DNA from: Actinomadura physcomitrii
GTDB taxonomy: Bacteria; Actinomycetota; Actinomycetes; Streptosporangiales; Streptosporangiaceae
DNA: 64,000 nucleotides
Assembly (NCBI RefSeq): GCF_008923205.2
Contig: NZ_WBMS02000002.1
Coordinates: 1 to 64,000 of the forward strand
Direction of reading: 5' to 3'
A program made the translations under genes and the position numbers. Positions 1 to 64,000 of the stretch are shown piece after piece. The notes below the pieces were generated by a model. It searched no databases. It saw only the letters and a list, made by a program, of their open reading frames with translations, and was not told the origin of the DNA. How positions within the stretch are numbered: position 1 is the stretch's first letter; every line of letters begins with the position of its first letter.

Positions 1-600
1 GCCAAGCCGGCCGGGCCCGACGACCGCCGGGACGTGGCCGAGCGGACGGCGGCGGCGCTGTCGAGTGTGCTGTCGGGCGGGCACAAGGCCTCCAAGGTCA
101 CCGTCATCTGCGACCTGGAGACACTGACCGGCGGCAACGCCCCCGCCCGCCTCACCGACGGCACCCCCATCCCCGCCGCCCAAGCCCGCCGCATCGCCCT
201 GGCGGCGGGTGTCTCCCCGCTGCTGCTGGGGCGCGGGAACACCCCGCTGTACCTGGGCTACCGGGAACGCTTCGCGAGTGCTGCCCAACGCCAAGTCCTC
301 GAAACCCTCTACCCCTCCTGCGCGGTGCGGGGATGCGAGATGCCGGGCACGCTGTGCGAGGTCGACCACGTCCACGGATGGGCACTCGGCAGCCCCACCG
401 ACATCGACCAACTCGCCCTCACCTGCGGATGGCACAACCGGTTCAAACACACCAGCCCCGACCAGATCCACATCACCAAGGATCCCGACGGGCGGTACGT
501 CTACCGGCTGCTCCCACCGGCCCACGCCCGAGCCGCGACAGGGACGGGACCACCCGGCGGCACCGGCCCACCCGACGACCCCCTCGACTGGGCCGCATAA
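1..600 (+). CDS. HNH endonuclease-domain protein, C-terminal part (13E12/DUF222 type)
   Basis: The reading frame is open from the first base, so the gene starts upstream of the window and only its last 199 codons are here. The end carries an HNH nuclease fold: a Cys pair around CAVRGCEMPG, then CEVDHVHGW, then LTCGWHNRFKH, giving the His-Asn-His metal and catalytic set. This layout is that of the multicopy actinobacterial 13E12-repeat proteins, in which a DUF222 domain precedes the HNH module. The family is presumed to cut or nick DNA and tends to sit in variable regions, but its biological role is not settled. About 1 kb without genes follows, then an IS element, which fits an accessory patch. 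The internal GTG at 34 is not needed as a start. Confidence 0.85.
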   Translation, partial: AKPAGPDDRRDVAERTAAALSSVLSGGHKASKVTVICDLETLTGGNAPARLTDGTPIPAAQARRIALAAGVSPLLLGRGNTPLYLGYRERFASAAQRQVLETLYPSCAVRGCEMPGTLCEVDHVHGWALGSPTDIDQLALTCGWHNRFKHTSPDQIHITKDPDGRYVYRLLPPAHARAATGTGPPGGTGPPDDPLDWAA

Positions 601-1271
601 CCCACCCCACCCGCACGACGACCGCCGAGCCCGCCCGGAACCACTCAGGGTCCCGGGCGGACTCGGCATGCCCACACCACACCGCACACCCGCACCGCAC
701 GCCAGTGGGTCACCATCGGAGCCGGGCCCCCGGATCCTGCACTGGCCTCGCGGCCCCCATCGTGACTCCAGCCGATGCCTGGCCGGGCCCGCACCCAGAT
801 CCACGCGGCTAACCGGACACCCGGCGGCGCCGCAGAGGCGGACGGCGGCGTCGGCGGCACGTGGATCTGGGAACCGGCGTTCAAACCAGGCCGCTGCCTT
901 CGCCGTCCTTCGAGCAGCACCCCCGCAAGGACGATCTCGACGTCCACTGTGTGGCCATAGGGCCTACGAAACAGCGCGGCAAGGTGCCGCGAGAAGTGAA
1001 CGACGAGGAGGACGCCCCCGCCCCTCAGTGCAGGCCGTCCGCATACTGATCGCAGGCGGCCACGACGAGATGGTCAGTGTCCGGGAACTGCACTTCAGAC
1101 GGCGGATGGATTGATGGGAAGCCCGGGACGGGGCCGGTCAGGTCTGACGCGCTGGCCCCGGTCGACGCACGTGCGGCGCCCGTCTCGCGCACAGAGGTCG
1201 ACCTTCGATGCCCCTCTCTCCGTCAGGTGCCCCTGCCGCGTCCCTTGGGTTCTCTTCGTTCCTGACGGAGG
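601..1271. other. gene-free stretch with an inverted repeat
   Basis: No reading frame here looks like a protein; the open frames are low-complexity GC-rich artefacts rich in Arg, Pro and Ala. One clear structure is a perfect 12-bp inverted repeat, CCCAGATCCACG at 794-805 and its complement at 860-871, enclosing 54 bp that are themselves GC-rich and able to fold. It precedes the larger hairpin element at 1272-1446. No promoter or RNA gene could be assigned. Confidence 0.6.
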
Positions 1272-1446
1272 GGGTGGTGGGGTGGCGCGACCCGGGGGCG
1301 GGGCAGGCGGAGCCTGCCCCTATCACCTGCCCAGGGGCCGCAGAGGCTCCAAAGTCAAGGGTGGACGAAGTCCATCGCGAAGCGACGCCGAAGGCGCCCT
1401 TGACTTTGGAGGGGCGGCCCCGTACGCAAGCGCCACCCCACCACCC
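1272..1446. repeat. nested hairpin element with GNA triloops
   Basis: A 175-bp stretch bounded by a perfect 16-bp inverted repeat (1272-1287 with 1431-1446). Inside, on the + strand, is a 9-bp hairpin (1300-1308 with 1312-1320, loop GGA), then a composite stem: 1334-1341 with 1414-1421, a small internal loop, and a perfect 15-bp stem CTCCAAAGTCAAGGG at 1347-1361 with 1397-1411. That stem closes exactly on three abutting mini-hairpins with no unpaired base between them: TGGAC-GAA-GTCCA (1362-1374), TCGC-GAA-GCGA (1375-1385) and CGCC-GAA-GGCG (1386-1396). All four loops are GNA triloops closed by C-G, a motif known to be unusually stable in single-stranded DNA. The sequence is noncoding. It could be a nonautonomous mobile element, a protein-bound repeat or a structured RNA. 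Confidence 0.8.
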
Positions 1447-1613
1447 GAACACCCCTCTTGCCAATCAAGCAACACCCTCTCGAAGGGCACCTGACATCCG
1501 TGAGCGACCAGGAAAGCCTTACAGGGACGTCTACTAACCCAATGGAGAGCGCGCAGTGAGTAGGGCCGATTTGGAGCAAGGCAAGCCAGAGCAACGCGTC
1601 CGGCAAACGATTA

Positions 1614-1632
1614 CTTAGCCTGAATCCACCGC
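1614..1632. repeat. left end of the IS: flanking CTTAG and terminal inverted repeat
   Basis: CTTAG at 1614-1618 is repeated directly outside the other end at 3316-3320. The terminal repeat CCTGAATCCACCGC (1619-1632) matches the complement of 3302-3315 at 13 of 14 positions. Because CTTAG is close to its own complement, the pentamer could be a target duplication or partly an extension of the inverted repeat. Confidence 0.8.
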
Positions 1633-3315
1633 TCGGCATTCGGCGGTGAAGGCGTCCCGAACATGACGATGCCCTCCGGCCTGGGAGGATGGGAGTTCCT
1701 ACGCTTCCATGCACCCGGATCGAGAGGGCTCGTCGTAAGTGCGATTGTCTCACGCTGCCGGTAAGACCCATGTGGTGTTCGATGACGAACGGTTGATCTC
1801 GTGTGCGGGGCTGGTGCCGGTGATGCGGCTGGCCGAGCGTTGCGGCCTGCCGGACCTGGTGAGCGAGCACGTCCGGGTCGCCGACCGGTGCGGGGCCAAC
1901 GCCGCGGCGAAAGTGTCCTCGATCGTGGCGGGGATGGCCGCGGGCGCCGACTCGATCGACGACCTGGACGTGCTGCGGCATGGCGGCATGACCAAGGTGT
2001 TCGACCAGATCCGGGCGCCGTCCACGCTGGGCTCCTTCCTGCGCTGCCTGCGGTGGGGGAACGTCCGCCAACTGGAGAAGGCCGGGCGGGAACTGCTGAA
2101 CGGCCTGGCCGCGCACACGCCGCTGCTGCCCGGTGCCGGCGCGCTGGCGTTCCTGGACGTGGACTCGATGCAGCGGCGGGTGTACTCGGCCCGCAAGCAG
2201 GGCGCCGGGTTCGGCCACACCAAGATCCAAGGCAAAAGTGTGCTGATCCGTGGCCTGAACACCCTGGCCGCAACGTTGTGCACGCCGCTGGCCGCCCCGG
2301 TCATCACCGCGACCAGGCTGCGCGGCGGGACGGCGTCCTCAGCGCGCGGCGCCGACGCCCTGGTCGCCGAGGCGATCGGCACCTCCCGCCGATGCGGGGC
2401 CACCGGGCTGCTGGTGATGCGCGGCGACTCGGCGTTCTACTCGGCCAAGGTGATCGCCGCGTGCCGCCGCAACGGGGCCCGTTTCTCGGTCACCGCGAAG
2501 ATGGACCCCAAGATCAAGACCGCGATCGCCGCCATCCCGGCGGACGCGTGGACCGCGATCCGCTACCCCAACGCGATCTTCGACGAGGAGTCCGGGCAGT
2601 GGATCTCCGACGCCGAGGTCGCCGAGACCACCTACACCGCGTTCGCCTCCAAGAAGACCCCGGTGACCGCCCGGCTGATCGTCCGCCGGGTCCGCAGGCT
2701 CAACCCCACGGCCCCCACCGGGCAGGACGAACTGTTCAAGGTGTGGCGGTATCACGCGGTCTTCACCGATTCCCCGTTCGAGATGCTGCAGGCCGAGACC
2801 CAGCACCGCGACCACACCGGCGCCATCGAGCAGACCTTCGCCGACCTCACCGACGGGCCCCTGGCCCACCTGCCCTCCGGCGACTTCGCCGCCAACGCCG
2901 CCCGGCTCACCTGCGCCGCCATCACCCACAACCTGCTGCGCGCGGCAGACTGCCTGGCCTCGGCGCTCCACGCCAAGGCGCGCGGTGCGACGCTGCGCCG
3001 TCACCTGATCGACCTCCCGGCCCGCCTCGCCCGGCACGGACGTGGCCATCTCACCCTCCACCTGCCCGAGCACTGGCCCTGGGCACCCGCCTGGCGGGCG
3101 GTCTTCGACACCGTCCATCCGCCGCCAACAGCAGCGGCCTGACCAGCCCCGATCCGGTCACCGCACCCTCGACGACCACCACGGTCACCCCGCCCAGAGC
3201 CCTCCGACCGCCAGCCTGTGGACAAGCCGCACAAACAGTGAGCGGCGAGCCAAACACACCCGAAACCGCGAGAAATCCGCCTGCCGATCACCCAAACTCA
3301 CGCGGCGGATTCAGG
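1619..3315 (+). mobile_element. IS1380-family insertion sequence, apparently complete
   Basis: The element is 1697 bp, which suits IS1380-family members. It has 14-bp terminal inverted repeats with one mismatch (1619-1632 and 3302-3315), flanking CTTAG pentamers, and one long transposase gene that fills most of it. No internal stop or frameshift is visible, so it may be functional. It adjoins a multicopper oxidase stub at 3317-3574. The rest of that oxidase is not on the far side, so either the host gene was already truncated or a deletion followed insertion. Confidence 0.88.
1739..3142 (+). CDS. IS1380-family transposase
   Basis: A DDE-type transposase of 467 residues, about the normal length for the family, that would move the surrounding element by cut and paste. 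The amino-terminal part (VFDDERLISCAGLVPVMRL) and the region around FLDVDSMQRRVY, where the first catalytic Asp is expected, are typical. GLLVMRGDSAFYS supplies the second Asp. The C-terminal third (HRDHTGAIEQTFADL) holds the expected catalytic Glu. The start is GTG at 1739; no strong ribosome-binding site is visible, and an in-frame start further upstream cannot be excluded. The gene lies in the same orientation as the HNH fragment but is separated from it by the gene-free patch. The frame is intact throughout. Confidence 0.9.
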   Translation: MRLSHAAGKTHVVFDDERLISCAGLVPVMRLAERCGLPDLVSEHVRVADRCGANAAAKVSSIVAGMAAGADSIDDLDVLRHGGMTKVFDQIRAPSTLGSFLRCLRWGNVRQLEKAGRELLNGLAAHTPLLPGAGALAFLDVDSMQRRVYSARKQGAGFGHTKIQGKSVLIRGLNTLAATLCTPLAAPVITATRLRGGTASSARGADALVAEAIGTSRRCGATGLLVMRGDSAFYSAKVIAACRRNGARFSVTAKMDPKIKTAIAAIPADAWTAIRYPNAIFDEESGQWISDAEVAETTYTAFASKKTPVTARLIVRRVRRLNPTAPTGQDELFKVWRYHAVFTDSPFEMLQAETQHRDHTGAIEQTFADLTDGPLAHLPSGDFAANAARLTCAAITHNLLRAADCLASALHAKARGATLRRHLIDLPARLARHGRGHLTLHLPEHWPWAPAWRAVFDTVHPPPTAAA

Positions 3316-3320
3316 CTTAG
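3302..3320. repeat. right end of the IS: terminal inverted repeat and flanking CTTAG
   Basis: GCGGCGGATTCAGG (3302-3315) is the right terminal repeat and is followed by CTTAG (3316-3320), the direct copy of 1614-1618. The stop codon of the neighbouring oxidase stub lies in this pentamer. Confidence 0.8.
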
Positions 3321-3574
3321 TGCCGCATCGTGAGTTCGTAGTAATCGGCGCCCGGATAGGCCGACGTGTCCGGAATGGCCGTCACTGGCCGGGGCAGCGG
3401 GTCGACGTACTTCTTCAAGGGCGGAGTCACCGTCACTTCGGTGTCTCCGGACCCGTGTCCGTGAACCGGCGCCGCGTAGGCCGGTGATTGCCGGAAGGCC
3501 TGAGGTAGAAGCATCCCCGACCCTCCGACGGCACCGGCCATGAGGAAATTACGCCACCCGACGACCTTTTCCAT
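3317..3574 (-). pseudogene. multicopper oxidase, N-terminal stub next to the IS
   Basis: Only 85 residues remain of a protein that is normally around 500-600. The start has a hydrophobic secretion signal (FLMAGAVGGSGMLLPQAF), and the mature part reads PPLKKYVDPLPRPVTAIPD then YYELTMR, the typical opening of CotA/bilirubin-oxidase-like multicopper oxidases. None of the copper-binding His clusters is left. Translation ends at a TAA within the CTTAG pentamer bordering the IS. Joining the two flanks without the IS would still give this stop, and the sequence left of the IS does not encode the missing part, so more than a clean insertion happened here. Confidence 0.75.
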
Positions 3575-3610
3575 CCTTTTGTCCCTTCCAACCGCCCCGG
3601 GAAGCGGGAC

Positions 3611-4465
3611 TCAGCGGTGCCCGCCGGTGGCGAGTTTCGCGGTGAGGGCGCCTTCGGTGCCGAAGAGCTCCTCGCGCCAGCGTTCGAGCAGCTCGGTGTT
3701 GTCGATGTCGTCCGGGTGGAAGCCCGGCTTGTTGTAGGCGCGGATCCGGCGGACGACCTCGGGCGTCAGGAACGGCGAGTGCCGCAGGCCGGCGATGCTG
3801 CGCAGCAGCCGTCCCGGCCGGTAGGCGGCGCGGTCGGTGAGCAGCGAGACGAGCGTGCCGGTGACGATCAGCAGCAGGAACCCGGCGCTGATCCACCGCA
3901 TCGTCCGGATCCGGGTGCGCTCGGTGCCGCCGACGTGCCGGAAGACGTCGAACGCGACGGCCTTGTGCTCGGACTCCTCCAGCGCGTGCCACAGCAGCAC
4001 CGACCGGACCTCGGTGTCGCCGAGGAGCGCCTGCGCGCGGGGGCTGGTGAGCAGCACCTCGGCGAGGGTGGCGGTGTAGTGCTCCAGCCCGGCGGTGAAG
4101 CCGAGCCGGACGATCGGCGGCAGGAACCGGTCGGCGAGGCCGAGGTCGCGCCGCACGACGGCGGAGAAGTGGCGGGTCGGGTAGCCCATGTCGTGCAGCG
4201 CCCTGTTGAGGCGGTCGTGCTCGCGCCCGTGGACGACCTCCTGCCCGATGAACCCGCGGACCTGCTCGGCGAGGCCCGGGTCGGTGATCCGGTCGCGGTA
4301 GTGATGGACGGACCGGACGAAGAAGTCCTCGCCGGGCGGGAACGTCGCCGACAGCAGGGCGACGATGTGGCTCATGACCAGGTCGCCGTCCACGTAGTGG
4401 CGGCGCATCGAGCCCTTGGGGTGGTCGAAGGCGATCCTGCGGGTGCGGATGGTGCGCTGCGTCAT
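3611..4465 (-). CDS. metal-dependent hydrolase-like membrane-associated protein (PF10118)
   Basis: A 284-residue protein of the PF10118 family, annotated as predicted metal-dependent hydrolases; no substrate is established. It shows a spread of conserved His/Glu residues consistent with a helical metal site: FIGQEVVHGREHDRLN, AGLEHYTATLAE and HALEESEHKAVAFDVF. A hydrophobic segment (ISAGFLLLIVTGTLVSLL) follows, so it is probably membrane attached. The ATG at 4465 overlaps the stop of the upstream monooxygenase gene by an ATGA, indicating translational coupling. Members of this family often neighbour flavin monooxygenases in actinobacteria, so the pair probably acts on the same lipophilic substrate; that link is an inference. 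Confidence 0.8.
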   Translation of the reverse strand: MTQRTIRTRRIAFDHPKGSMRRHYVDGDLVMSHIVALLSATFPPGEDFFVRSVHHYRDRITDPGLAEQVRGFIGQEVVHGREHDRLNRALHDMGYPTRHFSAVVRRDLGLADRFLPPIVRLGFTAGLEHYTATLAEVLLTSPRAQALLGDTEVRSVLLWHALEESEHKAVAFDVFRHVGGTERTRIRTMRWISAGFLLLIVTGTLVSLLTDRAAYRPGRLLRSIAGLRHSPFLTPEVVRRIRAYNKPGFHPDDIDNTELLERWREELFGTEGALTAKLATGGHR

Positions 4466-6000
4466 GCGGGCCTCGTCTCGGACACGGGGGGCGCCTGGTT
4501 CACTGGCGCCACGGTGTAGGCGTAGTCGTCCAGCGGGAACGTGCGGGCGGCGCGCGCGGCCTGCGCTGCGCTCGTCGGCCGCAGGTAGGGCGTGTCGCCG
4601 TGGTGATCGAAGTAGTAACTGTTCGCGGTGGCGCAGCCGTTGGTCGCCCACAGCGAGCGGGCGAGCCGGTCGCGCATGCGGGCGGTCCAGCGCTCGGTCG
4701 GCTCGGGCCGCACCTCGACCGCGGTCGCGCCGCGGCGGTGCGCCTCCTGGATCACGCGCACGACATGGGCCGAGGTGGTCTCGACGAGCTGGTGCCAGGT
4801 TCCGCCGACCCAGCCGTACGGACCGAACATCATGAAGTGGTTCGGCAGCCCGGGGATGCTGATCCCCTCGTAGGACGCGAGCCGGTGCTCGGCGTAGAAC
4901 GTCGCGAGGTCGAAGCCGCCGCGGCCGCGCACCGGCGTGCGGCGGAACACCTCCGGGTCGCTGGCCAGGCGGAACCCGGTCGCGAGGACGATCGCGTCGA
5001 CCCGCCGCTCGCGTCCGTCGGCGGTGCGGACGCCGGCCGGCGTGACGCGCTCGATGGCGTCGGTGACGAGCGAGACGCCGGGCCGGTTGAACGTCTTGAG
5101 GTAGGTGTTGGAGACGGACGGGCGCTTGCAGCCGAGGCCGTAGCCGGGGGTGAGCCTGCGGCGCGTCTCCGGGTCCTTGACCTGCGTCCGGTACCAGACC
5201 GACCGGGCGAGGCGGGCGCCGCCGTGCGCGATCCACGGTGCCCTGCCGTGCCCGACGACCAGGTCGATCAGCACCATCTCGACGCCCCGCGTCGCGATCC
5301 GCCGCACCGCGTCCTGGACGCGCGGCGCGCGCCGGAACAGCCGCCGCAGCGGTCGCGGGATCGGCGCGTCCAGCTTCGGGCCGACCCAGATCGGGGTGCG
5401 CTGGTAGACGTCCAGCCGGGCGGCGCGCCGCGCGATCTCCGGGACGATCTGGACGGCGCTGGCGCCCGTCCCGATCACCGCGACCCGCTTGCCGGTCAGG
5501 TCGCAGCCGTGGTCCCAGGCGGACGAGCGCAGCACCGTGCCCGCGAAGTCGTCGATGCCGGGGATGTCGGCCGGCTTGGGGTCGACGAACGCGCCGATCG
5601 CGCTGACGACGAACCGCGCGGTCAGCTCGCCGGCGGAGGTCCGGAGCCGCCAGAACCGGCCGTCCTCGTCCCAGATCCGCTCGGTGACCTCGGTGTCCAG
5701 CCGGACGTGGCGGCGCAGGCGGTAGCGGTCGGCGAGCCCGTCGAGGTATTCCTTCACCTCGGCGCCGGGCGCGAAGACCCGGCTCCAGCGCGGGTTGAGG
5801 GCGAAGCTGAACTGGTAGGCCTGCGCCGGGACGTCCACGCCGACGCCGGGGTAGACGTTGTCGCGCCACGTCCCGCCGATGTCGCCGGCGCGTTCCAGGA
5901 CGACGAAGTCGCCGATCCCGGCGCGCTGGAGCGCGATCGCCATGCCGATGCCGCTCAGCCCGGCCCCGATGATCGCGACCTCGGTGTCCGGCACGGCCAA
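4462..6000 (-). CDS. flavin-containing (Baeyer-Villiger-type) monooxygenase
   Basis: A 512-residue FAD- and NADPH-dependent monooxygenase. The first Rossmann motif GAGLSG is at residues 12-17, the GGTWRDNVYPGVGVD segment at 42-56, and the second dinucleotide motif GTGASA at 177-182. The Baeyer-Villiger fingerprint is normally F-x-G-x3-H-x3-W-(P/D). Here it is FAGTVLRSSAWD at 152-163, with Arg158 where His is expected. The enzyme may therefore belong to a neighbouring class or have changed activity. The likely reaction is oxygen insertion into, or hydroxylation of, a ketone or similar lipophilic compound. The downstream PF10118 gene is coupled through an ATGA overlap. A 160-bp gap upstream separates it from the divergent serine hydrolase and should contain both promoters. 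Confidence 0.85.
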   Translation of the reverse strand: MAVPDTEVAIIGAGLSGIGMAIALQRAGIGDFVVLERAGDIGGTWRDNVYPGVGVDVPAQAYQFSFALNPRWSRVFAPGAEVKEYLDGLADRYRLRRHVRLDTEVTERIWDEDGRFWRLRTSAGELTARFVVSAIGAFVDPKPADIPGIDDFAGTVLRSSAWDHGCDLTGKRVAVIGTGASAVQIVPEIARRAARLDVYQRTPIWVGPKLDAPIPRPLRRLFRRAPRVQDAVRRIATRGVEMVLIDLVVGHGRAPWIAHGGARLARSVWYRTQVKDPETRRRLTPGYGLGCKRPSVSNTYLKTFNRPGVSLVTDAIERVTPAGVRTADGRERRVDAIVLATGFRLASDPEVFRRTPVRGRGGFDLATFYAEHRLASYEGISIPGLPNHFMMFGPYGWVGGTWHQLVETTSAHVVRVIQEAHRRGATAVEVRPEPTERWTARMRDRLARSLWATNGCATANSYYFDHHGDTPYLRPTSAAQAARAARTFPLDDYAYTVAPVNQAPPVSETRPA

Positions 6001-6160
6001 CCTCCTGCTATTGGAATCTCTGTTGAATATATCCGGGAGCGGCGGCCGGCGGGAGGTGTCGGTAGGTACACCCCCGGGATGGTGTCCAGGGCCAATGCCG
6101 GACGGCCGCGGGACCGGAAGTCTTGATCACGTCAGCTTCCGAACCGCCGAGGAGAATCCC

Positions 6161-7288
6161 ATGGCCCGCATGATGGTCCGCGTCCTGTCCACCGCGCTGG
6201 CCGGCGCCGCGCTCACCGCCGCCGCCGTGCCCGCCGCGAACGCCGCCGCCCGTCCGGGGAACGGCAAGAGCCTGGACGCGAAGGTGCAGGAGCGCGCGGA
6301 CAGGCTCGTCGCCGACGGAGTGCCCGGCGTGATCGTCATGACCCGGCGCGGCGGCCGGGTCTCGCACGTCACCGCCGGCGTCTCGGACAAGGCGACCGGC
6401 GCGCCGATGGACGCCCGCCTGCTGTTCCGCATCGCCAGCGTCACCAAGACGTTCACCGCCACGGTCGTGCTGCAGCTCGCCGCCGAGCACCGGCTGTCCC
6501 TGGACGACACCGTCGAGCACTGGCTGCCCGGCCTGGTCGCGGCGAACGGCAACGACGGATCGAAGATCACCGTCCGGCGGCTGCTCGCGCAGACCAGCGG
6601 CCTGAACGACTACACGGCCGACCCGCGGGTGATGGCCGACCCGTCCCGCACCTGGCAGCCCGCCGAGCTGATCGCGATCGCGATGGAGAAGCCGCCGCTG
6701 TACGCGCCGGGGACCGGCTGGAACTACTCCAACACCAATTACCTGCTCGCCGGAATGATCATCGAGAAGGCGACCGGGCATCCCGTCGGCACCGAATTCC
6801 AGCGCCGGATCTTCACGCCGCTGCGCCTGCGCCACACCTACTACCCGACGACGAACCCCGGCTTCCCGGGCCCGTACGTCCACGGCTACTACAACGACTA
6901 CGGCGACGTCAGCACGCAGATCAGCCCGTCCAGCGCCCGCACGGCCGGCGGCATCATCAGCACGGTCGACGACGTGGCGCGCTTCCACCGCGCCCTGTTC
7001 ACCGGCCGGCTGCTCCCGGCGAAGCAGATGCGCGAGATGCGGACCGTCCAGCCCGTCAACGACGACGGCGTCGTGGAGGACTACGGCCTCGGCGCGGCCC
7101 GCATCGCGTTCTCCTGCGGGTACGGGTGGGGCCATGACGGCGGGTTTCCCGGCTACCGGACGTGGACCTACACCAGCGCCGACGGCCGCCGCCAGGCGGT
7201 CATCACCTACAACGAGTCGAAGTTCGAGTACGACGAGACCTTCCGCGCGGACCTCGCGAAGGCCGCCGAGACGGCCTTCTGCGGCTGA
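6161..7288 (+). CDS. secreted serine hydrolase, beta-lactamase/D-Ala-D-Ala carboxypeptidase family
   Basis: A 375-residue exported protein. A signal peptide with a hydrophobic core (LSTALAGAALTAAAV) ends near ANA at residue 28. The catalytic set of class C-type penicillin-recognising hydrolases is present: S93-VTK96 (SxxK), Y189-SN (YxN), and H325-DG (the KTG equivalent). This supports a DD-carboxypeptidase, an esterase or a related amidase acting outside the membrane; which one cannot be told from sequence. The ATG at 6161 is chosen because GGAGAA lies 5-10 bases upstream. A strong hairpin follows the stop codon, so it is probably a single-gene transcript. Confidence 0.88.
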   Translation: MARMMVRVLSTALAGAALTAAAVPAANAAARPGNGKSLDAKVQERADRLVADGVPGVIVMTRRGGRVSHVTAGVSDKATGAPMDARLLFRIASVTKTFTATVVLQLAAEHRLSLDDTVEHWLPGLVAANGNDGSKITVRRLLAQTSGLNDYTADPRVMADPSRTWQPAELIAIAMEKPPLYAPGTGWNYSNTNYLLAGMIIEKATGHPVGTEFQRRIFTPLRLRHTYYPTTNPGFPGPYVHGYYNDYGDVSTQISPSSARTAGGIISTVDDVARFHRALFTGRLLPAKQMREMRTVQPVNDDGVVEDYGLGAARIAFSCGYGWGHDGGFPGYRTWTYTSADGRRQAVITYNESKFEYDETFRADLAKAAETAFCG

Positions 7289-7303
7289 CCGCCGGGCGCT
7301 CCG

Positions 7304-7341
7304 CGGCGGCCGCCCCGTCCGGACGGACGGGGCGGCCGCCG
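7304..7341 (+). terminator. hairpin after the serine hydrolase
   Basis: Perfect 17-bp arms (7304-7320 and 7325-7341) around a GGAC loop. There is no T-run, as is common for terminators in high-GC actinobacteria. Confidence 0.7.
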
Positions 7342-7704
7342 AATTCGAATCTTCTTCTAACACCCTGCGCTAAATATTCGTGACATCACCCGGATATTCG
7401 GCACTTTCCTGACGGCCAGCAGGTCAGCCGCCTAAAACGTGTTCCACGCGCCCGGTTATAACCAGTTGAGCAGCGGCCGACAGGATTTGTTCTTTCGCTC
7501 TACAGAACGCGCCCGTTGCGCTGCGTACCGTTCGAGACGTCCTGGACCGCGGACGGCCGGCGCGCGGGGGTCCCCGCTCGGCGCGTCCCACTCCCACCCG
7601 CGGTCTCGAACTACCGCCGCCCGCGCCTGCCGGGTCGGGAGGGGCGACCCCACCCCGACCCCCCGCTCCCCGGCCCGCGCGGAACGCGGTGACGGAGGTG
7701 CCCG
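7342..7704. other. AT-richer intergenic region upstream of the PucR-like gene
   Basis: No gene is seen. The segment 7342-7520 is clearly less GC-rich than its surroundings, as expected of a promoter region. It contains a 10-bp palindrome GGTTATAACC at 7454-7463, a possible regulator site. GGAGG at about 7694 is the ribosome-binding site of the next gene. Confidence 0.5.
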
Positions 7705-8979
7705 ATGACCAGAACCCTCGACCCTGGAGGTCTCGCCGAGCGCTCGTCCGCGCTCCCGCCGCGGCTCGCCCGCATCATGCGTCCCGAACTGCCCAGCCTC
7801 GCCGAGGAGATCGTCGCCGAGATCCGGCGCGCCATCCCCGAGTACGCCCGCCCCATCGACGGGCCCTACGGGCACGTGCTGCGCATCAGCGTCGAGCACA
7901 GCCTGTCGGCGTTCGTCGACCGGGTCGCCGCGCCGCCCGGCGTCCCCTGCGTCCCGGATGTCAACGACGGCTCCGCCGGCACCGCCCGCATGCTCGGCCA
8001 GTACGAGGCGCACGAGGGCCGCAGCATGGACAGCCTGCAGGCCGCCTACCGGATCGGCGGCCAGGTCGCGTGGCGGCGCGTCATGAAGGTCGCGCCGCGC
8101 CACGACATCTCCTCCGCGGTCATGTCCCGCCTCGCCGACGCCCTGTTCGTCTACCTGGACGAGCTCGCCGCGGTGTCGCTGGAGGGCTACCTGGAGGCCA
8201 AGGCCCGGCCCATCCCGGCGATGGACGACCGGCGCCGCCGCCTCCTGCACCGCCTCGTCGACGAGCCGGACGGCGACGTCGCCGAGGCGGCCGAGGCCGC
8301 CGGCTGGACCGTTCCGGCCGAGGTCACCCTCGTCGCGGTCGAACCCGAGGCCCGCTGCGTGTGGACCGCGCTGGACGACGACGTCCTCGCCGACCTCGAA
8401 TGCGCCGCCCCGCACCTGCTGATGCCCGGCCCGTTCACCGCCGCGCGCCGCGCGATGCTGGACGCGGCCGTCCCGGGCCGCCGCGTCGCGGTCGGCCTCA
8501 CCATGCCGACCGGGCAGGCCGCCGACTCGCTGCGCTGGGCGCGTCAGGCCTTGTCCCTGGCCCTCGACGGCGTCCTCGACGGCGAGCCCGTGGTGCTGTG
8601 CGAGGAGAACCTCGTCACGCTCTGGCTGCTGTCGGACCCGGCGCTGGTCGAGCAGCTGACCCGGCGCCGCCTCGGCATCCTCGACGGCATGACCCCGGGC
8701 CAGCAGGACCGGCTCACCGAGACCCTGCGGACCTGGCTGGTCACCCGCGGCACCGCCGCCGAGATCGCCGAGCTGCTGCACATCCACCCGCAGACCGTCC
8801 GGTACCGGATGCGCAAGATCGAGCAGACCTTCGGCGCGGAGCTGGAGGATCCCGAGGCCCGGTTCGGCATCGAGGTCGCGCTGCGCGCCGCGTTCCTGCG
8901 CTCGCGGCGCCCGTCGCCCGGTCCGCGCCGTCCGGCGCCCGTCCCCCATCCCGCGCCGCGGCTCCGCCGCCTCAAGTAG
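7705..8979 (+). CDS. PucR/CdaR-type helix-turn-helix regulator
   Basis: A 424-residue cytoplasmic regulator. The C-terminal region contains AEIAELLHIHPQTVRYRMRK, the helix-turn-helix of the PucR C-terminal domain, preceded by a GGDEF-like degenerate middle domain and an N-terminal helical region (RPELPSLAEEIVAEIRRAIPEY) common in these actinobacterial regulators. No effector is predictable. The ATG at 7705 has GGAGGTG eight bases upstream. The tail after residue 400 is Pro/Arg-rich and probably disordered. No obvious target operon is adjacent, and a strong hairpin follows the stop. Confidence 0.85.
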   Translation: MTRTLDPGGLAERSSALPPRLARIMRPELPSLAEEIVAEIRRAIPEYARPIDGPYGHVLRISVEHSLSAFVDRVAAPPGVPCVPDVNDGSAGTARMLGQYEAHEGRSMDSLQAAYRIGGQVAWRRVMKVAPRHDISSAVMSRLADALFVYLDELAAVSLEGYLEAKARPIPAMDDRRRRLLHRLVDEPDGDVAEAAEAAGWTVPAEVTLVAVEPEARCVWTALDDDVLADLECAAPHLLMPGPFTAARRAMLDAAVPGRRVAVGLTMPTGQAADSLRWARQALSLALDGVLDGEPVVLCEENLVTLWLLSDPALVEQLTRRRLGILDGMTPGQQDRLTETLRTWLVTRGTAAEIAELLHIHPQTVRYRMRKIEQTFGAELEDPEARFGIEVALRAAFLRSRRPSPGPRRPAPVPHPAPRLRRLK

Positions 8980-8983
8980 CCGG

Positions 8984-9019
8984 CCGCCGGCCCGGCCGGT
9001 ATGGGCGCCGGGCCGGCGG
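8984..9019 (+). terminator. hairpin after the PucR-like gene
   Basis: Perfect 12-bp arms CCGCCGGCCCGG (8984-8995) and complement (9008-9019), immediately after the stop codon. Confidence 0.65.
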
Positions 9020-9089
9020 TATGTGGCGATCTCGTGAGGATGCCTCCGGCCGCGCGGGCACCACGGCGAACATCTGGAATGATCGCGTG

Positions 9090-9704
9090 ATGAGTGGATG
9101 TGCGGCGGGTTTGCGACGGCTTGTCGCGGTGGCTGGGGCACTGGCCGCCGTGGCGGGCGCCGCCGCGTGCGGGACGGAGTCCGGCACCGCGTCCGCGCCC
9201 GGCGCGCCGTCCGGCACGCCGTCCGGCGCGGTCTCCGGCGGGCCGTCCCCGGTCCTGCCCATCGCCTCGCCGGACCCCTCGACGGCCTGCTCCGCCGAGG
9301 GCGTCAGCCTCTCGATGCACCGGCCCGACGCCGCCGCGGGCCTGCGCGCGGCCTGGGTCGAACTCCGCAACTGCGGCACGCGGCCGTACCGGCTGAACGG
9401 CTACCCGGCCCTGCGCGTCCTCGACGAGAACCGGCAGCCGTTCGACATCCGGCCCGTCAAGGGCACGCGCGAGATCAAGGACCCGGGGCCGAAGCCGGTG
9501 ACCGTCGCGCCCGGCGAGTCGGCCCGCGTCGGGATCGTGTGGCGCAACCTCGTCACCGAGTCGACCGTCCCGGCCGTCAACGGCAGCTACCTGGAGGTCC
9601 GGCCGGCGCCGGGACGCCCCGTCCTCGTCGTCCGGGCCAACGGGCCCCTCGACCTCGGCAACACCGGCCGCCTGGAGACCACCGCCTGGACGCCCGCGCC
9701 GTGA
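9090..9704 (+). CDS. DUF4232 domain lipoprotein
   Basis: A 204-residue exported protein. The N-terminus has a hydrophobic stretch followed by AGAAACG, a lipobox with the lipidated Cys near residue 28, so it should be anchored on the outer face of the membrane. A low-complexity Ala/Pro/Gly/Ser linker leads into a DUF4232 domain of about 130 residues, a beta-sandwich seen in many actinobacterial surface proteins; its function is unknown. Two Cys of the domain (STACSAEG and RNCGTRPY) could form a disulfide. The start is either the ATG at 9090 or the GTG just before it at 9087. The convergent neighbour ends 4 bp away. Confidence 0.82.
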   Translation: MSGCAAGLRRLVAVAGALAAVAGAAACGTESGTASAPGAPSGTPSGAVSGGPSPVLPIASPDPSTACSAEGVSLSMHRPDAAAGLRAAWVELRNCGTRPYRLNGYPALRVLDENRQPFDIRPVKGTREIKDPGPKPVTVAPGESARVGIVWRNLVTESTVPAVNGSYLEVRPAPGRPVLVVRANGPLDLGNTGRLETTAWTPAP

Positions 9705-9707
9705 CCG

Positions 9708-10874
9708 TCACCCTCCCGCGGGGAAGCGGACCTGCGGGTCCGGCGGCTGGACCGGCCGGACGATCGGATACCCGGCGGGCGGCGGGCTCGCCGGCGGGGT
9801 GCCCGGGCGCGCGGACGGCCCGTCCGGGAACCGCGCGGGCGTCCTGGCGTACCGGCCGGTCGCGCGCGGCGCCGTCCACTCCACGCGACGTTCCGGCTCG
9901 GCGCGACGTTCCGGCTCGGCGCGGCGGGCCGAGCGCGGGGCGGGACGGGGCGCGGGGCGCTGCTCGTGGCGGGGGAACGCCAGCAGCGCCAGCACGGCGA
10001 ACAGCACGCCCGCCAGCCGCAGCAGGAACAGCGCCGGCGCGTGCGGCCACGGCTCCCCGTACAGCAGCGTCGCCGACAGGAGCAGGTGCGTCTTCGCGGT
10101 CACGGTCACCACGGTGACGATGATCGTGAGCCGGCAGCGCTGCAGGCCGATGGACAGCAGCCCGAGCCCGAGGACGCCCGCCAGCACGAACAGGTACGGG
10201 TGCGGCGTCGACAGGACCGCCGCGCCGCGGTGCCCGGCCAGCATCATCGCCATGCCCTGGCCGAACACCTCCGTCGCGCCGAGCAGCACGCCCGCGCCGA
10301 GCCCGTAGGCGATGCCGGTGATCGGCCGCGCGTGCCGCCCCGCGACCGGCCGGTCCCGGAAGAAGAACATCCACAGCGGCAGGCCCAGCGACGGGACGAA
10401 GACCAGCCCCGCCTTCCACAGCGGCAGCGCCTGCGCCGCCGCGGCGCCGTCCGGCCGGTGCAGGGCCGCGGCGAGCGTCTCGCCGCGCGCGGGCAGCACC
10501 GACAGCGCCGCGGTGATCATCGCGGCGACGACGATGGCGACGGCCAGCCACTCGCGGGACGTGGGCCGCTCGCCGAACCCGCTCATCCCGACGACGAGGA
10601 GCAGCGCGAGGCTCAGCCCGTAGGCGGGCAGCGCCGCGACCACCGGCAGGCCGATCAGCCCGCCCGCGAACAGCGCGAAGCCCGCCAGGATCACCCCGAC
10701 CCCGGCGACCCAGCGGGGGCTGCGCAGCAGCAGCGCCGCACCGTGCAGAGGCCGCCGGCCGCCGAGCGGGCCGATCCGCCCGGCGGCCGTCTTGAACAGG
10801 ACGAACGCGATGAAGTAGACGGCTTGCGCGGTGCAGGCGAGGACGGCCGCCCACGCGATCTCAGTGCTGCTCAC
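9708..10874 (-). CDS. multi-TM protein resembling DMT-type transporters, Pro-rich tail
   Basis: A 388-residue integral membrane protein with about nine or ten hydrophobic segments from residue 5 to 290, in the pattern of DMT/EamA-like permeases. A hydrophilic Pro/Arg-rich cytoplasmic tail of nearly 100 residues follows. The tail contains a short tandem repeat (RRAEPE copies) encoded by a duplicated 18-bp unit near 9890-9925. No substrate can be named. The GTG at 10874 is chosen because GGAGGT lies five bases upstream. It converges on the DUF4232 gene with only 3 bp between stop codons. Confidence 0.72.
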   Translation of the reverse strand: MSSTEIAWAAVLACTAQAVYFIAFVLFKTAAGRIGPLGGRRPLHGAALLLRSPRWVAGVGVILAGFALFAGGLIGLPVVAALPAYGLSLALLLVVGMSGFGERPTSREWLAVAIVVAAMITAALSVLPARGETLAAALHRPDGAAAAQALPLWKAGLVFVPSLGLPLWMFFFRDRPVAGRHARPITGIAYGLGAGVLLGATEVFGQGMAMMLAGHRGAAVLSTPHPYLFVLAGVLGLGLLSIGLQRCRLTIIVTVVTVTAKTHLLLSATLLYGEPWPHAPALFLLRLAGVLFAVLALLAFPRHEQRPAPRPAPRSARRAEPERRAEPERRVEWTAPRATGRYARTPARFPDGPSARPGTPPASPPPAGYPIVRPVQPPDPQVRFPAGG

Positions 10875-11323
10875 GGTGCACCTCCGGGGGGTGGGCCCCG
10901 GGTCCGGAGCCGAAGGAGGCCCCGGCGGGCGGCACCCCCTGTACGGCCGGCCACCGGGCGACGAACGCTGACGCAACGGATCGTGACACGGCGGGAGCGT
11001 CCGGCGATTGCACCTATGGCACGGAGATTTCACCGCTTATGTGCGCACATGTGAGTGGCGCGCACACCGCCGTACACCATTTTCACAAGGGGGCGATGGC
11101 AGGGTGATCCATACCGTAGGCTCCCGCGCAAGGGTCGATGACCGGGCGTTGGACCGGTCCCGGCCGGTGTACGCGCGTCCCCCGACGCGGCGCGCGGCGC
11201 CCGGTCCGGCGGGCGCGTCCCGAAAAGACGCGAATCGACTCGTCCGGCGCATTGCCCGATCACGCACCGCAGGTGAATGATTGCAGTGCGCTTCCGATTC
11301 GATGTGGTGATGCGGTGACAGGG
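10875..11323. other. intergenic region between divergent genes
   Basis: About 450 bp separate the divergent membrane-protein and ATPase genes. No credible coding frame is seen. An imperfect dyad of GTGCGC and GCGCAC lies around 11040-11068, with an AT-richer patch (11084-11115) that may hold promoters. Confidence 0.45.
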
Positions 11324-11788
11324 ATGGAACGGCTCGGCGAACCGTTCGGCTTCGCCGGGGACCCGGTGGAGGGCCGGCGCGCGCGGCGGACCGTGCGCGA
11401 GCTGGCCGCCAAGGTCGTCGCCCGCGACGAGCTGCTCGACGACGTCGAGCTGATGGCCGCCGAGGCGATCGCCAACGCCGTCCTGCACGGCAGCGGCGCC
11501 ATCACGGTCGCGGTCGAGACCGACGGGCGGCGGCTGCGCGTCGAGGTGTCCGACGAGGGCCCCGTCCGGGACGACCTGCACGGCCGCCGCCGCATCGACC
11601 ACGGCCGCGGCCTCACCGTCATCGACGCGCTCGCCGACGAGTGGGGCCTCGACCAGACGCCCCGCCGCACCCGCCTCTGGTTCGAGATCTCCCAGGAGGA
11701 CGACGTCTCCCAGGGGGACGTTGTCTCCCAGCGGGACGACCCCCTGGAACCCCCGCCACGACGAACGGACAGTTTCCCGCTCCGCTAG
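11324..11788 (+). CDS. anti-sigma-type ATP-binding protein (HATPase_c, RsbW-like)
   Basis: A 154-residue protein of the GHKL ATPase fold used by anti-sigma factor kinases. The N box is ELMAAEAIANAVLHGSG, the G1 box is VEVSDEGP and the later Gly box is DHGRGLTVIDALADEWG. Such proteins bind a sigma factor or an anti-anti-sigma factor and use ATP to phosphorylate the latter. No partner gene is adjacent. After the domain there are three in-frame copies of an 18-bp unit (11688-11741) giving the hexads ISQEDD, VSQGDV and VSQRDD, an unusual acidic tail. An upstream in-frame GTG at 11315 is an alternative start; neither has a strong ribosome-binding site. Confidence 0.8.
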   Translation: MERLGEPFGFAGDPVEGRRARRTVRELAAKVVARDELLDDVELMAAEAIANAVLHGSGAITVAVETDGRRLRVEVSDEGPVRDDLHGRRRIDHGRGLTVIDALADEWGLDQTPRRTRLWFEISQEDDVSQGDVVSQRDDPLEPPPRRTDSFPLR

Positions 11789-11856
11789 AGCTCCGCGCGA
11801 AACAGCCCGTCCGTCGGCGGGCATGCCCGTGGCCGGGCGCGGTCAGCCGGGCGCGG

Positions 11857-13461
11857 TCAGCCGGGCGGGGTGAGGGACCGGCGGACGACCTTGCCGGTGG
11901 CGTTGCGGGGCAGGGCGTCCACGAAGTGCACGTCGCGGGGCACGGCGAAGCGGGCGAGGCGGTCGCGGACGTGCGCGCGGACGGCGTCGGCGTCGAGCGC
12001 CTCCCCGTCGCGGACCACGACGTACGCGGCGGCCCGCTGCCCGAACTCCTCGTCCGGTACCCCGGTCACCGCGACCTCGCTGACCTGCGGCAGCGCCGCG
12101 ATGGCCGCCTCGATCGCGCCGGGGAACACGTTCTCGCCACCGGAGACGATCATGTCGTCGTCGCGGCCGTGCACGAACAGCCGCCCGTCGGCGTCGAGGT
12201 GGCCGAGGTCGCCGAGGCTCATCAGGCCGTCCCGCATCTCCTTGGTGTCGCCGCTGGTGTAGCCGGCGAACATCAGCTCGTTGGCGGCGAAGATGCGCCC
12301 GGTGGCGCCGGGCGGGACGGGACGGCCGTCGTCGTCGTAGATCGCCACCCGGGTGCCGGGCGGCGGCGTGCCCGCGGTGTCGGGGTGGGCGCGCAGGTCG
12401 GCGGGCGTCGCGATGGTGACCCAGGACGCCTCCGTCGACCCGTACAGGTTGTAGAGGACGTCGCCGAACGCGTCCATGAACGCGGTCGCCAGCGTCGCAG
12501 GCAGCGCGGAGCCGCTGACGGCGGCGATCCGCAGCGCGGACGTGTCGTACTTCGCGCGGACGGCGTCCGGCAGGTCCATGATCCGCTGGAGCATGACGGG
12601 GACGGCGACGAGCGCCGTCGCGCCGGTCGACTCGGCCCGCCGCAGCGTCAGCTCGGGGTCGAACCGGGCGCGCAGCACGATCGTGGCGCGCAGCGACACC
12701 GCGACCTGCAGCATCGCGTATCCCCAGGTGTGGAACAGCGGCGCCTCGATGAACATCCGCTCGTGCACCCGGTACGGGATGCGGGACAGGATCGACGCGA
12801 GCGGCTGCAGGCCGGGGCGGGAGCGGCGGTCGGCGCCCTTCGGCCGGCCCGTCGTGCCGGAGCTGAGCACGATCGTCCGGCCGGTGCGGGGCGGCGGCTC
12901 CAGGGGCCCGGCGGGCGCCGTCGCGATGAGCGTCTCCAGCTCCGCGTCCGGCGACCCGGCGGTGACGGCCCGGACCGTCTTCGGCAGCGCGGCGAGGAAC
13001 GCGCCGAACTCCGCGTCCGCGATCACCACGTCGGCCTCCTGCTGGGCGACCACCGCGACGAGCTGCTCGGTGCTCATCCCGGTGTTCAGCATGACCAGGT
13101 CGGCGCCGGCCTTGCCGCAGGCGGCGAGCGTCTCGACCATGCCGCGGTGGTTGCGGCACAGCACCGCGACGCGCGGCTCCCCGTCCAGCCGGCGCAGCGC
13201 CGCGGCGAGCCGGTCGGTGCGGGCGTCGACCTGCCCGTACGTCAGCTCGCCGTGGTCGTCGACGATCGCGACGGCGTCCGGGTCGCGGGCGGCGGCGGAC
13301 GCGACCGTCCCGCCGAGCAGGGTGCCCCACCGGCGCAGCGCGCCGAGCTGCCGGGCGACGCGGAGCGGCGGTCCGGGGCGCCACAGCCCGCTGCGGACGA
13401 ACATCTCGCCCGCCCTCGCGACCGACGCGGTGCGCCGCCCGAACTCCGATCGTCCGCTCAT
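11857..13461 (-). CDS. AMP-dependent acyl-CoA synthetase/ligase
   Basis: A 534-residue member of the ANL superfamily, which activates a carboxylic acid to the acyl-adenylate and transfers it to CoA. The P-loop-like motif is TIVLSSGTTGRPKGADR, the adenine region is LYGSTEASW, the hinge and ribose motif is GDLGHLDADGRLFVHGRDDD, and the catalytic Lys lies in NATGKVVRR near the end. Chain length cannot be told. The last codon and stop lie in the second of two tandem 14-bp repeats (11832-11859). A perfect 22-bp palindrome 100 bp upstream of the start (13560-13581) is a probable operator. The upstream exporter gene is on the same strand, but a hairpin separates the two. Confidence 0.88.
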   Translation of the reverse strand: MSGRSEFGRRTASVARAGEMFVRSGLWRPGPPLRVARQLGALRRWGTLLGGTVASAAARDPDAVAIVDDHGELTYGQVDARTDRLAAALRRLDGEPRVAVLCRNHRGMVETLAACGKAGADLVMLNTGMSTEQLVAVVAQQEADVVIADAEFGAFLAALPKTVRAVTAGSPDAELETLIATAPAGPLEPPPRTGRTIVLSSGTTGRPKGADRRSRPGLQPLASILSRIPYRVHERMFIEAPLFHTWGYAMLQVAVSLRATIVLRARFDPELTLRRAESTGATALVAVPVMLQRIMDLPDAVRAKYDTSALRIAAVSGSALPATLATAFMDAFGDVLYNLYGSTEASWVTIATPADLRAHPDTAGTPPPGTRVAIYDDDGRPVPPGATGRIFAANELMFAGYTSGDTKEMRDGLMSLGDLGHLDADGRLFVHGRDDDMIVSGGENVFPGAIEAAIAALPQVSEVAVTGVPDEEFGQRAAAYVVVRDGEALDADAVRAHVRDRLARFAVPRDVHFVDALPRNATGKVVRRSLTPPG

Positions 13462-13559
13462 CTGCCGCTCCCGGTCCGCCGCGTGATCCAGTGGGGCTTC
13501 GACCGTACGGACGGGGGCCCTCGCGGCTCTTGCGACTCAGGCCAGGTGTTCCGGCGGGT

Positions 13560-13581
13560 CGTTGTCAGGATCCTGACAACG
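13560..13581 (-). promoter_or_regulatory. perfect palindrome, probable operator of the acyl-CoA ligase gene
   Basis: GTTGTCAGGATCCTGACAAC (13561-13580) plus one flanking C/G pair is a perfect 22-bp dyad. It lies 99 bp upstream of the ligase ATG and has the size of a TetR-family site. No other copy was noticed in the window, so the regulator is unknown. Confidence 0.65.
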
Positions 13582-13605
13582 CGCCGGTGCGGGCCGGGCA
13601 CGGAA

Positions 13606-13636
13606 ACGGGCCGCCGCGTGGCACGCTGCGGCCCGT
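13606..13636 (-). terminator. hairpin after the exporter gene
   Basis: ACGGGCCGC (13606-13614) pairs with GCGGCCCGT (13628-13636) around a 13-base loop, just downstream of the exporter stop on the minus strand. Confidence 0.5.
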
Positions 13637-13662
13637 CGGCCCTTGACCCCGGGGTGTGGGAG

Positions 13663-15324
13663 CTACCGGCTCGCCGGACGTCCCGTCTCGCTCGCGGCGG
13701 CGGGCACCGCCGCGACCGCGGCGACCTCGCCGATCTCGGCCTCGACCGCGCCGGCGGGCGCGTCGTCCGGCAGGTCGAGGCTGTCGCGCAGCGTCACCGG
13801 CTTGAGGAACGCCGCCGCGACGATCCCGACGACCGCGATCAGCGCGGAGAACAGGAAGATGTGCCCGGTGGCGTCGCCGTAGGCGGCGCGGACGATCTCC
13901 CGGACCGGGCCGGGCAGCGCGCCGACGTCCAGGTTCCCGGTGTCGCCGCCGTCCGCGGACGGGTTCACGCCGATGCGCGCGAGCCCGTGCGCGATGTTGT
14001 CCGACACCCGGTTGGCGAGCACGGCGCCGAGCACCGAGACCCCGATCGTCCCGCCGAGCGAGCGGAAGAACGTGACGGTGCCGCTCGCCGCGCCGATCTC
14101 GTGCAGGTGCACCGAGTTCTGCACGACGAGGACGAGGTTCTGCATCGCCATGCCGACGCCGACGCCGACCAGGAACATGCCCGCGCCGACGAACACCAGC
14201 GAGGTGTGCTGGTCGATGGTCGCGAGCGCCGCGAACCCGGCGGTGAGCACGACCGCGCCGGCGACGATGTAGGACTTGACCTTGCCGGTCCGGGTGGTGA
14301 GCCGCCCCACTATGGTGGACGAGCCGAGCACGCCGACCATCATCGGGATCGTGAGCAGGCCCGCCTCGGTCGGGCTGTAGCCGCGGCCGATCTGGAAGTA
14401 CTGGCCGAGGAAGACCGCGCCGCCGAACATCGCCATGCCGACCGCGAGGCTGGCCAGGATCGCGAGGGCGGTGTTGCGGCGGGCGACGATGCCGAGCGGG
14501 ACGATCGGCTCGGCGACCCGCGACTCGACCCACACCGCGACGGCGAGGATCGCCGCGCCGGCGCCGACCATCGCGCCGGTCTGCCAGGACAGCCAGGCGA
14601 ACTTGTCGCCGACGAAGGTCACCCAGATCAGCAGCAGGCTGACGCCGCCGGCCAGCAGCGTCGCGCCCCAGTAGTCGATCCTGACGTCGCCGCGCCGGAC
14701 GACCGGCAGCTTCAGCGTCTTCTGCAGCAGCGCGAACGACACGACGGAGAACGGCACGCCGATGAGGAAGCACCAGCGCCAGCCGAGCCAGGACGTGTCG
14801 ACGATCAGCCCGCCGAGCAGCGGGCCGCCGACGGTGGCGACGGCCATGACGGCGCCGAGGTAGCCGTAGTAGCGGCCGCGGTCGCGGGGGCTGATCATCG
14901 CGGCCATGACGATCTGGACGAGGATCTGCAGCGCGCCGACGCCGAGTCCCTGCAGCGCGCGGAACACGATGAGCTGCGCACTGTTCTGCGCGAAGCCGGA
15001 CGCGATCGACGCGACGACGAAAATGACGATCGAGGCCTGGAGCAGCCGCTTCTTGTCGTAGAGGTCGGCGAGCTTGCCCCAGATCGGGGTGCTCGCGGTG
15101 GCGGTGAGCAGGGTCGCGGTGACGACCCAGGTGTACTGCGACTGGCTGCCCTTGAGCGCGCCGATGATCTGCGGCAGGGCGGTGGACACGACGGTCTCGC
15201 TCAGCATCGCGACGAAGAGCACCAGCAGCAGGCCGCTGAGCGCCTCGAAGATCGATCTGCGCGACATCGTCGCGGACGGCGGGGCCGCGCTCTCGGCGGG
15301 CACTGAATCGGCGGACACGGTCAA
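13663..15324 (-). CDS. MFS drug exporter, DHA2 (EmrB/QacA) family
   Basis: A 553-residue membrane protein with about 14 transmembrane helices, as expected of the DHA2 family of proton-driven multidrug exporters. Helix 1 opens FEALSGLLLVLFVAMLSETVV, the A-like motif is GKLADLYDKKRL, and the antiporter motif C region is AVATVGGPLLGGLIVD. The start is taken as TTG at 15324, because CGGAGG sits six bases upstream; a GTG at 15318 is the alternative. It is divergent from a TetR-type regulator gene across 136 bp, the usual arrangement in which the regulator represses the exporter and senses its substrate. Confidence 0.87.
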   Translation of the reverse strand: MTVSADSVPAESAAPPSATMSRRSIFEALSGLLLVLFVAMLSETVVSTALPQIIGALKGSQSQYTWVVTATLLTATASTPIWGKLADLYDKKRLLQASIVIFVVASIASGFAQNSAQLIVFRALQGLGVGALQILVQIVMAAMISPRDRGRYYGYLGAVMAVATVGGPLLGGLIVDTSWLGWRWCFLIGVPFSVVSFALLQKTLKLPVVRRGDVRIDYWGATLLAGGVSLLLIWVTFVGDKFAWLSWQTGAMVGAGAAILAVAVWVESRVAEPIVPLGIVARRNTALAILASLAVGMAMFGGAVFLGQYFQIGRGYSPTEAGLLTIPMMVGVLGSSTIVGRLTTRTGKVKSYIVAGAVVLTAGFAALATIDQHTSLVFVGAGMFLVGVGVGMAMQNLVLVVQNSVHLHEIGAASGTVTFFRSLGGTIGVSVLGAVLANRVSDNIAHGLARIGVNPSADGGDTGNLDVGALPGPVREIVRAAYGDATGHIFLFSALIAVVGIVAAAFLKPVTLRDSLDLPDDAPAGAVEAEIGEVAAVAAVPAAASETGRPASR

Positions 15325-15460
15325 GGGACGCCTCCGGGGTGATGAGCAGGAACGCTTTCTACAAGGCGTCAGCGGCCCGCTTTATTCCCAATGAGCAAGT
15401 TTTCGCGCCGAGAAAATTTTTGGGCCGCAGCGGCGGCCCGCCCCCGTAGAGTTGGACAGC
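15325..15460. promoter_or_regulatory. divergent promoter region between exporter and TetR gene
   Basis: The AT-rich core 15381-15421 stands out from its surroundings. It contains an imperfect dyad TTTTC (15400-15404) and GAAAA (15412-15416) that could be the operator of the neighbouring TetR-type regulator. Confidence 0.5.
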
Positions 15461-16063
15461 ATGGAGACCCCGGCCGGCGGGCTGCGCGAGCGCAAGAAGG
15501 AGGCGACGCGCACGGCCCTGCACGAAGCCGCGATGCGCCTCGCCGTCGAGCACGGGCTGGACGCCGTCACGGTCGAGGCCATCGCCGACGCCGCCGGCGT
15601 GTCCCGCCGCACCTTCTCCAACTACTTCGACGGCAAGGAGGACGCCCTCCTCTACGGCGACGAGCAGCGCATGCGCGCCCTCCTCGACCGGTTCGCCGCC
15701 CGCCCGCCCGACGAGCCGTCCTGGGCCGCGCTGCGCGCCGCGTTCCACGAGCTGGCCGGCGAGATCGGCGAGCCCGACCCGAGCTGGGCGGCGCAGGCCC
15801 GCCTCGCCCGCGCCCACCCGTCCGTCCTCGCCCGCCAGCTCGCGCACTACGCCGCGTTCGAGCGGACCCTCGCCGACCTCATCGCGGGCCGCGACGGCCT
15901 CCCGCCCGGGTCCACCCGCGCCGTCGTCCTGGCCGGCGCCTTCCTGACCGCCCTGCGCATCGGCGTCCTCACCTGGACCGAGCAGGACCCGCCCCGCTCC
16001 ATGGCCGAGGTGACCGACGAGGTCCTCGCCGAGATGGCCGCCTCCTTCAGCCCTGCTGGGTGA
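15461..16063 (+). CDS. TetR-family transcriptional regulator
   Basis: A 200-residue regulator. The N-terminal helix-turn-helix is clear: REATRTALHEAAMRLA-type helix 1 (here KKEATRTALHEAAMRLA), then VEAIADAAGVSRRTFSNYFDGKEDAL, the canonical TetR DNA-binding block. The rest is a helical ligand-binding domain. It is transcribed away from the DHA2 exporter and most likely represses it. The ATG at 15461 is preferred over an in-frame TTG nine bases upstream. The last 17 bp overlap the convergent VOC gene. Confidence 0.87.
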   Translation: METPAGGLRERKKEATRTALHEAAMRLAVEHGLDAVTVEAIADAAGVSRRTFSNYFDGKEDALLYGDEQRMRALLDRFAARPPDEPSWAALRAAFHELAGEIGEPDPSWAAQARLARAHPSVLARQLAHYAAFERTLADLIAGRDGLPPGSTRAVVLAGAFLTALRIGVLTWTEQDPPRSMAEVTDEVLAEMAASFSPAG

Positions 16064-16454
16064 AGCGGATGCTGTTGCCGAACGGGTCGCGCAGCGCGGC
16101 GTCGATGCCGTACGGGCGCTCGGTCGGCTCCTCGGTGAACTCCACGCCGCGGCCGCGCAGCGTCTCGTAGGTCTTGCGGCAGTCGTCCACGCCGAAGACG
16201 AGGTGGCCGCCCATCGCGCCCTTCGTCAGCAGCTCCCGGACCTGCTCGGCCGTCTCCTCCGCCAGGGACGGCGGGCCGGGCCGCTCCAGCAGGATGTGCC
16301 GGCCAGGGTCGCCGGGGACGCTGACCGTCAGCCAGCGCATGAACCCCATGTCGACGTCGGCGCTCACCTCCAGGCCGAGCTTGCCGACGTAGAAATCGAG
16401 GGCCTCGTCCTGGTCCAGGACGTAGATCTGGGAATGCGTGATCGATGTGAACAT
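16047..16454 (-). CDS. VOC-family (glyoxalase/dioxygenase-like) protein
   Basis: A 135-residue single-module vicinal-oxygen-chelate protein. It shows the paired beta-alpha-beta-beta-beta layout: ITHSQIYVLDQDEALDFYVGKLGLE in the first half and GGHLVFGVDDCRKTYETLRGRGVEF then GIDAALRDPFGNSIRFTQ in the second. Candidate metal ligands are His10 region and the Glu/Asp near the end, but substrate is not predictable. It lies just downstream of an AraC-type regulator on the same strand, a common pairing. ATG at 16454 is preferred; GTG at 16463 is possible. It overlaps the TetR gene tail by 17 bp. Confidence 0.83.
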   Translation of the reverse strand: MFTSITHSQIYVLDQDEALDFYVGKLGLEVSADVDMGFMRWLTVSVPGDPGRHILLERPGPPSLAEETAEQVRELLTKGAMGGHLVFGVDDCRKTYETLRGRGVEFTEEPTERPYGIDAALRDPFGNSIRFTQQG

Positions 16455-16502
16455 GCGGTTCACGCTAGCGAGCGCGCCCCGGAAAGACTTATCCGAATCT
16501 GC

Positions 16503-16895
16503 TCAGCCGACGGGCCGCGTCCAGGCCATCGTGAAGCAGGTCGGCACGTCCACTGCCGTCGCCTCCCGCCGGTACTCCCGCGGCGACCGGCCGACGATCG
16601 CGCGGAAGGTGCGGCTGAACGTGCCGAGGCTGCCGAAGCCGACCTCGAAGCAGACGTCGGTGACGCTGCGGTCGGTCTCCCGCAGCAGGAACATCGCCCG
16701 CTCGACGCGGCGGCGCTGCAGGTAGCGGTGCGGCGTCTCGCCGAACGCGGCCCGGAACGCGCGGGTGAAGTGCGCCGGGGACACGTGCGCGATCCGGGCC
16801 AGCGCCGGAACGTCCAGAGGCTGCGCGTAGGCGCGGTCCATCGCGTCGCGCGCGCGCAGCAGCCGGCGGTTGCTCTCTTCCACGGCCCGGCTCAC
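16503..16895 (-). CDS. AraC-family transcriptional regulator, short
   Basis: A 130-residue protein made almost only of the AraC DNA-binding domain with its two helix-turn-helix motifs: PLDVPALARIAHVSPAHFTRAF in the first and SVTDVCFEVGFGSLGTFSRTFR in the second, ending SPREYRR. The usual effector-binding domain is absent, as in other stand-alone versions. It precedes the VOC gene by 48 bp on the same strand, so it probably controls that gene and itself. The start is GTG at 16895. Confidence 0.85.
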   Translation of the reverse strand: MSRAVEESNRRLLRARDAMDRAYAQPLDVPALARIAHVSPAHFTRAFRAAFGETPHRYLQRRRVERAMFLLRETDRSVTDVCFEVGFGSLGTFSRTFRAIVGRSPREYRREATAVDVPTCFTMAWTRPVG

Positions 16896-16937
16896 ACCCC
16901 CATCCCACCACGCCGCGACGGCCGGGGACGAGCGGTC

Positions 16938-17194
16938 TCAGGGGCGGGGGATGTTGCGCAGGTTGCTGCGGGCCAGGTCGAGCATCCTGCCGACGCCGCC
17001 GGGGTCGTCTGCGCCTCGGCGGCGGCGGCGAACGCGCCCGCCTCCTCGTTGCGGACGTGCACCCACTCGATGTCGCCGCCGGTGCGGCGGACCGCGTCCA
17101 CGACCGGGTTGAGGCTGTCGCCCACCACGCCGTAGATCCGCCGGACGCCCGCCTGGCGGAGCACCCGGATGAACTGGTCCGCGACCGTCGCCAT
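16938..17194 (-). pseudogene. poxB-like pyruvate dehydrogenase with large internal deletion
   Basis: The first 57 codons encode the start of a thiamine-pyrophosphate-dependent pyruvate oxidase/dehydrogenase: VADQFIRVLRQAGVRRIYG, GDSLNPVVDAVRR, WVHVRNEEAGAFAAAAEAQ. The sequence then passes directly, with a one-base frame change, to GGVGRMLDLARSNLRNIPRP and a stop, which looks like the C-terminal tail of the same family. Roughly 500 codons in between are gone. What remains cannot be an enzyme. The deletion is clean, with both ends of the gene kept, like the DUF4132 remnant at 35440-36253. Confidence 0.72.
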
Positions 17195-17311
17195 GATCTC
17201 CCCACTCGCCGACTGCACAGGGAGACGTGCCCGTGATCGTCCCGGCGACACGTCACAGAGTGATCAAACCCTGTACTACTTCGGCGGCCGTCCGGGGCTA
17301 GGGTGGCGGCC

Positions 17312-17842
17312 ATGAACGACGAGCGCGCGGACCTGGACTTCTGGTCGTTCGTCGACCTCGCCGGCGGCCGGCTGGCGGACGAGTTCGGCTTCCCGGACCG
17401 GCTCGCCACCCGGCTGCTGCTCACCCTGAACCGGGCGTCCGCGATCGTCACCTACGACCTGGAGTCCACGGTGCACCGGCCGCGCGGGCACTCCTGGGCG
17501 GGGTTCCGGCTGCTGTTCGTGACCTGGCTCGCCGGGCCGCTGGAGCCGAACCGCGCCGCCGCGCTCGCCGGGATGAGCCGCGCCGCCGTGTCGAACCTGG
17601 CGAAGACGCTGGTCGCGGACGGGATGATGGTGCGCACGCCGGGCGAGCGGGACGGCCGCTCGGTGATCCTGTCGCTGACCGAGGACGGCCGCCGCCGGAT
17701 GCTGGAGATCTTCGCGGGCCAGCACGAGCGGGAGCGGCAGTGGGCGGGCGTGCTCACCGAGACCGAGCAGCGGATGCTGATCATGCTGCTGGACAAGCTG
17801 ATCGAGGGCCGCCACCGGTTCGACGTCCGCGAGCGCAGCTAG
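17312..17842 (+). CDS. MarR-family regulator
   Basis: A 176-residue winged-helix protein. The recognition region reads NRAAALAGMSRAAVSNLAKTLVADGMMVRTPGERDGRSVILSLTEDGRR, a typical MarR helix-turn-helix and wing. It lies directly upstream of the homogentisate operon on the same strand, with 108 bp between, so it may control tyrosine/homogentisate breakdown; that is positional inference. ATG at 17312 is preferred over GTG at 17303. After the stop, a short GC stem (17847-17852 with 17863-17868) is followed by CCTTTTCT, a weak terminator. Confidence 0.84.
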   Translation: MNDERADLDFWSFVDLAGGRLADEFGFPDRLATRLLLTLNRASAIVTYDLESTVHRPRGHSWAGFRLLFVTWLAGPLEPNRAAALAGMSRAAVSNLAKTLVADGMMVRTPGERDGRSVILSLTEDGRRRMLEIFAGQHERERQWAGVLTETEQRMLIMLLDKLIEGRHRFDVRERS

Positions 17843-17911
17843 CCCGCCGGCCTCTCCGGTTCGGCCGGGGCCTTTTCTCCGCCTGCCGCGCGCCGTAGTG
17901 TCGCGGAAGGA

Positions 17912-17930
17912 TAGTAAATGCGTTAACCAT
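17912..17930 (+). promoter_or_regulatory. candidate promoter/operator of hmgA
   Basis: The AT-rich run TAGTAAATGCGTTAACCA stands out just upstream of hmgA. It contains GTTAAC and a loose dyad GTAAAT/GTTAAC that could bind the neighbouring MarR protein. Confidence 0.4.
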
Positions 17931-17950
17931 CTGTGGGAGGCGAGGGACCC

Positions 17951-19147
17951 ATGGCGCACTATCGGCGGGTCGGCGAGGTGCCGCCGAAGCGGCACACCCA
18001 GCACCGGGACGCGTCCGGCCGGCTGTACTTCGAGGAACTGATGGGCGAGGAGGGCTTCTCCGCCGACTCCTCGCTGCTGTACCACCGCGAGATGCCGTCG
18101 GCGATCACCGACTCGCGGCCCTGGGACGTCCCCGACCCGTCCACCACGCCGAACCACCCGCTCAAGCCGCGCCATCTGCGGCTGCACGAGCTGTTCCCCA
18201 AGGAGGCCTGGGCGGGCACCGACGCCGTCACGGGCCGCCGGCTGCTCCTCGGCAACGCCGACGTGCGGCTCTCCTACGTCGTGTCGGCGGCGGACTCCCC
18301 GCTGTACCGCAACGCGACCGGCGACGAGATCGTCTACGTCGAGTCCGGCGCCGCGACCGTCGAGACGGTCTTCGGTGCGCTGGAGGCCGAGCAGGGCGAC
18401 TACGTCGTCATCCCCACCTCCACCACGCACCGCTGGCTGCCCGCCGCGGACGAGCCGCTGCGCGCCTACGTCATCGAGGCCACCGGGCATGTCGCGCCGC
18501 CCAAGCGGTACCTGTCGCGGTTCGGGCAGTTCCTGGAGCACGCCCCGTACTGCGAGCGCGACCTGCACGGCCCCGGCGAACCCCTCGCCGCCACCGGCAC
18601 CGACGTGGAAGTGCTCGTCAAGCACCGCACCTCGCGGGGCATCGGCGGGACGCGTTTCACCTACGCGCACCACCCGTTCGACGTCGTCGGGTGGGACGGC
18701 TGCCTGTACCCGTTCACGTTCAGCGTCCACGACTTCGAGCCGATCACCGGCCGCGTCCACCAGCCGCCGCCCGTCCACCAGGTGTTCGAAGGCACCGGCT
18801 TCGTCGTGTGCAACTTCGTGCCGCGCAAGGTGGACTACCACCCGCTGTCGATCCCGGTGCCCTACTACCACTCCAACGTCGACTCCGACGAGATCATGTT
18901 CTACTGCGGCGGCGACTACGGGGCCCGCAAGGGCTCGGGCATCGGGCCGGGGTCGGTCTCCGTCCACCCCGGCGGCCTCGCGCACGGCCCGCAGCCCGGC
19001 GCGTACGAGCGCAGCATCGGCGTCGACTTCTTCGACGAGCTGGCCGTCATGGTCGACACCTTCCGCCCGCTCGAACTCGGCGAAGGCGGCCTCGCCTGCG
19101 AGGACCCCGCATACGCGTGGACCTGGGCGGGAAGGCGGAACCCATGA
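17951..19147 (+). CDS. hmgA: homogentisate 1,2-dioxygenase
   Basis: A 398-residue Fe(II) cupin enzyme that opens the ring of homogentisate to give maleylacetoacetate in tyrosine and phenylalanine breakdown. The N-terminal part has YRRVGEVPPKRHTQH, and the C-terminal catalytic region contains the expected ligands: His in PVPYYHSNVDSDE, Glu just after it, and His in SVHPGGLAHGPQP. VIPTSTTHRW belongs to the first cupin half. ATG at 17951 has a purine-rich GGGAGGCGAGGG upstream. Its stop overlaps the next gene by ATGA, and the third gene is fahA, so three genes form one tightly coupled operon. No hppD gene is present nearby. Confidence 0.93.
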   Translation: MAHYRRVGEVPPKRHTQHRDASGRLYFEELMGEEGFSADSSLLYHREMPSAITDSRPWDVPDPSTTPNHPLKPRHLRLHELFPKEAWAGTDAVTGRRLLLGNADVRLSYVVSAADSPLYRNATGDEIVYVESGAATVETVFGALEAEQGDYVVIPTSTTHRWLPAADEPLRAYVIEATGHVAPPKRYLSRFGQFLEHAPYCERDLHGPGEPLAATGTDVEVLVKHRTSRGIGGTRFTYAHHPFDVVGWDGCLYPFTFSVHDFEPITGRVHQPPPVHQVFEGTGFVVCNFVPRKVDYHPLSIPVPYYHSNVDSDEIMFYCGGDYGARKGSGIGPGSVSVHPGGLAHGPQPGAYERSIGVDFFDELAVMVDTFRPLELGEGGLACEDPAYAWTWAGRRNP

Positions 19148-19985
19148 CCGGCGACCTGCCCGCCTTCGCGCGCGGCCTGTGCGACGACGCGGCCGTGTTC
19201 CCGCCCGGCCTCGCCCCGCTCGCCGACGCCGTCCCCGCGCACCGCCGGCACCGGTCCGCCCCCTACGCCGCGCTCGTCGGGCCGCTGGTGCTGCCCGCGA
19301 CCGCGCTGGACCAGCTCCACGCGCTGCTCACCGGCGACCCGCTCGACCTGTCGATCACCGCGCCGAACGGGCCCGCGCAGGCCGCCAGGGCGGTCGCGGC
19401 CGCCGCGGACCTGCCGGTCGACGTGCGCGCCGTCGAGGTCGCGGTGCCCACCGGCATGACCGCGACCGACCTGCTGCACGGCCTCGAGCGCATCGACGTC
19501 CCGGTGTTCGTCGAAGTGCCGCGCGACGACCGCCGTCCCGCGATCATCGCCGCGCTCGGCGAGTCCGGCCACCGCGCCAAGTTCCGCACCGGCGGCGTCC
19601 ACGCGAACCTGTACCCCGCGCCGGACGAGCTCGCCGCCGCGATCCTCGCCGCCGTGCGCGCCGGCGTCCCGTTCAAGGCGACCGCCGGGCTGCACCACCC
19701 GGTCCGCAACACCGACCCCGAAACCGGCTTCCACCAGCACGGATTCCTCAACCTGCTGCTCGCCACCGACGCCGCGATGCACGGCGCGGACGCCGCCGAC
19801 GCCGCCGCTGTCCTCGCCGACCGCGACGCCGCGTCCGTCGCCGCCCGCGTCGCGGCCCTCGGCGACGCGCGCGCGGCCTTCGCCCGCGCGCGCTTCCTGT
19901 CGTTCGGCACGTGCAGCATCACCGACCCCGTCACCGACCTCGCCGCCCTCGGCCTCCTCTCCGCCTCCCTCCTCAAGGAAGACGC

Positions 19986-19989
<4 letters not shown>
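19144..19989 (+). CDS. conserved protein of the homogentisate operon, function unknown
   Basis: A 281-residue protein rich in Ala, with no signal peptide or membrane segment. I do not recognise its family. Visible features are an opening FARGLCDDAAVFPPGLAPL, a central KFRTGGVHANLYPAPDELAAAI and FKATAGLHHPVRN, and a closing LSFGTCSITDPVTDL. The pattern of short alternating alpha and beta stretches with conserved Lys (AKFRTGG, FKATAG) and His-His suggests a TIM-barrel-like enzyme, but this is speculative. ATGA overlaps at both ends couple it to hmgA and fahA, so a role in homogentisate or fumarylacetoacetate metabolism is the natural hypothesis, for example the missing isomerase step. Confidence 0.7.
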
Positions 19990-21152
<1,163 letters not shown>

Positions 21153-21158
<6 letters not shown>

Positions 21159-21275
21159 CTTGTGGCGTGTCGTGGTTATGGGGGGGTCCGGGAACACCAA
21201 AACCCCCCCATGAACCGGGGGGGGGGTGTCGTGGTTATGGACGGCCGCATAACCACGACACGCCACAAGTCAACG
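21153..21275. repeat. long palindromic element covering the fahA stop codon
   Basis: The left arm 21153-21180 is the perfect 28-bp complement of 21248-21275. A second, inner copy of half the left arm (GTGTCGTGGTTATG, 21226-21239) can pair with the same right arm (21248-21261), so two hairpins are mutually exclusive. Between them are runs of G and C (21181-21226) able to fold on their own. The arm begins CGTTGACTTG, of which TGA is the fahA stop. A related element lies at 47200-47263. It may act as a terminator or be a mobile repeat. Confidence 0.78.
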
Positions 21276-21317
21276 GGGTTGGGGCGCGCCCGGAAGCCGC
21301 ATTGATTGGTTCCACGT

Positions 21318-21336
21318 ACTACTTTGGCCAAGTAGT
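21318..21336 (+). promoter_or_regulatory. candidate MarR operator
   Basis: ACTACTTTGGCCAAGTAGT is a 19-bp near-perfect dyad 35 bp upstream of the next MarR gene. A second partial copy, GTACTAC, follows at 21346-21352. Probably an autoregulatory site. Confidence 0.6.
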
Positions 21337-21370
21337 TGGTGCCGCGTACTACATTGGCTAGGCTGCCGGC

Positions 21371-21832
21371 GTGACCACCGACGCCGCCGCCGACCGCCCT
21401 CTCGATACCGTCGACGCTCTGGTGCAGCTGTCGTTCCTGGTCCAGCGCGCGCTGTCCGCCCTCGGCGCCGAGCACGAGCTGTCGATCATCCAGATGAGGC
21501 TGCTCGGCATCCTGCGCGACAGGGACGCCGGCATGGTGGAGCTCGCCACCTACCTCGGGCTGGACAAGTCGTCGATGACCGGGCTCGTCGGGCGGGCCGA
21601 GAAGCGCGGCCTCGTGCGGCGGGCCCGGTCGCCGCACGACGGCCGCGCGGTCCTCGTCTCGCTCACCCCGGACGGGCGGCGGCTCACCGAGCGGGCCGGC
21701 GCCGAGATCGGCCGCCGCGTCACCGCGCTCACCGAACGGCTGTCGCCCGCCGAGCGCGCCGAGCTGACCCGGCTGGCCGCCGTCCTCCTCGACGGCACGG
21801 TGTCTCAGGCGCCGTGGGCGCGGCGCCGGTAG
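21371..21832 (+). CDS. MarR-family regulator
   Basis: A 153-residue winged-helix regulator: MVELATYLGLDKSSMTGLVGRAEKRGLVRRARSPHDGRAVLVSLTPDGRR is the diagnostic recognition helix and wing. It begins with GTG at 21371. A palindrome just upstream suggests self-control. It converges with and overlaps by 28 bp the gene for a small membrane protein, so the two cannot share a promoter, and its target is unknown. Confidence 0.86.
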   Translation: MTTDAAADRPLDTVDALVQLSFLVQRALSALGAEHELSIIQMRLLGILRDRDAGMVELATYLGLDKSSMTGLVGRAEKRGLVRRARSPHDGRAVLVSLTPDGRRLTERAGAEIGRRVTALTERLSPAERAELTRLAAVLLDGTVSQAPWARRR

Positions 21833-22413
21833 TAGGCGAACGTGACGGCCGCGAGCAGCGGCCCCCAGGCGACCAGCGGGACGTAGGTGACGATGACCAG
21901 GGCGCCCTGCCAGGTGTCGGCGCTGAGCGGCGAGTCGGCGGCGAGCCGCTCGCCCTGGATGTCGCGGCCGAACGCCAGCATCGCGAACACCCACGTCCAC
22001 AGGCAGGTCAGGACGGCGGAGCCGAGCGCGCCCGGGACGACCGCGGCGAGCGTCGGCACGCGCCGTCCGCGCAGGAACGGCACCCACCTCGGGAACGTCT
22101 CGCCCCACGTCGACACCAGGCCGACGGCGGTGAAGGCCAGCGCCTCCGACAGGACCGACAGCAGCACGACGTACAGCTCGAGCGGCATCCAGGACGGCAG
22201 GTTGCCGCTCTCGTCGCCGCCCGTGTGCTGCATGATCGGCAGGTGGAGGGCGACGGCCGCGATCCGCCACAGGCTGGACGGCAGCACGGTGAGCGGCACG
22301 AGCAGCGCGGCGGTCCGCGCCCAGCGCGGCGTCCCGGCGGCGGGGGTGTGCGCGGCGGCCCACAGGGCTTGCACCCGCCGGGGGCGCGCGGCGGCGACAG
22401 CGGAATCAGTCAT
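21805..22413 (-). CDS. small multi-TM protein, function unknown
   Basis: A 202-residue membrane protein with about five hydrophobic segments (around residues 33-55, 77-101, 121-148 and 167-190). No known transporter or enzyme motif is visible. The short hydrophilic loops contain HTGGDESGN and GRDIQGERLAADS. Its last 28 bp overlap the convergent MarR gene. The start is ATG at 22413. I do not recognise the family. Confidence 0.7.
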   Translation of the reverse strand: MTDSAVAAARPRRVQALWAAAHTPAAGTPRWARTAALLVPLTVLPSSLWRIAAVALHLPIMQHTGGDESGNLPSWMPLELYVVLLSVLSEALAFTAVGLVSTWGETFPRWVPFLRGRRVPTLAAVVPGALGSAVLTCLWTWVFAMLAFGRDIQGERLAADSPLSADTWQGALVIVTYVPLVAWGPLLAAVTFAYYRRRAHGA

Positions 22414-22503
22414 GCCTCGACGGTCGCGCGCGCACCCCCCGCCGCACCTCCCCCGCCGGCACGACCCGCCTCCCCCACGGGAGGGAGACTCGCGGAGAAG
22501 GGC

Positions 22504-22540
22504 GAGGCCCGGCCGGGTGGGAGCGCACCGGCCGGGCCTC
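22504..22540 (-). terminator. hairpin after the NlpC-like gene
   Basis: Perfect 13-bp arms GAGGCCCGGCCGG (22504-22516) and complement (22528-22540) with an 11-base loop, 12 bp beyond the stop of the minus-strand gene. Confidence 0.7.
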
Positions 22541-22552
22541 TGAGGGGAGTGG

Positions 22553-23137
22553 TCAGGTGATGTTCTTCGGGCGGTACGCCTTGTACTGGCTGCCCTTGGC
22601 CAGCCCGTAGGTGCGGGTGCGGTGGTCGGTGCCGTAGTGGCCGCGCTGCTCGTAGGCCCAGTAGGCGGTGTGCTTGCTGCTCGTCCACTTCTCGAAGATG
22701 ACGACGTGCCGGGTGGTGTTGCTCCCGATCGCGTCGATCACCAGGTCGCCCTTCTTGAGCTGCGACATCGAGATCCGCTTGCTGTACTTCGAGGAGGCGA
22801 GACCGACCGTGTTCGGGCCGGGCTTGGGCAGCCGCAGCGCCATGGAGGCGTAGCCCGAGCAGTCGGTGCGGTAGCCGCCGTGGGTCTTGGACTGGCTGTA
22901 GGGGACGCGGCTGCTCGTGTGCGGGTGCCAGGTCTTGGCCCGCGCGATGACCTGCGCCCGGGTGACCTTCGGAACGGACGCCGCCACGACGGTCGCGCCG
23001 CTGTCGGCCTGCAACCGCGCGCCCTGCGGCGCCGCGGAATGCTCGGCGGGGGACGTCAGCCCGATCAGCCCGGCGGCGGTGCCGGCGGCGAGCGCGAGGG
23101 AGCCGGCCCCGATGAGGATGGCCCGAGGGGAAGCCAT
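22553..23137 (-). CDS. secreted NlpC/P60-like cysteine amidase
   Basis: A 194-residue exported protein. A signal peptide or membrane anchor covers residues 4-28 (AILIGAGSLALAAGTAAGLIG). The C-terminal domain is NlpC/P60-like: YRTDCSGYASMALRLP gives the nucleophile Cys93 followed by Ser-Gly, LKKGDLVIDAI is the usual strand, RHVVIFEKW gives His144, and YWAYEQ supplies a possible third polar residue, Glu163. Such enzymes usually cleave peptides in peptidoglycan; transglutaminase-like or other roles are possible. GGAGGTTCATCA precedes the ATG at 23137. It is divergent from a paralogue at 23526 that has lost all three residues. A strong hairpin follows. Confidence 0.83.
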   Translation of the reverse strand: MASPRAILIGAGSLALAAGTAAGLIGLTSPAEHSAAPQGARLQADSGATVVAASVPKVTRAQVIARAKTWHPHTSSRVPYSQSKTHGGYRTDCSGYASMALRLPKPGPNTVGLASSKYSKRISMSQLKKGDLVIDAIGSNTTRHVVIFEKWTSSKHTAYWAYEQRGHYGTDHRTRTYGLAKGSQYKAYRPKNIT

Positions 23138-23525
23138 TGATGAACCTCCGTGAATGGTCGTTGAATTGCGTCCGCAAGGGACGCGGTGAGCGGGTTGGTG
23201 AAGCGTCGCGTCGATCGACCCGGCAGACGTTAGGGACAGTTCCGCGGGGTTGCGGAGACCTTGCGGCCAGGTCGGGACAGAGAGACACGCGCAAGGCTCT
23301 GACCAGCAGAGACAGCCCTCCGAACGGGACGCGGACGGGACAGCCGGGCCCGTGCGGGACAATGCCGCCGATCACCCTTGGTGCGCATTTGGAAACGCAC
23401 GGCGACGATCTCCGTTCCGGCCATTCGAGCGGCCGGACTGGGCATAATGGTCCGCCGCGACGGAGTGCCGGGCGTTGCCCGCGGCCCATTGCGGGCCCGC
23501 GGTCCGACCTGCAGGAGATGCACCG
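23138..23525. promoter_or_regulatory. divergent promoter region between the NlpC-like paralogues
   Basis: A 388-bp gap with no credible gene. It must hold both promoters. No perfect dyad was seen. The HTH paralogue encoded on the right is the obvious candidate to bind here. Confidence 0.5.
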
Positions 23526-24530
23526 ATGAGCCCAAGCCGCCCGCCGGCCCCACTGCCCGACGACCTGCCGGACGCGGTGCGCGTGCTGCTCACCGAGCTG
23601 CGCGAGCTGCGCACCGCGTCCGGGCACGACCTGCGGTCCCTGGAGCGCCGGACGCACGCCAGCAGGTCGTCGTGGAGCCGCTGGCTCGGCGGGGAGACGT
23701 TCGTGCCGCGCAGCGCCGTCACGGCGCTGGCGGAGCTGTGCGGCGGGGACCGGCACCGCCTGGAGGCCCTCTGGGACGTCGCCGATCAGGCCCGGGAGGC
23801 CGCCGCCTCCGGGACGCCCGACGCCACGCCCCCGGCCGAGCCGGACGCGCCGGACGGCGAGACGAGCCCACCCGGGGACGAAGCGGCCGCGCAGGACGCC
23901 GAGCCCGCCGCGCCGTCCGAAACCCCGCTTCGAAGGCGCGGCCCGAAGGCGGTGCTCATCGGTGCGGTGGCGGGGTGCGTGCTCGTCTCCGGGGCCGCCG
24001 GCGTGCTGCTCGGGACGACGCTGCGCACCAACGCGCAGGAGACGCCCCACGGCCCGGGGCGCGCGTCGGCCTCACCCGTCGCCAGACGCGCCGCCGTCCA
24101 TGCGATCTACCGGCACGAGGTCGTCGCGCGCGCGCAGAGCTGGCATCCGCACGCGCCGGGCCGGGTGCCCTACGACCAGGCGGGCAGCTACCAGGGCTAC
24201 CGCGCCGACGGGTCCGGGTACGCGTCCATGGCGCTGGGGCTGCCGGCGCCCGGCCCCAACTCGGCCGCGCTGCTGGCCTCCTACTGCGAACGGGTCCCGC
24301 TCGCGCGGCTCGGGCGCGGCGACCTCGTCGTCAACGCGACCGGGGGGCCGGACGCCCGCGAGGTCATGATCTTCGAGCGGTGGACCGGCCCGTCCCGCGC
24401 CGGCTACTGGGCGTACCAGCAGCGCCGCGGGTACGGGACGGACCACCTGCAGCGCGACGCCCGCCTCCTGCGCGACGGCCGGCACGTCGGCTGCCATCCG
24501 CGCAACCTGCGCGACGACCCGGTCGGCTGA
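23526..24530 (+). CDS. HTH-transmembrane protein with a catalytically degenerate NlpC-like domain
   Basis: A 334-residue protein in three parts. Residues 20-85 are an XRE-type helix-turn-helix (LRSLERRTHASRSSWSRWLGGETFVPRSAV). A Pro/Glu/Asp-rich linker leads to one transmembrane helix at about 141-165. The outside domain (190-330) is a paralogue of the neighbouring NlpC-like protein: YRADGSGYASMALGLP matches YRTDCSGYASMALRLP, AREVMIFERW matches TRHVVIFEKW, and YWAYQQ matches YWAYEQ. The Cys, His and Glu of the active copy are Gly229, Glu279 and Gln298 here, so it should be inactive as an enzyme. It looks like a membrane-spanning sensor whose outer domain may bind cell wall or the partner. Confidence 0.82.
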   Translation: MSPSRPPAPLPDDLPDAVRVLLTELRELRTASGHDLRSLERRTHASRSSWSRWLGGETFVPRSAVTALAELCGGDRHRLEALWDVADQAREAAASGTPDATPPAEPDAPDGETSPPGDEAAAQDAEPAAPSETPLRRRGPKAVLIGAVAGCVLVSGAAGVLLGTTLRTNAQETPHGPGRASASPVARRAAVHAIYRHEVVARAQSWHPHAPGRVPYDQAGSYQGYRADGSGYASMALGLPAPGPNSAALLASYCERVPLARLGRGDLVVNATGGPDAREVMIFERWTGPSRAGYWAYQQRRGYGTDHLQRDARLLRDGRHVGCHPRNLRDDPVG

Positions 24531-24554
24531 CGCGGCCCGGAACCCGGGGGCGGG

Positions 24555-25565
24555 TCAGAGGCGGGACGCCAGGTGCCGGACGAGGTCGGCGGCCGGGGTC
24601 TCGGCGGCGGCGCGGAAGGCGGTGCCGGCCCACAGGTTGACGACGTCCGGGTCGCCCTGCGCGGCGGCGGCCTTGCGGAGCGGCGACGTCACGTAGTGGA
24701 CGTCCGGGTAGGCGGCGGGCGCGTCGGCGTCGTGCTCGGTCAGGAAGCGGTTGACCAGGCCGCGCGCGGGCCGTCCGCTGAACGCCCTGGTCATCGCGGT
24801 GGACGTGAAGCGGGGGTCGGCGAGCGCGGCCTTGTGCAGGGCGCTCGCGCCGCTTTCGGGGCAGCGCAGGAACGCCGTGCCGAGCTGGGCCGCGGCGGCC
24901 CCGAGCGACAGGATCTCGGCGACGTCGTCCGGGGTGCCGAGGCCGCCGGCGGCGATGACGGGACGGCCGGTGACCGCCAGGACGTCGCGGAGCAGGTCGC
25001 GGAGCGGGAGCGCGCCGTCGAAGGTGTTGGTGAACGAGCCGCGGTGCCCGCCCGCCTCGGTGCCCTGCGCGCACATGGCGTCGGCGGCGGACGCGAGCCG
25101 GGCCTCCTCGGCGGTCGTCACGGTGACGACCACGGCGGTGCCGCGCTCCTGGAAGGCGCGGACGACGGCGTCGTCCGGGCAGCCGAACGTGAAGCTCACG
25201 ACGGCGGGCGGGCCGTCCAGCAGTGCGGCGATCTTGGCGTCGTAGGCGTCGTCGCGGGCAGCCGGGGTGCCCGGGTCGACGCCGAGCCGCAGTGCCTCGG
25301 GCGCGAGGAGCTCGCGGTACGCGGCGACGGCGGCGGGGTCGACGGCGTCGTGCGACGGCATGAAGACGTTCACGCCGAACGGCCGGGACGTCAGCGCCCG
25401 CGTCCGGTCGATGTCGGCGCGCACGGCGTCGGCCGTCTTGTATCCGGCGCCGAGGAAGCCGAGCCCGCCCGCGTCCGACACGGCCGCGACCAGCTCCGGC
25501 GTGGACGGCCCGCCCGCCATCGGCGCCTGGACGATCGGCAGGCCGGGAAGCCAGGATGCCGTCAT
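24555..25565 (-). CDS. nitronate monooxygenase-type FMN enzyme
   Basis: A 336-residue TIM-barrel flavoprotein of the 2-nitropropane dioxygenase/nitronate monooxygenase family, which oxidises alkyl nitronates such as propionate-3-nitronate. Signatures are VQAPMAGGPSTPELVAAVSDAGGLGFLG at the start, GTEAGGHRGSF in the middle (the His is the usual catalytic residue) and VIAAGGLGTPDDVAEILSLGA for FMN phosphate binding. ATG at 25565 was chosen over a longer in-frame GTG because it aligns with the family start. It converges on the HTH gene and is divergent from the dehydrogenase at 25723. Confidence 0.87.
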   Translation of the reverse strand: MTASWLPGLPIVQAPMAGGPSTPELVAAVSDAGGLGFLGAGYKTADAVRADIDRTRALTSRPFGVNVFMPSHDAVDPAAVAAYRELLAPEALRLGVDPGTPAARDDAYDAKIAALLDGPPAVVSFTFGCPDDAVVRAFQERGTAVVVTVTTAEEARLASAADAMCAQGTEAGGHRGSFTNTFDGALPLRDLLRDVLAVTGRPVIAAGGLGTPDDVAEILSLGAAAAQLGTAFLRCPESGASALHKAALADPRFTSTAMTRAFSGRPARGLVNRFLTEHDADAPAAYPDVHYVTSPLRKAAAAQGDPDVVNLWAGTAFRAAAETPAADLVRHLASRL

Positions 25566-25722
25566 ACCGGTTCCCTTTCCGGGACGCGGCGGACCAACCA
25601 CCGCCCGCCGGGGGCGGCCCTTCCCGGGCTCGCGGTGCGCGTCACGATCGGAAAGATAGCCCGCGGAACACCGGCCGCGGCCGCCGGGTTCAGTGAACGT
25701 GAACCGACCGAGAGGGGCCAGG

Positions 25723-26631
25723 ATGCGGGTGCTGCTGCACTACGACATGGACCACACCGAGCCCGGCCTGGACATCGTCTCCTGCTCGGAGCAGGACGAC
25801 GCCCGCTTCGCCGAGCTGCTGCCGGACACCGAGGTGATCTGGCACGTGCTGCGCCCGCTGACCGCCGCGGACATGGACCGGGCGCCGAAGCTGCGGCTGA
25901 TCCAGAAGCTCGGCACCGGGGTGAACACGATCGACCTGGACGCCGCCGCCGAGCGCGGGATCGCGGTCGCGAACATGCCGGGCCGCAACGCGCAGGCCGT
26001 CGCGGAGACGAGCCTGCTGCTGATGCTCGCGGCGCTGCGCAAGCTCGTCGCGTTCGACGCGCGGACGCGGCGCGGCGAGGGCTGGCCCGCCGCCCGGTCG
26101 CTGGCCGGCGGCGAGCTGAGGGGCCGGACGGTCGGGCTGCTCGGCGGCGGCGAGATCGCGGGGCTGCTGCGCGGGATGCTGGAGGCGATCGGCGCGCGCG
26201 TCCTGTACACCTCGCGGCGCCCGCGCCGCGACGACCCCGCCTGGCGGGAGCTGGACGACCTGCTGCGGGCGAGCGACGTGCTGTCGGTGCACGTCCCGCT
26301 GACCGACGAGACGCACCACCTCCTCAACGCGGAGCGGCTCGCGCTGCTGCCGCCCGGCGCGGTCGTGGTGAACACGGCGCGCGGCGCGGTGATCGACGAG
26401 TCCGCGCTGGTCGCGGCGCTGGCGTCCGGCCGGCTCGGCGGCGCGGGCCTGGACGTGTTCGAGCGCGAGCCGGTCGACCCGGGCAACCCGCTGCTCGCGC
26501 TGGACAACGTCGCCGTGATGCCGCACGTCGCGTGGCTCACCGGCGAGACGTGGGACCGGTACTTCGAGGTCGCGGCGGAGAACTGCCGCCGCCTCGCCGC
26601 CGGCCGCGACCTGCTGCACCGGGTGCGCTGA
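25723..26631 (+). CDS. D-isomer-specific 2-hydroxyacid dehydrogenase
   Basis: A 302-residue NAD(P)-dependent enzyme reducing a 2-keto acid to a D-2-hydroxy acid, or the reverse. The dinucleotide motif is VGLLGGGEIAGLL, the signature is VVVNTARGAVIDESALVAAL with the catalytic Arg, Glu follows in the FEREPVD segment, and the catalytic His is in VMPHVAW. LGTGVNTIDLDAAAERGIAVANMPG is the typical substrate-domain block. The substrate cannot be named; phosphoglycerate dehydrogenase of serine synthesis is unlikely because no ACT or regulatory domain follows. ATG at 25723 is preceded by GAGAGGGG. Confidence 0.87.
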   Translation: MRVLLHYDMDHTEPGLDIVSCSEQDDARFAELLPDTEVIWHVLRPLTAADMDRAPKLRLIQKLGTGVNTIDLDAAAERGIAVANMPGRNAQAVAETSLLLMLAALRKLVAFDARTRRGEGWPAARSLAGGELRGRTVGLLGGGEIAGLLRGMLEAIGARVLYTSRRPRRDDPAWRELDDLLRASDVLSVHVPLTDETHHLLNAERLALLPPGAVVVNTARGAVIDESALVAALASGRLGGAGLDVFEREPVDPGNPLLALDNVAVMPHVAWLTGETWDRYFEVAAENCRRLAAGRDLLHRVR

Positions 26632-26709
26632 CCCACGGCGAACCGCGGTCTCGTCTCGGGGCGTCGGCCGTTTTGCCGCTCGGAGCCGCGGTCGCTAGCG
26701 TCGGTGATC

Positions 26710-27147
26710 ATGACCGACACTCCAGGCATTCCCGGGCTGACGCTGGCCGATGCGGACTGGCTGGCGCACGCCGCGCTGGAGGTCCGCGCGGAGCGCGGCT
26801 TCCCTCCGCTGGCGGTGGCCGTCGTCGACGTCACCGGCGAGCCGATCGTCCTGCGCCGAGACGACGGCGGCATGCCGATGACCAGCCGGATCGCGGTCGC
26901 CAAAGCCCGCACCGCCCTGCTGGCGCTGAAGTCCTCCGGCCAGATCGACCTGCCCGGCGGGATCGTCGACGGCATCCAGCACCTCTACGGCGGCGACTTC
27001 GTCCCGTGGGCGGGCGGTGTCCTGGTCACCGACGGCGAGGTGATCCTCGGCGCGGCGGGGGCGTCCGGCGGCCACGCCCTCGAAGACGAGGCGGCGGTGC
27101 AGACGGCCGTGGAGCGCTGGCAGGAGAACCGCTCTTCGGGCGGCTAG
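26710..27147 (+). CDS. HbpS/GlcG-like protein (PF03928)
   Basis: A 145-residue cytoplasmic protein of the heme-degrading/HbpS-like family. The core is FPPLAVAVVDVTGEPIVLRRDDGGMPMTSRIAVAKARTAL followed by GGVLVTDGEVILGAAGASGGHALEDEAAV. Family members bind heme or corrinoids or sit beside oxidative enzymes; no specific ligand is evident here, and no signal peptide is present, unlike HbpS. ATG at 26710 or GTG at 26704 may be used. The stop overlaps the convergent alcohol dehydrogenase gene by 4 bp. Confidence 0.82.
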   Translation: MTDTPGIPGLTLADADWLAHAALEVRAERGFPPLAVAVVDVTGEPIVLRRDDGGMPMTSRIAVAKARTALLALKSSGQIDLPGGIVDGIQHLYGGDFVPWAGGVLVTDGEVILGAAGASGGHALEDEAAVQTAVERWQENRSSGG

Positions 27148-28250
27148 GTGCGATGCCGGGGCACGAGCACCGGCTTGACGACCTTGCCGGACGCGGCGTC
27201 CGCCTCGGCCTGGTTGATCTGGTCGAGCGGGTAGGTCTCGATCAGGCGGTCGAAGGGGAACAGGCCCCGGCGCCACAGGTCGATCATCTTCGGGATGAAC
27301 GTCTGCGGGACGGCGTCGCCCTCGATGACGCCCTTCACCGTCCGGCCCATGAGCAGCAGGTTGGGGTCGAGCCGGTACTCCTCGGAGCCGACGCCGACGA
27401 GGGCGCAGACGCCGGTGGTGCGCACCGAGGCGACGGCGGCCGACACCACCGACGGGACGGCGGTCGTGTCGAAGGAGTACTGGACGCCCTCGCCGCCCGA
27501 CAGCGCCCGGATCCGGCCGGCGATGTCGTCGTCGGCGCCGTTGAGCGTGTGGGTGGCGCCGAATTCGCGGGCGAGGTCGAGGCGCGCGTCGTTCAGGTCG
27601 ACCGCGACGATCGTGGTGGCGCCCGCGACCTTCGCCGCCATGACGGCGGCGAGCCCGACCGCGCCCGTGCCGAAGACCGCGATGCCGTCGCCCGCGCGGA
27701 CGCCCAGCGAGATCAGCACGGACGCGGCGCCGGTCTGCACGCCGCAGCCGAGCGGGCCGAGTTTCTCCAGCGGCACGTCCTTGGGCACCGGGACGACGTT
27801 CCGCACGGTGCCGAGCGCGTGCGACGCGAACGACGACTGCCCGAACCAGCGGTTGCCGACCGCGTTCCCGTCGGCGTCGAGGGCGCGGGGCGTGCCGTCC
27901 AGCGGCACCGCGATCATGTTCAGCGCGGGCATCTGCGGGCAGGCGCCGGGCTTCGCGTCCCGGCAGTTCGCGCAGGTCCCGCACGAGTCGAACGACATGA
28001 CCACGTGGTCGCCCACGGTGACGCCGGCGACGCCCGGCCCCACCGCCTCGACCACCCCGGATCCCTCGTGCCCGAGGATCACCGGCTTGCCGACCAGGTC
28101 GCCCGGCGCCCGGCCGAGCAGGTCGGTGTGGCACATCCCGGCGCCCGCGATCCGGACGGCGATCTCGCCCGGCCCCGGGTCGGCGAGCTCGACCCGCTCG
28201 ATCGTGTAGGGGGCGTCTGCGGCGCGCAGCACCGCGGCGTCGATCTGCAC
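27144..28250 (-). CDS. zinc-dependent NAD alcohol dehydrogenase (aryl-alcohol type)
   Basis: A 368-residue medium-chain dehydrogenase. The catalytic zinc set is Cys40, His61-Glu62 and a Cys in LGCGVQTG. The structural zinc is bound by Cys90, 93, 96 and 104 in CGTCANC...C. The cofactor motif is VFGTGAVGLAAVMAAK. It resembles aryl- and mycothiol-independent alcohol dehydrogenases acting on hydrophobic alcohols. It starts with GTG at 28250, only 11 bp downstream of the P450 stop on the same strand, so the two are co-transcribed. A plausible joint role is hydroxylation by the P450 followed by oxidation of the new alcohol. Confidence 0.88.
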   Translation of the reverse strand: MQIDAAVLRAADAPYTIERVELADPGPGEIAVRIAGAGMCHTDLLGRAPGDLVGKPVILGHEGSGVVEAVGPGVAGVTVGDHVVMSFDSCGTCANCRDAKPGACPQMPALNMIAVPLDGTPRALDADGNAVGNRWFGQSSFASHALGTVRNVVPVPKDVPLEKLGPLGCGVQTGAASVLISLGVRAGDGIAVFGTGAVGLAAVMAAKVAGATTIVAVDLNDARLDLAREFGATHTLNGADDDIAGRIRALSGGEGVQYSFDTTAVPSVVSAAVASVRTTGVCALVGVGSEEYRLDPNLLLMGRTVKGVIEGDAVPQTFIPKMIDLWRRGLFPFDRLIETYPLDQINQAEADAASGKVVKPVLVPRHRT

Positions 28251-28261
28251 CGCGAGTCCTC

Positions 28262-29509
28262 TCAGGCCAGCGAGTAGCGGACGGGCAGCCGCTTCAGGCC
28301 GCCGACGAACGTGGTCGCGATGCTCTCCGCCGGGCCCGCCGGCTCGATCGAGCGCAGCCGCGGCAGCAGCTCCTCGAAGAAGGCGCGGACCTCGATGCGG
28401 GCCAGCGCCGCGCCCAGGCAGTAGTGCACGCCGAACCCGAACGCCAGGTGCTTGTTCGGGTCGCGGCCCGCGTCGAACGCGAACGGGTCGTCGAACACGT
28501 CCTCGTCGCGGTTCGCCGACGGGTAGGACAGCAGCACCGCGTCGCCCTCCCGGATCGTCGTGCCTCGCAACTCGTAGTCGCGGGTCGCGGTCCGCATGAA
28601 CTCCTTCACCGGCGTGACCCAGCGGATCATCTCGTCCACCGCGAGCGGCATCAGGTCCGGGTTCTCGGTGAGCCGTTTCCGCTGGTCGGGGTGGTCGATG
28701 AGGGCCTGCAGGCCGCCCGCGATCGTCGCGCTGGTGGTGTCGTGCCCGGCCGTCGCGATGATGACGTAGTACGAGGCGGTGTCGAAGTCGTTCAGCGGCT
28801 CGCCGTCGATCCGCGCGTTCGCGATCGCGGACGCGAGGTCGTCGGTCGGGTGCTTGCGGCGCTCCTCCGTCAGCCCCTGGAAGTAGGCGAAGAAGTCCAG
28901 CAGGACCTGCAGTTTCTCCTCGTTCGACTGGCCGCGCTGCAGCTCGTCGTCGTCACCGCCGAACAGCTCCTGGGTCAGCTTCAGCATGCGGTCGAAGTCG
29001 CTTTCCGGCAGGCCGAGCAGCGACAGGATGACGTACAGCGGGAAGTGCACCGCGACCTGCTGCGCGAAGTCGCACTCGCCGCCGAGCTCCACCATCCGGT
29101 CGACGTACCGCTTCGCCAGCTCCTTCACCCGCGGTTCGAGCGCCCGCATGGCGCGCGGCCGGAACCAGTCCGCGCCGATCGCCCGGATGACCCGGTGGTC
29201 GGGGTCGTCCATGTGGATCAGCGTGCGCAGCGCGATGCCCTGCTCGGCGCGCTGCCGGTTCAGCTCGTCGAACTCGGCGGTGCCGAGCAGCGGCCGCGGC
29301 GCGTTCAGGAAGATCTCGTGGTTCCGCTCGATCTCCAGCACGTCCGCGTGCTTCGTGATCGCCCAGAAGGGCGTGTAGTCCGGCGCCTCCACCCAGTGCA
29401 CCGGCGCCTCGCGCCGCAGCAGCGCGAGCGCCTCGTGCAGCCGCGCGTCGTCGGCGTACGCCTTCGGATCGGCGAGCGCCCGGCCCGCCTCGTCCACGCT
29501 CAGGGTCAT
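28262..29509 (-). CDS. cytochrome P450
   Basis: A 415-residue soluble class I bacterial P450. The oxygen-binding I-helix is ATAGHDTTSATI, the K-helix ExxR is EMIRW, and the heme loop FGFGVHYCLGAALARIE contains the thiolate Cys. It resembles actinobacterial P450s that act on lipids, sterols or terpenoids, but the substrate is not determinable. No ferredoxin or reductase is adjacent, so redox partners must come from elsewhere. The ATG at 29509 has only a modest ribosome-binding site (AAAAGGAGCGG). The leader upstream is long and foldable. Confidence 0.9.
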   Translation of the reverse strand: MTLSVDEAGRALADPKAYADDARLHEALALLRREAPVHWVEAPDYTPFWAITKHADVLEIERNHEIFLNAPRPLLGTAEFDELNRQRAEQGIALRTLIHMDDPDHRVIRAIGADWFRPRAMRALEPRVKELAKRYVDRMVELGGECDFAQQVAVHFPLYVILSLLGLPESDFDRMLKLTQELFGGDDDELQRGQSNEEKLQVLLDFFAYFQGLTEERRKHPTDDLASAIANARIDGEPLNDFDTASYYVIIATAGHDTTSATIAGGLQALIDHPDQRKRLTENPDLMPLAVDEMIRWVTPVKEFMRTATRDYELRGTTIREGDAVLLSYPSANRDEDVFDDPFAFDAGRDPNKHLAFGFGVHYCLGAALARIEVRAFFEELLPRLRSIEPAGPAESIATTFVGGLKRLPVRYSLA

Positions 29510-29700
29510 TCCGCTCCTTTTACTGCGTTGCCCTCGGCGTCAGGCCCTGGAGGGCCTTCCTTCAACGGGCCACGCGGCGATCGCTGCATCGCTCCGGCTC
29601 GCCCAGGGGCTCGCTGCGCGATCGCAACGCTCGGGTGGTCGCGGGTCGAGCTTAGAACGGTGCGGGCCTTGATGTAAGTGTCAGGTTACTGTTTGGGGCG
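29510..29700 (-). promoter_or_regulatory. leader and candidate operator upstream of the P450 gene
   Basis: This 191-bp region holds the P450 promoter. GTAA-N8-TTAC at 29674-29689 is a candidate dyad operator. Nearer the gene are a hairpin around GGCCCTGGAGGGCC (29545-29558), two copies of GCGATCGC, and CTCGCCCAGGGGCTCG, so the mRNA leader can fold extensively. No known riboswitch is recognised. Confidence 0.45.
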
Positions 29701-30462
29701 TTAGGTGAAGCTACCGTGGCGGCCTTGGCCGGCCTTGAACTTTTCGGCGCCTTCTTCGGCGTCTTGCAGGGAGATCAGGCCGTGGCGGAATTCGACGTCC
29801 AGGGCCTCGTCCTCTGGCAGGCCCTCGGTGTCCAGGACGGACATGCGGTCGTTGCGTAGGCACGCCTGCGGGAAGCGGGCGAGGTCCGCCGCCAGCTCCT
29901 CCGCCGCCTCCCGGGACGTCCCCGGCGGGACGAGCCGGTTCGCGAGGCCGATGTCGAACGCCTCCCGCGCGCCGACCGGGCGGCCCGTCAGGATCAGATC
30001 CATGGCGCGGCTCGTGCCGATGAGGCGGGGCAGCCGGAACGTTCCGCCGTCCACCAGCGGGACGCCCCAGCGGCGGCAGTACACGCCGAACGTCGCGTCC
30101 TCCTCGACGATTCGCAGGTCGCACCAGAGCGCCAGCTCCAGGCCCCCCGCGACCGCGTGCCCCGCGACGGCCGCGATCACCGGCTTCGACAGCCGCATCC
30201 GGGTGCAGCCGAGCGGGCCGTCGGCGGGCGGCGCGTCCACCCGGGGGCTGCGGTCGGTGCCGATCGACTTCAGGTCGGCGCCCGAGCAGAACGTCCCGCC
30301 CTCGCCCCACAGCACGGCGACGCTCGCGCCCGGGTCGGCGTCGAACGCCCGGAACGCCGCCGCGAGTTCGGCCGCGGCCGTCCCGTCCACGGCGTTGCGC
30401 GCCTCCGGACGGGACATGACCACGGTCGTGACGGGCCCGCGGCGCTCGCTCCTTACCGGCAT
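29701..30462 (-). CDS. enoyl-CoA hydratase/isomerase-family protein
   Basis: A 253-residue crotonase. Oxyanion-hole motifs are visible: FCSGADLKSIG in the first and AVAGHAVAGGLELALWCDLRI in the second. VYCRRWGVPLVDGGTFRLPRLIG follows, where the usual catalytic Glu pair is not both present (Gly-Val-Pro and Val-Asp-Gly-Gly), which argues for isomerase, hydrolase or degenerate chemistry rather than classical hydration. The ATG at 30462 lies one base after the upstream stop (TGAGATG), so it is translated with the acyl-CoA dehydrogenase. It is part of a two-gene fatty or branched acyl-CoA operon. Confidence 0.86.
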   Translation of the reverse strand: MPVRSERRGPVTTVVMSRPEARNAVDGTAAAELAAAFRAFDADPGASVAVLWGEGGTFCSGADLKSIGTDRSPRVDAPPADGPLGCTRMRLSKPVIAAVAGHAVAGGLELALWCDLRIVEEDATFGVYCRRWGVPLVDGGTFRLPRLIGTSRAMDLILTGRPVGAREAFDIGLANRLVPPGTSREAAEELAADLARFPQACLRNDRMSVLDTEGLPEDEALDVEFRHGLISLQDAEEGAEKFKAGQGRHGSFT

Positions 30463-30463
30463 C

Positions 30464-32230
30464 TCACTCCTCTGCGCGGACGAACGCGCCGTCCACCAGG
30501 TCCTTGAAGCGGTCGAGGTCCTCGGCCGGCGCGTCGATCGCCCGCAGCGGGCCCGCGTCGGCGAGGTGCCTTCGAGCGTAGAGCCGCGCGACGAGCGCCT
30601 TGCGGTCGGCGCCCGAGTCGGCGCGCTCCCAGCCGGCCTGCTCCAGCAGCAGCGCCGCCGCGTACACGTCCGCCATGTACTGCGCGAGCGGGTACAGGCG
30701 CGCCTCGGCGGTCGTCCGGTCGAGGCCGCGCCACTTCGCGATCGCCTCGCGGACGTGGCCGATCCGTTCGCCGACGAGGTCGGCGGTCGCGTCGTCGCCG
30801 GCGGGCGCGTTCCGGACGGCCTCGGTGAGCCGGTCGAGGAACGGCTCGTGCGCGTCCTGCCGCTCGATGGCGCGGCGGACGTCCAGGCACAGGATGTTGT
30901 CGCCGCCCTCCCAGATCGGGTTGACCTGCGCGTCCCGCAGGATGCGGGCGACCGGCCACTGCTCGATGTAGCCGTTGCCGCCGTGGATCTCGATCGCGTC
31001 GCTCGCCGCCGTCACGCCGAGCCGCGCGGCGCGCAGCTTGATGAGCGCCGCGCCGACCCGCAGCCGCGGTCTCCCCAGGTACCCGTCGAACACCAGCGCC
31101 TGGACGGCCTCCGTCTCGACGATCATCTCGGCGAGCTTGCGGCGCATCAGCGGCTGCTCGTCCAGCGGCGCCCCGAACGCCTCGCGCGCCCGCGTGTAGC
31201 AGAGCGACTCCACCAGCGACCGGCGCGCGCAGCCGAGCCCCATCATCGAGATGCCGAGCCGCGCGCCGTTCGTCAGCTCCATCATCCGCGCGAGGCCCCT
31301 GCCGTCCCCGCCCTCGCCCGCGCTCGACGCCGGGGCCAGCAGGAACGCCTCCGCGTCGGTGAACTCGATCTCCGCGGACGCCACCGACCGGGTGCCGAGC
31401 TTGTCCTTCAGCCGGCGGATCCGCACCCCGTTGCGCGTCCCGTCCCGCCGCTCCCGCAGCACCAGGAACGGCGCGATGCCGCGCACCCCGTCCACCGCGC
31501 CCTCCGGCTTGGCGAGGACGACGAACGCCGACCCGTTGGCGTTCGAGGCGAACCATTTGAAGCCGTTGAGCCGCCACGCGTCACCGTCCCGGGACGCCGT
31601 CGACTCCAGCGCGCCGAGGTCGGAGCCGCCGGACCGCTCGGTGAGCATCTGCGCGGCCTCGCCGGAGAACTCCCCGGCCGCGAAGATCTCCCGGACGCGC
31701 TCCTTCACCTCGTCCGGCGCGAACAGCTCGGTGAGCCGGACGACCATGTCGCCGCCGGTGCCGAGCGCGCACGCCATGCCGATGTCGGCCTGGTCGAGCA
31801 GGTAGCTCCAGGCGACGCCGAGCGGCGCCGGGTCCACGCCGTTCGCCCTCGCCTCCGCGATGAGGTCCGGCCGGGTGAACGAGGTCGCGACCAGCTCGCG
31901 CCGGGACGCCTCGAACGAGCCCGGCATCACGACCTCGCTGACGTCGCGGCCCCACCGGTCGTACTTCTCCAGCCGCGGCGGGTTCCGGTCGGTCTCCTCC
32001 GCCCACGCGTTCACCGGGCCGCCCATGAGCGCGCCCAGCGCGCGCAGGCGCGGCTCGGCCCAGCCGAGGCCGTCGCCGAGGTGGCGCCGCATCAGGAAGC
32101 GCAGCGTCGGGTCGCAGTCGTACCAGTTGAGGCCCGCGGCCCCCTGGTAGCGCTCCGTCGCGTACCGGCGGGCCTTGTCGGCGCCGCCGAACGGGAGCCG
32201 GTCGAACGGCTCGGTCAGGTAAGAGGCCAT
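30464..32230 (-). CDS. acyl-CoA dehydrogenase, AidB-like
   Basis: A 588-residue flavoprotein of the acyl-CoA dehydrogenase family. Its length and opening (an extra N-terminal domain before LIAEARANG) match the AidB-like branch. The FAD and acyl-CoA segment is EAAQMLTERSGGSDLGALES with FKWFASNANGSAFVVLA. The late motif is IEIHGGNGYIEQWPVARILRDAQVNPIWEGG, where the AidB group differs from ordinary dehydrogenases. AidB of E. coli is linked to alkylation response, so the true role could be acyl-CoA oxidation or protection. It is coupled to the downstream crotonase and divergent from a PaaX-type regulator. Confidence 0.88.
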   Translation of the reverse strand: MASYLTEPFDRLPFGGADKARRYATERYQGAAGLNWYDCDPTLRFLMRRHLGDGLGWAEPRLRALGALMGGPVNAWAEETDRNPPRLEKYDRWGRDVSEVVMPGSFEASRRELVATSFTRPDLIAEARANGVDPAPLGVAWSYLLDQADIGMACALGTGGDMVVRLTELFAPDEVKERVREIFAAGEFSGEAAQMLTERSGGSDLGALESTASRDGDAWRLNGFKWFASNANGSAFVVLAKPEGAVDGVRGIAPFLVLRERRDGTRNGVRIRRLKDKLGTRSVASAEIEFTDAEAFLLAPASSAGEGGDGRGLARMMELTNGARLGISMMGLGCARRSLVESLCYTRAREAFGAPLDEQPLMRRKLAEMIVETEAVQALVFDGYLGRPRLRVGAALIKLRAARLGVTAASDAIEIHGGNGYIEQWPVARILRDAQVNPIWEGGDNILCLDVRRAIERQDAHEPFLDRLTEAVRNAPAGDDATADLVGERIGHVREAIAKWRGLDRTTAEARLYPLAQYMADVYAAALLLEQAGWERADSGADRKALVARLYARRHLADAGPLRAIDAPAEDLDRFKDLVDGAFVRAEE

Positions 32231-32246
32231 GCCCCGGACGTTACGC

Positions 32247-32266
32247 TTCCATGTCACGTGATGGAA
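32247..32266. promoter_or_regulatory. candidate PaaX-type operator between divergent genes
   Basis: TTCCATGTCACGTGATGGAA is a 20-bp dyad with perfect 6-bp outer arms. It lies 16 bp upstream of the acyl-CoA dehydrogenase start and 75 bp upstream of the regulator gene, a good position to control both. Confidence 0.55.
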
Positions 32267-32341
32267 GACTGTAATCTCACCGGCGTCCGCACCCGGACGG
32301 CCGCCCCGCCCGGCCCGCACCGGATAAAGTCCGCAGCAGCC

Positions 32342-33073
32342 ATGGACACGCTCCACCTCCGCCCCCTCACCGCGCGCTCCGTCGTGCTCAGCACCCTGCT
32401 GGGCGTCCACCCGCCCCGGCTCGCCGCGCGCCACCTCGTCCGCGTCGGCGACCTGTTCGGCATCGCCGAGGGCACGATCCGCGTCGCGCTGTCCCGCATG
32501 GTCACCGCCGGCGACCTCGTCCAGACCGACGGGAAGTACGCGCTCACCGACCGGCTCCTGCGCCGCCAGGCCCGCCAGGACGAGAGCCGCCGGCCCCGCA
32601 CCCGCCCCTGGGACGGCACCTGGGAGATCGCCATCATCACCGCCGAGCGCCGCCCCGCCGCCGACCGCGCCGCCCTCCGCCAGGCCATGTCCGCGCTGCG
32701 GCTCGCCGAGCTGCGCGAGGGCACCTGGCTGCGCCCCGCCAACCTCGACCGGCCGCGCTCGGAGACCGTCGTCCGCCAGTGCACCTTCCTCGCGGGCCGC
32801 CCCGAGCAGGACCCCGCCGTCCTCGCCCGCGCCCTCTGGGACCTCGACGGCTGGGCCGCCACCGCCGAGGCGCTCCGCGCGTCCCTCGCCCGCGCCGGCA
32901 CGATCGCCGAACGCTTCACCCTCGCCGCCGCCGCCCTGCGCCACCTGCTCCGCGACCCGATCCTGCCGCCCGCCCTCCTGCCGCCCGGCTGGCCCGGCGA
33001 CGCGCTCCGCGCCGGCTACGAGCGCTTCGAGACCGACTTCGCCCGCCTTCTCACCATCGAGCTGCGGCCCTGA
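32342..33073 (+). CDS. PaaX-family transcriptional regulator
   Basis: A 243-residue GntR-like regulator of the PaaX group. The N-terminal winged helix is FGIAEGTIRVALSRMVTAGDLVQTDGKYALTDRLLRRQ, and the following WDGTWEIAIITAERR is the conserved PaaX central segment; a C-terminal helical domain follows. PaaX proteins classically sense phenylacetyl-CoA and repress its breakdown genes, and relatives sense other acyl-CoAs. It is divergent from the acyl-CoA dehydrogenase/crotonase pair, so it probably represses them in response to an acyl-CoA. Confidence 0.86.
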   Translation: MDTLHLRPLTARSVVLSTLLGVHPPRLAARHLVRVGDLFGIAEGTIRVALSRMVTAGDLVQTDGKYALTDRLLRRQARQDESRRPRTRPWDGTWEIAIITAERRPAADRAALRQAMSALRLAELREGTWLRPANLDRPRSETVVRQCTFLAGRPEQDPAVLARALWDLDGWAATAEALRASLARAGTIAERFTLAAAALRHLLRDPILPPALLPPGWPGDALRAGYERFETDFARLLTIELRP

Positions 33074-33080
33074 GCCCCGC

Positions 33081-33794
33081 TCACGGCGCCGAGAGCACGC
33101 GGAACCCCGCGTCGACCGGGATCCGGGCGCCCGCCAGCGCGGGCAGCGACCCGTCCACCACCGCCGCGATCACCGCCGCCACGTCGTCCGGCTCCACCAT
33201 CCGCCCGAGCACCGACCGCGCGGCGAGGGCCTCCTCGATCTCCGGCGTCCGCACCGCCGACGACCCCTCGGTGCGCACCGCGGCGGGCGCGACCACGTTG
33301 ACCCCCACCGGGCTCGCCTCCGCCGCGACATGCCGCGCGAATGCCTCCAGCGCTGCCTTCGCCGCCGTGTGCGCGCCGCTCATCGGCCGCGTGAGCTCGG
33401 CGCTGAGGCTCGACACGTAGACGATCCGCCCGTGCGCCGGCATGTCCGGCAAGGCGGCCTGCGTCACGTGGTACGCCGCGGCGAGCTCGCCCTCCACCTT
33501 CCCGATGAACGCCTTCCACGGCAGCGACCGCACCGGCCCGAACGCCGGATCGATGTTCGCGTTGCACACCAGGGCCGTGACCGGCCCGCACGCCGCCACG
33601 AGCGCCGCCACCTCCCCGGGGTCGCGGACGTCGGCGCGTATCGCCGTCCCGCCCGTCTCCGCGGCGACGGCCTTCGCCGACGCCTCGTCGCGGTAGTAGT
33701 TGACGACCACGCGGTATCCGCGGCGGGCGAGTTCCCTTGCGGTGGACGCGCCGATGCCACGGCCCCCACCGGTCACGAGTGCGATTGGCTCCAT
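33081..33794 (-). CDS. short-chain dehydrogenase/reductase with His at the catalytic Tyr position
   Basis: A 237-residue Rossmann-fold SDR. The cofactor motif is TGGGRGIG (residues 8-15), the NAG-like motif is CNAN at 77-80, and Ser129 sits where the catalytic Ser belongs. The YxxxK motif reads His142-TAAK146: the Tyr codon TAC is CAC here, and everything else around it is conserved (SGAHTAAKAALEAF). The enzyme may be inactive, use His as acid/base or serve as a binding protein. It is divergent from an HxlR regulator. The start is ATG at 33794. Confidence 0.85.
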   Translation of the reverse strand: MEPIALVTGGGRGIGASTARELARRGYRVVVNYYRDEASAKAVAAETGGTAIRADVRDPGEVAALVAACGPVTALVCNANIDPAFGPVRSLPWKAFIGKVEGELAAAYHVTQAALPDMPAHGRIVYVSSLSAELTRPMSGAHTAAKAALEAFARHVAAEASPVGVNVVAPAAVRTEGSSAVRTPEIEEALAARSVLGRMVEPDDVAAVIAAVVDGSLPALAGARIPVDAGFRVLSAP

Positions 33795-33876
33795 GCCGCA
33801 CACGCTAGGAGACCGGGCTAACCTTTCGTAAGTACGTACCTTCGAGTAAGCCCAGGCAGCGAGAGTAGGTTCCCTG
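33795..33876. promoter_or_regulatory. divergent promoter between SDR and HxlR genes
   Basis: An 82-bp gap with an AT-richer core. GTACGTAC at 33832-33839 is a perfect palindrome flanked by similar TTCGTAA and TTCGAGTAAG segments, a likely HxlR operator. Confidence 0.5.
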
Positions 33877-34236
33877 ATGGACGACGTCTTCCGCCGAGAC
33901 TGCCCCGCCCGCGTCGTCCTCGACCACGTGACCCGCCGCTGGGGCGTCCTCGTGCTCACCGCGCTGGACGGCTCCGACCTGCGCTTCTACGAACTGCGCG
34001 ACCGGATCGAGGGCGTCAGCGAGAAGATGCTGTCGCAGACGCTGCGCACCCTCGTCCGCGACGGCCTCGTCCTGCGCACGGTGGAGCCGACCGTCCCGCC
34101 CTCGGTCACCTACGCCCTCACCCCGCTCGGCCGCGGCCTCACCACGTCCCTGCGCACCCTGACCACCTGGATCCGCGACCACGCCGGCGAGATCATCACC
34201 GCCCAGCGCACCTACGACGGGATCAGCGTGGAGTGA
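33877..34236 (+). CDS. HxlR-family regulator
   Basis: A 119-residue winged-helix protein. The conserved opening CPARVVLDHVTRRWGVLVLTALDGSDLRFYELRDRIEGVSEKMLSQTLRTLVRDGLV is diagnostic of the HxlR/DUF24 family, with Cys9 as a possible redox or electrophile sensor. It is divergent from the SDR gene and probably represses it. The final 14 bp overlap the convergent thioesterase gene. Confidence 0.9.
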   Translation: MDDVFRRDCPARVVLDHVTRRWGVLVLTALDGSDLRFYELRDRIEGVSEKMLSQTLRTLVRDGLVLRTVEPTVPPSVTYALTPLGRGLTTSLRTLTTWIRDHAGEIITAQRTYDGISVE

Positions 34237-34645
34237 CGACCAGCTTGGACATCTCGGTGCGCATCGGGTCGGCGATGGGCACGGGCCGCCGGGTCTCGCG
34301 GTCGACGAAGACGTGCACGAAGTGACCCTCGGCGATGAGCGCGTCGTCGGACGCCCGGTACATGCCGATCTCCCAGCGGACGCTGGAGGTGCCGAGCTTG
34401 CCGATCCGCAGGCCGAGGCGGATCGTGTCGGGGAACGACACCTCGGCCTTGTACTGGCAGTGCGACTCCACGCAGAGGGCGACGGACGGCGCGTCCAGCG
34501 GCGCGAACCCCGCCTTGCCGATCATCCACTCGTTGATCGCGGTGTCCATCAGCGCGTAGTGGACGGCGTTGTTGACGTGGCCGTAGACGTCGTTGTCCTT
34601 CCAGCGCGTCGGCACGCTGACCTGGTGCGGGTAGTCGCTGATCAC
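34223..34645 (-). CDS. acyl-CoA thioesterase (4HBT hotdog fold)
   Basis: A 140-residue single-hotdog protein. RWKDNDVYGHVNNAVHYALMDTAINEWM is the 4-hydroxybenzoyl-CoA thioesterase-like active-site region, with the Asp in DNDVYGHVNN as the expected catalytic residue. It would hydrolyse acyl-CoA thioesters. The GTG at 34645 is taken as the start because it aligns with the family beginning; a longer frame upstream has no family similarity. It converges on the HxlR gene and lies downstream of the sod gene on the same strand, separated by a strong terminator. Confidence 0.86.
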   Translation of the reverse strand: MISDYPHQVSVPTRWKDNDVYGHVNNAVHYALMDTAINEWMIGKAGFAPLDAPSVALCVESHCQYKAEVSFPDTIRLGLRIGKLGTSSVRWEIGMYRASDDALIAEGHFVHVFVDRETRRPVPIADPMRTEMSKLVVTPR

Positions 34646-34682
34646 GCGCGCCAGTCTAGGTACCCGCTGGTAACACGCGGCA

Positions 34683-34742
34683 CGGCGCCCTCCAGGCCGC
34701 AAGGGAAAGGTTCTGAGCACGATCCCGGCCTGGAGGGCGCCG
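34683..34742 (-). terminator. hairpin after the superoxide dismutase gene
   Basis: Perfect 16-bp arms (34683-34698 with 34727-34742) enclose 28 bases. It lies 24 bp past the sod stop codon. Confidence 0.75.
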
Positions 34743-34765
34743 TGGTCTTCCGGGCGCGGCGCCTG

Positions 34766-35368
34766 CTACGCGGCGCGGGCCTTGTCGAAGCGGGCCTTGA
34801 CGTCCGGCCAGTTGACGAGCGACCAGAGCTTCTCGACGTAGTCCGGACGCACATTGCGGTACTGCAGGTAGTAGGCGTGCTCCCAGGCATCGAACACCAG
34901 CAGCGGCGTGGTGTTCATACCCACGTTGCCGTGGTGGTCGTAGACCTGCTCGACCACGAGGCGCCCGCTGAGCGGCTCCCACGCGAGCACGCCCCACCCG
35001 GACCCCTGCACGGTGGACGTCGCCGTGGTCAGCTGCTTCCGGAACGCCTCGAACGTCCCGAAGTGCTCGTCGATCGCCGCGGCCAGCTCGCCGTCCGGGC
35101 GGTCGCCGCCGTCGGGCGACAGGTTGTCCCAGAAGATCGAGTGCAGGACGTGTCCGGACAGGTTGAACGCGAACGTCTTCTCCAGGCCGACCAGCCCGCC
35201 GAACTCCTCCTTGGCGCGCGCCTCGGCGAGCCTCTCCAGCGTGTCGTTGGCGCCCTTGACGTAGGCGGCGTGGTGCTTGGAGTGGTGCAGCTCCAGGATC
35301 TCCCCGGTGATCGCCGGCTCCAGCGCGGCATAGTCGTACGGCAGGTCGGGCAGCGTGTAGTCAGCCAT
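34766..35368 (-). CDS. sodA: superoxide dismutase, Fe/Mn type (probably Fe)
   Basis: A 200-residue cytoplasmic enzyme that converts superoxide to oxygen and hydrogen peroxide. All four metal ligands are visible: His28 ([11 protein letters not shown]), His76 (GHVLHSIFW), Asp160 and His164 ([10 protein letters not shown]). Tyr36 completes the second shell. Metal preference is hard to read from sequence, but a Nur-like box upstream resembles the control of iron SOD in Streptomyces, where the nickel sensor Nur represses sodF when nickel SOD is available. The symbol sodF would suit if iron is confirmed. A perfect 16-bp hairpin terminates the gene. Confidence 0.92.
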
Positions 35369-35396
35369 GCCGCCACTATTGCAAACAATCCGCAGT

Positions 35397-35413
35397 TGCG
35401 TCTAGCACGCAAC
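35397..35413 (-). promoter_or_regulatory. Nur-like box upstream of sod
   Basis: TTGCGT-N5-ACGCAA (N5 is CTAGC) matches the published Nur consensus form tTGCaa-N5-ttGCAA, and the dyad extends one more base on each side. It is 29 bp upstream of the sod ATG. A further TTGCAA-containing segment lies at 35380-35390. Confidence 0.65.
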
Positions 35414-35439
35414 AAGCGCGCCGCCCGACCCGCCGGACC

Positions 35440-36253
35440 TCAGCGCGAGACCGCCTCCTCGAGGTCGGCGATCAGTTCGGAGGCCGTCACCGGGTCCAGC
35501 CCGCCGGACCGGTACGGCTTGGGATCGAGATGGGAGAAGCGATCGGGGGCCGGGTCGGCACCGATCCAGTCCGCCTCGAACGTCTGGTCCCCCGACGCGC
35601 GCACATCACCGGCGTACAGGCCCGGCGCCAGCGTGACGACGACGTACCGCCGATCAGCGACCGGGCGGACCATGCAGTCGATCCCGCCGTCGGAGTCGAT
35701 CGGCCCCCGGTACCAGCCGCGCCGCTCCAGCCCGAGCACGTTGCCGAACCGGACGGTCGCCTGCTCGAACCGGGCCAGCCGCCCGCCGGCCATCTGCTCC
35801 GCGGTGAGGGCGTGCACGACCCGTGCGAGCTGCGGGAACGGCTGCGTGATCTCGTAGTCGGCGAAGATCCCGGACCAGCCGTCCAGCGCGTCCCCGAGGT
35901 GCAGCGGATGCGCGACCCCGACGGCGGTGCCGGCCGCCGGCGCGACGGCGGTGTCGGTGGCGTCCGCCCAGGTGCGGTCCTCGGCGAGGCGGAACGCGGT
36001 CGCGGTGCCGTCGTGCTCGGCGAGCCAGACCAGGCGCCGGGCGATGTGCCACACCAGCGGATGCCGGACGAAGTACGCGGTGAACTCGCCGGGCGTCCAC
36101 CGGCGCCCCGTCGTCATCGCCAGTTCCAGCCGCCGGAGCTGGAGGCCCGCGATGGCAGGTGGTCGGCCGGCAGTTCCCCGGCCGCCGGGTCGTCCAGGAC
36201 CGCGGGATCTCCAGGACGTCCTCATCGGACGGCGGGGGGCTCTTCTTGATCAT
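35440..36253 (-). pseudogene. DUF4132 protein remnant with internal deletion
   Basis: The C-terminal 240 codons (RLELAMTTGRRWTPGEFTAYFVRHPLVWHIARRLVW, then IFADYEITQPFPQLAR) are clearly the end of a DUF4132 (MolR-like) protein. These are usually around 1000 residues. Upstream, in another frame, ATG 36253 begins MIKKSPPPSDEDVLEIPRSW, which resembles the start of such proteins. The two meet with a frame change near 36130-36180, so most of the gene has been lost while both ends remain. The short in-frame version starting near 36225 has no family-like N-terminus and is unlikely to be functional. Confidence 0.65.
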
Positions 36254-36295
36254 GCCCGCACACCGTAGTGCCGGGCGCCGACACCGTCCGGCGGT

Positions 36296-36931
36296 TCACA
36301 GTTCCCGGGCGTCACCCGGCGCGAGCAGCGCCATCTCCAGGCCGGTCAGGTTGCTCAGCATCCCGGCGACCGAGTTCTGCCCCAGCTCGCTGAGCATCAC
36401 CTCGTGGATCTGCAGCAGGCGCGCCGGACGGACGTTCCGGACGAAGTCGACGGCCTCGCTCACCTTCGTCCACGGCCCGCTGGTGGGCAGCAGCAGCGTG
36501 TCCACCGGGACGTCGGGGACGTGGTACGCGTCGCCCGGGTGGTAGACCCGGCCGTCGAACAGGTAACCGGTGTTGTCGACGACCGGGATGTCGGGGTGGA
36601 TCACCGCGTGCCGCCCGCCGTGCACGGTCACCGCGAAGTCCCCGATGTGCAGCGCGTCGCCGGGCGCGACGGCCCGCACCCGGCCGCCGTGCTCGCCCAG
36701 CTTGTCCCGCACCGACGCGGTCGCGTAAACGTGCAGGTCGGGACGCTTCTCCAGGGCGGCGCCGAGCAGGGCGTCGTCGAAGTGGTCGAAGTGCTCGTGC
36801 GTGATCAGGACGGCGTCGGCGGCGGCGACGGCGGCCTCCGCGTCCGGGGTGAGCTTCCCGGGGTCGACGACGATCGTCGTGCCGTTCTTCTCAAGGACGA
36901 CGCAGGCGTGGACGTGCTTGGTCAGCTGCAT
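36296..36931 (-). CDS. metallo-beta-lactamase-fold hydrolase
   Basis: A 211-residue MBL-fold protein. The metal motif is ITHEHFDHFDD (HxHxDH form), followed by GGRHAVIHPDIP, VYHPGDAYH with the bridging Asp region, and LQIHEVML with the late His. This is the UlaG/UPF0173-like group, which includes lactonases and phosphodiesterases; no substrate is evident. It is divergent from a MarR regulator, which may control it. The start is ATG at 36931. Confidence 0.85.
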   Translation of the reverse strand: MQLTKHVHACVVLEKNGTTIVVDPGKLTPDAEAAVAAADAVLITHEHFDHFDDALLGAALEKRPDLHVYATASVRDKLGEHGGRVRAVAPGDALHIGDFAVTVHGGRHAVIHPDIPVVDNTGYLFDGRVYHPGDAYHVPDVPVDTLLLPTSGPWTKVSEAVDFVRNVRPARLLQIHEVMLSELGQNSVAGMLSNLTGLEMALLAPGDAREL

Positions 36932-37023
36932 CGGCGGCCTTCCTTCCGTGAAAGATGCACAGCTCCAACTGTACACCTTTGCTGTATATAATGGCGGGGA
37001 CGCCGCGTCCCCCGGAGGCCGCC
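36932..37023. promoter_or_regulatory. divergent promoter between MBL and MarR genes
   Basis: A 92-bp gap. TGTACACCTTTGCTGTATA followed by TATAAT-like bases (about 36975-36993) supplies a -10 element and a possible MarR half-site pair (TGTACA, TGTATA). Confidence 0.5.
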
Positions 37024-37461
37024 ATGACCGAGCACGAGCACCTCGCCGAGCGGCTCCGCACGTCCATCGGCGCGCTCGTCCGCACCACCCGGTCCCAGGC
37101 CGACGCGCTCGCCGCGCCGCTCGCCCAGACGCTCGGCCTCCTCGACCGCGACGGCGAGGCGAGCATCTCCTCCCTCGCGCGGCGGCGCCGCGTCCGGCAC
37201 CAGAGCCAGAGCCGCACGGTGAAGGACCTGGAGAACCTCGGCTACGCCGCCCGCCGCCCCGACCCCCGCGACGGCCGGGGCCGCGTCATCGCGATCACCC
37301 CCGAGGGCCGCGCCGCCCTCGATCGCGACCGCCGCGCCCGCCGCGACTGGCTCGCCGCCGCCATCGCCACCGCCCTCACCCCGGAGGAGCAGGACCGCCT
37401 CGCCGAACTCCCCGCCCTCCTCGACCGCCTCACCGCCCACGCCACCGCCCCACCGCCCTGA
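37024..37461 (+). CDS. MarR-family regulator
   Basis: A 145-residue winged-helix regulator. The DNA-binding block is ASISSLARRRRVRHQSQSRTVKDLENLGYAARRPDPRDGRGRVIAITPEGRAAL. It is divergent from the MBL-fold hydrolase gene across a short shared promoter, the usual setting for a local repressor. ATG at 37024 follows CCCCGGAGGCCGCC. Confidence 0.87.
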   Translation: MTEHEHLAERLRTSIGALVRTTRSQADALAAPLAQTLGLLDRDGEASISSLARRRRVRHQSQSRTVKDLENLGYAARRPDPRDGRGRVIAITPEGRAALDRDRRARRDWLAAAIATALTPEEQDRLAELPALLDRLTAHATAPPP

Positions 37462-37477
37462 CCCACCCGACGCAAAA

Positions 37478-37499
37478 GGCCCCCTCCAAAGAGGGGGCC
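37478..37499 (-). terminator. intrinsic terminator after the DUF397 gene
   Basis: GGCCCCCTC (37478-37486) and GAGGGGGCC (37491-37499) form a perfect 9-bp stem with a CAAA loop. On the minus strand it is followed by TTTTGC, a classical terminator tail. It may also end the convergent MarR transcript. Confidence 0.8.
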
Positions 37500-37516
37500 G
37501 AGTGCGGTCTTCGAGA

Positions 37517-37720
37517 TCAGAGGTCCAGAGCACCGTCCTTGATGCGGCAGACGAGGACGGCGAGGTCGGCGCGTCCGACCGCCAGGTGCCCGCCCTCAGG
37601 ATTCTTGCCGTCCCGAATGCCCACCGACACCGCCCCGTCCAGCTCAGCCAACTCAACGCACTGGCCGGCTTCACCACCGCTGTAGCTGCTCTTACGCCAG
37701 TGCGCGATCTTCATGCTCAT
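37517..37720 (-). CDS. DUF397 protein
   Basis: A complete 67-residue DUF397 protein (WRKSSYSGGEAGQCVELAEL, IRDGKNPEGGHLAV). In actinobacteria these small proteins are nearly always encoded just after an XRE regulator with a DUF5753 domain and are thought to act with it, in the manner of BldB-like or toxin-antitoxin-like partners. Here the start overlaps (ATGA) the stop of an upstream frame, but the regulator itself is reduced to a short tail. The gene is therefore an orphaned partner. It ends at a good intrinsic terminator. Confidence 0.86.
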   Translation of the reverse strand: MSMKIAHWRKSSYSGGEAGQCVELAELDGAVSVGIRDGKNPEGGHLAVGRADLAVLVCRIKDGALDL

Positions 37721-37800
37721 GCACCCTCCATCAACGATCGGATCAGAGCCTCGGAGTCGGCCGCCGTCAGCGCCACTCTCTCGACAGCTCGAACCCTGTT
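37717..37800 (-). pseudogene. C-terminal remnant of the gene upstream of DUF397
   Basis: The frame ending RAVERVALTAADSEALIRSL-MEGA overlaps the DUF397 start by ATGA. In position and sequence it resembles the end of an XRE/DUF5753 regulator. Upstream of about 37800 the similarity is lost, so nearly the whole partner gene is missing. Confidence 0.45.
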
Positions 37801-37848
37801 CCCAGCTCGGTCACATGCGCACCGGCCTCCAACCGACCTCTGCTGAGG

Positions 37849-38430
37849 TCAGTGGGCGGTCAGTTCGGCGAGGGTGGTGCGGGACGGGCCGTCTTCGGGG
37901 GCGGTGAGGGTGACGAACTGGTGGTCGGGGGTGCCCGGGAGGACCATGCCGATGTAGTCGAGGGACAGCGGGCCGACCACCGGGTGCCGGTACTCCTTGC
38001 GGCCCATGCCCGGGCCCTTGACGTCCTGCCGGTCCCACCAGGTGCGGAACTCCGGGGTCCGGGACGGCTCGCGGATCAGGGCCCGCGTCGCGGGGTCGTC
38101 CGGGTCGCGGCCGGTCGCGGCGCGCAGTTGCGCGATGCCGTGCCGGGCCACCTCCTCCCACTCGACGTAGAACGTGCGGGCGCGCGGGTCGCAGAGCGCG
38201 TACCGGAGCATGTTGCGGCGCGAGGCGGGCTGCTCCGCCAGGTGCGGCATGAGCGCGGCGGCGGTCGCGTTCCAGGCCAGCACGTCGAGGCGGGTGTTGA
38301 TCACGTACGCCGGGACGGGTCGATGGCGTCCAGCAGCCGCTGCACCGGCGGGGCGACCGGGCCGTCCGCGGCGGCGGGCGGCGGGGACGGCAGGGACAGC
38401 GCGAGGCGGTACAGGTGGTCTCGCTCGCGG
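37849..38430 (-). pseudogene. MmyB-type XRE regulator, frameshifted and N-terminally truncated
   Basis: Codons 37849-38300 encode the MmyB-like ligand-binding domain: VINTRLDVLAWNATAAALMPHL, YALCDPRARTFYVEWEEVA, GRKEYRHPVVGPLSLDYIGM and FVTLTAPEDGPSRTTLAELT. Upstream, another frame carries the preceding linker, ERDHLYRLALSLP and VAPPVQRLLDAIDP, typical of the same family. One missing base near 38315 separates the two. The N-terminal DNA-binding domain is absent: at about 38430 the sequence changes to a plus-strand aldo/keto reductase fragment. This can only be a remnant. Confidence 0.72.
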
Positions 38431-38678
38431 ACGGGGTGGCCACGCTCGCCGCCGAGCAGGGCGTCACGCCGGCGCAGCTGGTGCCGGCGTGGCTGGTCGG
38501 CCGCGGCGCGCTGCCGATCCCGGGGACGCGCAAGGCCGCGAACGCCCGTGCCAACGCCGCCGCCGGCGACCTGACACTGGACGCGCAGGTCGTCGAGCGG
38601 CTGGAGGAGATCGTCCCGCCGGACGCGGTGGCGGGCGCCCAGGGAAACGACGCCTACCTGGCCAACCTCGACACATGA
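38415..38678 (+). pseudogene. aldo/keto reductase, C-terminal fragment
   Basis: About 85 codons match the end of an aldo/keto reductase: DGVATLAAEQGVTPAQLVPAWLV, PIPGTRKAANARANAAAGDLTL and VERLEEIVPPDAVAG. The catalytic Asp, Tyr, Lys and His of the barrel's first half are missing. The left border meets the truncated MmyB regulator on the other strand, so a rearrangement joined two broken genes here. Confidence 0.7.
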
Positions 38679-38723
38679 CGCGCGCCGGACGGCCCGCCCC
38701 GGTTCGGGGCGGCCGCCGGCGGC

Positions 38724-39020
38724 TCAGTGGCGGCGCCCGCCGCGCAGGCGGGAGAGCAGGTTGCGGGCCTTCTCCTGGTTGCGCGGGTCGTTGATGAACT
38801 GCTCCGCCTTCGCGCGGGCCTTCTGCGCCTGCGGGCTGCGGGCGAGCTGCTCGGCCTTCGCGCGCGCCTTCTGGCCCTGCGGGCCGTGCGCGAACTGCTC
38901 CGCCTTGGCGCGCGCCTTCTGCGCTTGGGGGCTGCGGGCGAACTGCTCCGCCTTCGCCCGGGCCTTCTGCCCCTGCGGTCCCCGGACGAAATTCATGATC
39001 CGGTCGATGAGAGAAGCCAT
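38724..39020 (-). CDS. small repeat protein with four 16-residue helical repeats
   Basis: A 98-residue protein beginning MASLIDRIMNFVRG and then carrying four nearly identical units of the form PQxQKARAKAEQxxxx, ending in RNLLSRLRGGRRH. The DNA repeat unit is 48 bp. Each unit is strongly basic/acidic and should form a continuous amphipathic or single alpha helix; Lys, Arg, Ala, Glu and Gln dominate. Similar short repeat proteins occur in actinobacteria without known function. No signal peptide is seen; the hydrophobic start could attach to a membrane. ATG at 39020 is preceded by GAGGAAGAAC. It lies downstream of nrdAB on the same strand. Confidence 0.75.
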   Translation of the reverse strand: MASLIDRIMNFVRGPQGQKARAKAEQFARSPQAQKARAKAEQFAHGPQGQKARAKAEQLARSPQAQKARAKAEQFINDPRNQEKARNLLSRLRGGRRH

Positions 39021-39079
39021 GTTCTTCCTCCTCGGCCTAGCTTCTCCCAGTTCAACGCGCGCCCCCGTCGGAAAGTTCG

Positions 39080-40075
39080 TCAGAACGCCTCGTCGAACGC
39101 CACCTCGCCCTCGACGCCGATCTGGTACGCCGAGACGCGCCGCTCGAAGAAGTTCGACAGCTCCTGGACGTCCTGCAGCTCCATGAACGCGAACGGGTTC
39201 GCCGTCCCGTAGCGGACCGGCAGGCCGAGGCGGGCGAGCCGCTGGTCGGCGACGTACTCCAGGTAGGCGCGCATGTCGCCGGCGCTCATCCCGGGCAGGC
39301 CGTCGCCGCACAGGTCGCGGGCGAACGCCAGCTCCGCCTCGACGGCCTCCTCCAGCATCGCGGTGACCTGCGCGGTCAGCTCCGCGTCGAACAGCCCCGG
39401 CTCCTCCGCCCGGACGGTGTCGACGACGGAGAACGCGAACTCCATGTGCATGGATTCGTCCCGGAACACCCAGTTCGTCCCGGACGCGAGGCCGTTCAGC
39501 AGCCCGCGCGACCGCAGCCAGTACACGTAGGCGAACGCGCCGTAGAAGAACAGGCCCTCGATGCACGCGGCGAAGCAGATCAGGTTGAGCAGGAACGCGC
39601 GCCGGTCGGCGGCGGTGCGCAGCTCGTCCAGCGATCCGAGCGAGTCGATCCAGCGGAAGCAGAACTCCGCCTTCGCCCGGATCGACGGGATGTGCTCGAT
39701 CGCCGCGAACGCCCGGGCCCGCTCGTCCTGGTCGGGCAGGTAGGTGTCGAGGAGGGTCAGGTAGAACTGGACGTGCACGGCCTCCTCGAACAGCTGCCGC
39801 GACAGGTAGAGCCGGGCCTCCGGTGCGTTGACGTGCTTGTAGAGGTTGAGGACGAGGTTGTTCGCGACGATCGAGTCGCCGGTGGCGAAGAAGGCGACGA
39901 GCCGGTTGACCAGGTGCAGCTCCGCCGGGGTGAGGCGGGCGAGGTCGGCGAGGTCGGAGGCGAGGTCCACCTCCTCGACGGTCCAGGTGTTGCGGATCGC
40001 GGCGCGGTAGCGCTCGTAGAAGTCGGGGTAGCGCATGGGCCGCAGCGTCAGGTCCATGCCGGGATCGAGGAGCAT
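39080..40075 (-). CDS. nrdB: class Ia ribonucleotide reductase, beta (radical) subunit
   Basis: A 331-residue ferritin-like subunit that makes the tyrosyl radical needed to reduce ribonucleotides. Ligands and radical site fit class Ia: Asp67 (ATGDSIV), Glu98 and His101 with Tyr105 in EEAVHVQFY, the same spacing as E-x2-H-x3-Y of E. coli NrdB. Later ligands lie in CIEGLFFYGAF and FRDESMHMEF. The start shares one base with the nrdA stop (TAATG). Both genes lie behind a cobalamin riboswitch, implying that the cell makes this oxygen-dependent enzyme only when B12 is scarce and uses a B12-dependent class II enzyme otherwise. Confidence 0.92.
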   Translation of the reverse strand: MLLDPGMDLTLRPMRYPDFYERYRAAIRNTWTVEEVDLASDLADLARLTPAELHLVNRLVAFFATGDSIVANNLVLNLYKHVNAPEARLYLSRQLFEEAVHVQFYLTLLDTYLPDQDERARAFAAIEHIPSIRAKAEFCFRWIDSLGSLDELRTAADRRAFLLNLICFAACIEGLFFYGAFAYVYWLRSRGLLNGLASGTNWVFRDESMHMEFAFSVVDTVRAEEPGLFDAELTAQVTAMLEEAVEAELAFARDLCGDGLPGMSAGDMRAYLEYVADQRLARLGLPVRYGTANPFAFMELQDVQELSNFFERRVSAYQIGVEGEVAFDEAF

Positions 40076-42345
40076 TACTGGCACGCCTCGCAGGTCTCGG
40101 GGTTCTCCAGGGAGCAGACCGCCGCGGCGACGGTCGTCTGCGCGATCCGCGTGGCGGGACGCGAGCGCAGGTAGTAGGTGGTCTTCAGGCCGCTGCGCCA
40201 CGCGTAGGCGTACATCGACGACAGCTTCCCGATCGTCGGCGTCTCCATGAACAGGTTCAGCGAGTGCGACTGGTCGATGTACGGGGTGCGGGCGGCGGCG
40301 AGGTCGATGAGCGCCTTCTGCGGCAGCTCCCAGGCCGTCCGGTACAGCTCGCGCATCTCCGCGGGCAGGTCGGCCAGGCCCTGGATCGAGCCGTTCGCGC
40401 GCTTGATCGCCTCGCGGACGGCGTCGTTCCACAGACCGAGCGACTTCAGGTCCTCGACGAGGTAGCCGTTGATCTGCAGGAACTCGCCGGACAGCGTCTC
40501 GCGCTTGAACAGGTTGGACACCTGCGGCTCGATGCACTCGTAGCAGCCGGCGATGGACGCGATCGTGGCGGTCGGCGCGATCGCGATCAGCAGCGAGTTG
40601 CGCAGCCCGACGCCGGCGATCCGGGCGCGGAGCGCGTCCCATTCGGCGGGACGGGCCGGCGCGGCGTCCGGGAAGTGGTCGAGGTGCAGCTGCCCGCGCG
40701 CGGTGCGGGTCTCGGCGTAGGCGGGGAGCGGGCCGTGCGCCTCGGCGAGGTCGGCGGACGCGCCGTACGCGGCGAGCGCGATCTCCTCGGCGATCCGGGT
40801 GGACAGCTCGCGGGCCTCCGCCGAGTCGAAGGGGAGCCGCAGCGTGAAGAACACGTCGGCGAGGCCCATGACGCCGAGGCCGACCGGACGCCATTTCCGG
40901 TTGGCCGTTTCCGCCTCGGGCGTCGGGTAGAAGCCGCGGTCGATGGTGCGGTCCAGGAACCGGACGGCGGTGCGGACGGTCGCGCGCAGCCGCTCCCAGT
41001 CGACCCCGGACGGCGACACGTGCGCGGCCAGGTTCACCGAGCCGAGGTTGCACACCGCCGCCTCGTTCTCGCTCGTGACCTCAAGGATCTCGGTGCACAG
41101 GTTCGACAGGTGGACGGTCCGGCCCGGCTCGGCGGTCTGGTTGCAGGCCCGGTTCGCGGCGTCCTTGAAGGTCATCCACCCGTTTCCGGTCTCCGCCAAG
41201 GTGCGCATCATCCGGCCGTAGAGCTTGCGGGCCGGGACCTGCCGGACGTACCGGCCCTCCTTTTCGGCCGCCCGATAGGCGGCGTCGAAGGCGTCGCCCC
41301 ATAGGTCCGTCAGCTCGGGGACCTCCTTCGGGTCGAACAGCGACCACGTCCCGTCCGCCTCGACGCGGCGCATGAACTCGTCCGGGATCCAGTTCGCCAG
41401 GTTCAGGTTGTGGGTGCGGCGCGCGTCCTCGCCGGTGTTGTCGCGCAGCTCGAGGAACTCCTCGACGTCGGCGTGCCACGGCTCCAGGTACACGCACGCG
41501 GCGCCCTTGCGGCGGCCGCCCTGGTTGACGGCGGCGACGGACGCGTCCAGCGTGCGCAGCCACGGCACGATCCCGTTGGAGTGCCCGTTCGTGCCGCGGA
41601 TCAGCGACCCGCGCGAGCGGACCCGCGTCCAGGAGATCCCGATCCCGCCCGCGTACTTGCTGAGCCGCGCGACCTGCCCGTACCGCTCGTAGATCGCCTC
41701 CAGCTCGTCGCGCGGCGAGTCCAGCAGGAAGCACGACGACAGCTGCGGGCGGCGCGCCGCCGAGTTGAACAGCGTCGGCGAGCTGGGCAGGTACGACAGC
41801 GTGCTGAGCAGCCCGTACAGCTCGGCCGCCTCGTCCACGCTGTTGGAAAGGCCCACGGCGACCCGCAGGAAGAAGTGCTGCGGGCGCTCCAGGACGAGCC
41901 GGGTCCGCGGATGCCGCAGCAGGTACCGGTCGTAGAGGGTACGGAGGCCGAAGTACCCGAACCGGTCGTCGGCCCCGTCGTCGATCAGGGCGTCAAGGGC
42001 GGCGGCGTTGGCGGCGACGAACGCGGCCGGGGCGTCGGCGAGGAGGCCTTCGGCGTGCGCCGCGGCGACGGACTCCGCGAAGCTCCGGACGCCCGCCTCG
42101 GCGGTCTCGTCGCGGATCCGGGCCGCGAGCAGCCGCGCGGCGACCCGCGAGTACCCCGGCTCCGCCGCGACCAGCGCGGCGGCCTCCCCGATCGCCAGGT
42201 CCCGCAGGTCCGCGGCGCTCGCGCCGTCCCCCGCCCGGACCGCGCCGAGCACCCGTTCCGGCGCGGTCCCCTCGATGCCGGCGCAGGCCGCCGCGACGTC
42301 GGCGGCGATCCCCTGGACCGCCGGCGCCTGCATGGTGACTGTCAC
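40075..42345 (-). CDS. nrdA: class Ia ribonucleotide reductase, alpha (catalytic) subunit
   Basis: A 756-residue subunit that reduces ribonucleotides to deoxyribonucleotides. The active site has the usual Cys residues: SSCFLLD (first redox Cys), NLCTEILEVTSENEAAVCNLGSVNL (radical Cys and Asn/Glu) and a C-terminal CSLENPETCEACQ redox pair. The glycine-rich APTATIASIAGCYECIEP loop is also typical. The start ATG at 42345 is preceded by GGGAGAG. The gene is translated with nrdB by stop/start overlap and is controlled by the upstream riboswitch. No nrdR or nrdJ is in the window. Confidence 0.93.
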   Translation of the reverse strand: MTVTMQAPAVQGIAADVAAACAGIEGTAPERVLGAVRAGDGASAADLRDLAIGEAAALVAAEPGYSRVAARLLAARIRDETAEAGVRSFAESVAAAHAEGLLADAPAAFVAANAAALDALIDDGADDRFGYFGLRTLYDRYLLRHPRTRLVLERPQHFFLRVAVGLSNSVDEAAELYGLLSTLSYLPSSPTLFNSAARRPQLSSCFLLDSPRDELEAIYERYGQVARLSKYAGGIGISWTRVRSRGSLIRGTNGHSNGIVPWLRTLDASVAAVNQGGRRKGAACVYLEPWHADVEEFLELRDNTGEDARRTHNLNLANWIPDEFMRRVEADGTWSLFDPKEVPELTDLWGDAFDAAYRAAEKEGRYVRQVPARKLYGRMMRTLAETGNGWMTFKDAANRACNQTAEPGRTVHLSNLCTEILEVTSENEAAVCNLGSVNLAAHVSPSGVDWERLRATVRTAVRFLDRTIDRGFYPTPEAETANRKWRPVGLGVMGLADVFFTLRLPFDSAEARELSTRIAEEIALAAYGASADLAEAHGPLPAYAETRTARGQLHLDHFPDAAPARPAEWDALRARIAGVGLRNSLLIAIAPTATIASIAGCYECIEPQVSNLFKRETLSGEFLQINGYLVEDLKSLGLWNDAVREAIKRANGSIQGLADLPAEMRELYRTAWELPQKALIDLAAARTPYIDQSHSLNLFMETPTIGKLSSMYAYAWRSGLKTTYYLRSRPATRIAQTTVAAAVCSLENPETCEACQ

Positions 42346-42388
42346 GTTCTCTCCCTCGTGAGCGGGCCTCGCGAGGGCATGCGAACGG

Positions 42389-42410
42389 GCGCGGCGGCAT
42401 GCTGCCGCGC
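42389..42410 (-). terminator. hairpin between the riboswitch and nrdA
   Basis: A 22-bp near-perfect dyad (GCGCGGCGGC and complement, one wobble pair). It sits between the riboswitch and nrdA and could be the expression platform or a terminator. Confidence 0.5.
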
Positions 42411-42444
42411 ACCGTCCCCCGGCTCACCCGCGAAGCCTCGGACG

Positions 42445-42665
42445 TACGGCGTGCATGGCAGGTCTTCGGACTCGCGGGCGCCGCGCCTCCCGCCGGAGGC
42501 ACGACCTACTGGCCGTCGCTTCCCGATCCGGACGTCCCGGTTCAGTGCCTGTGACGGCGGTCGTTCCCGCTCACCGCTGCGGGGCAGTCCCGGACTCGCA
42601 CCGGGTTCCCTCTTGCGACGCCCCCGCCGCGAGCGGCGGGGGCGAACCAGCACGGGATTGAACCC
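42445..42665 (-). promoter_or_regulatory. cobalamin riboswitch upstream of nrdAB
   Basis: Read on the minus strand, the leader contains the conserved cobalamin core in order: GGGAACCCGGTGCGAGTCCG, then GGGACTGCCCCGCAGCGGTGAG, then the B12-box-like GCCAGTAGGTCG near 42510, and a closing GACCTGCC segment near 42455. A strong GC stem (about 42620-42645) lies near the 5' side. Binding of adenosylcobalamin is expected to shut off nrdAB, as known for Streptomyces nrdABS. Confidence 0.88.
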
Positions 42666-42774
42666 TACATCTTGTTGATCCACATTGCGCAACCCCAACA
42701 TGTAGGGCGGGTCGGGACCGGATTGCGGGGGTCGGGTGCGGCCGGCCGGACTGAGGTGGGACGATGTCCCCGTC

Positions 42775-43404
42775 ATGTCCCCGCGTCCCAGGCAGCCGGT
42801 CCTCCGCACCGCGCGCGCGGTCGTCTTCGCGACCGTGTGCGTCACGCTGGCGACCCTCGGGCACGACCTCGCCTCGCACGACCCGGCGCCCGGATGGGCG
42901 GTGCTCGCCGGGTTCGGCGCGGTCCTCGCGGTCACCCTCGCCCTCGCCGGCCACGAGCGCTCCCTCCCGACGATCATGGGCGGGCTGCTCGGCGGCCAGT
43001 TCGCGCTGCACACCCTGTTCGCGAGCGCGGCCGAGGGCATGCGCCACTGCGACACGGCGGCGACGGCCGCGACGGCCGGGCACGCCGCCGCCGGGCCGGC
43101 GCCCGCGATGCACGGCTCCGGCACCTCCATGACCCTCGCGCACGTCGCCGCCGCCGTCCTCGCGGCCTGGTGGCTGCGGCGCGGCGAGCGGGCCGCGTGG
43201 TCCCTCGCGCGGCGCCTCGCGTCCGCCGCCGACCGGCCGATCCGGCTGCTGCTCGCGCTGCTGCTGATCGAACCGGCGGGGCGTCCGGTACGTACCCCCG
43301 TGGTGCCGGTGGCGGCCGGCGCGCTCGCCACGGGACGCGCGCTCCGGCACCAGGTCGTCCGGCGGGGACCTCCGCCGCGTTCGAGGGCGCTCGCCCTTCG
43401 CTGA
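42775..43404 (+). CDS. membrane protein of the copper-linked cluster
   Basis: A 209-residue protein with about four or five hydrophobic segments. A central hydrophilic loop is rich in His, Met and Cys (EGMRHCDTAAT, GHAAAGPAPAMHGSGTSM), which could bind metal. It begins with ATG at 42775, 6 bp after GGGACGATG-type sequence, and is followed 76 bp later by ycnI and copC. The genes point the same way and form a copper uptake or handling cluster. I do not recognise a named family, but such proteins recur upstream of YcnI in actinobacteria. Confidence 0.7.
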   Translation: MSPRPRQPVLRTARAVVFATVCVTLATLGHDLASHDPAPGWAVLAGFGAVLAVTLALAGHERSLPTIMGGLLGGQFALHTLFASAAEGMRHCDTAATAATAGHAAAGPAPAMHGSGTSMTLAHVAAAVLAAWWLRRGERAAWSLARRLASAADRPIRLLLALLLIEPAGRPVRTPVVPVAAGALATGRALRHQVVRRGPPPRSRALALR

Positions 43405-43480
43405 GCGAGCGCCGTACGTCGCCGGCCGCCGGATCCCCCGGTGCCCGGCCATTCCCGTACGACTCGAACGGAGTTCCGTC

Positions 43481-44194
43481 TTGCCTTCCCGCACGCATGC
43501 CCGCCGGCTCGGCACGCTCGCCGCGCTCTCCGGCCTCGGCGTGATCGCGCTCGCCACCGCCGCGTCCGCGCACGTCACCGTCAACCCGAAGACCGCCGAG
43601 CAGGGCTCCTACGCCAAGGTCTCGTTCCGGGTGCCGAACGAGGAGGACAACGCCGACACCACCAAGCTCGTGGTGAACTTCCCGGTCGACCACCCGCTCG
43701 CGTCGGTGTCGGTGCGTCCCGTCCCCGGCTGGACGGCCAAGGTCGTGAAGTCCACGCTGCCGAAGCCGATCAAGACCGAGGGCGGCGAGCTGACCAAGGC
43801 CGTCACGCAGATCACCTGGTCCGGCGGCAAGATCGAGCCGGGCCAGTTCCAGGAGTTCGACGTCTCGCTCGGCCCGCTGCCGACCGACACCGACACGATG
43901 ATGTTCAAGGCCGACCAGACCTACTCCGACGGCCAGGTCGTCAAGTGGGAGCAGGACCCGGGCGACGGCACCAGCGAGCCCGAGCACCCGGCGCCGACGC
44001 TGAAGCTGACCCCGAAGGGCGCCACCGACACCGCCACCGCCGGGCTCACCGCCCAGTCGAAGCCCGCCGCCAAGGCGGAGGCGAGCTCCGACGACGGCAC
44101 CGCGCGGACGCTCGGCGGCGTCGGCATCGGCGTCGGCGTGATCGGCATCGCGGTCGGCGGCTACGGCCTGGCCCGCGCGCGGAGCCGGGCGTGA
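43481..44194 (+). CDS. ycnI: YcnI-like copper-binding protein (DUF1775)
   Basis: A 237-residue exported membrane-anchored protein. The signal peptide ends at SA before HVTVNPKTAEQGSYAKVSF, placing His at the mature N-terminus as in YcnI, where His, Trp and Glu bind copper. The DUF1775 domain runs to about residue 150, followed by an Ala/Pro/Thr linker and a C-terminal transmembrane helix (GGVGIGVGVIGIAVGGYG). The start codon is TTG, with GGAGTT upstream. It overlaps copC by GTGA, so the two are made together. Confidence 0.88.
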   Translation: MPSRTHARRLGTLAALSGLGVIALATAASAHVTVNPKTAEQGSYAKVSFRVPNEEDNADTTKLVVNFPVDHPLASVSVRPVPGWTAKVVKSTLPKPIKTEGGELTKAVTQITWSGGKIEPGQFQEFDVSLGPLPTDTDTMMFKADQTYSDGQVVKWEQDPGDGTSEPEHPAPTLKLTPKGATDTATAGLTAQSKPAAKAEASSDDGTARTLGGVGIGVGVIGIAVGGYGLARARSRA

Positions 44195-44733
44195 CCCGGG
44201 CCGTCCGGCGCACCGCCGGCGGCGCCGCCGCGGCGCTCGCCGCGCTGGCGCTGACCGCGTCGCCCGCGTCCGCGCACACGTCGCTGACCGCCGCGAACCC
44301 GGCTGCGGACGCGACGATCGCGCCGCCGACCCAGATCGTCCTGACCTACGCCGACCCGGTGCAACTGCCGCAGGTCGTGCTGACGGACGCCAAGGGCGGG
44401 CGGCACGAGGCGGGCAAGGCGCAGGCGGTGGACAACAAGGTCACCGAGGCGGTGAAGGGCACGCTGCCGAACGGTGTGTACACGGTCGGCTGGCGCGTCG
44501 TGTCGCCGGACGGCCACCCGATCAGCGGCACCTACAAGTTCACCGTCACCGGATCCACCGGCGCGGCGCCCGCCGGGTCCGCGGCGTCCGCGCCCGCCGC
44601 GAAGGCCGCCGGGAACGGCTCCGGCGGCTCGTCCGGCTGGCTGTGGATCGGCCTGATCGCCGCCGTCGTGGTGGTCGCGGGCGGCGGGTTCGCCTGGTAC
44701 CGGCGCACTTCGGGAACGTCCCCGAACACGTGA
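44191..44733 (+). CDS. copC: CopC-type copper-binding protein
   Basis: A 180-residue exported protein. After a signal peptide the mature chain starts HTSLTAANPAADATIAPP, the N-terminal His being a Cu(II) ligand of CopC. GWRVVSPDGHPISGTYKFTV contains the conserved Asp and His of the same site. A linker and a C-terminal transmembrane segment (LIAAVVVVAGGGFAWY) anchor it outside. No fused CopD domain is present. The start GTG overlaps the ycnI stop; both are probably exported and hand copper to a membrane transporter. A hairpin follows. Confidence 0.88.
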   Translation: MTRAVRRTAGGAAAALAALALTASPASAHTSLTAANPAADATIAPPTQIVLTYADPVQLPQVVLTDAKGGRHEAGKAQAVDNKVTEAVKGTLPNGVYTVGWRVVSPDGHPISGTYKFTVTGSTGAAPAGSAASAPAAKAAGNGSGGSSGWLWIGLIAAVVVVAGGGFAWYRRTSGTSPNT

Positions 44734-44740
44734 CCGCGCG

Positions 44741-44791
44741 GTCTTCCGGACGGGTGATTACAGCGTTACAGTGATTACCCGTCCGGAAGAC
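44741..44791 (+). terminator. hairpin after copC
   Basis: GTCTTCCGGACGGGT (44741-44755) pairs perfectly with 44777-44791. The 21-base loop contains a repeat of GTGATTAC. Confidence 0.72.
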
Positions 44792-44808
44792 CATCCCCTG
44801 GGGCCCTG

Positions 44809-45576
44809 GTGATCGTCGAGTACATCCGCTACCGGATCGACCAGGCGGACGCCGAGGAGTTCGAGGCCGCCTACGCCCGCGCCGCCGTCCCGCTCGCCGC
44901 CGCCCCGCAGTGCGTCGACTACGAGCTGTCCCGCTGTGTCGACGAACCCGAGTGCTACATCCTGCGGATCTGCTGGACGTCCGCCGACGACCACTCAAAG
45001 GGCTTCCGCTCCGGCGAGCACTTCCCCGCCTTCTTCGCCGAGATCGAACCGTACGTGCGGCGGATCGAGGAGATGCGGCACTACGAGCGCACGCCCGTCC
45101 GCGGCGCCGGCTCGTCCGTCCCGACCATGTACGACTGGGCCGGCGGCGCCGACGCCCTGCAGCGCCTCACCGAGGTCTTCTACACCACCGTCCTGAAGGA
45201 CGACCTGCTCCGCCCCCTCTTCGAGCACATGGCCCCCGACCACCCGAAATGGGTCGCGATCTGGCTCGGCGAGGTGTTCCGCGGCCCCGAGCGCTACAGC
45301 CGGGAGCGCGGCGGCTACCACCACATGGTCCGGCAGCACCTCGGCAAGGCGATCACCGAGGCGCAGCGCCGCCGCTGGGTGAGCCTGCTCATGGACGCCG
45401 CCGACGAGGTCGGCCTGCCCGCCGACCCCGAGTTCCGCGCCGCGTTCGCCTCCTACATCGAGTGGGGCACCCGCATCGCGCTGTCGAACTCCCAGCCCGG
45501 CGCGACGCCGCCGCTCGAAGCGCCGATGCCGCACTGGGGCTGGGGCGTGGCCCCGCCCTACACTCCCGCCACGTAG
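44809..45576 (+). CDS. ABM-domain/truncated globin fusion protein
   Basis: A 255-residue fusion. Residues 1-95 form an antibiotic-biosynthesis-monooxygenase (ABM) dimeric alpha-beta barrel (YIRYRIDQADAEEFEAAYARA, DYELSRCVDEPECYILRICW). Residues 106-235 are a group II truncated hemoglobin: DWAGGADALQRLTEVFYTTVLKDDLLRPLFEHM, with Tyr at B10, then GYHHMVRQHLGKAI, with the expected proximal His, and RRRWVSLLMDA with the G8 Trp. The ABM part may act on a small substrate and the globin may supply oxygen or detoxify NO. The start is GTG at 44809. It follows the copper genes but is separated by a hairpin. Confidence 0.85.
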   Translation: MIVEYIRYRIDQADAEEFEAAYARAAVPLAAAPQCVDYELSRCVDEPECYILRICWTSADDHSKGFRSGEHFPAFFAEIEPYVRRIEEMRHYERTPVRGAGSSVPTMYDWAGGADALQRLTEVFYTTVLKDDLLRPLFEHMAPDHPKWVAIWLGEVFRGPERYSRERGGYHHMVRQHLGKAITEAQRRRWVSLLMDAADEVGLPADPEFRAAFASYIEWGTRIALSNSQPGATPPLEAPMPHWGWGVAPPYTPAT

Positions 45577-46272
45577 TCACCGGGAGGCCAGGGCGACCAC
45601 CGCCTCCTCCGCCCCGGCGAGCGATCGTGCCGCCATTTCCCTGAACCGCGCCAGGTGCGGGACGAGGTCCGCGAGGGTCATTTCGGCGTTGACGAAGGAC
45701 ACGCCGTCCTCCGCGACGCCGAGATTGGCGAAATAGGCCCGCAGATAGGGCTCCTGGAAGTCGAATCCCTCGCGCGGCGTGCCGGGCCCGTACGCGCCGC
45801 CGCGCGCCGTCACGACGACGATCCGCTTGCCGTGCAGCAGGCTCCGGCCCGTGTCAGGGTCGGTGTATGCGCCGGGAAAGGTGATCCGGTCGATCCACGC
45901 CTTGAGCGACGCGGGCACCGAGAAGTTGTACATCGGGGCGCCGATCAGCACGGTTCCGGCACCCGCGAACTGCTCGACCAGCGGCAGGGTCAGCGCCCAT
46001 TCCCGTTCCTCGGCGGCGGTCTCGATGAGCGCGTCCACTTTCGCGGGCGGGACGTAGCCGTTCCTCTCGACGCGGCGTCCGAGTTCGCAATAGGCCGCCG
46101 AGATCGGCGGCACCGGATCCGCGACGAGATCGCGGTACCGGTAGCCGGACGTCCCGTGCCGCTCCCGCCACGCGTCCGCGAACCGCGCGGACAGGCGCCG
46201 GGTGATGGAGTCGCCGGAGTGGCTGGAGTCCAGGTGCAGCAGCGAGGCGACCTGGTCATGGGCCGATAGCAT
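45577..46272 (-). CDS. azoR: FMN-dependent NADH azoreductase
   Basis: A 231-residue flavodoxin-like quinone/azo reductase. The FMN phosphate region is LHLDSSHSGDSITRRLSARF, the middle contains GAPMYNFSVPASLKAWIDRITFPGAYT and the late part VVVTARGGAYGPGTPREGFDFQEPYLRAYF, all typical of AzoR. It reduces quinones, azo compounds or nitroaromatics and helps in electrophile stress. It is divergent from an ECF sigma factor gene that may control it. The stop directly adjoins the stop of the convergent globin fusion. GGAGACG precedes the ATG at 46272. Confidence 0.88.
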   Translation of the reverse strand: MLSAHDQVASLLHLDSSHSGDSITRRLSARFADAWRERHGTSGYRYRDLVADPVPPISAAYCELGRRVERNGYVPPAKVDALIETAAEEREWALTLPLVEQFAGAGTVLIGAPMYNFSVPASLKAWIDRITFPGAYTDPDTGRSLLHGKRIVVVTARGGAYGPGTPREGFDFQEPYLRAYFANLGVAEDGVSFVNAEMTLADLVPHLARFREMAARSLAGAEEAVVALASR

Positions 46273-46350
46273 GGTGGAGCGCGTCTCCTTCGCTCTCGTG
46301 TCGTCGGTGTTCCCACAGCTATGACGACCCGCGCCGACGAAAGGGGACCG

Positions 46351-47205
46351 ATGGACGAGCAGGTGCTGGCCGAGCGGTTCGACGCGTGCCGCGGCCACCT
46401 GCGGGCGGTCGCGTACCGGATGCTCGGCTCGCTCGACGAGGCCGACGACGCGATCCAGGAGACGTGGCTGCGGGCGTCCCGCGCCGGTGCCGGAGACGTC
46501 GCGAACCTGCCCGGCTGGCTCACCACGATCGCCGGGCGGATCTGCCTCGACATGCTGCGGGCGCGGCGGCGCCGCGACGAGGCCCCCGCCGGCCTCGACG
46601 GCCTGGCCGCGCTGGAGGAGGCCGGGGGCCGGGACCCCGAGGAGGAGGCGGTGCTCGCCGACTCGGTGGGGCTGGCGATGCTCGTCGTCCTGGACCGCCT
46701 CGCGCCCGCCGAGCGCGTCGCGTTCGTCCTGCACGACCTGTTCGCCGTGCCGTTCGCGGAGATCGCCGGGATCGTCGAGCGGACCCCGGAGACCACGAAG
46801 AAGCTGGCGAGCCGGGCCCGGCAGCGCGTGCAGGGGTCGCCGTCGGTGCCCGCCGCCGACCTCGCGCGGCAGCGGGAGGCCGTGTCGGCGTTCCTCGCCG
46901 CGTCCCGCTCCGGCGACATGGACGCGCTGCTCGCAGTGCTCGCGCCGGACGCGTTCCGGCGCGCCGAGGGCGCGGCGGAGGTCCGGGGCGCCCGCCGCAT
47001 CGCCGGGGAGACCCTCGCCAACCCCGTCCGCGCCCGGAACGCCCGTCTCGCCCTGGTGGACGGCGCGGTCGGCGTCATCGTCGCCCCCCGAGGCCGCCTA
47101 GCGGCGGTCCTTCAGGTCGAGGTGGAGCACGACCGCATCACCGGCTTCACCGTCATCACCGACCCGTCCCGCCTAAACCGCCTCCCCCTCGCCGTCCTCC
47201 GTTGA
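46351..47205 (+). CDS. ECF RNA polymerase sigma factor with SnoaL-like C-terminal domain
   Basis: A 284-residue sigma-70 factor of the SigJ/ECF41-like type. Region 2 is RFDACRGHLRAVAYRMLGSLDEADDAIQETWLRA, region 4 is PAERVAFVLHDLFAVPFAEIAGIVERTPETTKKLASRAR, and a SnoaL-like C-terminal domain follows and ends DPSRLNRLPLAVLR. This extra domain regulates activity in place of an anti-sigma factor. ATG at 46351 is chosen because AGGGGAC lies just upstream; ATG at 46321 is in frame but lacks a ribosome-binding site. It is divergent from azoR, a possible target. The stop TGA lies inside a 25-bp palindrome. Confidence 0.86.
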   Translation: MDEQVLAERFDACRGHLRAVAYRMLGSLDEADDAIQETWLRASRAGAGDVANLPGWLTTIAGRICLDMLRARRRRDEAPAGLDGLAALEEAGGRDPEEEAVLADSVGLAMLVVLDRLAPAERVAFVLHDLFAVPFAEIAGIVERTPETTKKLASRARQRVQGSPSVPAADLARQREAVSAFLAASRSGDMDALLAVLAPDAFRRAEGAAEVRGARRIAGETLANPVRARNARLALVDGAVGVIVAPRGRLAAVLQVEVEHDRITGFTVITDPSRLNRLPLAVLR

Positions 47206-47263
47206 CTTGCGGCGAGTCGTCGTTTCGGCGGGCCGCATAACGACGACTCGCCGCAAGTCAACG
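47200..47263. repeat. palindrome carrying the stop codons of two convergent genes
   Basis: Arms 47200-47224 and 47239-47263 are perfect complements of 25 bp with a 14-base loop. Each arm begins CGTTGACTTG. Read on the plus strand, TGA ends the sigma factor gene; read on the minus strand, the same TGA ends the methyltransferase gene, both after an Arg codon CGT. A related element covers the fahA stop at 21153. It probably terminates transcription in both directions. Confidence 0.82.
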
Positions 47264-47887
47264 TGGGGGCTTGCAGGCGAGGAGGTGGCCTTGGCGGTGG
47301 CGCTCGGCTTCGGCGGGCTCGCGGCGGAGCCGCGCGATCTCGGTGAAGCCGGTTTCGGTCGTCAGGGCGGCCAGGGCGTCGATGGGCCAGCGGGTCGCCG
47401 GCGCCACCTTGTGGTCGAACGGGACGGGCTCGCCGGTGTCGGAGACGAAGAAGCCGAGCAGCAGGTGCCCGCCGGGCGCCAGCATCCGGTGGAACGCGGC
47501 GAGCAGGCCGGGGACGTCCTCGACCGGCGTGTGGATGATCGAGTACCAGGCGAGGACGCCGCCGAGCGCACCGTCGGGCACGTCCACCTCGGTCATCGGG
47601 GCGTGGTCGAACCGGACGCCCGGGTGCGCCGCGCGGGCGATCCGGATCATCTCCGCGGACACGTCCGCGCCGAACGCGTCGCAGCCGAGCGAGCGCAGGT
47701 GGGCGGTCAGGTGCCCGGGGCCGCAGCCGAGGTCGGCGACCGGCCCGGCGTCCCGGGCGAGCCGCCCGAACGCGTTGATCATCCCGAGGTCCAACGGCAT
47801 GTCGAGGAACGCGGTGGTGAACAGCGAGGCGTACAGGTCGGCGACGGAGTCGTAGGCGGTGCCGGTGTCGGCTGGGGAGGCGGTCAT
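47258..47887 (-). CDS. SAM-dependent methyltransferase
   Basis: A 209-residue class I methyltransferase. Motif I is VADLGCGPGHLTAHLRSLG, with the acidic ribose-binding residue in FGADVSAEMI; motif III lies in LAPGGHLLLGFFV. The opening YDSVADLYASLFTTAFLDMPLDLG is typical of the small-molecule group. No substrate is evident. The stop falls in the palindrome shared with the convergent sigma factor gene. The start is ATG at 47887. Confidence 0.85.
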   Translation of the reverse strand: MTASPADTGTAYDSVADLYASLFTTAFLDMPLDLGMINAFGRLARDAGPVADLGCGPGHLTAHLRSLGCDAFGADVSAEMIRIARAAHPGVRFDHAPMTEVDVPDGALGGVLAWYSIIHTPVEDVPGLLAAFHRMLAPGGHLLLGFFVSDTGEPVPFDHKVAPATRWPIDALAALTTETGFTEIARLRREPAEAERHRQGHLLACKPPR

Positions 47888-47919
47888 GGGCGACGACCCT
47901 ATGACGTCCGCACCGGGTC

Positions 47920-48039
47920 ATGATCGCCTGCTCCAACGGCGCCGGCGAGACGCTGCTGGTCGACCGCGGCTGGACGCCGGACGAGGTGGGCGAGCACATG
48001 GCGCGCCTGCTGCGGTCCACCTTCGTCGCGGGCGGGTAG
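47920..48039 (+). pseudogene. TetR-family regulator, C-terminal remnant
   Basis: A 39-codon frame, IACSNGAGETLLVDRGWTPDEVGEHMARLLRSTFVAGG, resembles the final helices of TetR-type regulators. The DNA-binding part is missing, because the region upstream is the methyltransferase gene. It lies before the acyl-CoA ligase pair that such a regulator might once have controlled. Confidence 0.5.
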
Positions 48040-48174
48040 GAAGCAGTCGCCCGGCTACCCCCGTTCGGGGGTGGCGTGGGTCACTCCGGATGTTCGACCA
48101 TGCCCCTGACCACGCCTTTCGGGCGACGGCCCGGCGGCAGTGCCAGGTGTTCGTGCGGCTACGAGGAGAGACCA

Positions 48175-49857
48175 ATGCCCGCAGTCGAGTTCCGCGCGGC
48201 GCGCGACTTCCTGCTCGCGCACCGCGACGACTACGCGACCGCGTACGAGAAGTTCCGCTGGCCGGTGCTGACCGGCTTCAACTGGGCGCTCGACTGGTTC
48301 GACAAGATCGCCGAGGGGAACGACGCGCCGGCGCTGTGGATCGTCCAGGAGGACGGCGCGGAGGAGAAGTACTCGTTCGCGCAGCTGGCGCGGCGCTCGA
48401 ACCAGGTCGCGAACCTGCTGCGCGGGGCGGGGGTGCGGCGCGGCGACCGGATCGTGCTGATGCTCGGCAACCAGGTCGAGCTGTGGGAGACGGTCCTCGC
48501 CGCGATGAAGCTCGGCGCGGTGCTGATCCCGTGCACGCCGCTGCTCGGCCCGGCCGACCTCCAGGACCGGCTGACGCGGGGACGGGCCCGCCACGTGGTG
48601 ACGGGCTCGTCCGACACGGGCAAGTTCGCCGGGCTGGAGGGCGAGTTCACGCGGATCGCGGTCGGCGAGCCGGTGGACGGGTGGCTGCGGTATGCCGACG
48701 CCTATGCGGGCTCCGACGAGTTCTCCCAGTACGGGATGACGATGTCGTCGGACACGCTGCTGCTGTACTTCACGTCCGGGACGACGGCGCAGCCGAAGCT
48801 CGTCGAGCACACGCACGCGTCGTACCCGGCGGGGCACCTGTCGACGATGTACTGGCTGGGGCTGCGGCCCGGGGACGTCCACCTGAACATCTCGTCGCCG
48901 GGGTGGGCGAAGCACGCGTGGAGCAACATCTTCGCGCCGTGGAACGCCGAGGCGTGCGTGTTCATCTTCAACTACACGCGGTTCGACGCCGACCGGCTGC
49001 TGGACGCGATGGAGCGGTGCGGCGTGACGAGCTTCTGCGCGCCGCCGACGGTGTGGCGGATGCTGATCCAGTCCGATCTCGGCCGGCTGGCGACGCCGCC
49101 GCGCGAGGTGGTCGCGGCGGGCGAGCCGCTGAACCCCGAGGTCATCGAACGGGTGAAGGACGCGTGGGGCCGGACGATCCGGGACGGGTTCGGGCAGACC
49201 GAGACGACCGTCCAGATCGCGAACACGCCCGGCCAACAGGTCAAGCCGGGCTCGATGGGACGTCCCGTGCCGGGCTACGCGGTGGCGCTGATCGACCCGG
49301 TGTCCGGGGAGCCGGGCGAGGAGGGCGAGATCTGCCTCGACCTGGCGGACCGTCCGCTCGGGCTGATGACCGGCTACCACGGCGACGAGGCGCGCACCGA
49401 GGAGGCGATGGCGGGCGGCTTCTACCACACCGGCGACATCGGCTCCCGCGACGCGGACGGCTACATCACCTACGTCGGGCGCGCGGACGACGTGTTCAAG
49501 GCGTCCGACTACAAGATCTCCCCGTTCGAGCTGGAGAGCGTGCTGATCGAGCACGCGGCGGTGGCGGAGGCGGCGGTGGTGCCGTCGCCGGACCCGGTGC
49601 GGCTCGCGGTGCCGAAGGCGTACGTGACCCTCGCGGCGGGCTGGGAGCCGACCGCGGAGACCGCGAAGGCGATCTTCGAGCACAGCCGGGCGCAGCTGTC
49701 CCCGTACAAGCGGCTGCGGCTGCTGGAGTTCGGCGACCTGCCGAAGACGATCTCCGGGAAGATCCGCCGGGTGGAGCTGCGGACGGCGGAGATCGGCAAG
49801 CATCCGGGCGCGGACGACCGGCCGCCCGGCGAGTTCCGTGAGGAGGACCTGCGATGA
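48175..49857 (+). CDS. acyl-CoA synthetase (medium-chain or acetyl-CoA synthetase-like)
   Basis: A 560-residue ANL-superfamily ligase. The ATP motif is [17 protein letters not shown], followed by [14 protein letters not shown] and DGFGQTETT. The ribose and hinge part is [26 protein letters not shown], and the catalytic Lys is in [10 protein letters not shown]. The sequence between, with EKFRWP near the start, resembles the acetyl/medium-chain acyl-CoA synthetase branch rather than long-chain FadD. GAGGAGAG precedes the ATG at 48175. Its stop overlaps the next ligase start by ATGA; two ligases in one operon suggest use of related acids. Confidence 0.9.
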
Positions 49858-51497
49858 CGCTGTCCTACGCGTCGGGCGTCTCGGCGACGCCGCTGCTCGG
49901 CGACACGATCGGCGCGAACCTGGACCGGACGGTGGCCGCGTTCGCCGACCGGGAGGCCCTCGTGGAGGCGGCGACGGGCCGCCGCTGGACCTACGACCAG
50001 TTCGCCGCCGACGTCGACGCGGTCGCGCTCGGCCTGCGCGACCTCGGGGTGACGAAGGGCGACCGGGTCGGGATCTGGGCGCCGAACTGCGCGGAGTGGA
50101 TGCTCGTCCAGTACGCGACGGCGAAGCTCGGCGCGATCCTGGTGAACATCAACCCGGCGTACCGGGTGCACGAGCTGGAGTTCGTGCTGAACCAGGCGGG
50201 GATCCGCACGCTCGTCGCGGCGGCGTCGTTCAAGACGTCCGACTACGCGGCGATGATCGAGGAGGTGCGGCCGCGCTGCGCCGCGCTGGCCGACGTCGTC
50301 CTCATCGGCTCGCAGGCGTGGGACGCGCTGGTAGAGGCGGGACGCGCCGGCGACCGGCACCTCCTGCACGGCATCGGCGAGGGCCTCGGCGCGGACGACC
50401 CGATCAACATCCAGTACACGTCGGGGACGACGGGATTCCCGAAGGGCGCGACGCTGTCGCACCACAACATCCTGAACAACGGGTTCTTCGTCGGGGAGCT
50501 GTGCGGCTACGACGAGGAGGACCGGATCTGCGTGCCCGTCCCCTTCTACCACTGCTTCGGCATGGTGATGGGCAACCTCGCGGCGACCAGCCACGGCGCG
50601 TGCGTCGTGATCCCCGCGCCCGCGTTCGACCCGAAGGCGACCCTGGAAGCGGTGGCGGCGGAGCGCTGCACGTCGCTGTACGGGGTGCCGACGATGTTCA
50701 TCGCGGTGCTGAACGAACCGTCCGCCGCCGCCCTGGACCTGTCCAGCCTGCGCACCGGGATCATGGCGGGGTCGCCGTGCCCGGTGGAGGTGATGAAGCA
50801 GGTCATCGACCGGCTCGGGATGGCGGAGGTCGCGATCTGCTACGGCATGACGGAGACGTCGCCGGTGTCGACGCAGACCCGGGCGGGCGACTCGCTCGAC
50901 CGCCGCGTGTCCACGGTCGGGACGGTCATGCCGCACCTGGAGGTCAAGGTGGTGGACCCGGAGACGGGCGTCACCGTCCCGCGCGGCACGCCCGGCGAGT
51001 TCTGCACGCGCGGCTACTCGGTGATGCTCGGCTACTGGGAGGAGCCGGACAAGACGGCCGAGGCGATCGACGCGGCGCGCTGGATGCACACCGGCGACCT
51101 CGCGGTCATGGACGCCGAGGGGTACGTCAACATCACCGGCCGGATCAAGGACATGGTGATCCGCGGCGGCGAGAACGTGTACCCGCGCGAGATCGAGGAG
51201 TTCCTCTACACCCATCCCGACATCGTGGACGCGCAGGTCATCGGCGTCCCGGACGAGAAGTACGGCGAGGAGCTGATGGCGTGGGTGCGGCTGCGCGAGG
51301 GCGCGCCGGAGCTGACCGCCGAGGCGCTCCGCGAGTTCTGCCACGGCAGGCTCGCGCACTTCAAGATCCCGCGGTACGTGCACGTCGTGGACGAGTTCCC
51401 GATGACCGTCACCGGGAAGATCCGCAAGGTGCAGATGCGGGCCGAGGCGGTGGACATCCTCGGGCTCGGCGACGTGGCCGCACGCGAGCACGCCTGA
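49854..51497 (+). CDS. fatty-acyl-CoA ligase (FadD-like)
   Basis: A 547-residue ANL ligase. [21 protein letters not shown] is the ATP-binding motif, CYGMTETSP the adenine motif, [38 protein letters not shown] the ribose/hinge region and [10 protein letters not shown] the catalytic Lys motif. It would activate medium or long acyl chains to CoA esters. It is coupled to the upstream ligase by ATGA. The following regulator gene starts about 90 bp later. Chain length and whether the product feeds breakdown or lipid synthesis cannot be read from the sequence. Confidence 0.9.
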
Positions 51498-51585
51498 GTT
51501 TCCCGGCCGGCTGACGTTGCGACCGCGCGACTTTCCCGAGCGTGTGACCTTCCGTGATCGGCCGCGTGCGGGCATGCTGGGCGGC

Positions 51586-52431
51586 ATGGGCGACGACGCC
51601 GGAGCGGTCCGGTCGGCGGTGCTGACGCTGCACCGCGCGACCGGCCTGCCCATGGTGTTCGGCGGCGCGCTCAGCGGCCGGGACCGGCTGCGCATCACCG
51701 AGCTGGTCGGCAACACCACCGACTCGCTGAACGGCCTGGTCGTCCGGCACGGCAACGGGCTCGGCGGCAAGGCGATGGCGACGGGCCGGCCGATGTGGGT
51801 GAGCAACTACCCGTGCGCGGCGTCGATCAGCCACGACTACGACAAGCCGGTCGGCCGCGAGGGGCTGCTGTCGATCGTGGCGGTGCCGGTGGTGGTGCGG
51901 CGGCGCGTGCGCGGCGTGCTGTACGGGGCGCTGCGCGAGCCGCTGTCGCTCGCCGACCGGATCGTCGGCGCGGCGGTGCAGGCGGCCCGCGACCTGGAGC
52001 AGGACCTCGCCGTCGCGGACCGGGCCGACGAGGCGCTGGCGTGGCGCCCGCCGGCGCCGCAGGACGCGGCGGCGCGGTGGGAGGAGGTCCGCGCGGTGCA
52101 CGCCGAGCTGCGGGCGCTCGCCGAGCAGGTGGCGGACGCGCCGACCCGCGACCGGCTGCGCGCGATGACGCTGCGGCTCGCCGCCGCCGGGCTCACCCCG
52201 GACGCGCCGCCGGAGCCCGCGGCCGGCCCGCCGCGTCCGGTGCTGTCGCCGCGCGAGGTGGACGTGCTGTCCTACGTGGCGATCGGCTGCACGAACGCGG
52301 ACGCCGCGGCGCGTCTCGGGCTGCTGCCGGAGACGGTGAAGAGCTACCTGCGGTCGGCGATGCGCAAGCTCGACGCTCACACCCGGCTGGAGGCGGTGGC
52401 GTCGGCGCGCCGCGCCGGGCTGCTGCCCTGA
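51586..52431 (+). CDS. GAF-domain LuxR-type regulator
   Basis: A 281-residue regulator. Residues 10-140 form a GAF-like sensory domain (VHRATGLPMVFGG-type opening, LNGLVVRHGNGLGGKAMATGRPMWVSNYP, GREGLLSIVAVPVVVRRRVRGVLYGALR). The C-terminal 65 residues are a LuxR helix-turn-helix, LSPREVDVLSYVAIGCTNADAAARLGLLPETVKSYLRSAMRKLDAHTRLEAV. Similar proteins control fatty-acid or aromatic catabolism. Its position after the ligase pair supports that, but is not proof. ATG at 51586 fits the family start; upstream in-frame ATG at 51574 is an alternative. Confidence 0.82.
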   Translation: MGDDAGAVRSAVLTLHRATGLPMVFGGALSGRDRLRITELVGNTTDSLNGLVVRHGNGLGGKAMATGRPMWVSNYPCAASISHDYDKPVGREGLLSIVAVPVVVRRRVRGVLYGALREPLSLADRIVGAAVQAARDLEQDLAVADRADEALAWRPPAPQDAAARWEEVRAVHAELRALAEQVADAPTRDRLRAMTLRLAAAGLTPDAPPEPAAGPPRPVLSPREVDVLSYVAIGCTNADAAARLGLLPETVKSYLRSAMRKLDAHTRLEAVASARRAGLLP

Positions 52432-52475
52432 CCGCCGGCCTCGCGGGCCCGCTCGGAGTCATGGCGGGTCAACCG

Positions 52476-52999
52476 TTACCTGAGATGTGAGCGAATGTGA
52501 GTATCCGCTGTCCAGTTAGCCGTCGCTTGTGCGGCGGCGGTCCCGGTCTGATCCACGCGGGGCGTGGTGCCGGGTTCCTGCTTCACGGGCGGTCGCCCGG
52601 CGGGGCCGGGTCTGACATCGCCTCCACAGGCGTTTTGCCTCTCCGCCCCACTGGCGGCGAGGTCACGCAGGTTGATCGCGGCGTTGACGTCCCTGCCCAG
52701 CACCAGGCCACAGCCGTCGCACCGATAGGTCCGCTCGGACGGCGACAGGCTTGGCTTTCGCCCGCCGCAGCCCGAGCAGGTCTTCGAGGACGGGAACCAG
52801 CGGTCGGCCACGATCAGGCGTCCGCCGTTCCATCCGGTCTTGTAATCCAGCATCCGTCGGACGGCCCCGAATCCCTGGTCGGCGACCGCGCGGGCGAGCC
52901 GCCGGTTGGCGAGCATGCCGGTGACGTTGAGGTCTTCGACCACGACGGTCTCGTAGCGGGCGGCCAGGTGCGTGGTGGCCTTGTGCAGCGCGTCGGCGG
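52476..52999 (-). pseudogene. TnpB (IS605/IS607-type) remnant, C-terminal part with right end
   Basis: About 170 codons of a TnpB RNA-guided nuclease survive. They start near DALHKATTHLAARYETVVVEDLN, containing the RuvC-II Glu, and run through the zinc ribbon CSGCGGRKPSLSPSERTYRCDGCG and the RuvC-III Asp in GRDVNAAINL. The N-terminal half is missing: upstream the frame loses all similarity. The conserved tail, GPAGRPPVKQEPG, and noncoding-type sequence to about 52480 match the other remnant at 60594, including the right end around CATCTCAGG. In intact elements this 3' part encodes the guide RNA. The remnant cannot make an active nuclease but might still give an RNA. Confidence 0.78.
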
Positions 53000-53330
53000 T
53001 CCTGCACCCCGCGCGCGCACGGCCCGTTGCAGGGTCGGGTCGTTGCTGGGCAGGGCGGAGCGGGGCCGGCGATCGGCCCGGCGACGGGGTCAGCCTTCGT
53101 GGTGCGGCGGCGGCACGCGTCGTCCGGTACAGATCGGCCCCCGTGGCGCACTGCCTGGACGTAGCGACATCACCGCGCACCGGCTGCGCCGGGCCCTGAT
53201 CGCTCGGCCGTCCCGCCGTACGTGCCGGCGGAGACGTCCGGCCCCCGATGTGCAGGAAAAACCGTAACATCCCCACAGACACGAATGTTCGTAAAAGCCG
53301 GTGATGGGCCGCCAGAACGCGCGCCGCAGG
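53000..53330. other. unassigned stretch between TnpB remnant and D-threonine aldolase gene
   Basis: About 330 bp. A frame stays open on the minus strand in continuation of the TnpB remnant but has no recognisable similarity and a strange composition. The part near 53270-53320 is AT-richer. No gene, RNA or terminator could be supported. Confidence 0.45.
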
Positions 53331-54596
53331 TCAGAAATAGGTGCGGATGTAGCCGGTCACGGCGGGGTGGTCGGCGCCGGCGTCGTCGACGACCGGGATG
53401 AGCGTCCACTTGTCGAGCGCGGTGCAGGGGTGCGACAGGCCCAGCCGGACGATGTCGCCGGGCTCGACGGACGCGTCGCGCAGGTAGGCGTGCTGGTCGT
53501 TCAGCGCGGTGACGCGCGCGCCCTCGACCGGCGCGGCGCCCTTCCCGCGGACGAGCTGCGGCCGCGGCAGGCCCGCGTCGAACGGGACGTCGCGGCGCCC
53601 CACGTCCAGCAGCGCGAGCGCGGGCTCCGGCACCGACACGACGCGGCCCCAACCGTGCATGGCCGGGCGCAGGTGCTCGCCGCCCGCGCCGGCGCCCCGC
53701 CCGAACGGCGTGATGTCCTGGTAGAAGCCGTCGTCGTGGACGAGGTACGCGCCGGACCGCAGCACCACCTGCGCGTCGAGCCCGCCGAGCACCTCGGCGA
53801 CCTGGTCGAAGAAGGCGCTGCCGCCCGCCGTGACGACCGGCGCGCCGGTCTCGTACTCCAGCCGCCCGTGCAGGTTCGCGATCCGCCGCAGGTAGGCGTC
53901 GACGGCGGCGAGGCCCTCCTCGGACGCGTCGTGCGCGAGCGCGCCCTCGTAGCCGCCGATCCCGGCGAGGCGCAGCGACGGCGCCGCGCGGATCGCGTCG
54001 GCGACGGCCCGCGCGTCGCCGTCGTCGCGGACGCCGGTCCGGCCGTTCGGGCCGCCGAGCTCGACGCACACGTCCACGCGGCGCTGCGCCCGCGCGGCGC
54101 GCAGCGCCCCGTCGATCAGCTCGACGGACCGCACCGAGTCGGCCCAGCAGACGAACGCGAACTCGGGATCGCCGTCCAGCTCGCCCGCGAGCCAGGCGAG
54201 GCCGGCCGGGTCGAGCGGCGCGCCCGCGAGCAGCACGCGGCGGACCCCGAACGCGCGCGCGACGCGCAGCTGCGGGAAGGTCGCGAGCGTGATGCCCCAC
54301 GCGCCCGCGTCGAGCTGCCGGCGCCATAGCTCGGGGGCCATCGTAGTCTTACCGTGCGGTGCCAGTTCCATGCCTGCGGCGCTCACCCAGTCCGCCATCA
54401 TCCGGACGTTGTGGTCGAGCGCGCCGGCGTCGAGGGTCAGCAGCGGCGTGCCGAAGTCGTCCAGCGGCAGCCGCGCGTCCCGCGCTTGCGCCACCGTCAT
54501 CCCCTGCGCGGACGCCGGGATCGCCTTGAACCGCCAGTCGAGCGGCTCCCCGTCCAGCGCGTCCACGGCAGTCGCGTCGATCCCCGTCACCGGCAT
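53331..54596 (-). CDS. D-threonine aldolase/D-serine dehydratase-like PLP enzyme
   Basis: A 421-residue fold-type III PLP protein with an alanine racemase-like N-terminal barrel. Lys83 in APHGKTTMAPE is the expected PLP Schiff base. The C-terminal domain carries LSHPCTALDKW, the His and Cys pair that binds zinc in D-serine dehydratase-like enzymes. It would cleave a D-beta-hydroxy amino acid or deaminate D-serine. It is divergent from an IclR-like regulator that probably controls it. The start is ATG at 54596, with GGGAGGGC upstream. Confidence 0.87.
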   Translation of the reverse strand: MPVTGIDATAVDALDGEPLDWRFKAIPASAQGMTVAQARDARLPLDDFGTPLLTLDAGALDHNVRMMADWVSAAGMELAPHGKTTMAPELWRRQLDAGAWGITLATFPQLRVARAFGVRRVLLAGAPLDPAGLAWLAGELDGDPEFAFVCWADSVRSVELIDGALRAARAQRRVDVCVELGGPNGRTGVRDDGDARAVADAIRAAPSLRLAGIGGYEGALAHDASEEGLAAVDAYLRRIANLHGRLEYETGAPVVTAGGSAFFDQVAEVLGGLDAQVVLRSGAYLVHDDGFYQDITPFGRGAGAGGEHLRPAMHGWGRVVSVPEPALALLDVGRRDVPFDAGLPRPQLVRGKGAAPVEGARVTALNDQHAYLRDASVEPGDIVRLGLSHPCTALDKWTLIPVVDDAGADHPAVTGYIRTYF

Positions 54597-54735
54597 GCCC
54601 TCCCCTGTCGCCTCCGCCCGCGATGATCCTTCCCCGTGCCGCGCGGGCCGACCCCCGCCCCCCTCAGCGGCCCGGGCGGTCCCGGGCCGCGGGTACGCTG
54701 CGCTCCGGCATCGGCCGCCGGGAGGAGGGAACCCG

Positions 54736-55230
54736 ATGAGCCAGAGCCTCGCGCGCGGGCTGAGCATCCTGATCGAGCTCGGCGACGGCCCGCACAACCT
54801 GGACGAGCTGGCCCGCAAGCTCGGCGTGCACAAGACGACCGTGCTGCGGCTGCTGCGCGCGCTGGAGGCCGAGCGGTTCGTGCGCCGCGACGAGCACCAC
54901 CGCTTCCACCTCGGCGCGCGCCTCGCCGCGCTCGCCGACACCCTCGGCCGCCCCGACGTCCGCGCCGTCGCGGCGCCGCACCTCGCGCGGCTCGGCGCGG
55001 CGACCGGCGGCGCCGCCCGCCTCGTCACCGGCCCGCCCGCGCTGCTCGACGACCTGGAGCGCGCCGGCGCGTCCGGCCGCTACGCCGCCGCGCCGGTCCG
55101 CGACGCGACGGGACGCGTGGTGGCCGCCGTGACCGTGCCCGACGGGGCGGACCTCACCGGCCTGCGCGCGACCGCGGACGCCATCTCCGCCGACTATGCC
55201 GAACGGACCCGTCCGGACGCGCCCGGGTGA
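54736..55230 (+). CDS. IclR-like regulator, short
   Basis: A 164-residue protein. The N-terminal winged helix is intact: LARGLSILIELGDGPHNLDELARKLGVHKTTVLRLLRALEAERFVRRDEHHRFHLGARLAAL. The C-terminal effector domain, normally 170 residues, is reduced to about 85, so it may be a stable short variant or a truncated gene. It is divergent from the D-threonine aldolase-like gene and is its likely regulator. The last 77 bp overlap the convergent permease gene, which is unusually deep. ATG at 54736 follows GGGAGGAGGGAACC, a good ribosome-binding site. Confidence 0.8.
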   Translation: MSQSLARGLSILIELGDGPHNLDELARKLGVHKTTVLRLLRALEAERFVRRDEHHRFHLGARLAALADTLGRPDVRAVAAPHLARLGAATGGAARLVTGPPALLDDLERAGASGRYAAAPVRDATGRVVAAVTVPDGADLTGLRATADAISADYAERTRPDAPG

Positions 55231-55963
55231 GGACGCCCGCCGCCACCAGCTCGAGCGTGATGAGCACCGCGACGACCTCGATGGCGAGCAGCCCGATGAG
55301 CACCAGCAGCTGCGTCGCGCCCGCCTGGGCCGGGTCGGCGCCGCCGAGCAGCACGCCGACGAACGCGCCGGGCAGCGTGACGAGCCCGACCGTCCGGGTC
55401 TGGTCGAGGACGGGGAACAGCGCGAGCGCGGCGGCGGGGCGGCACACCTCCATCGCGGCGTCGCGCGGCGTCAGCCCGAGCGCGAGCCCGCCCTCGTACT
55501 CGCCGCGCCGCGTCGCCAGCTCGTCGAGCGCGCGCCGCCCGGTGAGCCCGGTCGCCGACATGGCGCCGCCGATGAAGATGCCGGCGATCGGCAGCACCGA
55601 CACGGTGCGCAGCGGGACGAGCCGCGACGCGAGCAGCAGCGCGAGGACGGGCGCGACGCCCGCGACGATCGGCAGCGCGGTCGTCCACGCGCCCGCGCGC
55701 AGGCCGCCGGTGATGCGGCGGCCCGCCGTCACCACGGCGATGACGACCATGCCCGCGACGAACGCGGCGGTGTAGCCGGCGTCGCGCAGCACCGCGGCGA
55801 TGAGCGCGGACACGGCGGCGAGCTGCACGGCCGCGCGGACCGAGACGACCACGATGTCCCGGCCGAGACCGATCCGGCCGAGCCGCGCGAGGGCCGCCGC
55901 GACCACCGCGAGCGCGCCGAGGACGAGCGCCAGGAGCGGTCCGACGGCGGGCCCCGCGCTCAT
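55154..55963 (-). CDS. fetB: FetB-like membrane permease (UPF0014)
   Basis: A 269-residue protein with about seven transmembrane helices. GLRAGAWTTALPIVAGVAPVLALLLASRLVPLRT and IFIGGAMSATGL, then RGEYEGGLALGLTPRDAAMEVCRPAAALALFPVLDQTRTVGLVTLPGAFVGVLLGGADP, are characteristic of FetB/UPF0014, an ABC permease linked to iron homeostasis and export. The usual partner ATPase FetA is not adjacent. The C-terminal 25 residues overlap the IclR gene in the other strand. The start is ATG at 55963. Confidence 0.85.
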   Translation of the reverse strand: MSAGPAVGPLLALVLGALAVVAAALARLGRIGLGRDIVVVSVRAAVQLAAVSALIAAVLRDAGYTAAFVAGMVVIAVVTAGRRITGGLRAGAWTTALPIVAGVAPVLALLLASRLVPLRTVSVLPIAGIFIGGAMSATGLTGRRALDELATRRGEYEGGLALGLTPRDAAMEVCRPAAALALFPVLDQTRTVGLVTLPGAFVGVLLGGADPAQAGATQLLVLIGLLAIEVVAVLITLELVAAGVLTRARPDGSVRHSRRRWRPRSRAGR

Positions 55964-56060
55964 CCCACCCCCCGACCAGAACGATCTTCTGTAACGGGTC
56001 TTCCCAGTTGAGCCGATTGTGATCCGCAAGGCCGCTCGAGGGAGCGAAAAGCCCGATAGC

Positions 56061-56912
56061 GTGGGACTTGTGGAGGACGAGGAGGCAGGCGGACCGTCCC
56101 GCCGCAGAGCGCTCTGGCTGATGGGGGCCGCCGCCGTCGGCATCACCGCGATCGGCGCCGACGAGGCGCACCCGTCCCGGGTGTCGCACGCCGCGGCGAA
56201 GCCGTCCGTGCCGACGCCGCGCGCCCGTCCCGTCATCCACCCGAAGCCGGCGCCGTCCCCCACCCCGACGCCGCGGCCCGCCACCTGGACGCAGGCGAAG
56301 CTGACCGCGCTGGAGACTCCCGTCCGCGAGCTGACGCAGCTGTCGCCGGCGCCGCCGCCGAAGACGATCGCGCTCACCATCGACGACGGCCCGCACCCGG
56401 TGTACACCCCGAAGATGCTCGACCTGCTGGCCGAGCACGAGATCCACGCGACCTTCTTCATGATCGGCGAGCAGGTGAAGGAGTGGCCGAAGCTGGTGCG
56501 CCGGGTCGCCGACGCCGGCCACCAGATCTGCAACCACACCGAGACGCACCCCATCACCATCGCGGGCCTGCCGAAGAAGCGGGTCAAGAAGGAGATGGTG
56601 CAGGCGCGCGACCGGATCGCCGACACGACCGGCATCGAGCCGCAGTTCTTCCGGTCGCCGGGCGGCGCCTGGTCGAAGACGATCCTGGAGCTCGTCGCGG
56701 AGCACGGCATGCTGCCGATCGACTGGGCGGTCGACCCGCGCGACTGGTCCCGGCCGGGCGTCGGGCACATCCGCCGGACGCTGCTGCGCGGCAAGGCCGG
56801 CAACATCATGCTGTGCCACGACGGCGGCGGCGACCGGTCGGAGACCATCGCGGCGCTGCGCAAGGTCATCCCGAAGATGAAGAAGCGCGGCCTGACGTTC
56901 GTGGCGCTCTAA
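56061..56912 (+). CDS. secreted polysaccharide deacetylase (NodB domain)
   Basis: A 283-residue exported protein. A twin-arginine-like signal (PSRRRALWLMGAAAVGITAIGA) is followed by a Pro/Thr-rich linker. The NodB domain contains TIDDGPHPVYTPKMLD (catalytic Asp-Asp), HQICNHTETHP (metal His pair), FFRSPGGAWS and IDWAVDPRDW, ending MLCHDGGGDRSETI with a catalytic His. It would deacetylate cell-wall glycans or chitin-like sugars. The start is uncertain: GTG at 56061 is used, GTG at 56019 and 56070 are possible. It converges on mca with a 4-bp overlap. Confidence 0.85.
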   Translation: MGLVEDEEAGGPSRRRALWLMGAAAVGITAIGADEAHPSRVSHAAAKPSVPTPRARPVIHPKPAPSPTPTPRPATWTQAKLTALETPVRELTQLSPAPPPKTIALTIDDGPHPVYTPKMLDLLAEHEIHATFFMIGEQVKEWPKLVRRVADAGHQICNHTETHPITIAGLPKKRVKKEMVQARDRIADTTGIEPQFFRSPGGAWSKTILELVAEHGMLPIDWAVDPRDWSRPGVGHIRRTLLRGKAGNIMLCHDGGGDRSETIAALRKVIPKMKKRGLTFVAL

Positions 56913-57799
56913 CCCGCCGGGACGGTGACCGGGAGGCCGGCGAACAGGTCGCTCTCGGGGAGTTCCGTCTCGACGTGCGAGCGGGCCAGGTGGTAGTCCT
57001 CGGTGGGCCAGACCTCCCGCTCCACGTCGCGCGGGTGCAGCATGAACCCGGCGTCCGGGTCTATCTGCGTGGCGTGCGCGAGCAGCGCCCGGTCCCGGAC
57101 GCCGAAGTACTCCGCGCACGGGACGCGGGTGGTCGTCTCGAGCCTCGCGGCGCCGTCCGGCCACTCCGCGAGCACGGGGCCCATCGGCGACTCCAGGCCC
57201 CGCGCGAGCATGCCGTCGTGCAGGGCCTGGAACCAGTCCCGCGAGAACGCGCCCTGGTAGTACAGCTTCACCGGCCGCCACGGCGCGCCCGTGCCCGGAT
57301 AGCGGTCCGGGTCCGCGGCGGCGTCGAACGCCTCCGCCGTGACCTGGTGCGTCTTGATGTGGTCGGGGTGCGGGTAGCCGCCGGTCTCGTCGTAGGTGAT
57401 GACGACGTGCGGGCGGAACTCGCGGACGAGCGCGACCAGCGGGCGCGCCGCGTCCGCGAGCGGCTCCAGCGCGAAGCAGCCGGCCGGCAGGTCCTCGCCG
57501 TCGCCGGGAAGGCCGGAGTCGGTGAAGCCGAGGAACCTCTGCCGGACGCCGAGGATCTCCCGCGCCGCCGCCATCTCCCGGCGCCGGATCGCGGGCAGGT
57601 CCGCGCGGACCTCCGGCCGGTCGAGCGCCGGGTTGAGGACGCTGCCGCGCTCCCCGCCGGTGCAGGTCGCGACGAGCACGTCCGCCCCTTCGGCGGCGTA
57701 CTTCGCCAGCGTCGCGGCGCCCTTGCTGGACTCGTCGTCGGGGTGCGCGTGGACGGTCAGCAGCCGCGGGCGCTCGCCATGGGTGACGCGCAGGTTCAC
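56909..57799 (-). CDS. mca: mycothiol S-conjugate amidase
   Basis: A 296-residue zinc amidase of the LmbE/PIG-L family. VHAHPDDESSKGAATLAKYAAEGADVLVATCTGGERG is the signature of Mca, with metal ligands His-Pro-Asp-Asp and a later His in GYPHPDHIKTH. Mca splits mycothiol-S-conjugates into a mercapturic acid and an amine sugar during electrophile detoxification; its family twin MshB acts in mycothiol synthesis, but the sequence fits Mca better. The GTG start overlaps the stop of the upstream exporter gene, so export and detoxification appear to be made together. Confidence 0.9.
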   Translation of the reverse strand: MNLRVTHGERPRLLTVHAHPDDESSKGAATLAKYAAEGADVLVATCTGGERGSVLNPALDRPEVRADLPAIRRREMAAAREILGVRQRFLGFTDSGLPGDGEDLPAGCFALEPLADAARPLVALVREFRPHVVITYDETGGYPHPDHIKTHQVTAEAFDAAADPDRYPGTGAPWRPVKLYYQGAFSRDWFQALHDGMLARGLESPMGPVLAEWPDGAARLETTTRVPCAEYFGVRDRALLAHATQIDPDAGFMLHPRDVEREVWPTEDYHLARSHVETELPESDLFAGLPVTVPAG

Positions 57800-59229
57800 C
57801 GGCTCTCCTTCTTCGGGATACGGGACGGGTAGAACAGGGCGGGGACGAGGGTCAGCGCGGACAGGCCGACCGCCCACCAGAACGTCGCGCCGTAGGCGGC
57901 GGCCGGCGGGTGATGGTCGAGCGACCGCTGCAGGACGACCGCGAGGACGGCCGTGCCGAGCGACCCGCCGACCCGGTTGAGGGTGTTGACGGCGCCGGCG
58001 GCGCGGGCCGTCTCGTCCGGGCGGACGCTCGCGTAGACGGTCGCCATGCCGGGCGCCATCACGACGCCGAGCCCGGCGCCCCGCACGACGAGCGACAGCG
58101 TCAGCAGCCACCCGGCCGGGCCCGCGCCGAGCTGCGTGAACGCGACCGTTCCGGCGAGCGTGAGGACGATGCCGGTCAGGATGAGCGGGCGCGGCGCCAT
58201 CCGGTCGGCGAGCCGCGACGCGAAGAACGTCGCGACGGCGGTGCCGAGGGCCTGCGGGGCGAGCAGCAGCCCGGCCTCCAGCGCGGACGCGTGCTCGACC
58301 TGCTGGTAGTACAGCGGCAGCAGCAGCATCGAGCTGTAGAGCGCGGCGCCCTGCAGGAACGAGTTCGCCGTCGCGACCGCGAAGCCGCGCCGGGCGAACA
58401 GGCCGAGGTCGATGAGCGCGGTGCCGCGCCGGCGCAGCGCGTGCACGCCGTAACCGGCGAGCAGCACGGCCCCGGCCGCGAGCGAACCCCACACCCGCAC
58501 CGCACCGAGCCCGCCCGCGTCGCCGACCTCGGAGAACCCGTAGACGGCCGCCGCGAGGCCGGGCGACAGCAGCGCGAGCCCGCGCAGGTCCAGCCGCCGC
58601 GCCGATCCGCCGGCCCCGGCGAACGCGGGCACGTACCGGGCCGCGAGCAGCAGCGTGACCAGGCCGAGCGGGACGTTCACCAGGAACATCCAGCGCCAGT
58701 CGAGCCGCTCGACGATGAGCCCGCCGAGCACCGGCCCGAGCACGGGCGCGAACGTCAGCGGCATGACGGTCAGGCCGATGACGCGGCCGAGCCGCTTCGG
58801 ACCGGCGGCCCGCACGACGATCGACTGGCCGACCGGCTGGATCAGGCCGCCGCCGACGCCCTGCAGCACCCGGAACGCGATGAGGCTCCCGGCCGACCAG
58901 GCGAGCCCGCACAGCGCGGACCCGGCGGTGAACAGCGCGATCGACGCCATCCACGTCGTCCGGGCGCCGAACCGGTCGCTCGCCCAGCCGGCCAGCGGCA
59001 TCACCATCGCGATCGCGAGCAGGTACCCGGCGGACACCCACTGCAGGGTCGCGACGGGGGCGCCGAAGTCACGGGCGACCGCGTCCAGCCCGACGCCGAC
59101 GATCGTCGTGTCCAGCAGCGCCAGGATCGGCCCGAGGACCAGCACGAACGACGTCTTGAGCAGCGCCGGGTCGAGCCGTCCGGTCGCGTCGGCGGGCGCC
59201 GCGGCCGGTGCGCGGGTGGGCGCGGTCAT
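57796..59229 (-). CDS. MFS drug exporter, DHA2 family
   Basis: A 477-residue membrane protein with about 14 helices. Opening LVLGPILALLDTTIVGVGLDAVARDFGAPVATLQWVSAGYLLAIAMVMPLAGWASDRFGART is typical of DHA2 exporters, with the D-x-x-G-R/K motif A-like loop and GPVLGGLIVE. GTGA overlap with mca links it to mycothiol-conjugate processing; it may export the products (mercapturic acids). The ATG at 59229 is six bases after GGAGGT, a good start, and is preferred over an upstream TTG. A region of AT-rich DNA lies upstream (59240-59330). Confidence 0.88.
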   Translation of the reverse strand: MTAPTRAPAAAPADATGRLDPALLKTSFVLVLGPILALLDTTIVGVGLDAVARDFGAPVATLQWVSAGYLLAIAMVMPLAGWASDRFGARTTWMASIALFTAGSALCGLAWSAGSLIAFRVLQGVGGGLIQPVGQSIVVRAAGPKRLGRVIGLTVMPLTFAPVLGPVLGGLIVERLDWRWMFLVNVPLGLVTLLLAARYVPAFAGAGGSARRLDLRGLALLSPGLAAAVYGFSEVGDAGGLGAVRVWGSLAAGAVLLAGYGVHALRRRGTALIDLGLFARRGFAVATANSFLQGAALYSSMLLLPLYYQQVEHASALEAGLLLAPQALGTAVATFFASRLADRMAPRPLILTGIVLTLAGTVAFTQLGAGPAGWLLTLSLVVRGAGLGVVMAPGMATVYASVRPDETARAAGAVNTLNRVGGSLGTAVLAVVLQRSLDHHPPAAAYGATFWWAVGLSALTLVPALFYPSRIPKKESR

Positions 59230-59406
59230 GGACACCTCCAAGTAAGTGGAACGAGTCGAACTTTAGGCTCACTACATCAGACGGTCAAGCCTATTTTTAG
59301 ATTCATACTAAGTTTTGCACTGGCAGGACGTGGTCATCTGATGGCGGCCGGGCGGCGGCGGTCCTTAAGATCACGGTGTCCCGCGCCGATCCAGAGGGGT
59401 TCACGC

Positions 59407-60570
59407 GTGCACGGCCCTCCGCCCTCCCCGTTCCCCGCGCCCTATGGCGGCCCGTACCAAGGGCCGGCGCATCCGGGCCCGCCACCACAGCCACCACAGC
59501 CGCCGTACCAGCAGCAGCAGCCGCCCGGACCGGAGAGCGAGGCGGCGCCGCCCGGCCGCCGCCTGCTGGCCTGGTCGATCGACACCGGGATCCTGCTGGT
59601 CGTGGCGCTGCTGCTCGGCGCCATGACGTGGGGGCGGCTGCAGTCCTACGTCACCGAGGACCTGCCCCACAAGGCGTGGTCCGCCGGCGTCGAACTGCTG
59701 CTGTCGGGCGGGAGCGTGAAGAAGGCGGCCGGCGAGTTCGGCGCGGGCGTGTGGGACACGTTCGTCGCCACCGTCGAGCAGGGCCTGCTGCTGCTCGTCC
59801 TGGCGGAGCTGCTCCTCCAGTTCGCGGGAACGGCCTGGCTCGGCCGGACGGCCGGCAAGGCCGTGATGGACCTGCGCGTCGGGCACAGCGCCGTCCCGGC
59901 CAAGCCCGGCAAGGCGCGCGCCGCGCGCCGGGCGCTGGTCACGACCGCGTCGGGCACCGGCCTGTACGCGCTCGCCTGGGTGCTCCTGCTGGAGGGGCTG
60001 TTCTTCCTCTCCGTCCTGCTGTGGGTGCTCGCGGTCGCGCTCTTCGTGGCAAACAGCCTGCCCGCCCTCGTCGGCCGGCGGCGCCGCACGCTCGCCGACC
60101 TGGTCGGCGGCACGGTGGTGGTGCGGGCGGGCGGCTACCAGCGCGCCGTGGCGGCGGCGCGGCAGGGCGCCGTCGTCGCGTGGGACGGCGCCCAGGCCGC
60201 GGGCCAGGTGGCCCGGCAGGCGGCCCGCGACAACGCCGCGCGGCTCGCCCAGCACGACCGCGTGCGGCAGGCGATCGAGTCCGAGCGGGCCGAGCGGCTG
60301 CGGGAGCTCGGCCGGGCGTCCGCCGGGAAGCTGCGCGAGGCCGTGGCGAGCGAGCGGGCGCAGCAGGTGCAGGACGCGGGCAAGCGGCTCGGCGGCCGTT
60401 TCAAGGACGCCTACCAGGAGCGCAGGGCGGGCCGGGCCGTCGAGCAACCGGAGCAACCCGCCCTGCCGCCAGCGCCGCCGGCGCTGCCGCCACCGCCGCC
60501 CGCCATGCCGCAGCAGTACTACGAGCAGCAGCATGTGCAACCCCCGTACGAGCAGCCGCCGCCCGGCTAG
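59407..60570 (+). CDS. RDD-family membrane protein with Pro-rich ends
   Basis: A 387-residue protein. A Pro/Gln-rich N-terminus of about 50 residues precedes an RDD domain with three hydrophobic segments: PGRRLLAWSIDTGILLVVALLLGAM with the Arg/Asp signature, a segment near 115-135, and one near 190-215. LGRTAGKAVMDLRVGHS is also typical. The C-terminal third is a long Ala/Arg/Glu/Gln helix (residues 240-340), probably coiled, and a Pro-rich end. Function is not known; RDD proteins are often linked to ion transport or sporulation. The start is GTG at 59407. A TnpB remnant follows within 25 bp. Confidence 0.78.
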   Translation: MHGPPPSPFPAPYGGPYQGPAHPGPPPQPPQPPYQQQQPPGPESEAAPPGRRLLAWSIDTGILLVVALLLGAMTWGRLQSYVTEDLPHKAWSAGVELLLSGGSVKKAAGEFGAGVWDTFVATVEQGLLLLVLAELLLQFAGTAWLGRTAGKAVMDLRVGHSAVPAKPGKARAARRALVTTASGTGLYALAWVLLLEGLFFLSVLLWVLAVALFVANSLPALVGRRRRTLADLVGGTVVVRAGGYQRAVAAARQGAVVAWDGAQAAGQVARQAARDNAARLAQHDRVRQAIESERAERLRELGRASAGKLREAVASERAQQVQDAGKRLGGRFKDAYQERRAGRAVEQPEQPALPPAPPALPPPPPAMPQQYYEQQHVQPPYEQPPPG

Positions 60571-60593
60571 GACCGGGCGGCGGCGGATCGCTC

Positions 60594-61090
60594 AAAGCCA
60601 CCACGCATCTGGCGGCCCGGTACGAGACCGTGGTTGTGGAGGACCTCAACGTCACCGGGATGGTCGCCAACCGGCGGCTCGCCCGCGCCGTGGCCGATCA
60701 GGGGTTCGGGGCCGTGCGGCGGATGCTTTCCTGCAAGACCGGTTGGAACGGTGGCTGCCTGGTCGCGGCCGATCGTTGGTTCCCTTCGTCCAAGACCTGC
60801 TCGGGCTGCAGTGAGCGAAAGCCAAGCCTGTCGCTGTCCGAGCGGACGTTCCGGTGCGACGCCTGCGGCCTGGCCCTGAACCGCGATGTCAACGCCGCGA
60901 TCAATCTGCGAGACCTCGCCGCCAGTGGGGCGGAGAGGCAAAACGCCTGTGGAGGCGAGGTAAGACCCGGCCCCGCCGGGCGACCGCCCGTGAAGCAGGA
61001 ACCCGGCACCACGCCCCCCGTGGATGAGACCGGGACCGTCACGGCGCAAGCCGCGACTGCCTGAGACTCGCACTCGTGCAGCCTCAGACA
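60594..61090 (+). pseudogene. TnpB (IS605/IS607-type) remnant, second copy
   Basis: About 155 codons of TnpB, starting KATTHLAARYETVVVEDLN within a few codons of the point where the other copy starts, and continuing through CSGCSERKPSLSLSERTFRCDACG and NRDVNAAINLRDL to the shared GPAGRPPVKQEPG tail. DNA identity with the copy at 52476 is high, including the ends (ACTCGCACTCGTGC and GCCTCAG against the similar end there). Both keep the 3' part that in intact elements overlaps the guide RNA. It lies right after the RDD gene and upstream of a two-component system. Confidence 0.78.
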
Positions 61091-61197
61091 ACGGTGTATC
61101 TGACTACACCCCCCGTCCGGGTTGCGGGCACACTGTGCGGGACGGACGCCGGCCGGAGACTGGATTCACGACGGCAGGCGACGACCGGAGGAACACG

Positions 61198-62556
61198 GTG
61201 AACGAGCACAAGGTGTACGAGCACGAGGTGACCGAGCACGGGGTCACCGAGCGGCCGGTGAGCGAGACCTCCCTGCAGCGGCGGCTCCGGGCGCCCTGGC
61301 GCGGGCTCGGGCTGTGGCTCCGGTCGATCCCGGCGACCTTCGTGGGCCTGTGGTTCGCCGCGGTCGTCACCCTGGTCGGCGGCTTCGTCGGGATCCTGCT
61401 GTTCCCGTCCGCGACGATGGCGCTGCGCCGGCAGCTCGACGGCTACCGCGAGAAGATCGAGCGCTGGACGGGCCACCCGATCGAGCGGCCCTACCTCCCC
61501 GAGCCCGCGCGCGAGCCCGGCGTCAAGGGCTCGGTGCGGCGCTCCCTCGCGCTGGCCCGCGACCCCGCCACCTGGCGCGACTACCTGTGGGTGCTCGCCG
61601 ACCCGTTCGTCGCGCTGTTCACCGCGGCGCTGCCCGCCCTGCTGATCGGCTACGGGCTGTGGGGGTACGCCGTCGCGGCGTTCGCGGGCAAGCTGATCAC
61701 CAACTACGGCGGCAACGACTGGTACGCCTACGTCCACGTCACCGACGGCTACGGCCACGACACCGGCCGGATCGCGTCGACCCTGGTCGTCGCCACGCTG
61801 CTCATCGCCGCCGGGTTCCTGCTCGGCCCGGCGATGATGCGGGTGTACGGCCGGTGGGGCCGGTCCGTCCTCGGCCCGACGGAGAAGTCCCGGCTGGCGC
61901 TGCGCGTGCGGCACCTCACCGAGTCCCGGTCGGACGCGGTGGACGCGTCCGCCGCCGAGCTGCGCCGCATCGAGCGCGACCTGCACGACGGCGCGCAGGC
62001 CCGGCTCGTCGCGATGGGCATGAGCCTCGGCGCCATCGAGCACCTGCTCGACAAGGACCCGGAGAAGGCGCGGACCCTGCTGGCGCAGACCCGCGAGTCG
62101 TCCGCGAAGGCGCTGCACGAGCTGCGCGACCTCGTCCGCGGCATCCACCCGCCGGTGCTCGCCGACCGCGGCATCGGCGACGCGGTGAAGGCGCTCGCGC
62201 TCGACCACCCGCTGCAGGTCGAGGTCGTCGCCGAGCTGCCGGCCCGGCCCGAGCCGCCGGTCGAGTCCGCCGCCTACTTCGCGGTGTCGGAGGTCCTCAC
62301 CAACGCGGCCAAGCACTCCGGCGCGTCCCGCGTCTGGGTCGACATGCGGCACGAGCGCGGCATGCTGCGCATCACCGTCACCGACGACGGGCGCGGCGGC
62401 GCGTCCCTGGACGGCGGCACCGGACTGCGCGGGATCGAGCGGCGAATCGGTACATTCGACGGCGTGCTCGCCCTCAACTCCCCGGTGGGCGGCCCGACCA
62501 TCGTCACGCTGGAGCTGCCGTGCGCGTTGTCCTCGCCGAAGACCTCGCCCTCCTGA
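61198..62556 (+). CDS. sensor histidine kinase (NarL/DesK type)
   Basis: A 452-residue membrane kinase. Residues 1-25 contain a short repeat of the form EHxVTEH. Hydrophobic segments lie at about 42-70, 132-170 and 195-215, in the layout of a Sensor/DUF membrane module. The dimerisation and phosphoacceptor helix is RRIERDLHDGAQARLVAMGMSLG with His263, and the ATPase part has VSEVLTNAAKHSGA (N box) and TDDGRGGASLDGGTGLRGIERR (G box). The GTG at 61198 follows GGAGGAAC. It overlaps the response-regulator start by 37 bp, so both are translated together. Confidence 0.9.
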   Translation: MNEHKVYEHEVTEHGVTERPVSETSLQRRLRAPWRGLGLWLRSIPATFVGLWFAAVVTLVGGFVGILLFPSATMALRRQLDGYREKIERWTGHPIERPYLPEPAREPGVKGSVRRSLALARDPATWRDYLWVLADPFVALFTAALPALLIGYGLWGYAVAAFAGKLITNYGGNDWYAYVHVTDGYGHDTGRIASTLVVATLLIAAGFLLGPAMMRVYGRWGRSVLGPTEKSRLALRVRHLTESRSDAVDASAAELRRIERDLHDGAQARLVAMGMSLGAIEHLLDKDPEKARTLLAQTRESSAKALHELRDLVRGIHPPVLADRGIGDAVKALALDHPLQVEVVAELPARPEPPVESAAYFAVSEVLTNAAKHSGASRVWVDMRHERGMLRITVTDDGRGGASLDGGTGLRGIERRIGTFDGVLALNSPVGGPTIVTLELPCALSSPKTSPS

Positions 62557-63164
62557 GAGAGGGACTCGTCAGCCTCCTGGAGACGCACGGCTTCGAGGTC
62601 GCCGACGCCGTCGACAACGGGCCCTCGCTGCTGAAGGCGCTCGTCGACCACCGCCCGGACGTGGCGGTGGTCGACGTGCGCCTGCCGCCGTCCTTCACCG
62701 ACGAGGGCCTGCAGGCCGCGCTGGAGGCGCGCCGCCGGATCCCGGGCCTGCCGGTGCTGGTGCTGTCGCAGTACGTCGAGCAGCTGTACGCCCGGGAGCT
62801 GCTCGCCGACGGCACCGGCGGCATCGGCTACCTGCTGAAGGACCGGGTGTTCGACACCGCCCAGTTCGTGGACGCGGTCCGCCGGGTCGCCGCCGGCGGC
62901 ACCGCGATGGACCCCGAGGTGATCTCCCGGCTGGTCGCCAGCAACACCCGCGACACCCCGCTGAGCCGGCTCACCCCGCGCGAGACCGAGGTGCTGGAGC
63001 TGATGGCGCAGGGACGCTCGAACGCGGCGATCGCCGAGCAGCTCGTGGTGACCGAGCGCGCCGTCACCAAGCACACCGCGAACATCTTCGCCAAGCTCGA
63101 CCTGCCCGTCACCGACGACACCAACCGCCGCGTCCTCGCCGTCCTGGCCTACCTCAACCGCTGA
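62520..63164 (+). CDS. response regulator (NarL/LuxR family)
   Basis: A 214-residue regulator. The receiver has AEDLALLREG (acidic pocket Glu7-Asp8), the phosphoacceptor Asp52 in VAVVDVRLPP, and LSQYVEQLYARELL then YLLKDRVFD with the conserved Lys. The C-terminal LuxR helix-turn-helix is LTPRETEVLELMAQGRSNAAIAEQLVVTERAVTKHTANIFAKLDL. It is the partner of the overlapping kinase. The start is GTG at 62520. The signal and target genes are unknown. Confidence 0.91.
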   Translation: MRVVLAEDLALLREGLVSLLETHGFEVADAVDNGPSLLKALVDHRPDVAVVDVRLPPSFTDEGLQAALEARRRIPGLPVLVLSQYVEQLYARELLADGTGGIGYLLKDRVFDTAQFVDAVRRVAAGGTAMDPEVISRLVASNTRDTPLSRLTPRETEVLELMAQGRSNAAIAEQLVVTERAVTKHTANIFAKLDLPVTDDTNRRVLAVLAYLNR

Positions 63165-63249
63165 CGGCGCTCTCAAGGGCGGAGCGGACTACCCGGGTTC
63201 CCGTGCGGTGACATAGGTTGCTCGGGCGAGTGGCCCTCGGGAGGGCGCG

Positions 63250-63612
63250 ATGAAGGTGATCCTGGTCCTGCTCTGCCTGGCGATCGCGGGCCGCGAGCTG
63301 TACCTGGCGTTCGACCGCAGGCGGCGGGCCGGGGCGCCCGAGATCGCCGACATCCGCACCCAGCTCACCGCGCTCAAGGGCACCCGCGACGAGCTGGAGC
63401 GCTTCCGCTCGGCGCAGCGCGAGCGGCTGGAGCGGCTCACCGCGCAGATCGGCCCTTTGCTGATCGTCCGGACGCCCCGGGAGCTGCTGTGCGGCGTGCT
63501 CCCGCTGGCGGAGCTGCGCCTCCCGGAGACCGCCGGGCTGCTGGACGACCCGTCCCGCGCGGCCGCGCGCCTGCGCCGCCTCCCCGCCGCCCGCCTCCTC
63601 GACGCGTCCTAG
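63250..63612 (+). CDS. small membrane-anchored protein of unknown function
   Basis: A 120-residue protein. A single N-terminal hydrophobic helix (VILVLLCLAIAGRELYLAF) is followed by a charged stretch likely to form a coiled coil (RTQLTALKGTRDELERFRSAQRERLERLTAQIG) and a Leu/Arg-rich tail. No domain is recognised. It could be an anchor or regulator but gives no further clue. The stop overlaps the convergent crotonase gene by 4 bp. The ATG at 63250 is preceded by GGGAGGG. Confidence 0.65.
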   Translation: MKVILVLLCLAIAGRELYLAFDRRRRAGAPEIADIRTQLTALKGTRDELERFRSAQRERLERLTAQIGPLLIVRTPRELLCGVLPLAELRLPETAGLLDDPSRAAARLRRLPAARLLDAS

Positions 63613-64000
63613 CGGGACGTCCAGGTGAAGCGGGGCGGGCGGCGTTCCAGGAAGGCGGCGATGCCCTCGGCGACCTCGCCGCGCGCCGCGACCTCCTCCA
63701 GCCAGCCCCGGACCCTCTCCTCCACCGGCTCGTCGGCGGCGATCGCGTCCACGATGTCCTTGGTCGCCTGCTGGGTCAGCAGCGAGCGCGACGCGAGCGT
63801 CGCGGTGAACGCCGCGACCCGGGCCGGCAGGTCGTCGACGATCTCGTTGAGCAGCCCGATCCGCAGCGCGTGGTCCGCGCCGACCAGGTCGGCCGAGTAC
63901 AGCAGGTACTTCGCGGCGGACGGGCCGACGAGCCGGACGAGCCGGGCCGTCGCCGCCGCCGGGTACACGATGCCGAGCTTGGCGGGGGTGATCCCGAACC
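63609..64000 (-). CDS. enoyl-CoA hydratase/isomerase-family protein, C-terminal part
   Basis: The gene runs off the right edge, so only its last 130 codons are present. FGITPAKLGIVYPAAATARLVRLVGPSAAKYLLYSADLVGADHALRIGLLNEIVDD is the crotonase block that follows the active site, and the tail ARGEVAEGIAAFLERRPPRFTW is typical of enoyl-CoA hydratases. The N-terminal oxyanion-hole motif lies beyond the window. It probably acts on acyl-CoA; its substrate is unknown. Confidence 0.85.
   Translation of the reverse strand, partial: FGITPAKLGIVYPAAATARLVRLVGPSAAKYLLYSADLVGADHALRIGLLNEIVDDLPARVAAFTATLASRSLLTQQATKDIVDAIAADEPVEERVRGWLEEVAARGEVAEGIAAFLERRPPRFTWTSR

Follow-up and report, generated by a model that had tools for sequence, protein, structure and literature searches.

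Inverted hairpin pairs with a conserved three-lobed tip as probable single-stranded DNA-folding ends of actinobacterial gene cassettes

Several described systems place palindromic or folded DNA at dispersed sites or around genes. REP sequences and BIMEs, with their RAYT proteins, are dispersed palindromes that occur in inverted pairs and probably fold as single-stranded DNA (ssDNA); MITEs and composite transposons have inverted ends around cargo and lack a transposase of their own; and integron attC sites are folded ssDNA sites bordering gene cassettes, with one site per cassette. The 3' overhang of the Streptomyces telomere is reported to fold into hairpins whose GCA loops are closed by sheared G:A pairs, and is likened to the 'rabbit ears' of parvoviruses (PMC4513846). 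The REP13E12 repeats of M. tuberculosis are gene conversion hotspots according to one study (PMC13061034), and in another, REP13E12/HNH/DUF222 repeats emerged from a screen for variable elements (PMC10589994).

The locus described here lies in a window of 64,000 nucleotides that forms the start of contig C23 in the 9,998,048-base genome of Actinomadura physcomitrii (G000); genomes G001 and G062, used in comparisons below, belong to the same genus. Sequence comparison and folding of window positions 1272-1446 placed every described piece of a nested hairpin at its expected position (Table 1). The outer inverted repeat pairs perfectly, albeit over 17 bp rather than the 16 bp given in a first-pass annotation, whose 9-bp GGA-loop hairpin and composite stem are both in place. 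The former recurs in many Actinomadura copies, among the matches listed, and the latter runs into three contiguous mini-hairpins at 1362-1396 with zero unpaired bases. Folded as DNA, positions 1260-1460 reach -77.3 kcal/mol (z = -9.99), which none of 200 shuffles equalled, and folded as RNA the same region gives z = -8.25. A descriptor of three contiguous C-GNA-G hairpins, with gaps of at most 1 nt and a closing stem of at least 7 pairs, has 185 matches in 1.31 Mb of partly overlapping loci that had been selected for the element. Relaxed to a closing stem of 5 pairs, it has none on either strand of three Markov-1 randomisations of these loci.

Table 1. Features of the hairpin and the adjoining gene, in window coordinates
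Feature	Position	Strand	Partner, basis and remarks
3' part of DUF222/HNH-type nuclease gene, cargo of the unit	1..600	+	5' part precedes the contig start
Inner side of the outermost arm of the terminal hairpin	1272..1288	+	17-bp perfect pairing with 1430-1446; sequence, fold
9-bp hairpin with C-GGA-G loop	1300..1320	+	Sequence, fold
Stem GGGGCCGC	1334..1341	+	Partner 1414-1421; sequence, fold
15-bp stem	1347..1361	+	Partner 1397-1411; sequence, fold; inner 11 pairs in the covariation test
Core matching covariance model R1	1351..1407	+	85.0 bits; the window is one of R1's own sequences
Mini-hairpin 1, TGGAC-GAA-GTCCA	1362..1374	+	Fold; helix 2, two-sided changes in 5/5 pairs
Mini-hairpin 2, TCGC-GAA-GCGA	1375..1385	+	Fold; helix 3, two-sided changes in 3/4 pairs
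Mini-hairpin 3, CGCC-GAA-GGCG	1386..1396	+	Fold; helix 4, two-sided changes in 2/4 pairs
Outward half of the hairpin (3' stem arms)	1397..1446	+	Fold; end variants compared
Outer GGGTGTTCG unit	1446..1454	-	Other ends often repeat degenerate copies outward

These hairpins are very probably the ends of cassettes. The copy search proposed in the first-pass annotation returned many copies, as a covariance model of the core (R1; 57 positions and 24 pairs, built on 22 sequences) has 25 matches in the window genome, ruling out a one-off curiosity, and the window element has 40 scored matches there, many of them broken up or lying where contigs end. Retrieval with an exact 34-base core pattern gave 69 loci from four Actinomadura and two Amycolatopsis species. 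Two hairpin copies lie no more than 5 kb apart in 22 of these loci, and all 22 pairs are inverted (minus, plus) and enclose a DUF222 gene (tblastn with the protein of locus L037, overlapping matches removed). A further 22 of the remaining 47 loci are uninformative, with an inner side below 300 bp; the other 25, with an inner side of at least 300 bp, have a DUF222 match in 20 cases, and the five without one are all from Amycolatopsis. One end lacks its tip in three of the 22 Actinomadura pairs (L038, L057 and L058). With such tip-less ends included, hairpin-end sequence lies within ~1.7 kb of 12 of the 13 DUF222 matches in the window genome. The hairpin-bounded Actinomadura unit takes the form of two inverted copies around a DUF222/HNH-type gene, spanning ~2-2.5 kb.

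The window itself carries part of such a unit. The protein encoded at positions 1-600 shares 93% identity with residues 224-401 of its full-length counterpart in L037, and matches Pfam PF02720 (E 2.8e-6) and, below the cut-off, HNH (PF01844, E 0.026). Since this is the 3' part of the DUF222 gene, window 1272-1446 is the right-hand end of a hairpin-bounded unit, whose left end falls outside the contig, and does not stand alone. The element of the first-pass annotation is thus refined to one of two inverted unit ends, and its placement between an HNH gene and an IS has to be corrected, because the HNH-type gene belongs to the same unit as the hairpin. Beside the hairpin, an Rfam match to Ms_IGR-7 (window 1620-1735, minus strand) lies just before a DDE_Tnp_1_4 transposase gene (1739-3142, plus strand), and this 'sRNA' may be an IS end.

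Ends of the same type extend far beyond Actinomadura. Matches to R1, whose E-values are rough owing to a short calibration and which was run with stricter filters in large searches, occur at E <= 1e-4 in 89 of 394 sampled genomes and 30 of the 137 genera of the class, while 16 genomes in a phylum draw of 296 match at E <= 1e-5, nine of them outside the class. The orientation of neighbouring copies no more than 4 kb apart was counted in five genomes, leaving out the window genome, which has no two copies within that distance. All 24 are minus-plus, comprising eleven in G206 (0.96-3.7 kb apart), ten in G001, two in G209 (457-460 bp), one in G447 (907 bp) and none in G187. G206, with 26 model matches, is probably a Streptomyces, as its hairpin is 90.9% identical to a Streptomyces plasmid copy and Streptomyces is the commonest genus among the plasmid matches. 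The cassettes hold a DUF222/HNH-type gene in Actinomadura, and other genes within ends of the same type in this probable Streptomyces. G206 has no DUF222 match genome-wide, and Pfam matches of the scanned open frames identify its cargo as a GDSL lipase with a DDE_5 transposase in one unit, an NmrA-type protein with an APH-type phosphotransferase, CYTH, GntR/UTRA (two units), NUDIX (two), HAD (two) and GNAT proteins, and unnamed proteins; no enzyme is common to the G206 units in these frames. The core matches 21 of 72,556 plasmid records, with named plasmids from Streptomyces, Nocardia, Kocuria, Pseudonocardia, Rhodococcus and a Mycobacterium. In the data examined, many of the hairpins in other genera stand alone, including those in four plasmid stretches where the model finds one each.

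The cargo of the Actinomadura pairs is the DUF222 gene. Three full-length proteins (423-425 aa) are assigned to DUF222 by Pfam (E 7e-22 to 2e-27), which does not list HNH in them. In 20 aligned proteins, a segment rich in Cys and His contains an invariant Asp-His pair and further His, and the middle Asn of the HNH motif reads as Gln in all 20; with its HNH score short of the Pfam threshold, the protein owes the name HNH to this motif. A PDB search up to E 1 found no sequence relative of the protein, NCBIfam and PHROGs searches returned no result, and its AlphaFold model has a mean pLDDT of 47.8. Of the linked nuclease or transposase gene that the first-pass annotation proposed to look for, a nuclease-type gene is found in every Actinomadura pair, and no transposase is common to the units.

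Hairpin ends and DUF222 gene are separable, but joined in Actinomadura. Of 17 hairpin-bearing genomes, 11 have DUF222 and six do not, and G209 has nine DUF222 loci (L265-L273) that share a repeat of ~1.3-1.5 kb at 85-91% identity and have no inverted hairpins. The gene thus does not always accompany hairpins, and hairpins can spread without it. A search that recovers the ends of L037 found no distant inverted repeat, at E 1e-5, around 19 DUF222 loci from four genomes including G209. Such independence would suit the possibility that the DUF222/HNH gene is a homing-type repeat, as in REP13E12, and mere cargo of hairpins that are moved by a trans-acting recombinase or DDE transposase. In its favour are the hairpin-less DUF222 repeats of G209 and the hairpin cassettes of G206, where DUF222 is absent, but DUF222 in all 22 Actinomadura pairs is more constant than random cargo would be. 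This possibility, which is entertained only tentatively, is compatible with the reading of the hairpins as ssDNA-folding cassette ends, of which it is one version. By description, the Actinomadura units share with REP13E12 a DUF222 gene, multiple copies and turnover within genomes, and are set apart by the hairpin ends that enclose the gene. The G209 repeat, at ~1.5 kb and without inverted ends, resembles REP13E12 as described.

Dispersed palindromes in inverted pairs, of a type suited to ssDNA, also resemble REP doublets, and the first-pass annotation had suggested a substrate of an HUH/RAYT-like transposase, such that an HUH (Y1) enzyme would recognise the hairpins as ssDNA and move the units. 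The enzyme data leave this very improbable. Y1 transposase PF01797 is missing from eight of the nine hairpin-bearing genomes tested, being present in G363, and there is no Y1 among the Pfam matches of the scanned unit proteins. It is found in two of ten comparison genomes, six of which have no BLAST match to the hairpin and four of which were not searched for it. Hence the REP/RAYT reading is largely refuted as far as PF01797 is concerned. The hairpins further differ from REP and BIME sequences in their three-lobed GNA tip and in enclosing genes. A REP-type GTAG/CGTC foot tag was seen in one of 20 cores, by a rough scan whose folds often reached the border of the excised sequence. The hairpins differ from MITEs and composite transposons in that no parent transposase was found and in that the ends, of up to ~200 bp, hold a conserved ssDNA-type fold, and from integron attC sites in forming inverted pairs and in their tip motif.

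The nearest structural parallel is the Streptomyces telomere, whose palindromes II and III form hairpins with GNA-type loops. The 3' side of the GNA strand points outward at both ends of a cassette, as it does in the telomere. However, the hairpins here are internal and paired, border cassettes of 0.5-3.7 kb, and have three contiguous lobes per stem, and the copies are not at the ends of linear replicons but inside long contigs, as in G187 and G447, each of which is one contig. The resemblance is accordingly best read as likeness and not membership. We could not find this actinobacterial hairpin family in Rfam or in the literature searched: searches of open-access papers, with subscription journals mostly outside their reach, showed no account of hairpins of this kind or of DUF222 cassettes with such ends. 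A phage packaging site, a packaging role being another use proposed in the first-pass annotation, was rejected, as an 88-base core query has no match in 50,697 phage records.

The conservation of the tip suggests that the hairpin is probably selected as folded single-stranded DNA. Firstly, its helices are maintained by compensatory change, as the first-pass annotation had anticipated. The test used 77 model-aligned matches, 70 of them distinct rows, taken from 66 chosen sources; here 95.8% of alignment cells pair and 16 of the 24 base pairs show two-sided changes. Two-sided cells number 226 against 71.2 in shuffles (as high in 0 of 500), whereas further pair types are less striking (38 against 34.1; 16 of 500), and these contrasts should be read in the knowledge that fitting the alignment to the structure biases it towards pairing, and that related rows inflate them. 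Sliding the partner by 1-3 columns lowers pairing to 26-51%. Secondly, the loops keep one form while their middle base varies. From 68 true-strand matches among 154 rows, leaving out opposite-strand matches and repeats, 65 parsed into three hairpins (the exceptions being L218, L226 and one in L197), giving 51 distinct tips. A GNA loop is present in 138 of their 153 hairpins, always with a C-G closing pair and with A (75), T (29), C (21) or G (13) as N; the other 15 comprise four GNNA loops (GGTA twice, GATA and GCCA), nine deviant loops and two that are probably mis-parsed GAA hairpins. Thirdly, G-U pairs, usually better tolerated in RNA helices, occupy two of the 886 cells that make up the three tip helices. 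Extra-stable DNA mini-hairpins follow a published rule, namely a GNA or GNNA loop with any N and at least two G-C pairs (PMC4686876). Judged by loop sequence, the 138 GNA and four GNNA loops of the 153 satisfy it. Hence loops that fit the DNA rule, a variable N and the rarity of G-U together favour selection on folded ssDNA.

The main competitor to DNA folding is that the hairpins are RNA terminators or insulators flanking accessory genes, acting on transcripts that leave the cassette. The GNA strand is the strand that transcripts exiting the unit would read at both ends, and the region folds strongly as RNA too. Nevertheless this is unlikely: a consensus scan found no T-tract terminator at the hairpin, bearing out the preference for ssDNA folding over termination in the first-pass annotation; the loops obey the DNA rule with all four bases as N, and G-U pairs are scarce; and a fixed three-lobed tip would exceed what termination needs. 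A known RNA family was rejected, as no Rfam family reaches its gathering score over the hairpin in the window, and four related loci, searched at E up to 0.1, gave only mir-4776 in L219, whose 33.7 bits fall well short of the gathering score (97). The hairpin is therefore neither unique nor a member of a catalogued RNA family, the two outcomes that the first-pass annotation had set against its own proposal.

Cassettes with these ends differ in presence between related genomes. The left flanking gene of L240, a G206 unit of ~2.3 kb, was searched in 150 genomes of the same genus, and 16 match at E <= 1e-160, G206 itself included. The empty sites sought by the first-pass annotation exist here: five relatives (L254, L256, L257, L258 and L260) lack the unit, with the aligned flanks ~30-85 bp apart and no hairpin found by the model. 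At the equivalent place L250 has a hairpin with different contents and L255 an insert of ~640 bp without similarity to the unit, while the right flank was not seen in L252, L259 and L261-L264. L251 and L253 have parts of the L240 cargo inverted beside the same left flanking gene, with no hairpin detected. In Actinomadura, a decayed gene lies next to the element that occupies the L038 site in G062, and G001 (L170) has an open reading frame running through that place and no element. Five other site groups each have units from several Actinomadura species in one neighbourhood.

The DUF222 gene tree of 23 units clusters by genome and not by site (G001 8/8, G062 11/11), and median gene identity is 88.9% within a genome, 81.4% at the same site in different genomes and 80.5% otherwise. 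Internal 3' spacers match in 52 of 84 same-genome pairs, one of nine same-site pairs from different genomes and one of 160 others, and 5' spacers in 77 of 84, one of nine and 13 of 160, the nine same-site pairs being a small sample. Among 15 chosen units, the two ends of a unit are 99.5% identical (median), and ends of different units 98.9% identical within a genome and 95.8% between genomes. The 300-bp outer flanks of same-genome units are unrelated save for one 23-base match. Neither a base-precise junction nor a target duplication was resolved in Actinomadura, where flanks are too diverged, or in G206, and hence no target duplication is claimed.

Some of these data would also be expected if the hairpins were immobile structured intergenic DNA of old, vertical descent, kept alike by ordinary gene conversion. 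Units at the same neighbourhood in several Actinomadura species fit this, as do ends near identity within a genome although the genes they bound differ by ~11%. It is nonetheless decidedly improbable, even slightly more so than transcript-level action, given the presence or absence of a whole G206 unit between relatives, the L038 unit set against an open reading frame in G001, the unrelated outer flanks, and the patchy distribution across sampled genomes. As units of several species share neighbourhoods, part of the turnover may be gene conversion and not movement. Two explanations fit the turnover: units may insert again and again at favoured sites, or gene conversion may replace them whole.

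Spaced GAACACCC repeats were found at 26 places in four of five genomes, and 23 of these lie within ~300 bp of a known hairpin end. The three without a known hairpin are at G007 C1 3515853, G001 C13 158465 and G062 C16 88616, the hairpin lists of G007 and G062 being incomplete for this comparison. A pre-existing insertion target was therefore rejected as the role of these arrays, which, given their closeness to the ends, look like part or products of them. On their outer side, many Actinomadura ends (such as those of L002, L004, L008 and L068) are followed by degenerate tandem units of ~24-26 bp with GAACACCC/GGGTGTTCG.

The ends thus keep a fixed inverted orientation and a tip conserved by compensatory change, units are present or absent between species, and whole units turn over within genomes. 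On balance, the favoured reading of the whole is that the hairpins are ssDNA-folding ends of mobile or homogenised cassettes. An end would become single-stranded through a nick, resection or replication, whereupon the strand running 5' to 3' outward would fold into a very stable three-lobed cap. This cap may serve as a recognition or protection feature in the cutting, copying or recombination of the cassette. The break that initiates copying of the unit may, in Actinomadura, be made by the HNH-type protein, and outside this genus another enzyme or host recombination would act in trans; that the HNH protein is the driver in Actinomadura is, taken as a claim of its own, a conjecture more open to doubt than the cassette structure. 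A broader and similarly speculative proposal is that these are phylum-wide mobile cassettes sharing only paired, outward, telomere-like ssDNA caps, moved by an enzyme, distinct from the known transposases, that reads folded DNA, with DUF222/HNH as one captured driver. If the favoured reading is right, the GNA rule from short oligonucleotides is used by widespread bacterial cassettes, there is evolutionary evidence for a functional ssDNA fold beyond telomeres and attC sites, and the much-expanded DUF222 family gains a concrete DNA partner in Actinomadura. R1 meanwhile provides a search model for accessory cassettes in actinobacteria, and the question of what reads the folded end becomes testable.

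Two kinds of altered end were also observed. Tip-less ends (L038 4388-4473, L057 3324-3409, L058 1321-1406, one in G000 C29, and G000 C23 158396-158489) are without the stem and tip, corresponding to approximately window 1321-1414, and keep their outer arms, which looks like deletion of the palindrome. In other copies an insertion sequence of ~1.6 kb lies within the first mini-hairpin, the hairpin halves overlapping by ~10 bases. BLAST coordinates place it at six places in three genomes, four of them in G002, and the four fetched loci are in G000 C19 (L184 1773-3553), G002 C1 (L185 and L187) and G024 C29 (L186). The one copy scanned with Pfam (L185) is IS4-like, and the IS seems to aim at the hairpin tip. 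Elsewhere in the window, Rfam identifies a cobalamin riboswitch (70.1 bits) at 42439-42666 on the minus strand, and two Transposase-2 RNA matches at 52515-52584 (minus strand) and 60992-61061 (plus strand).
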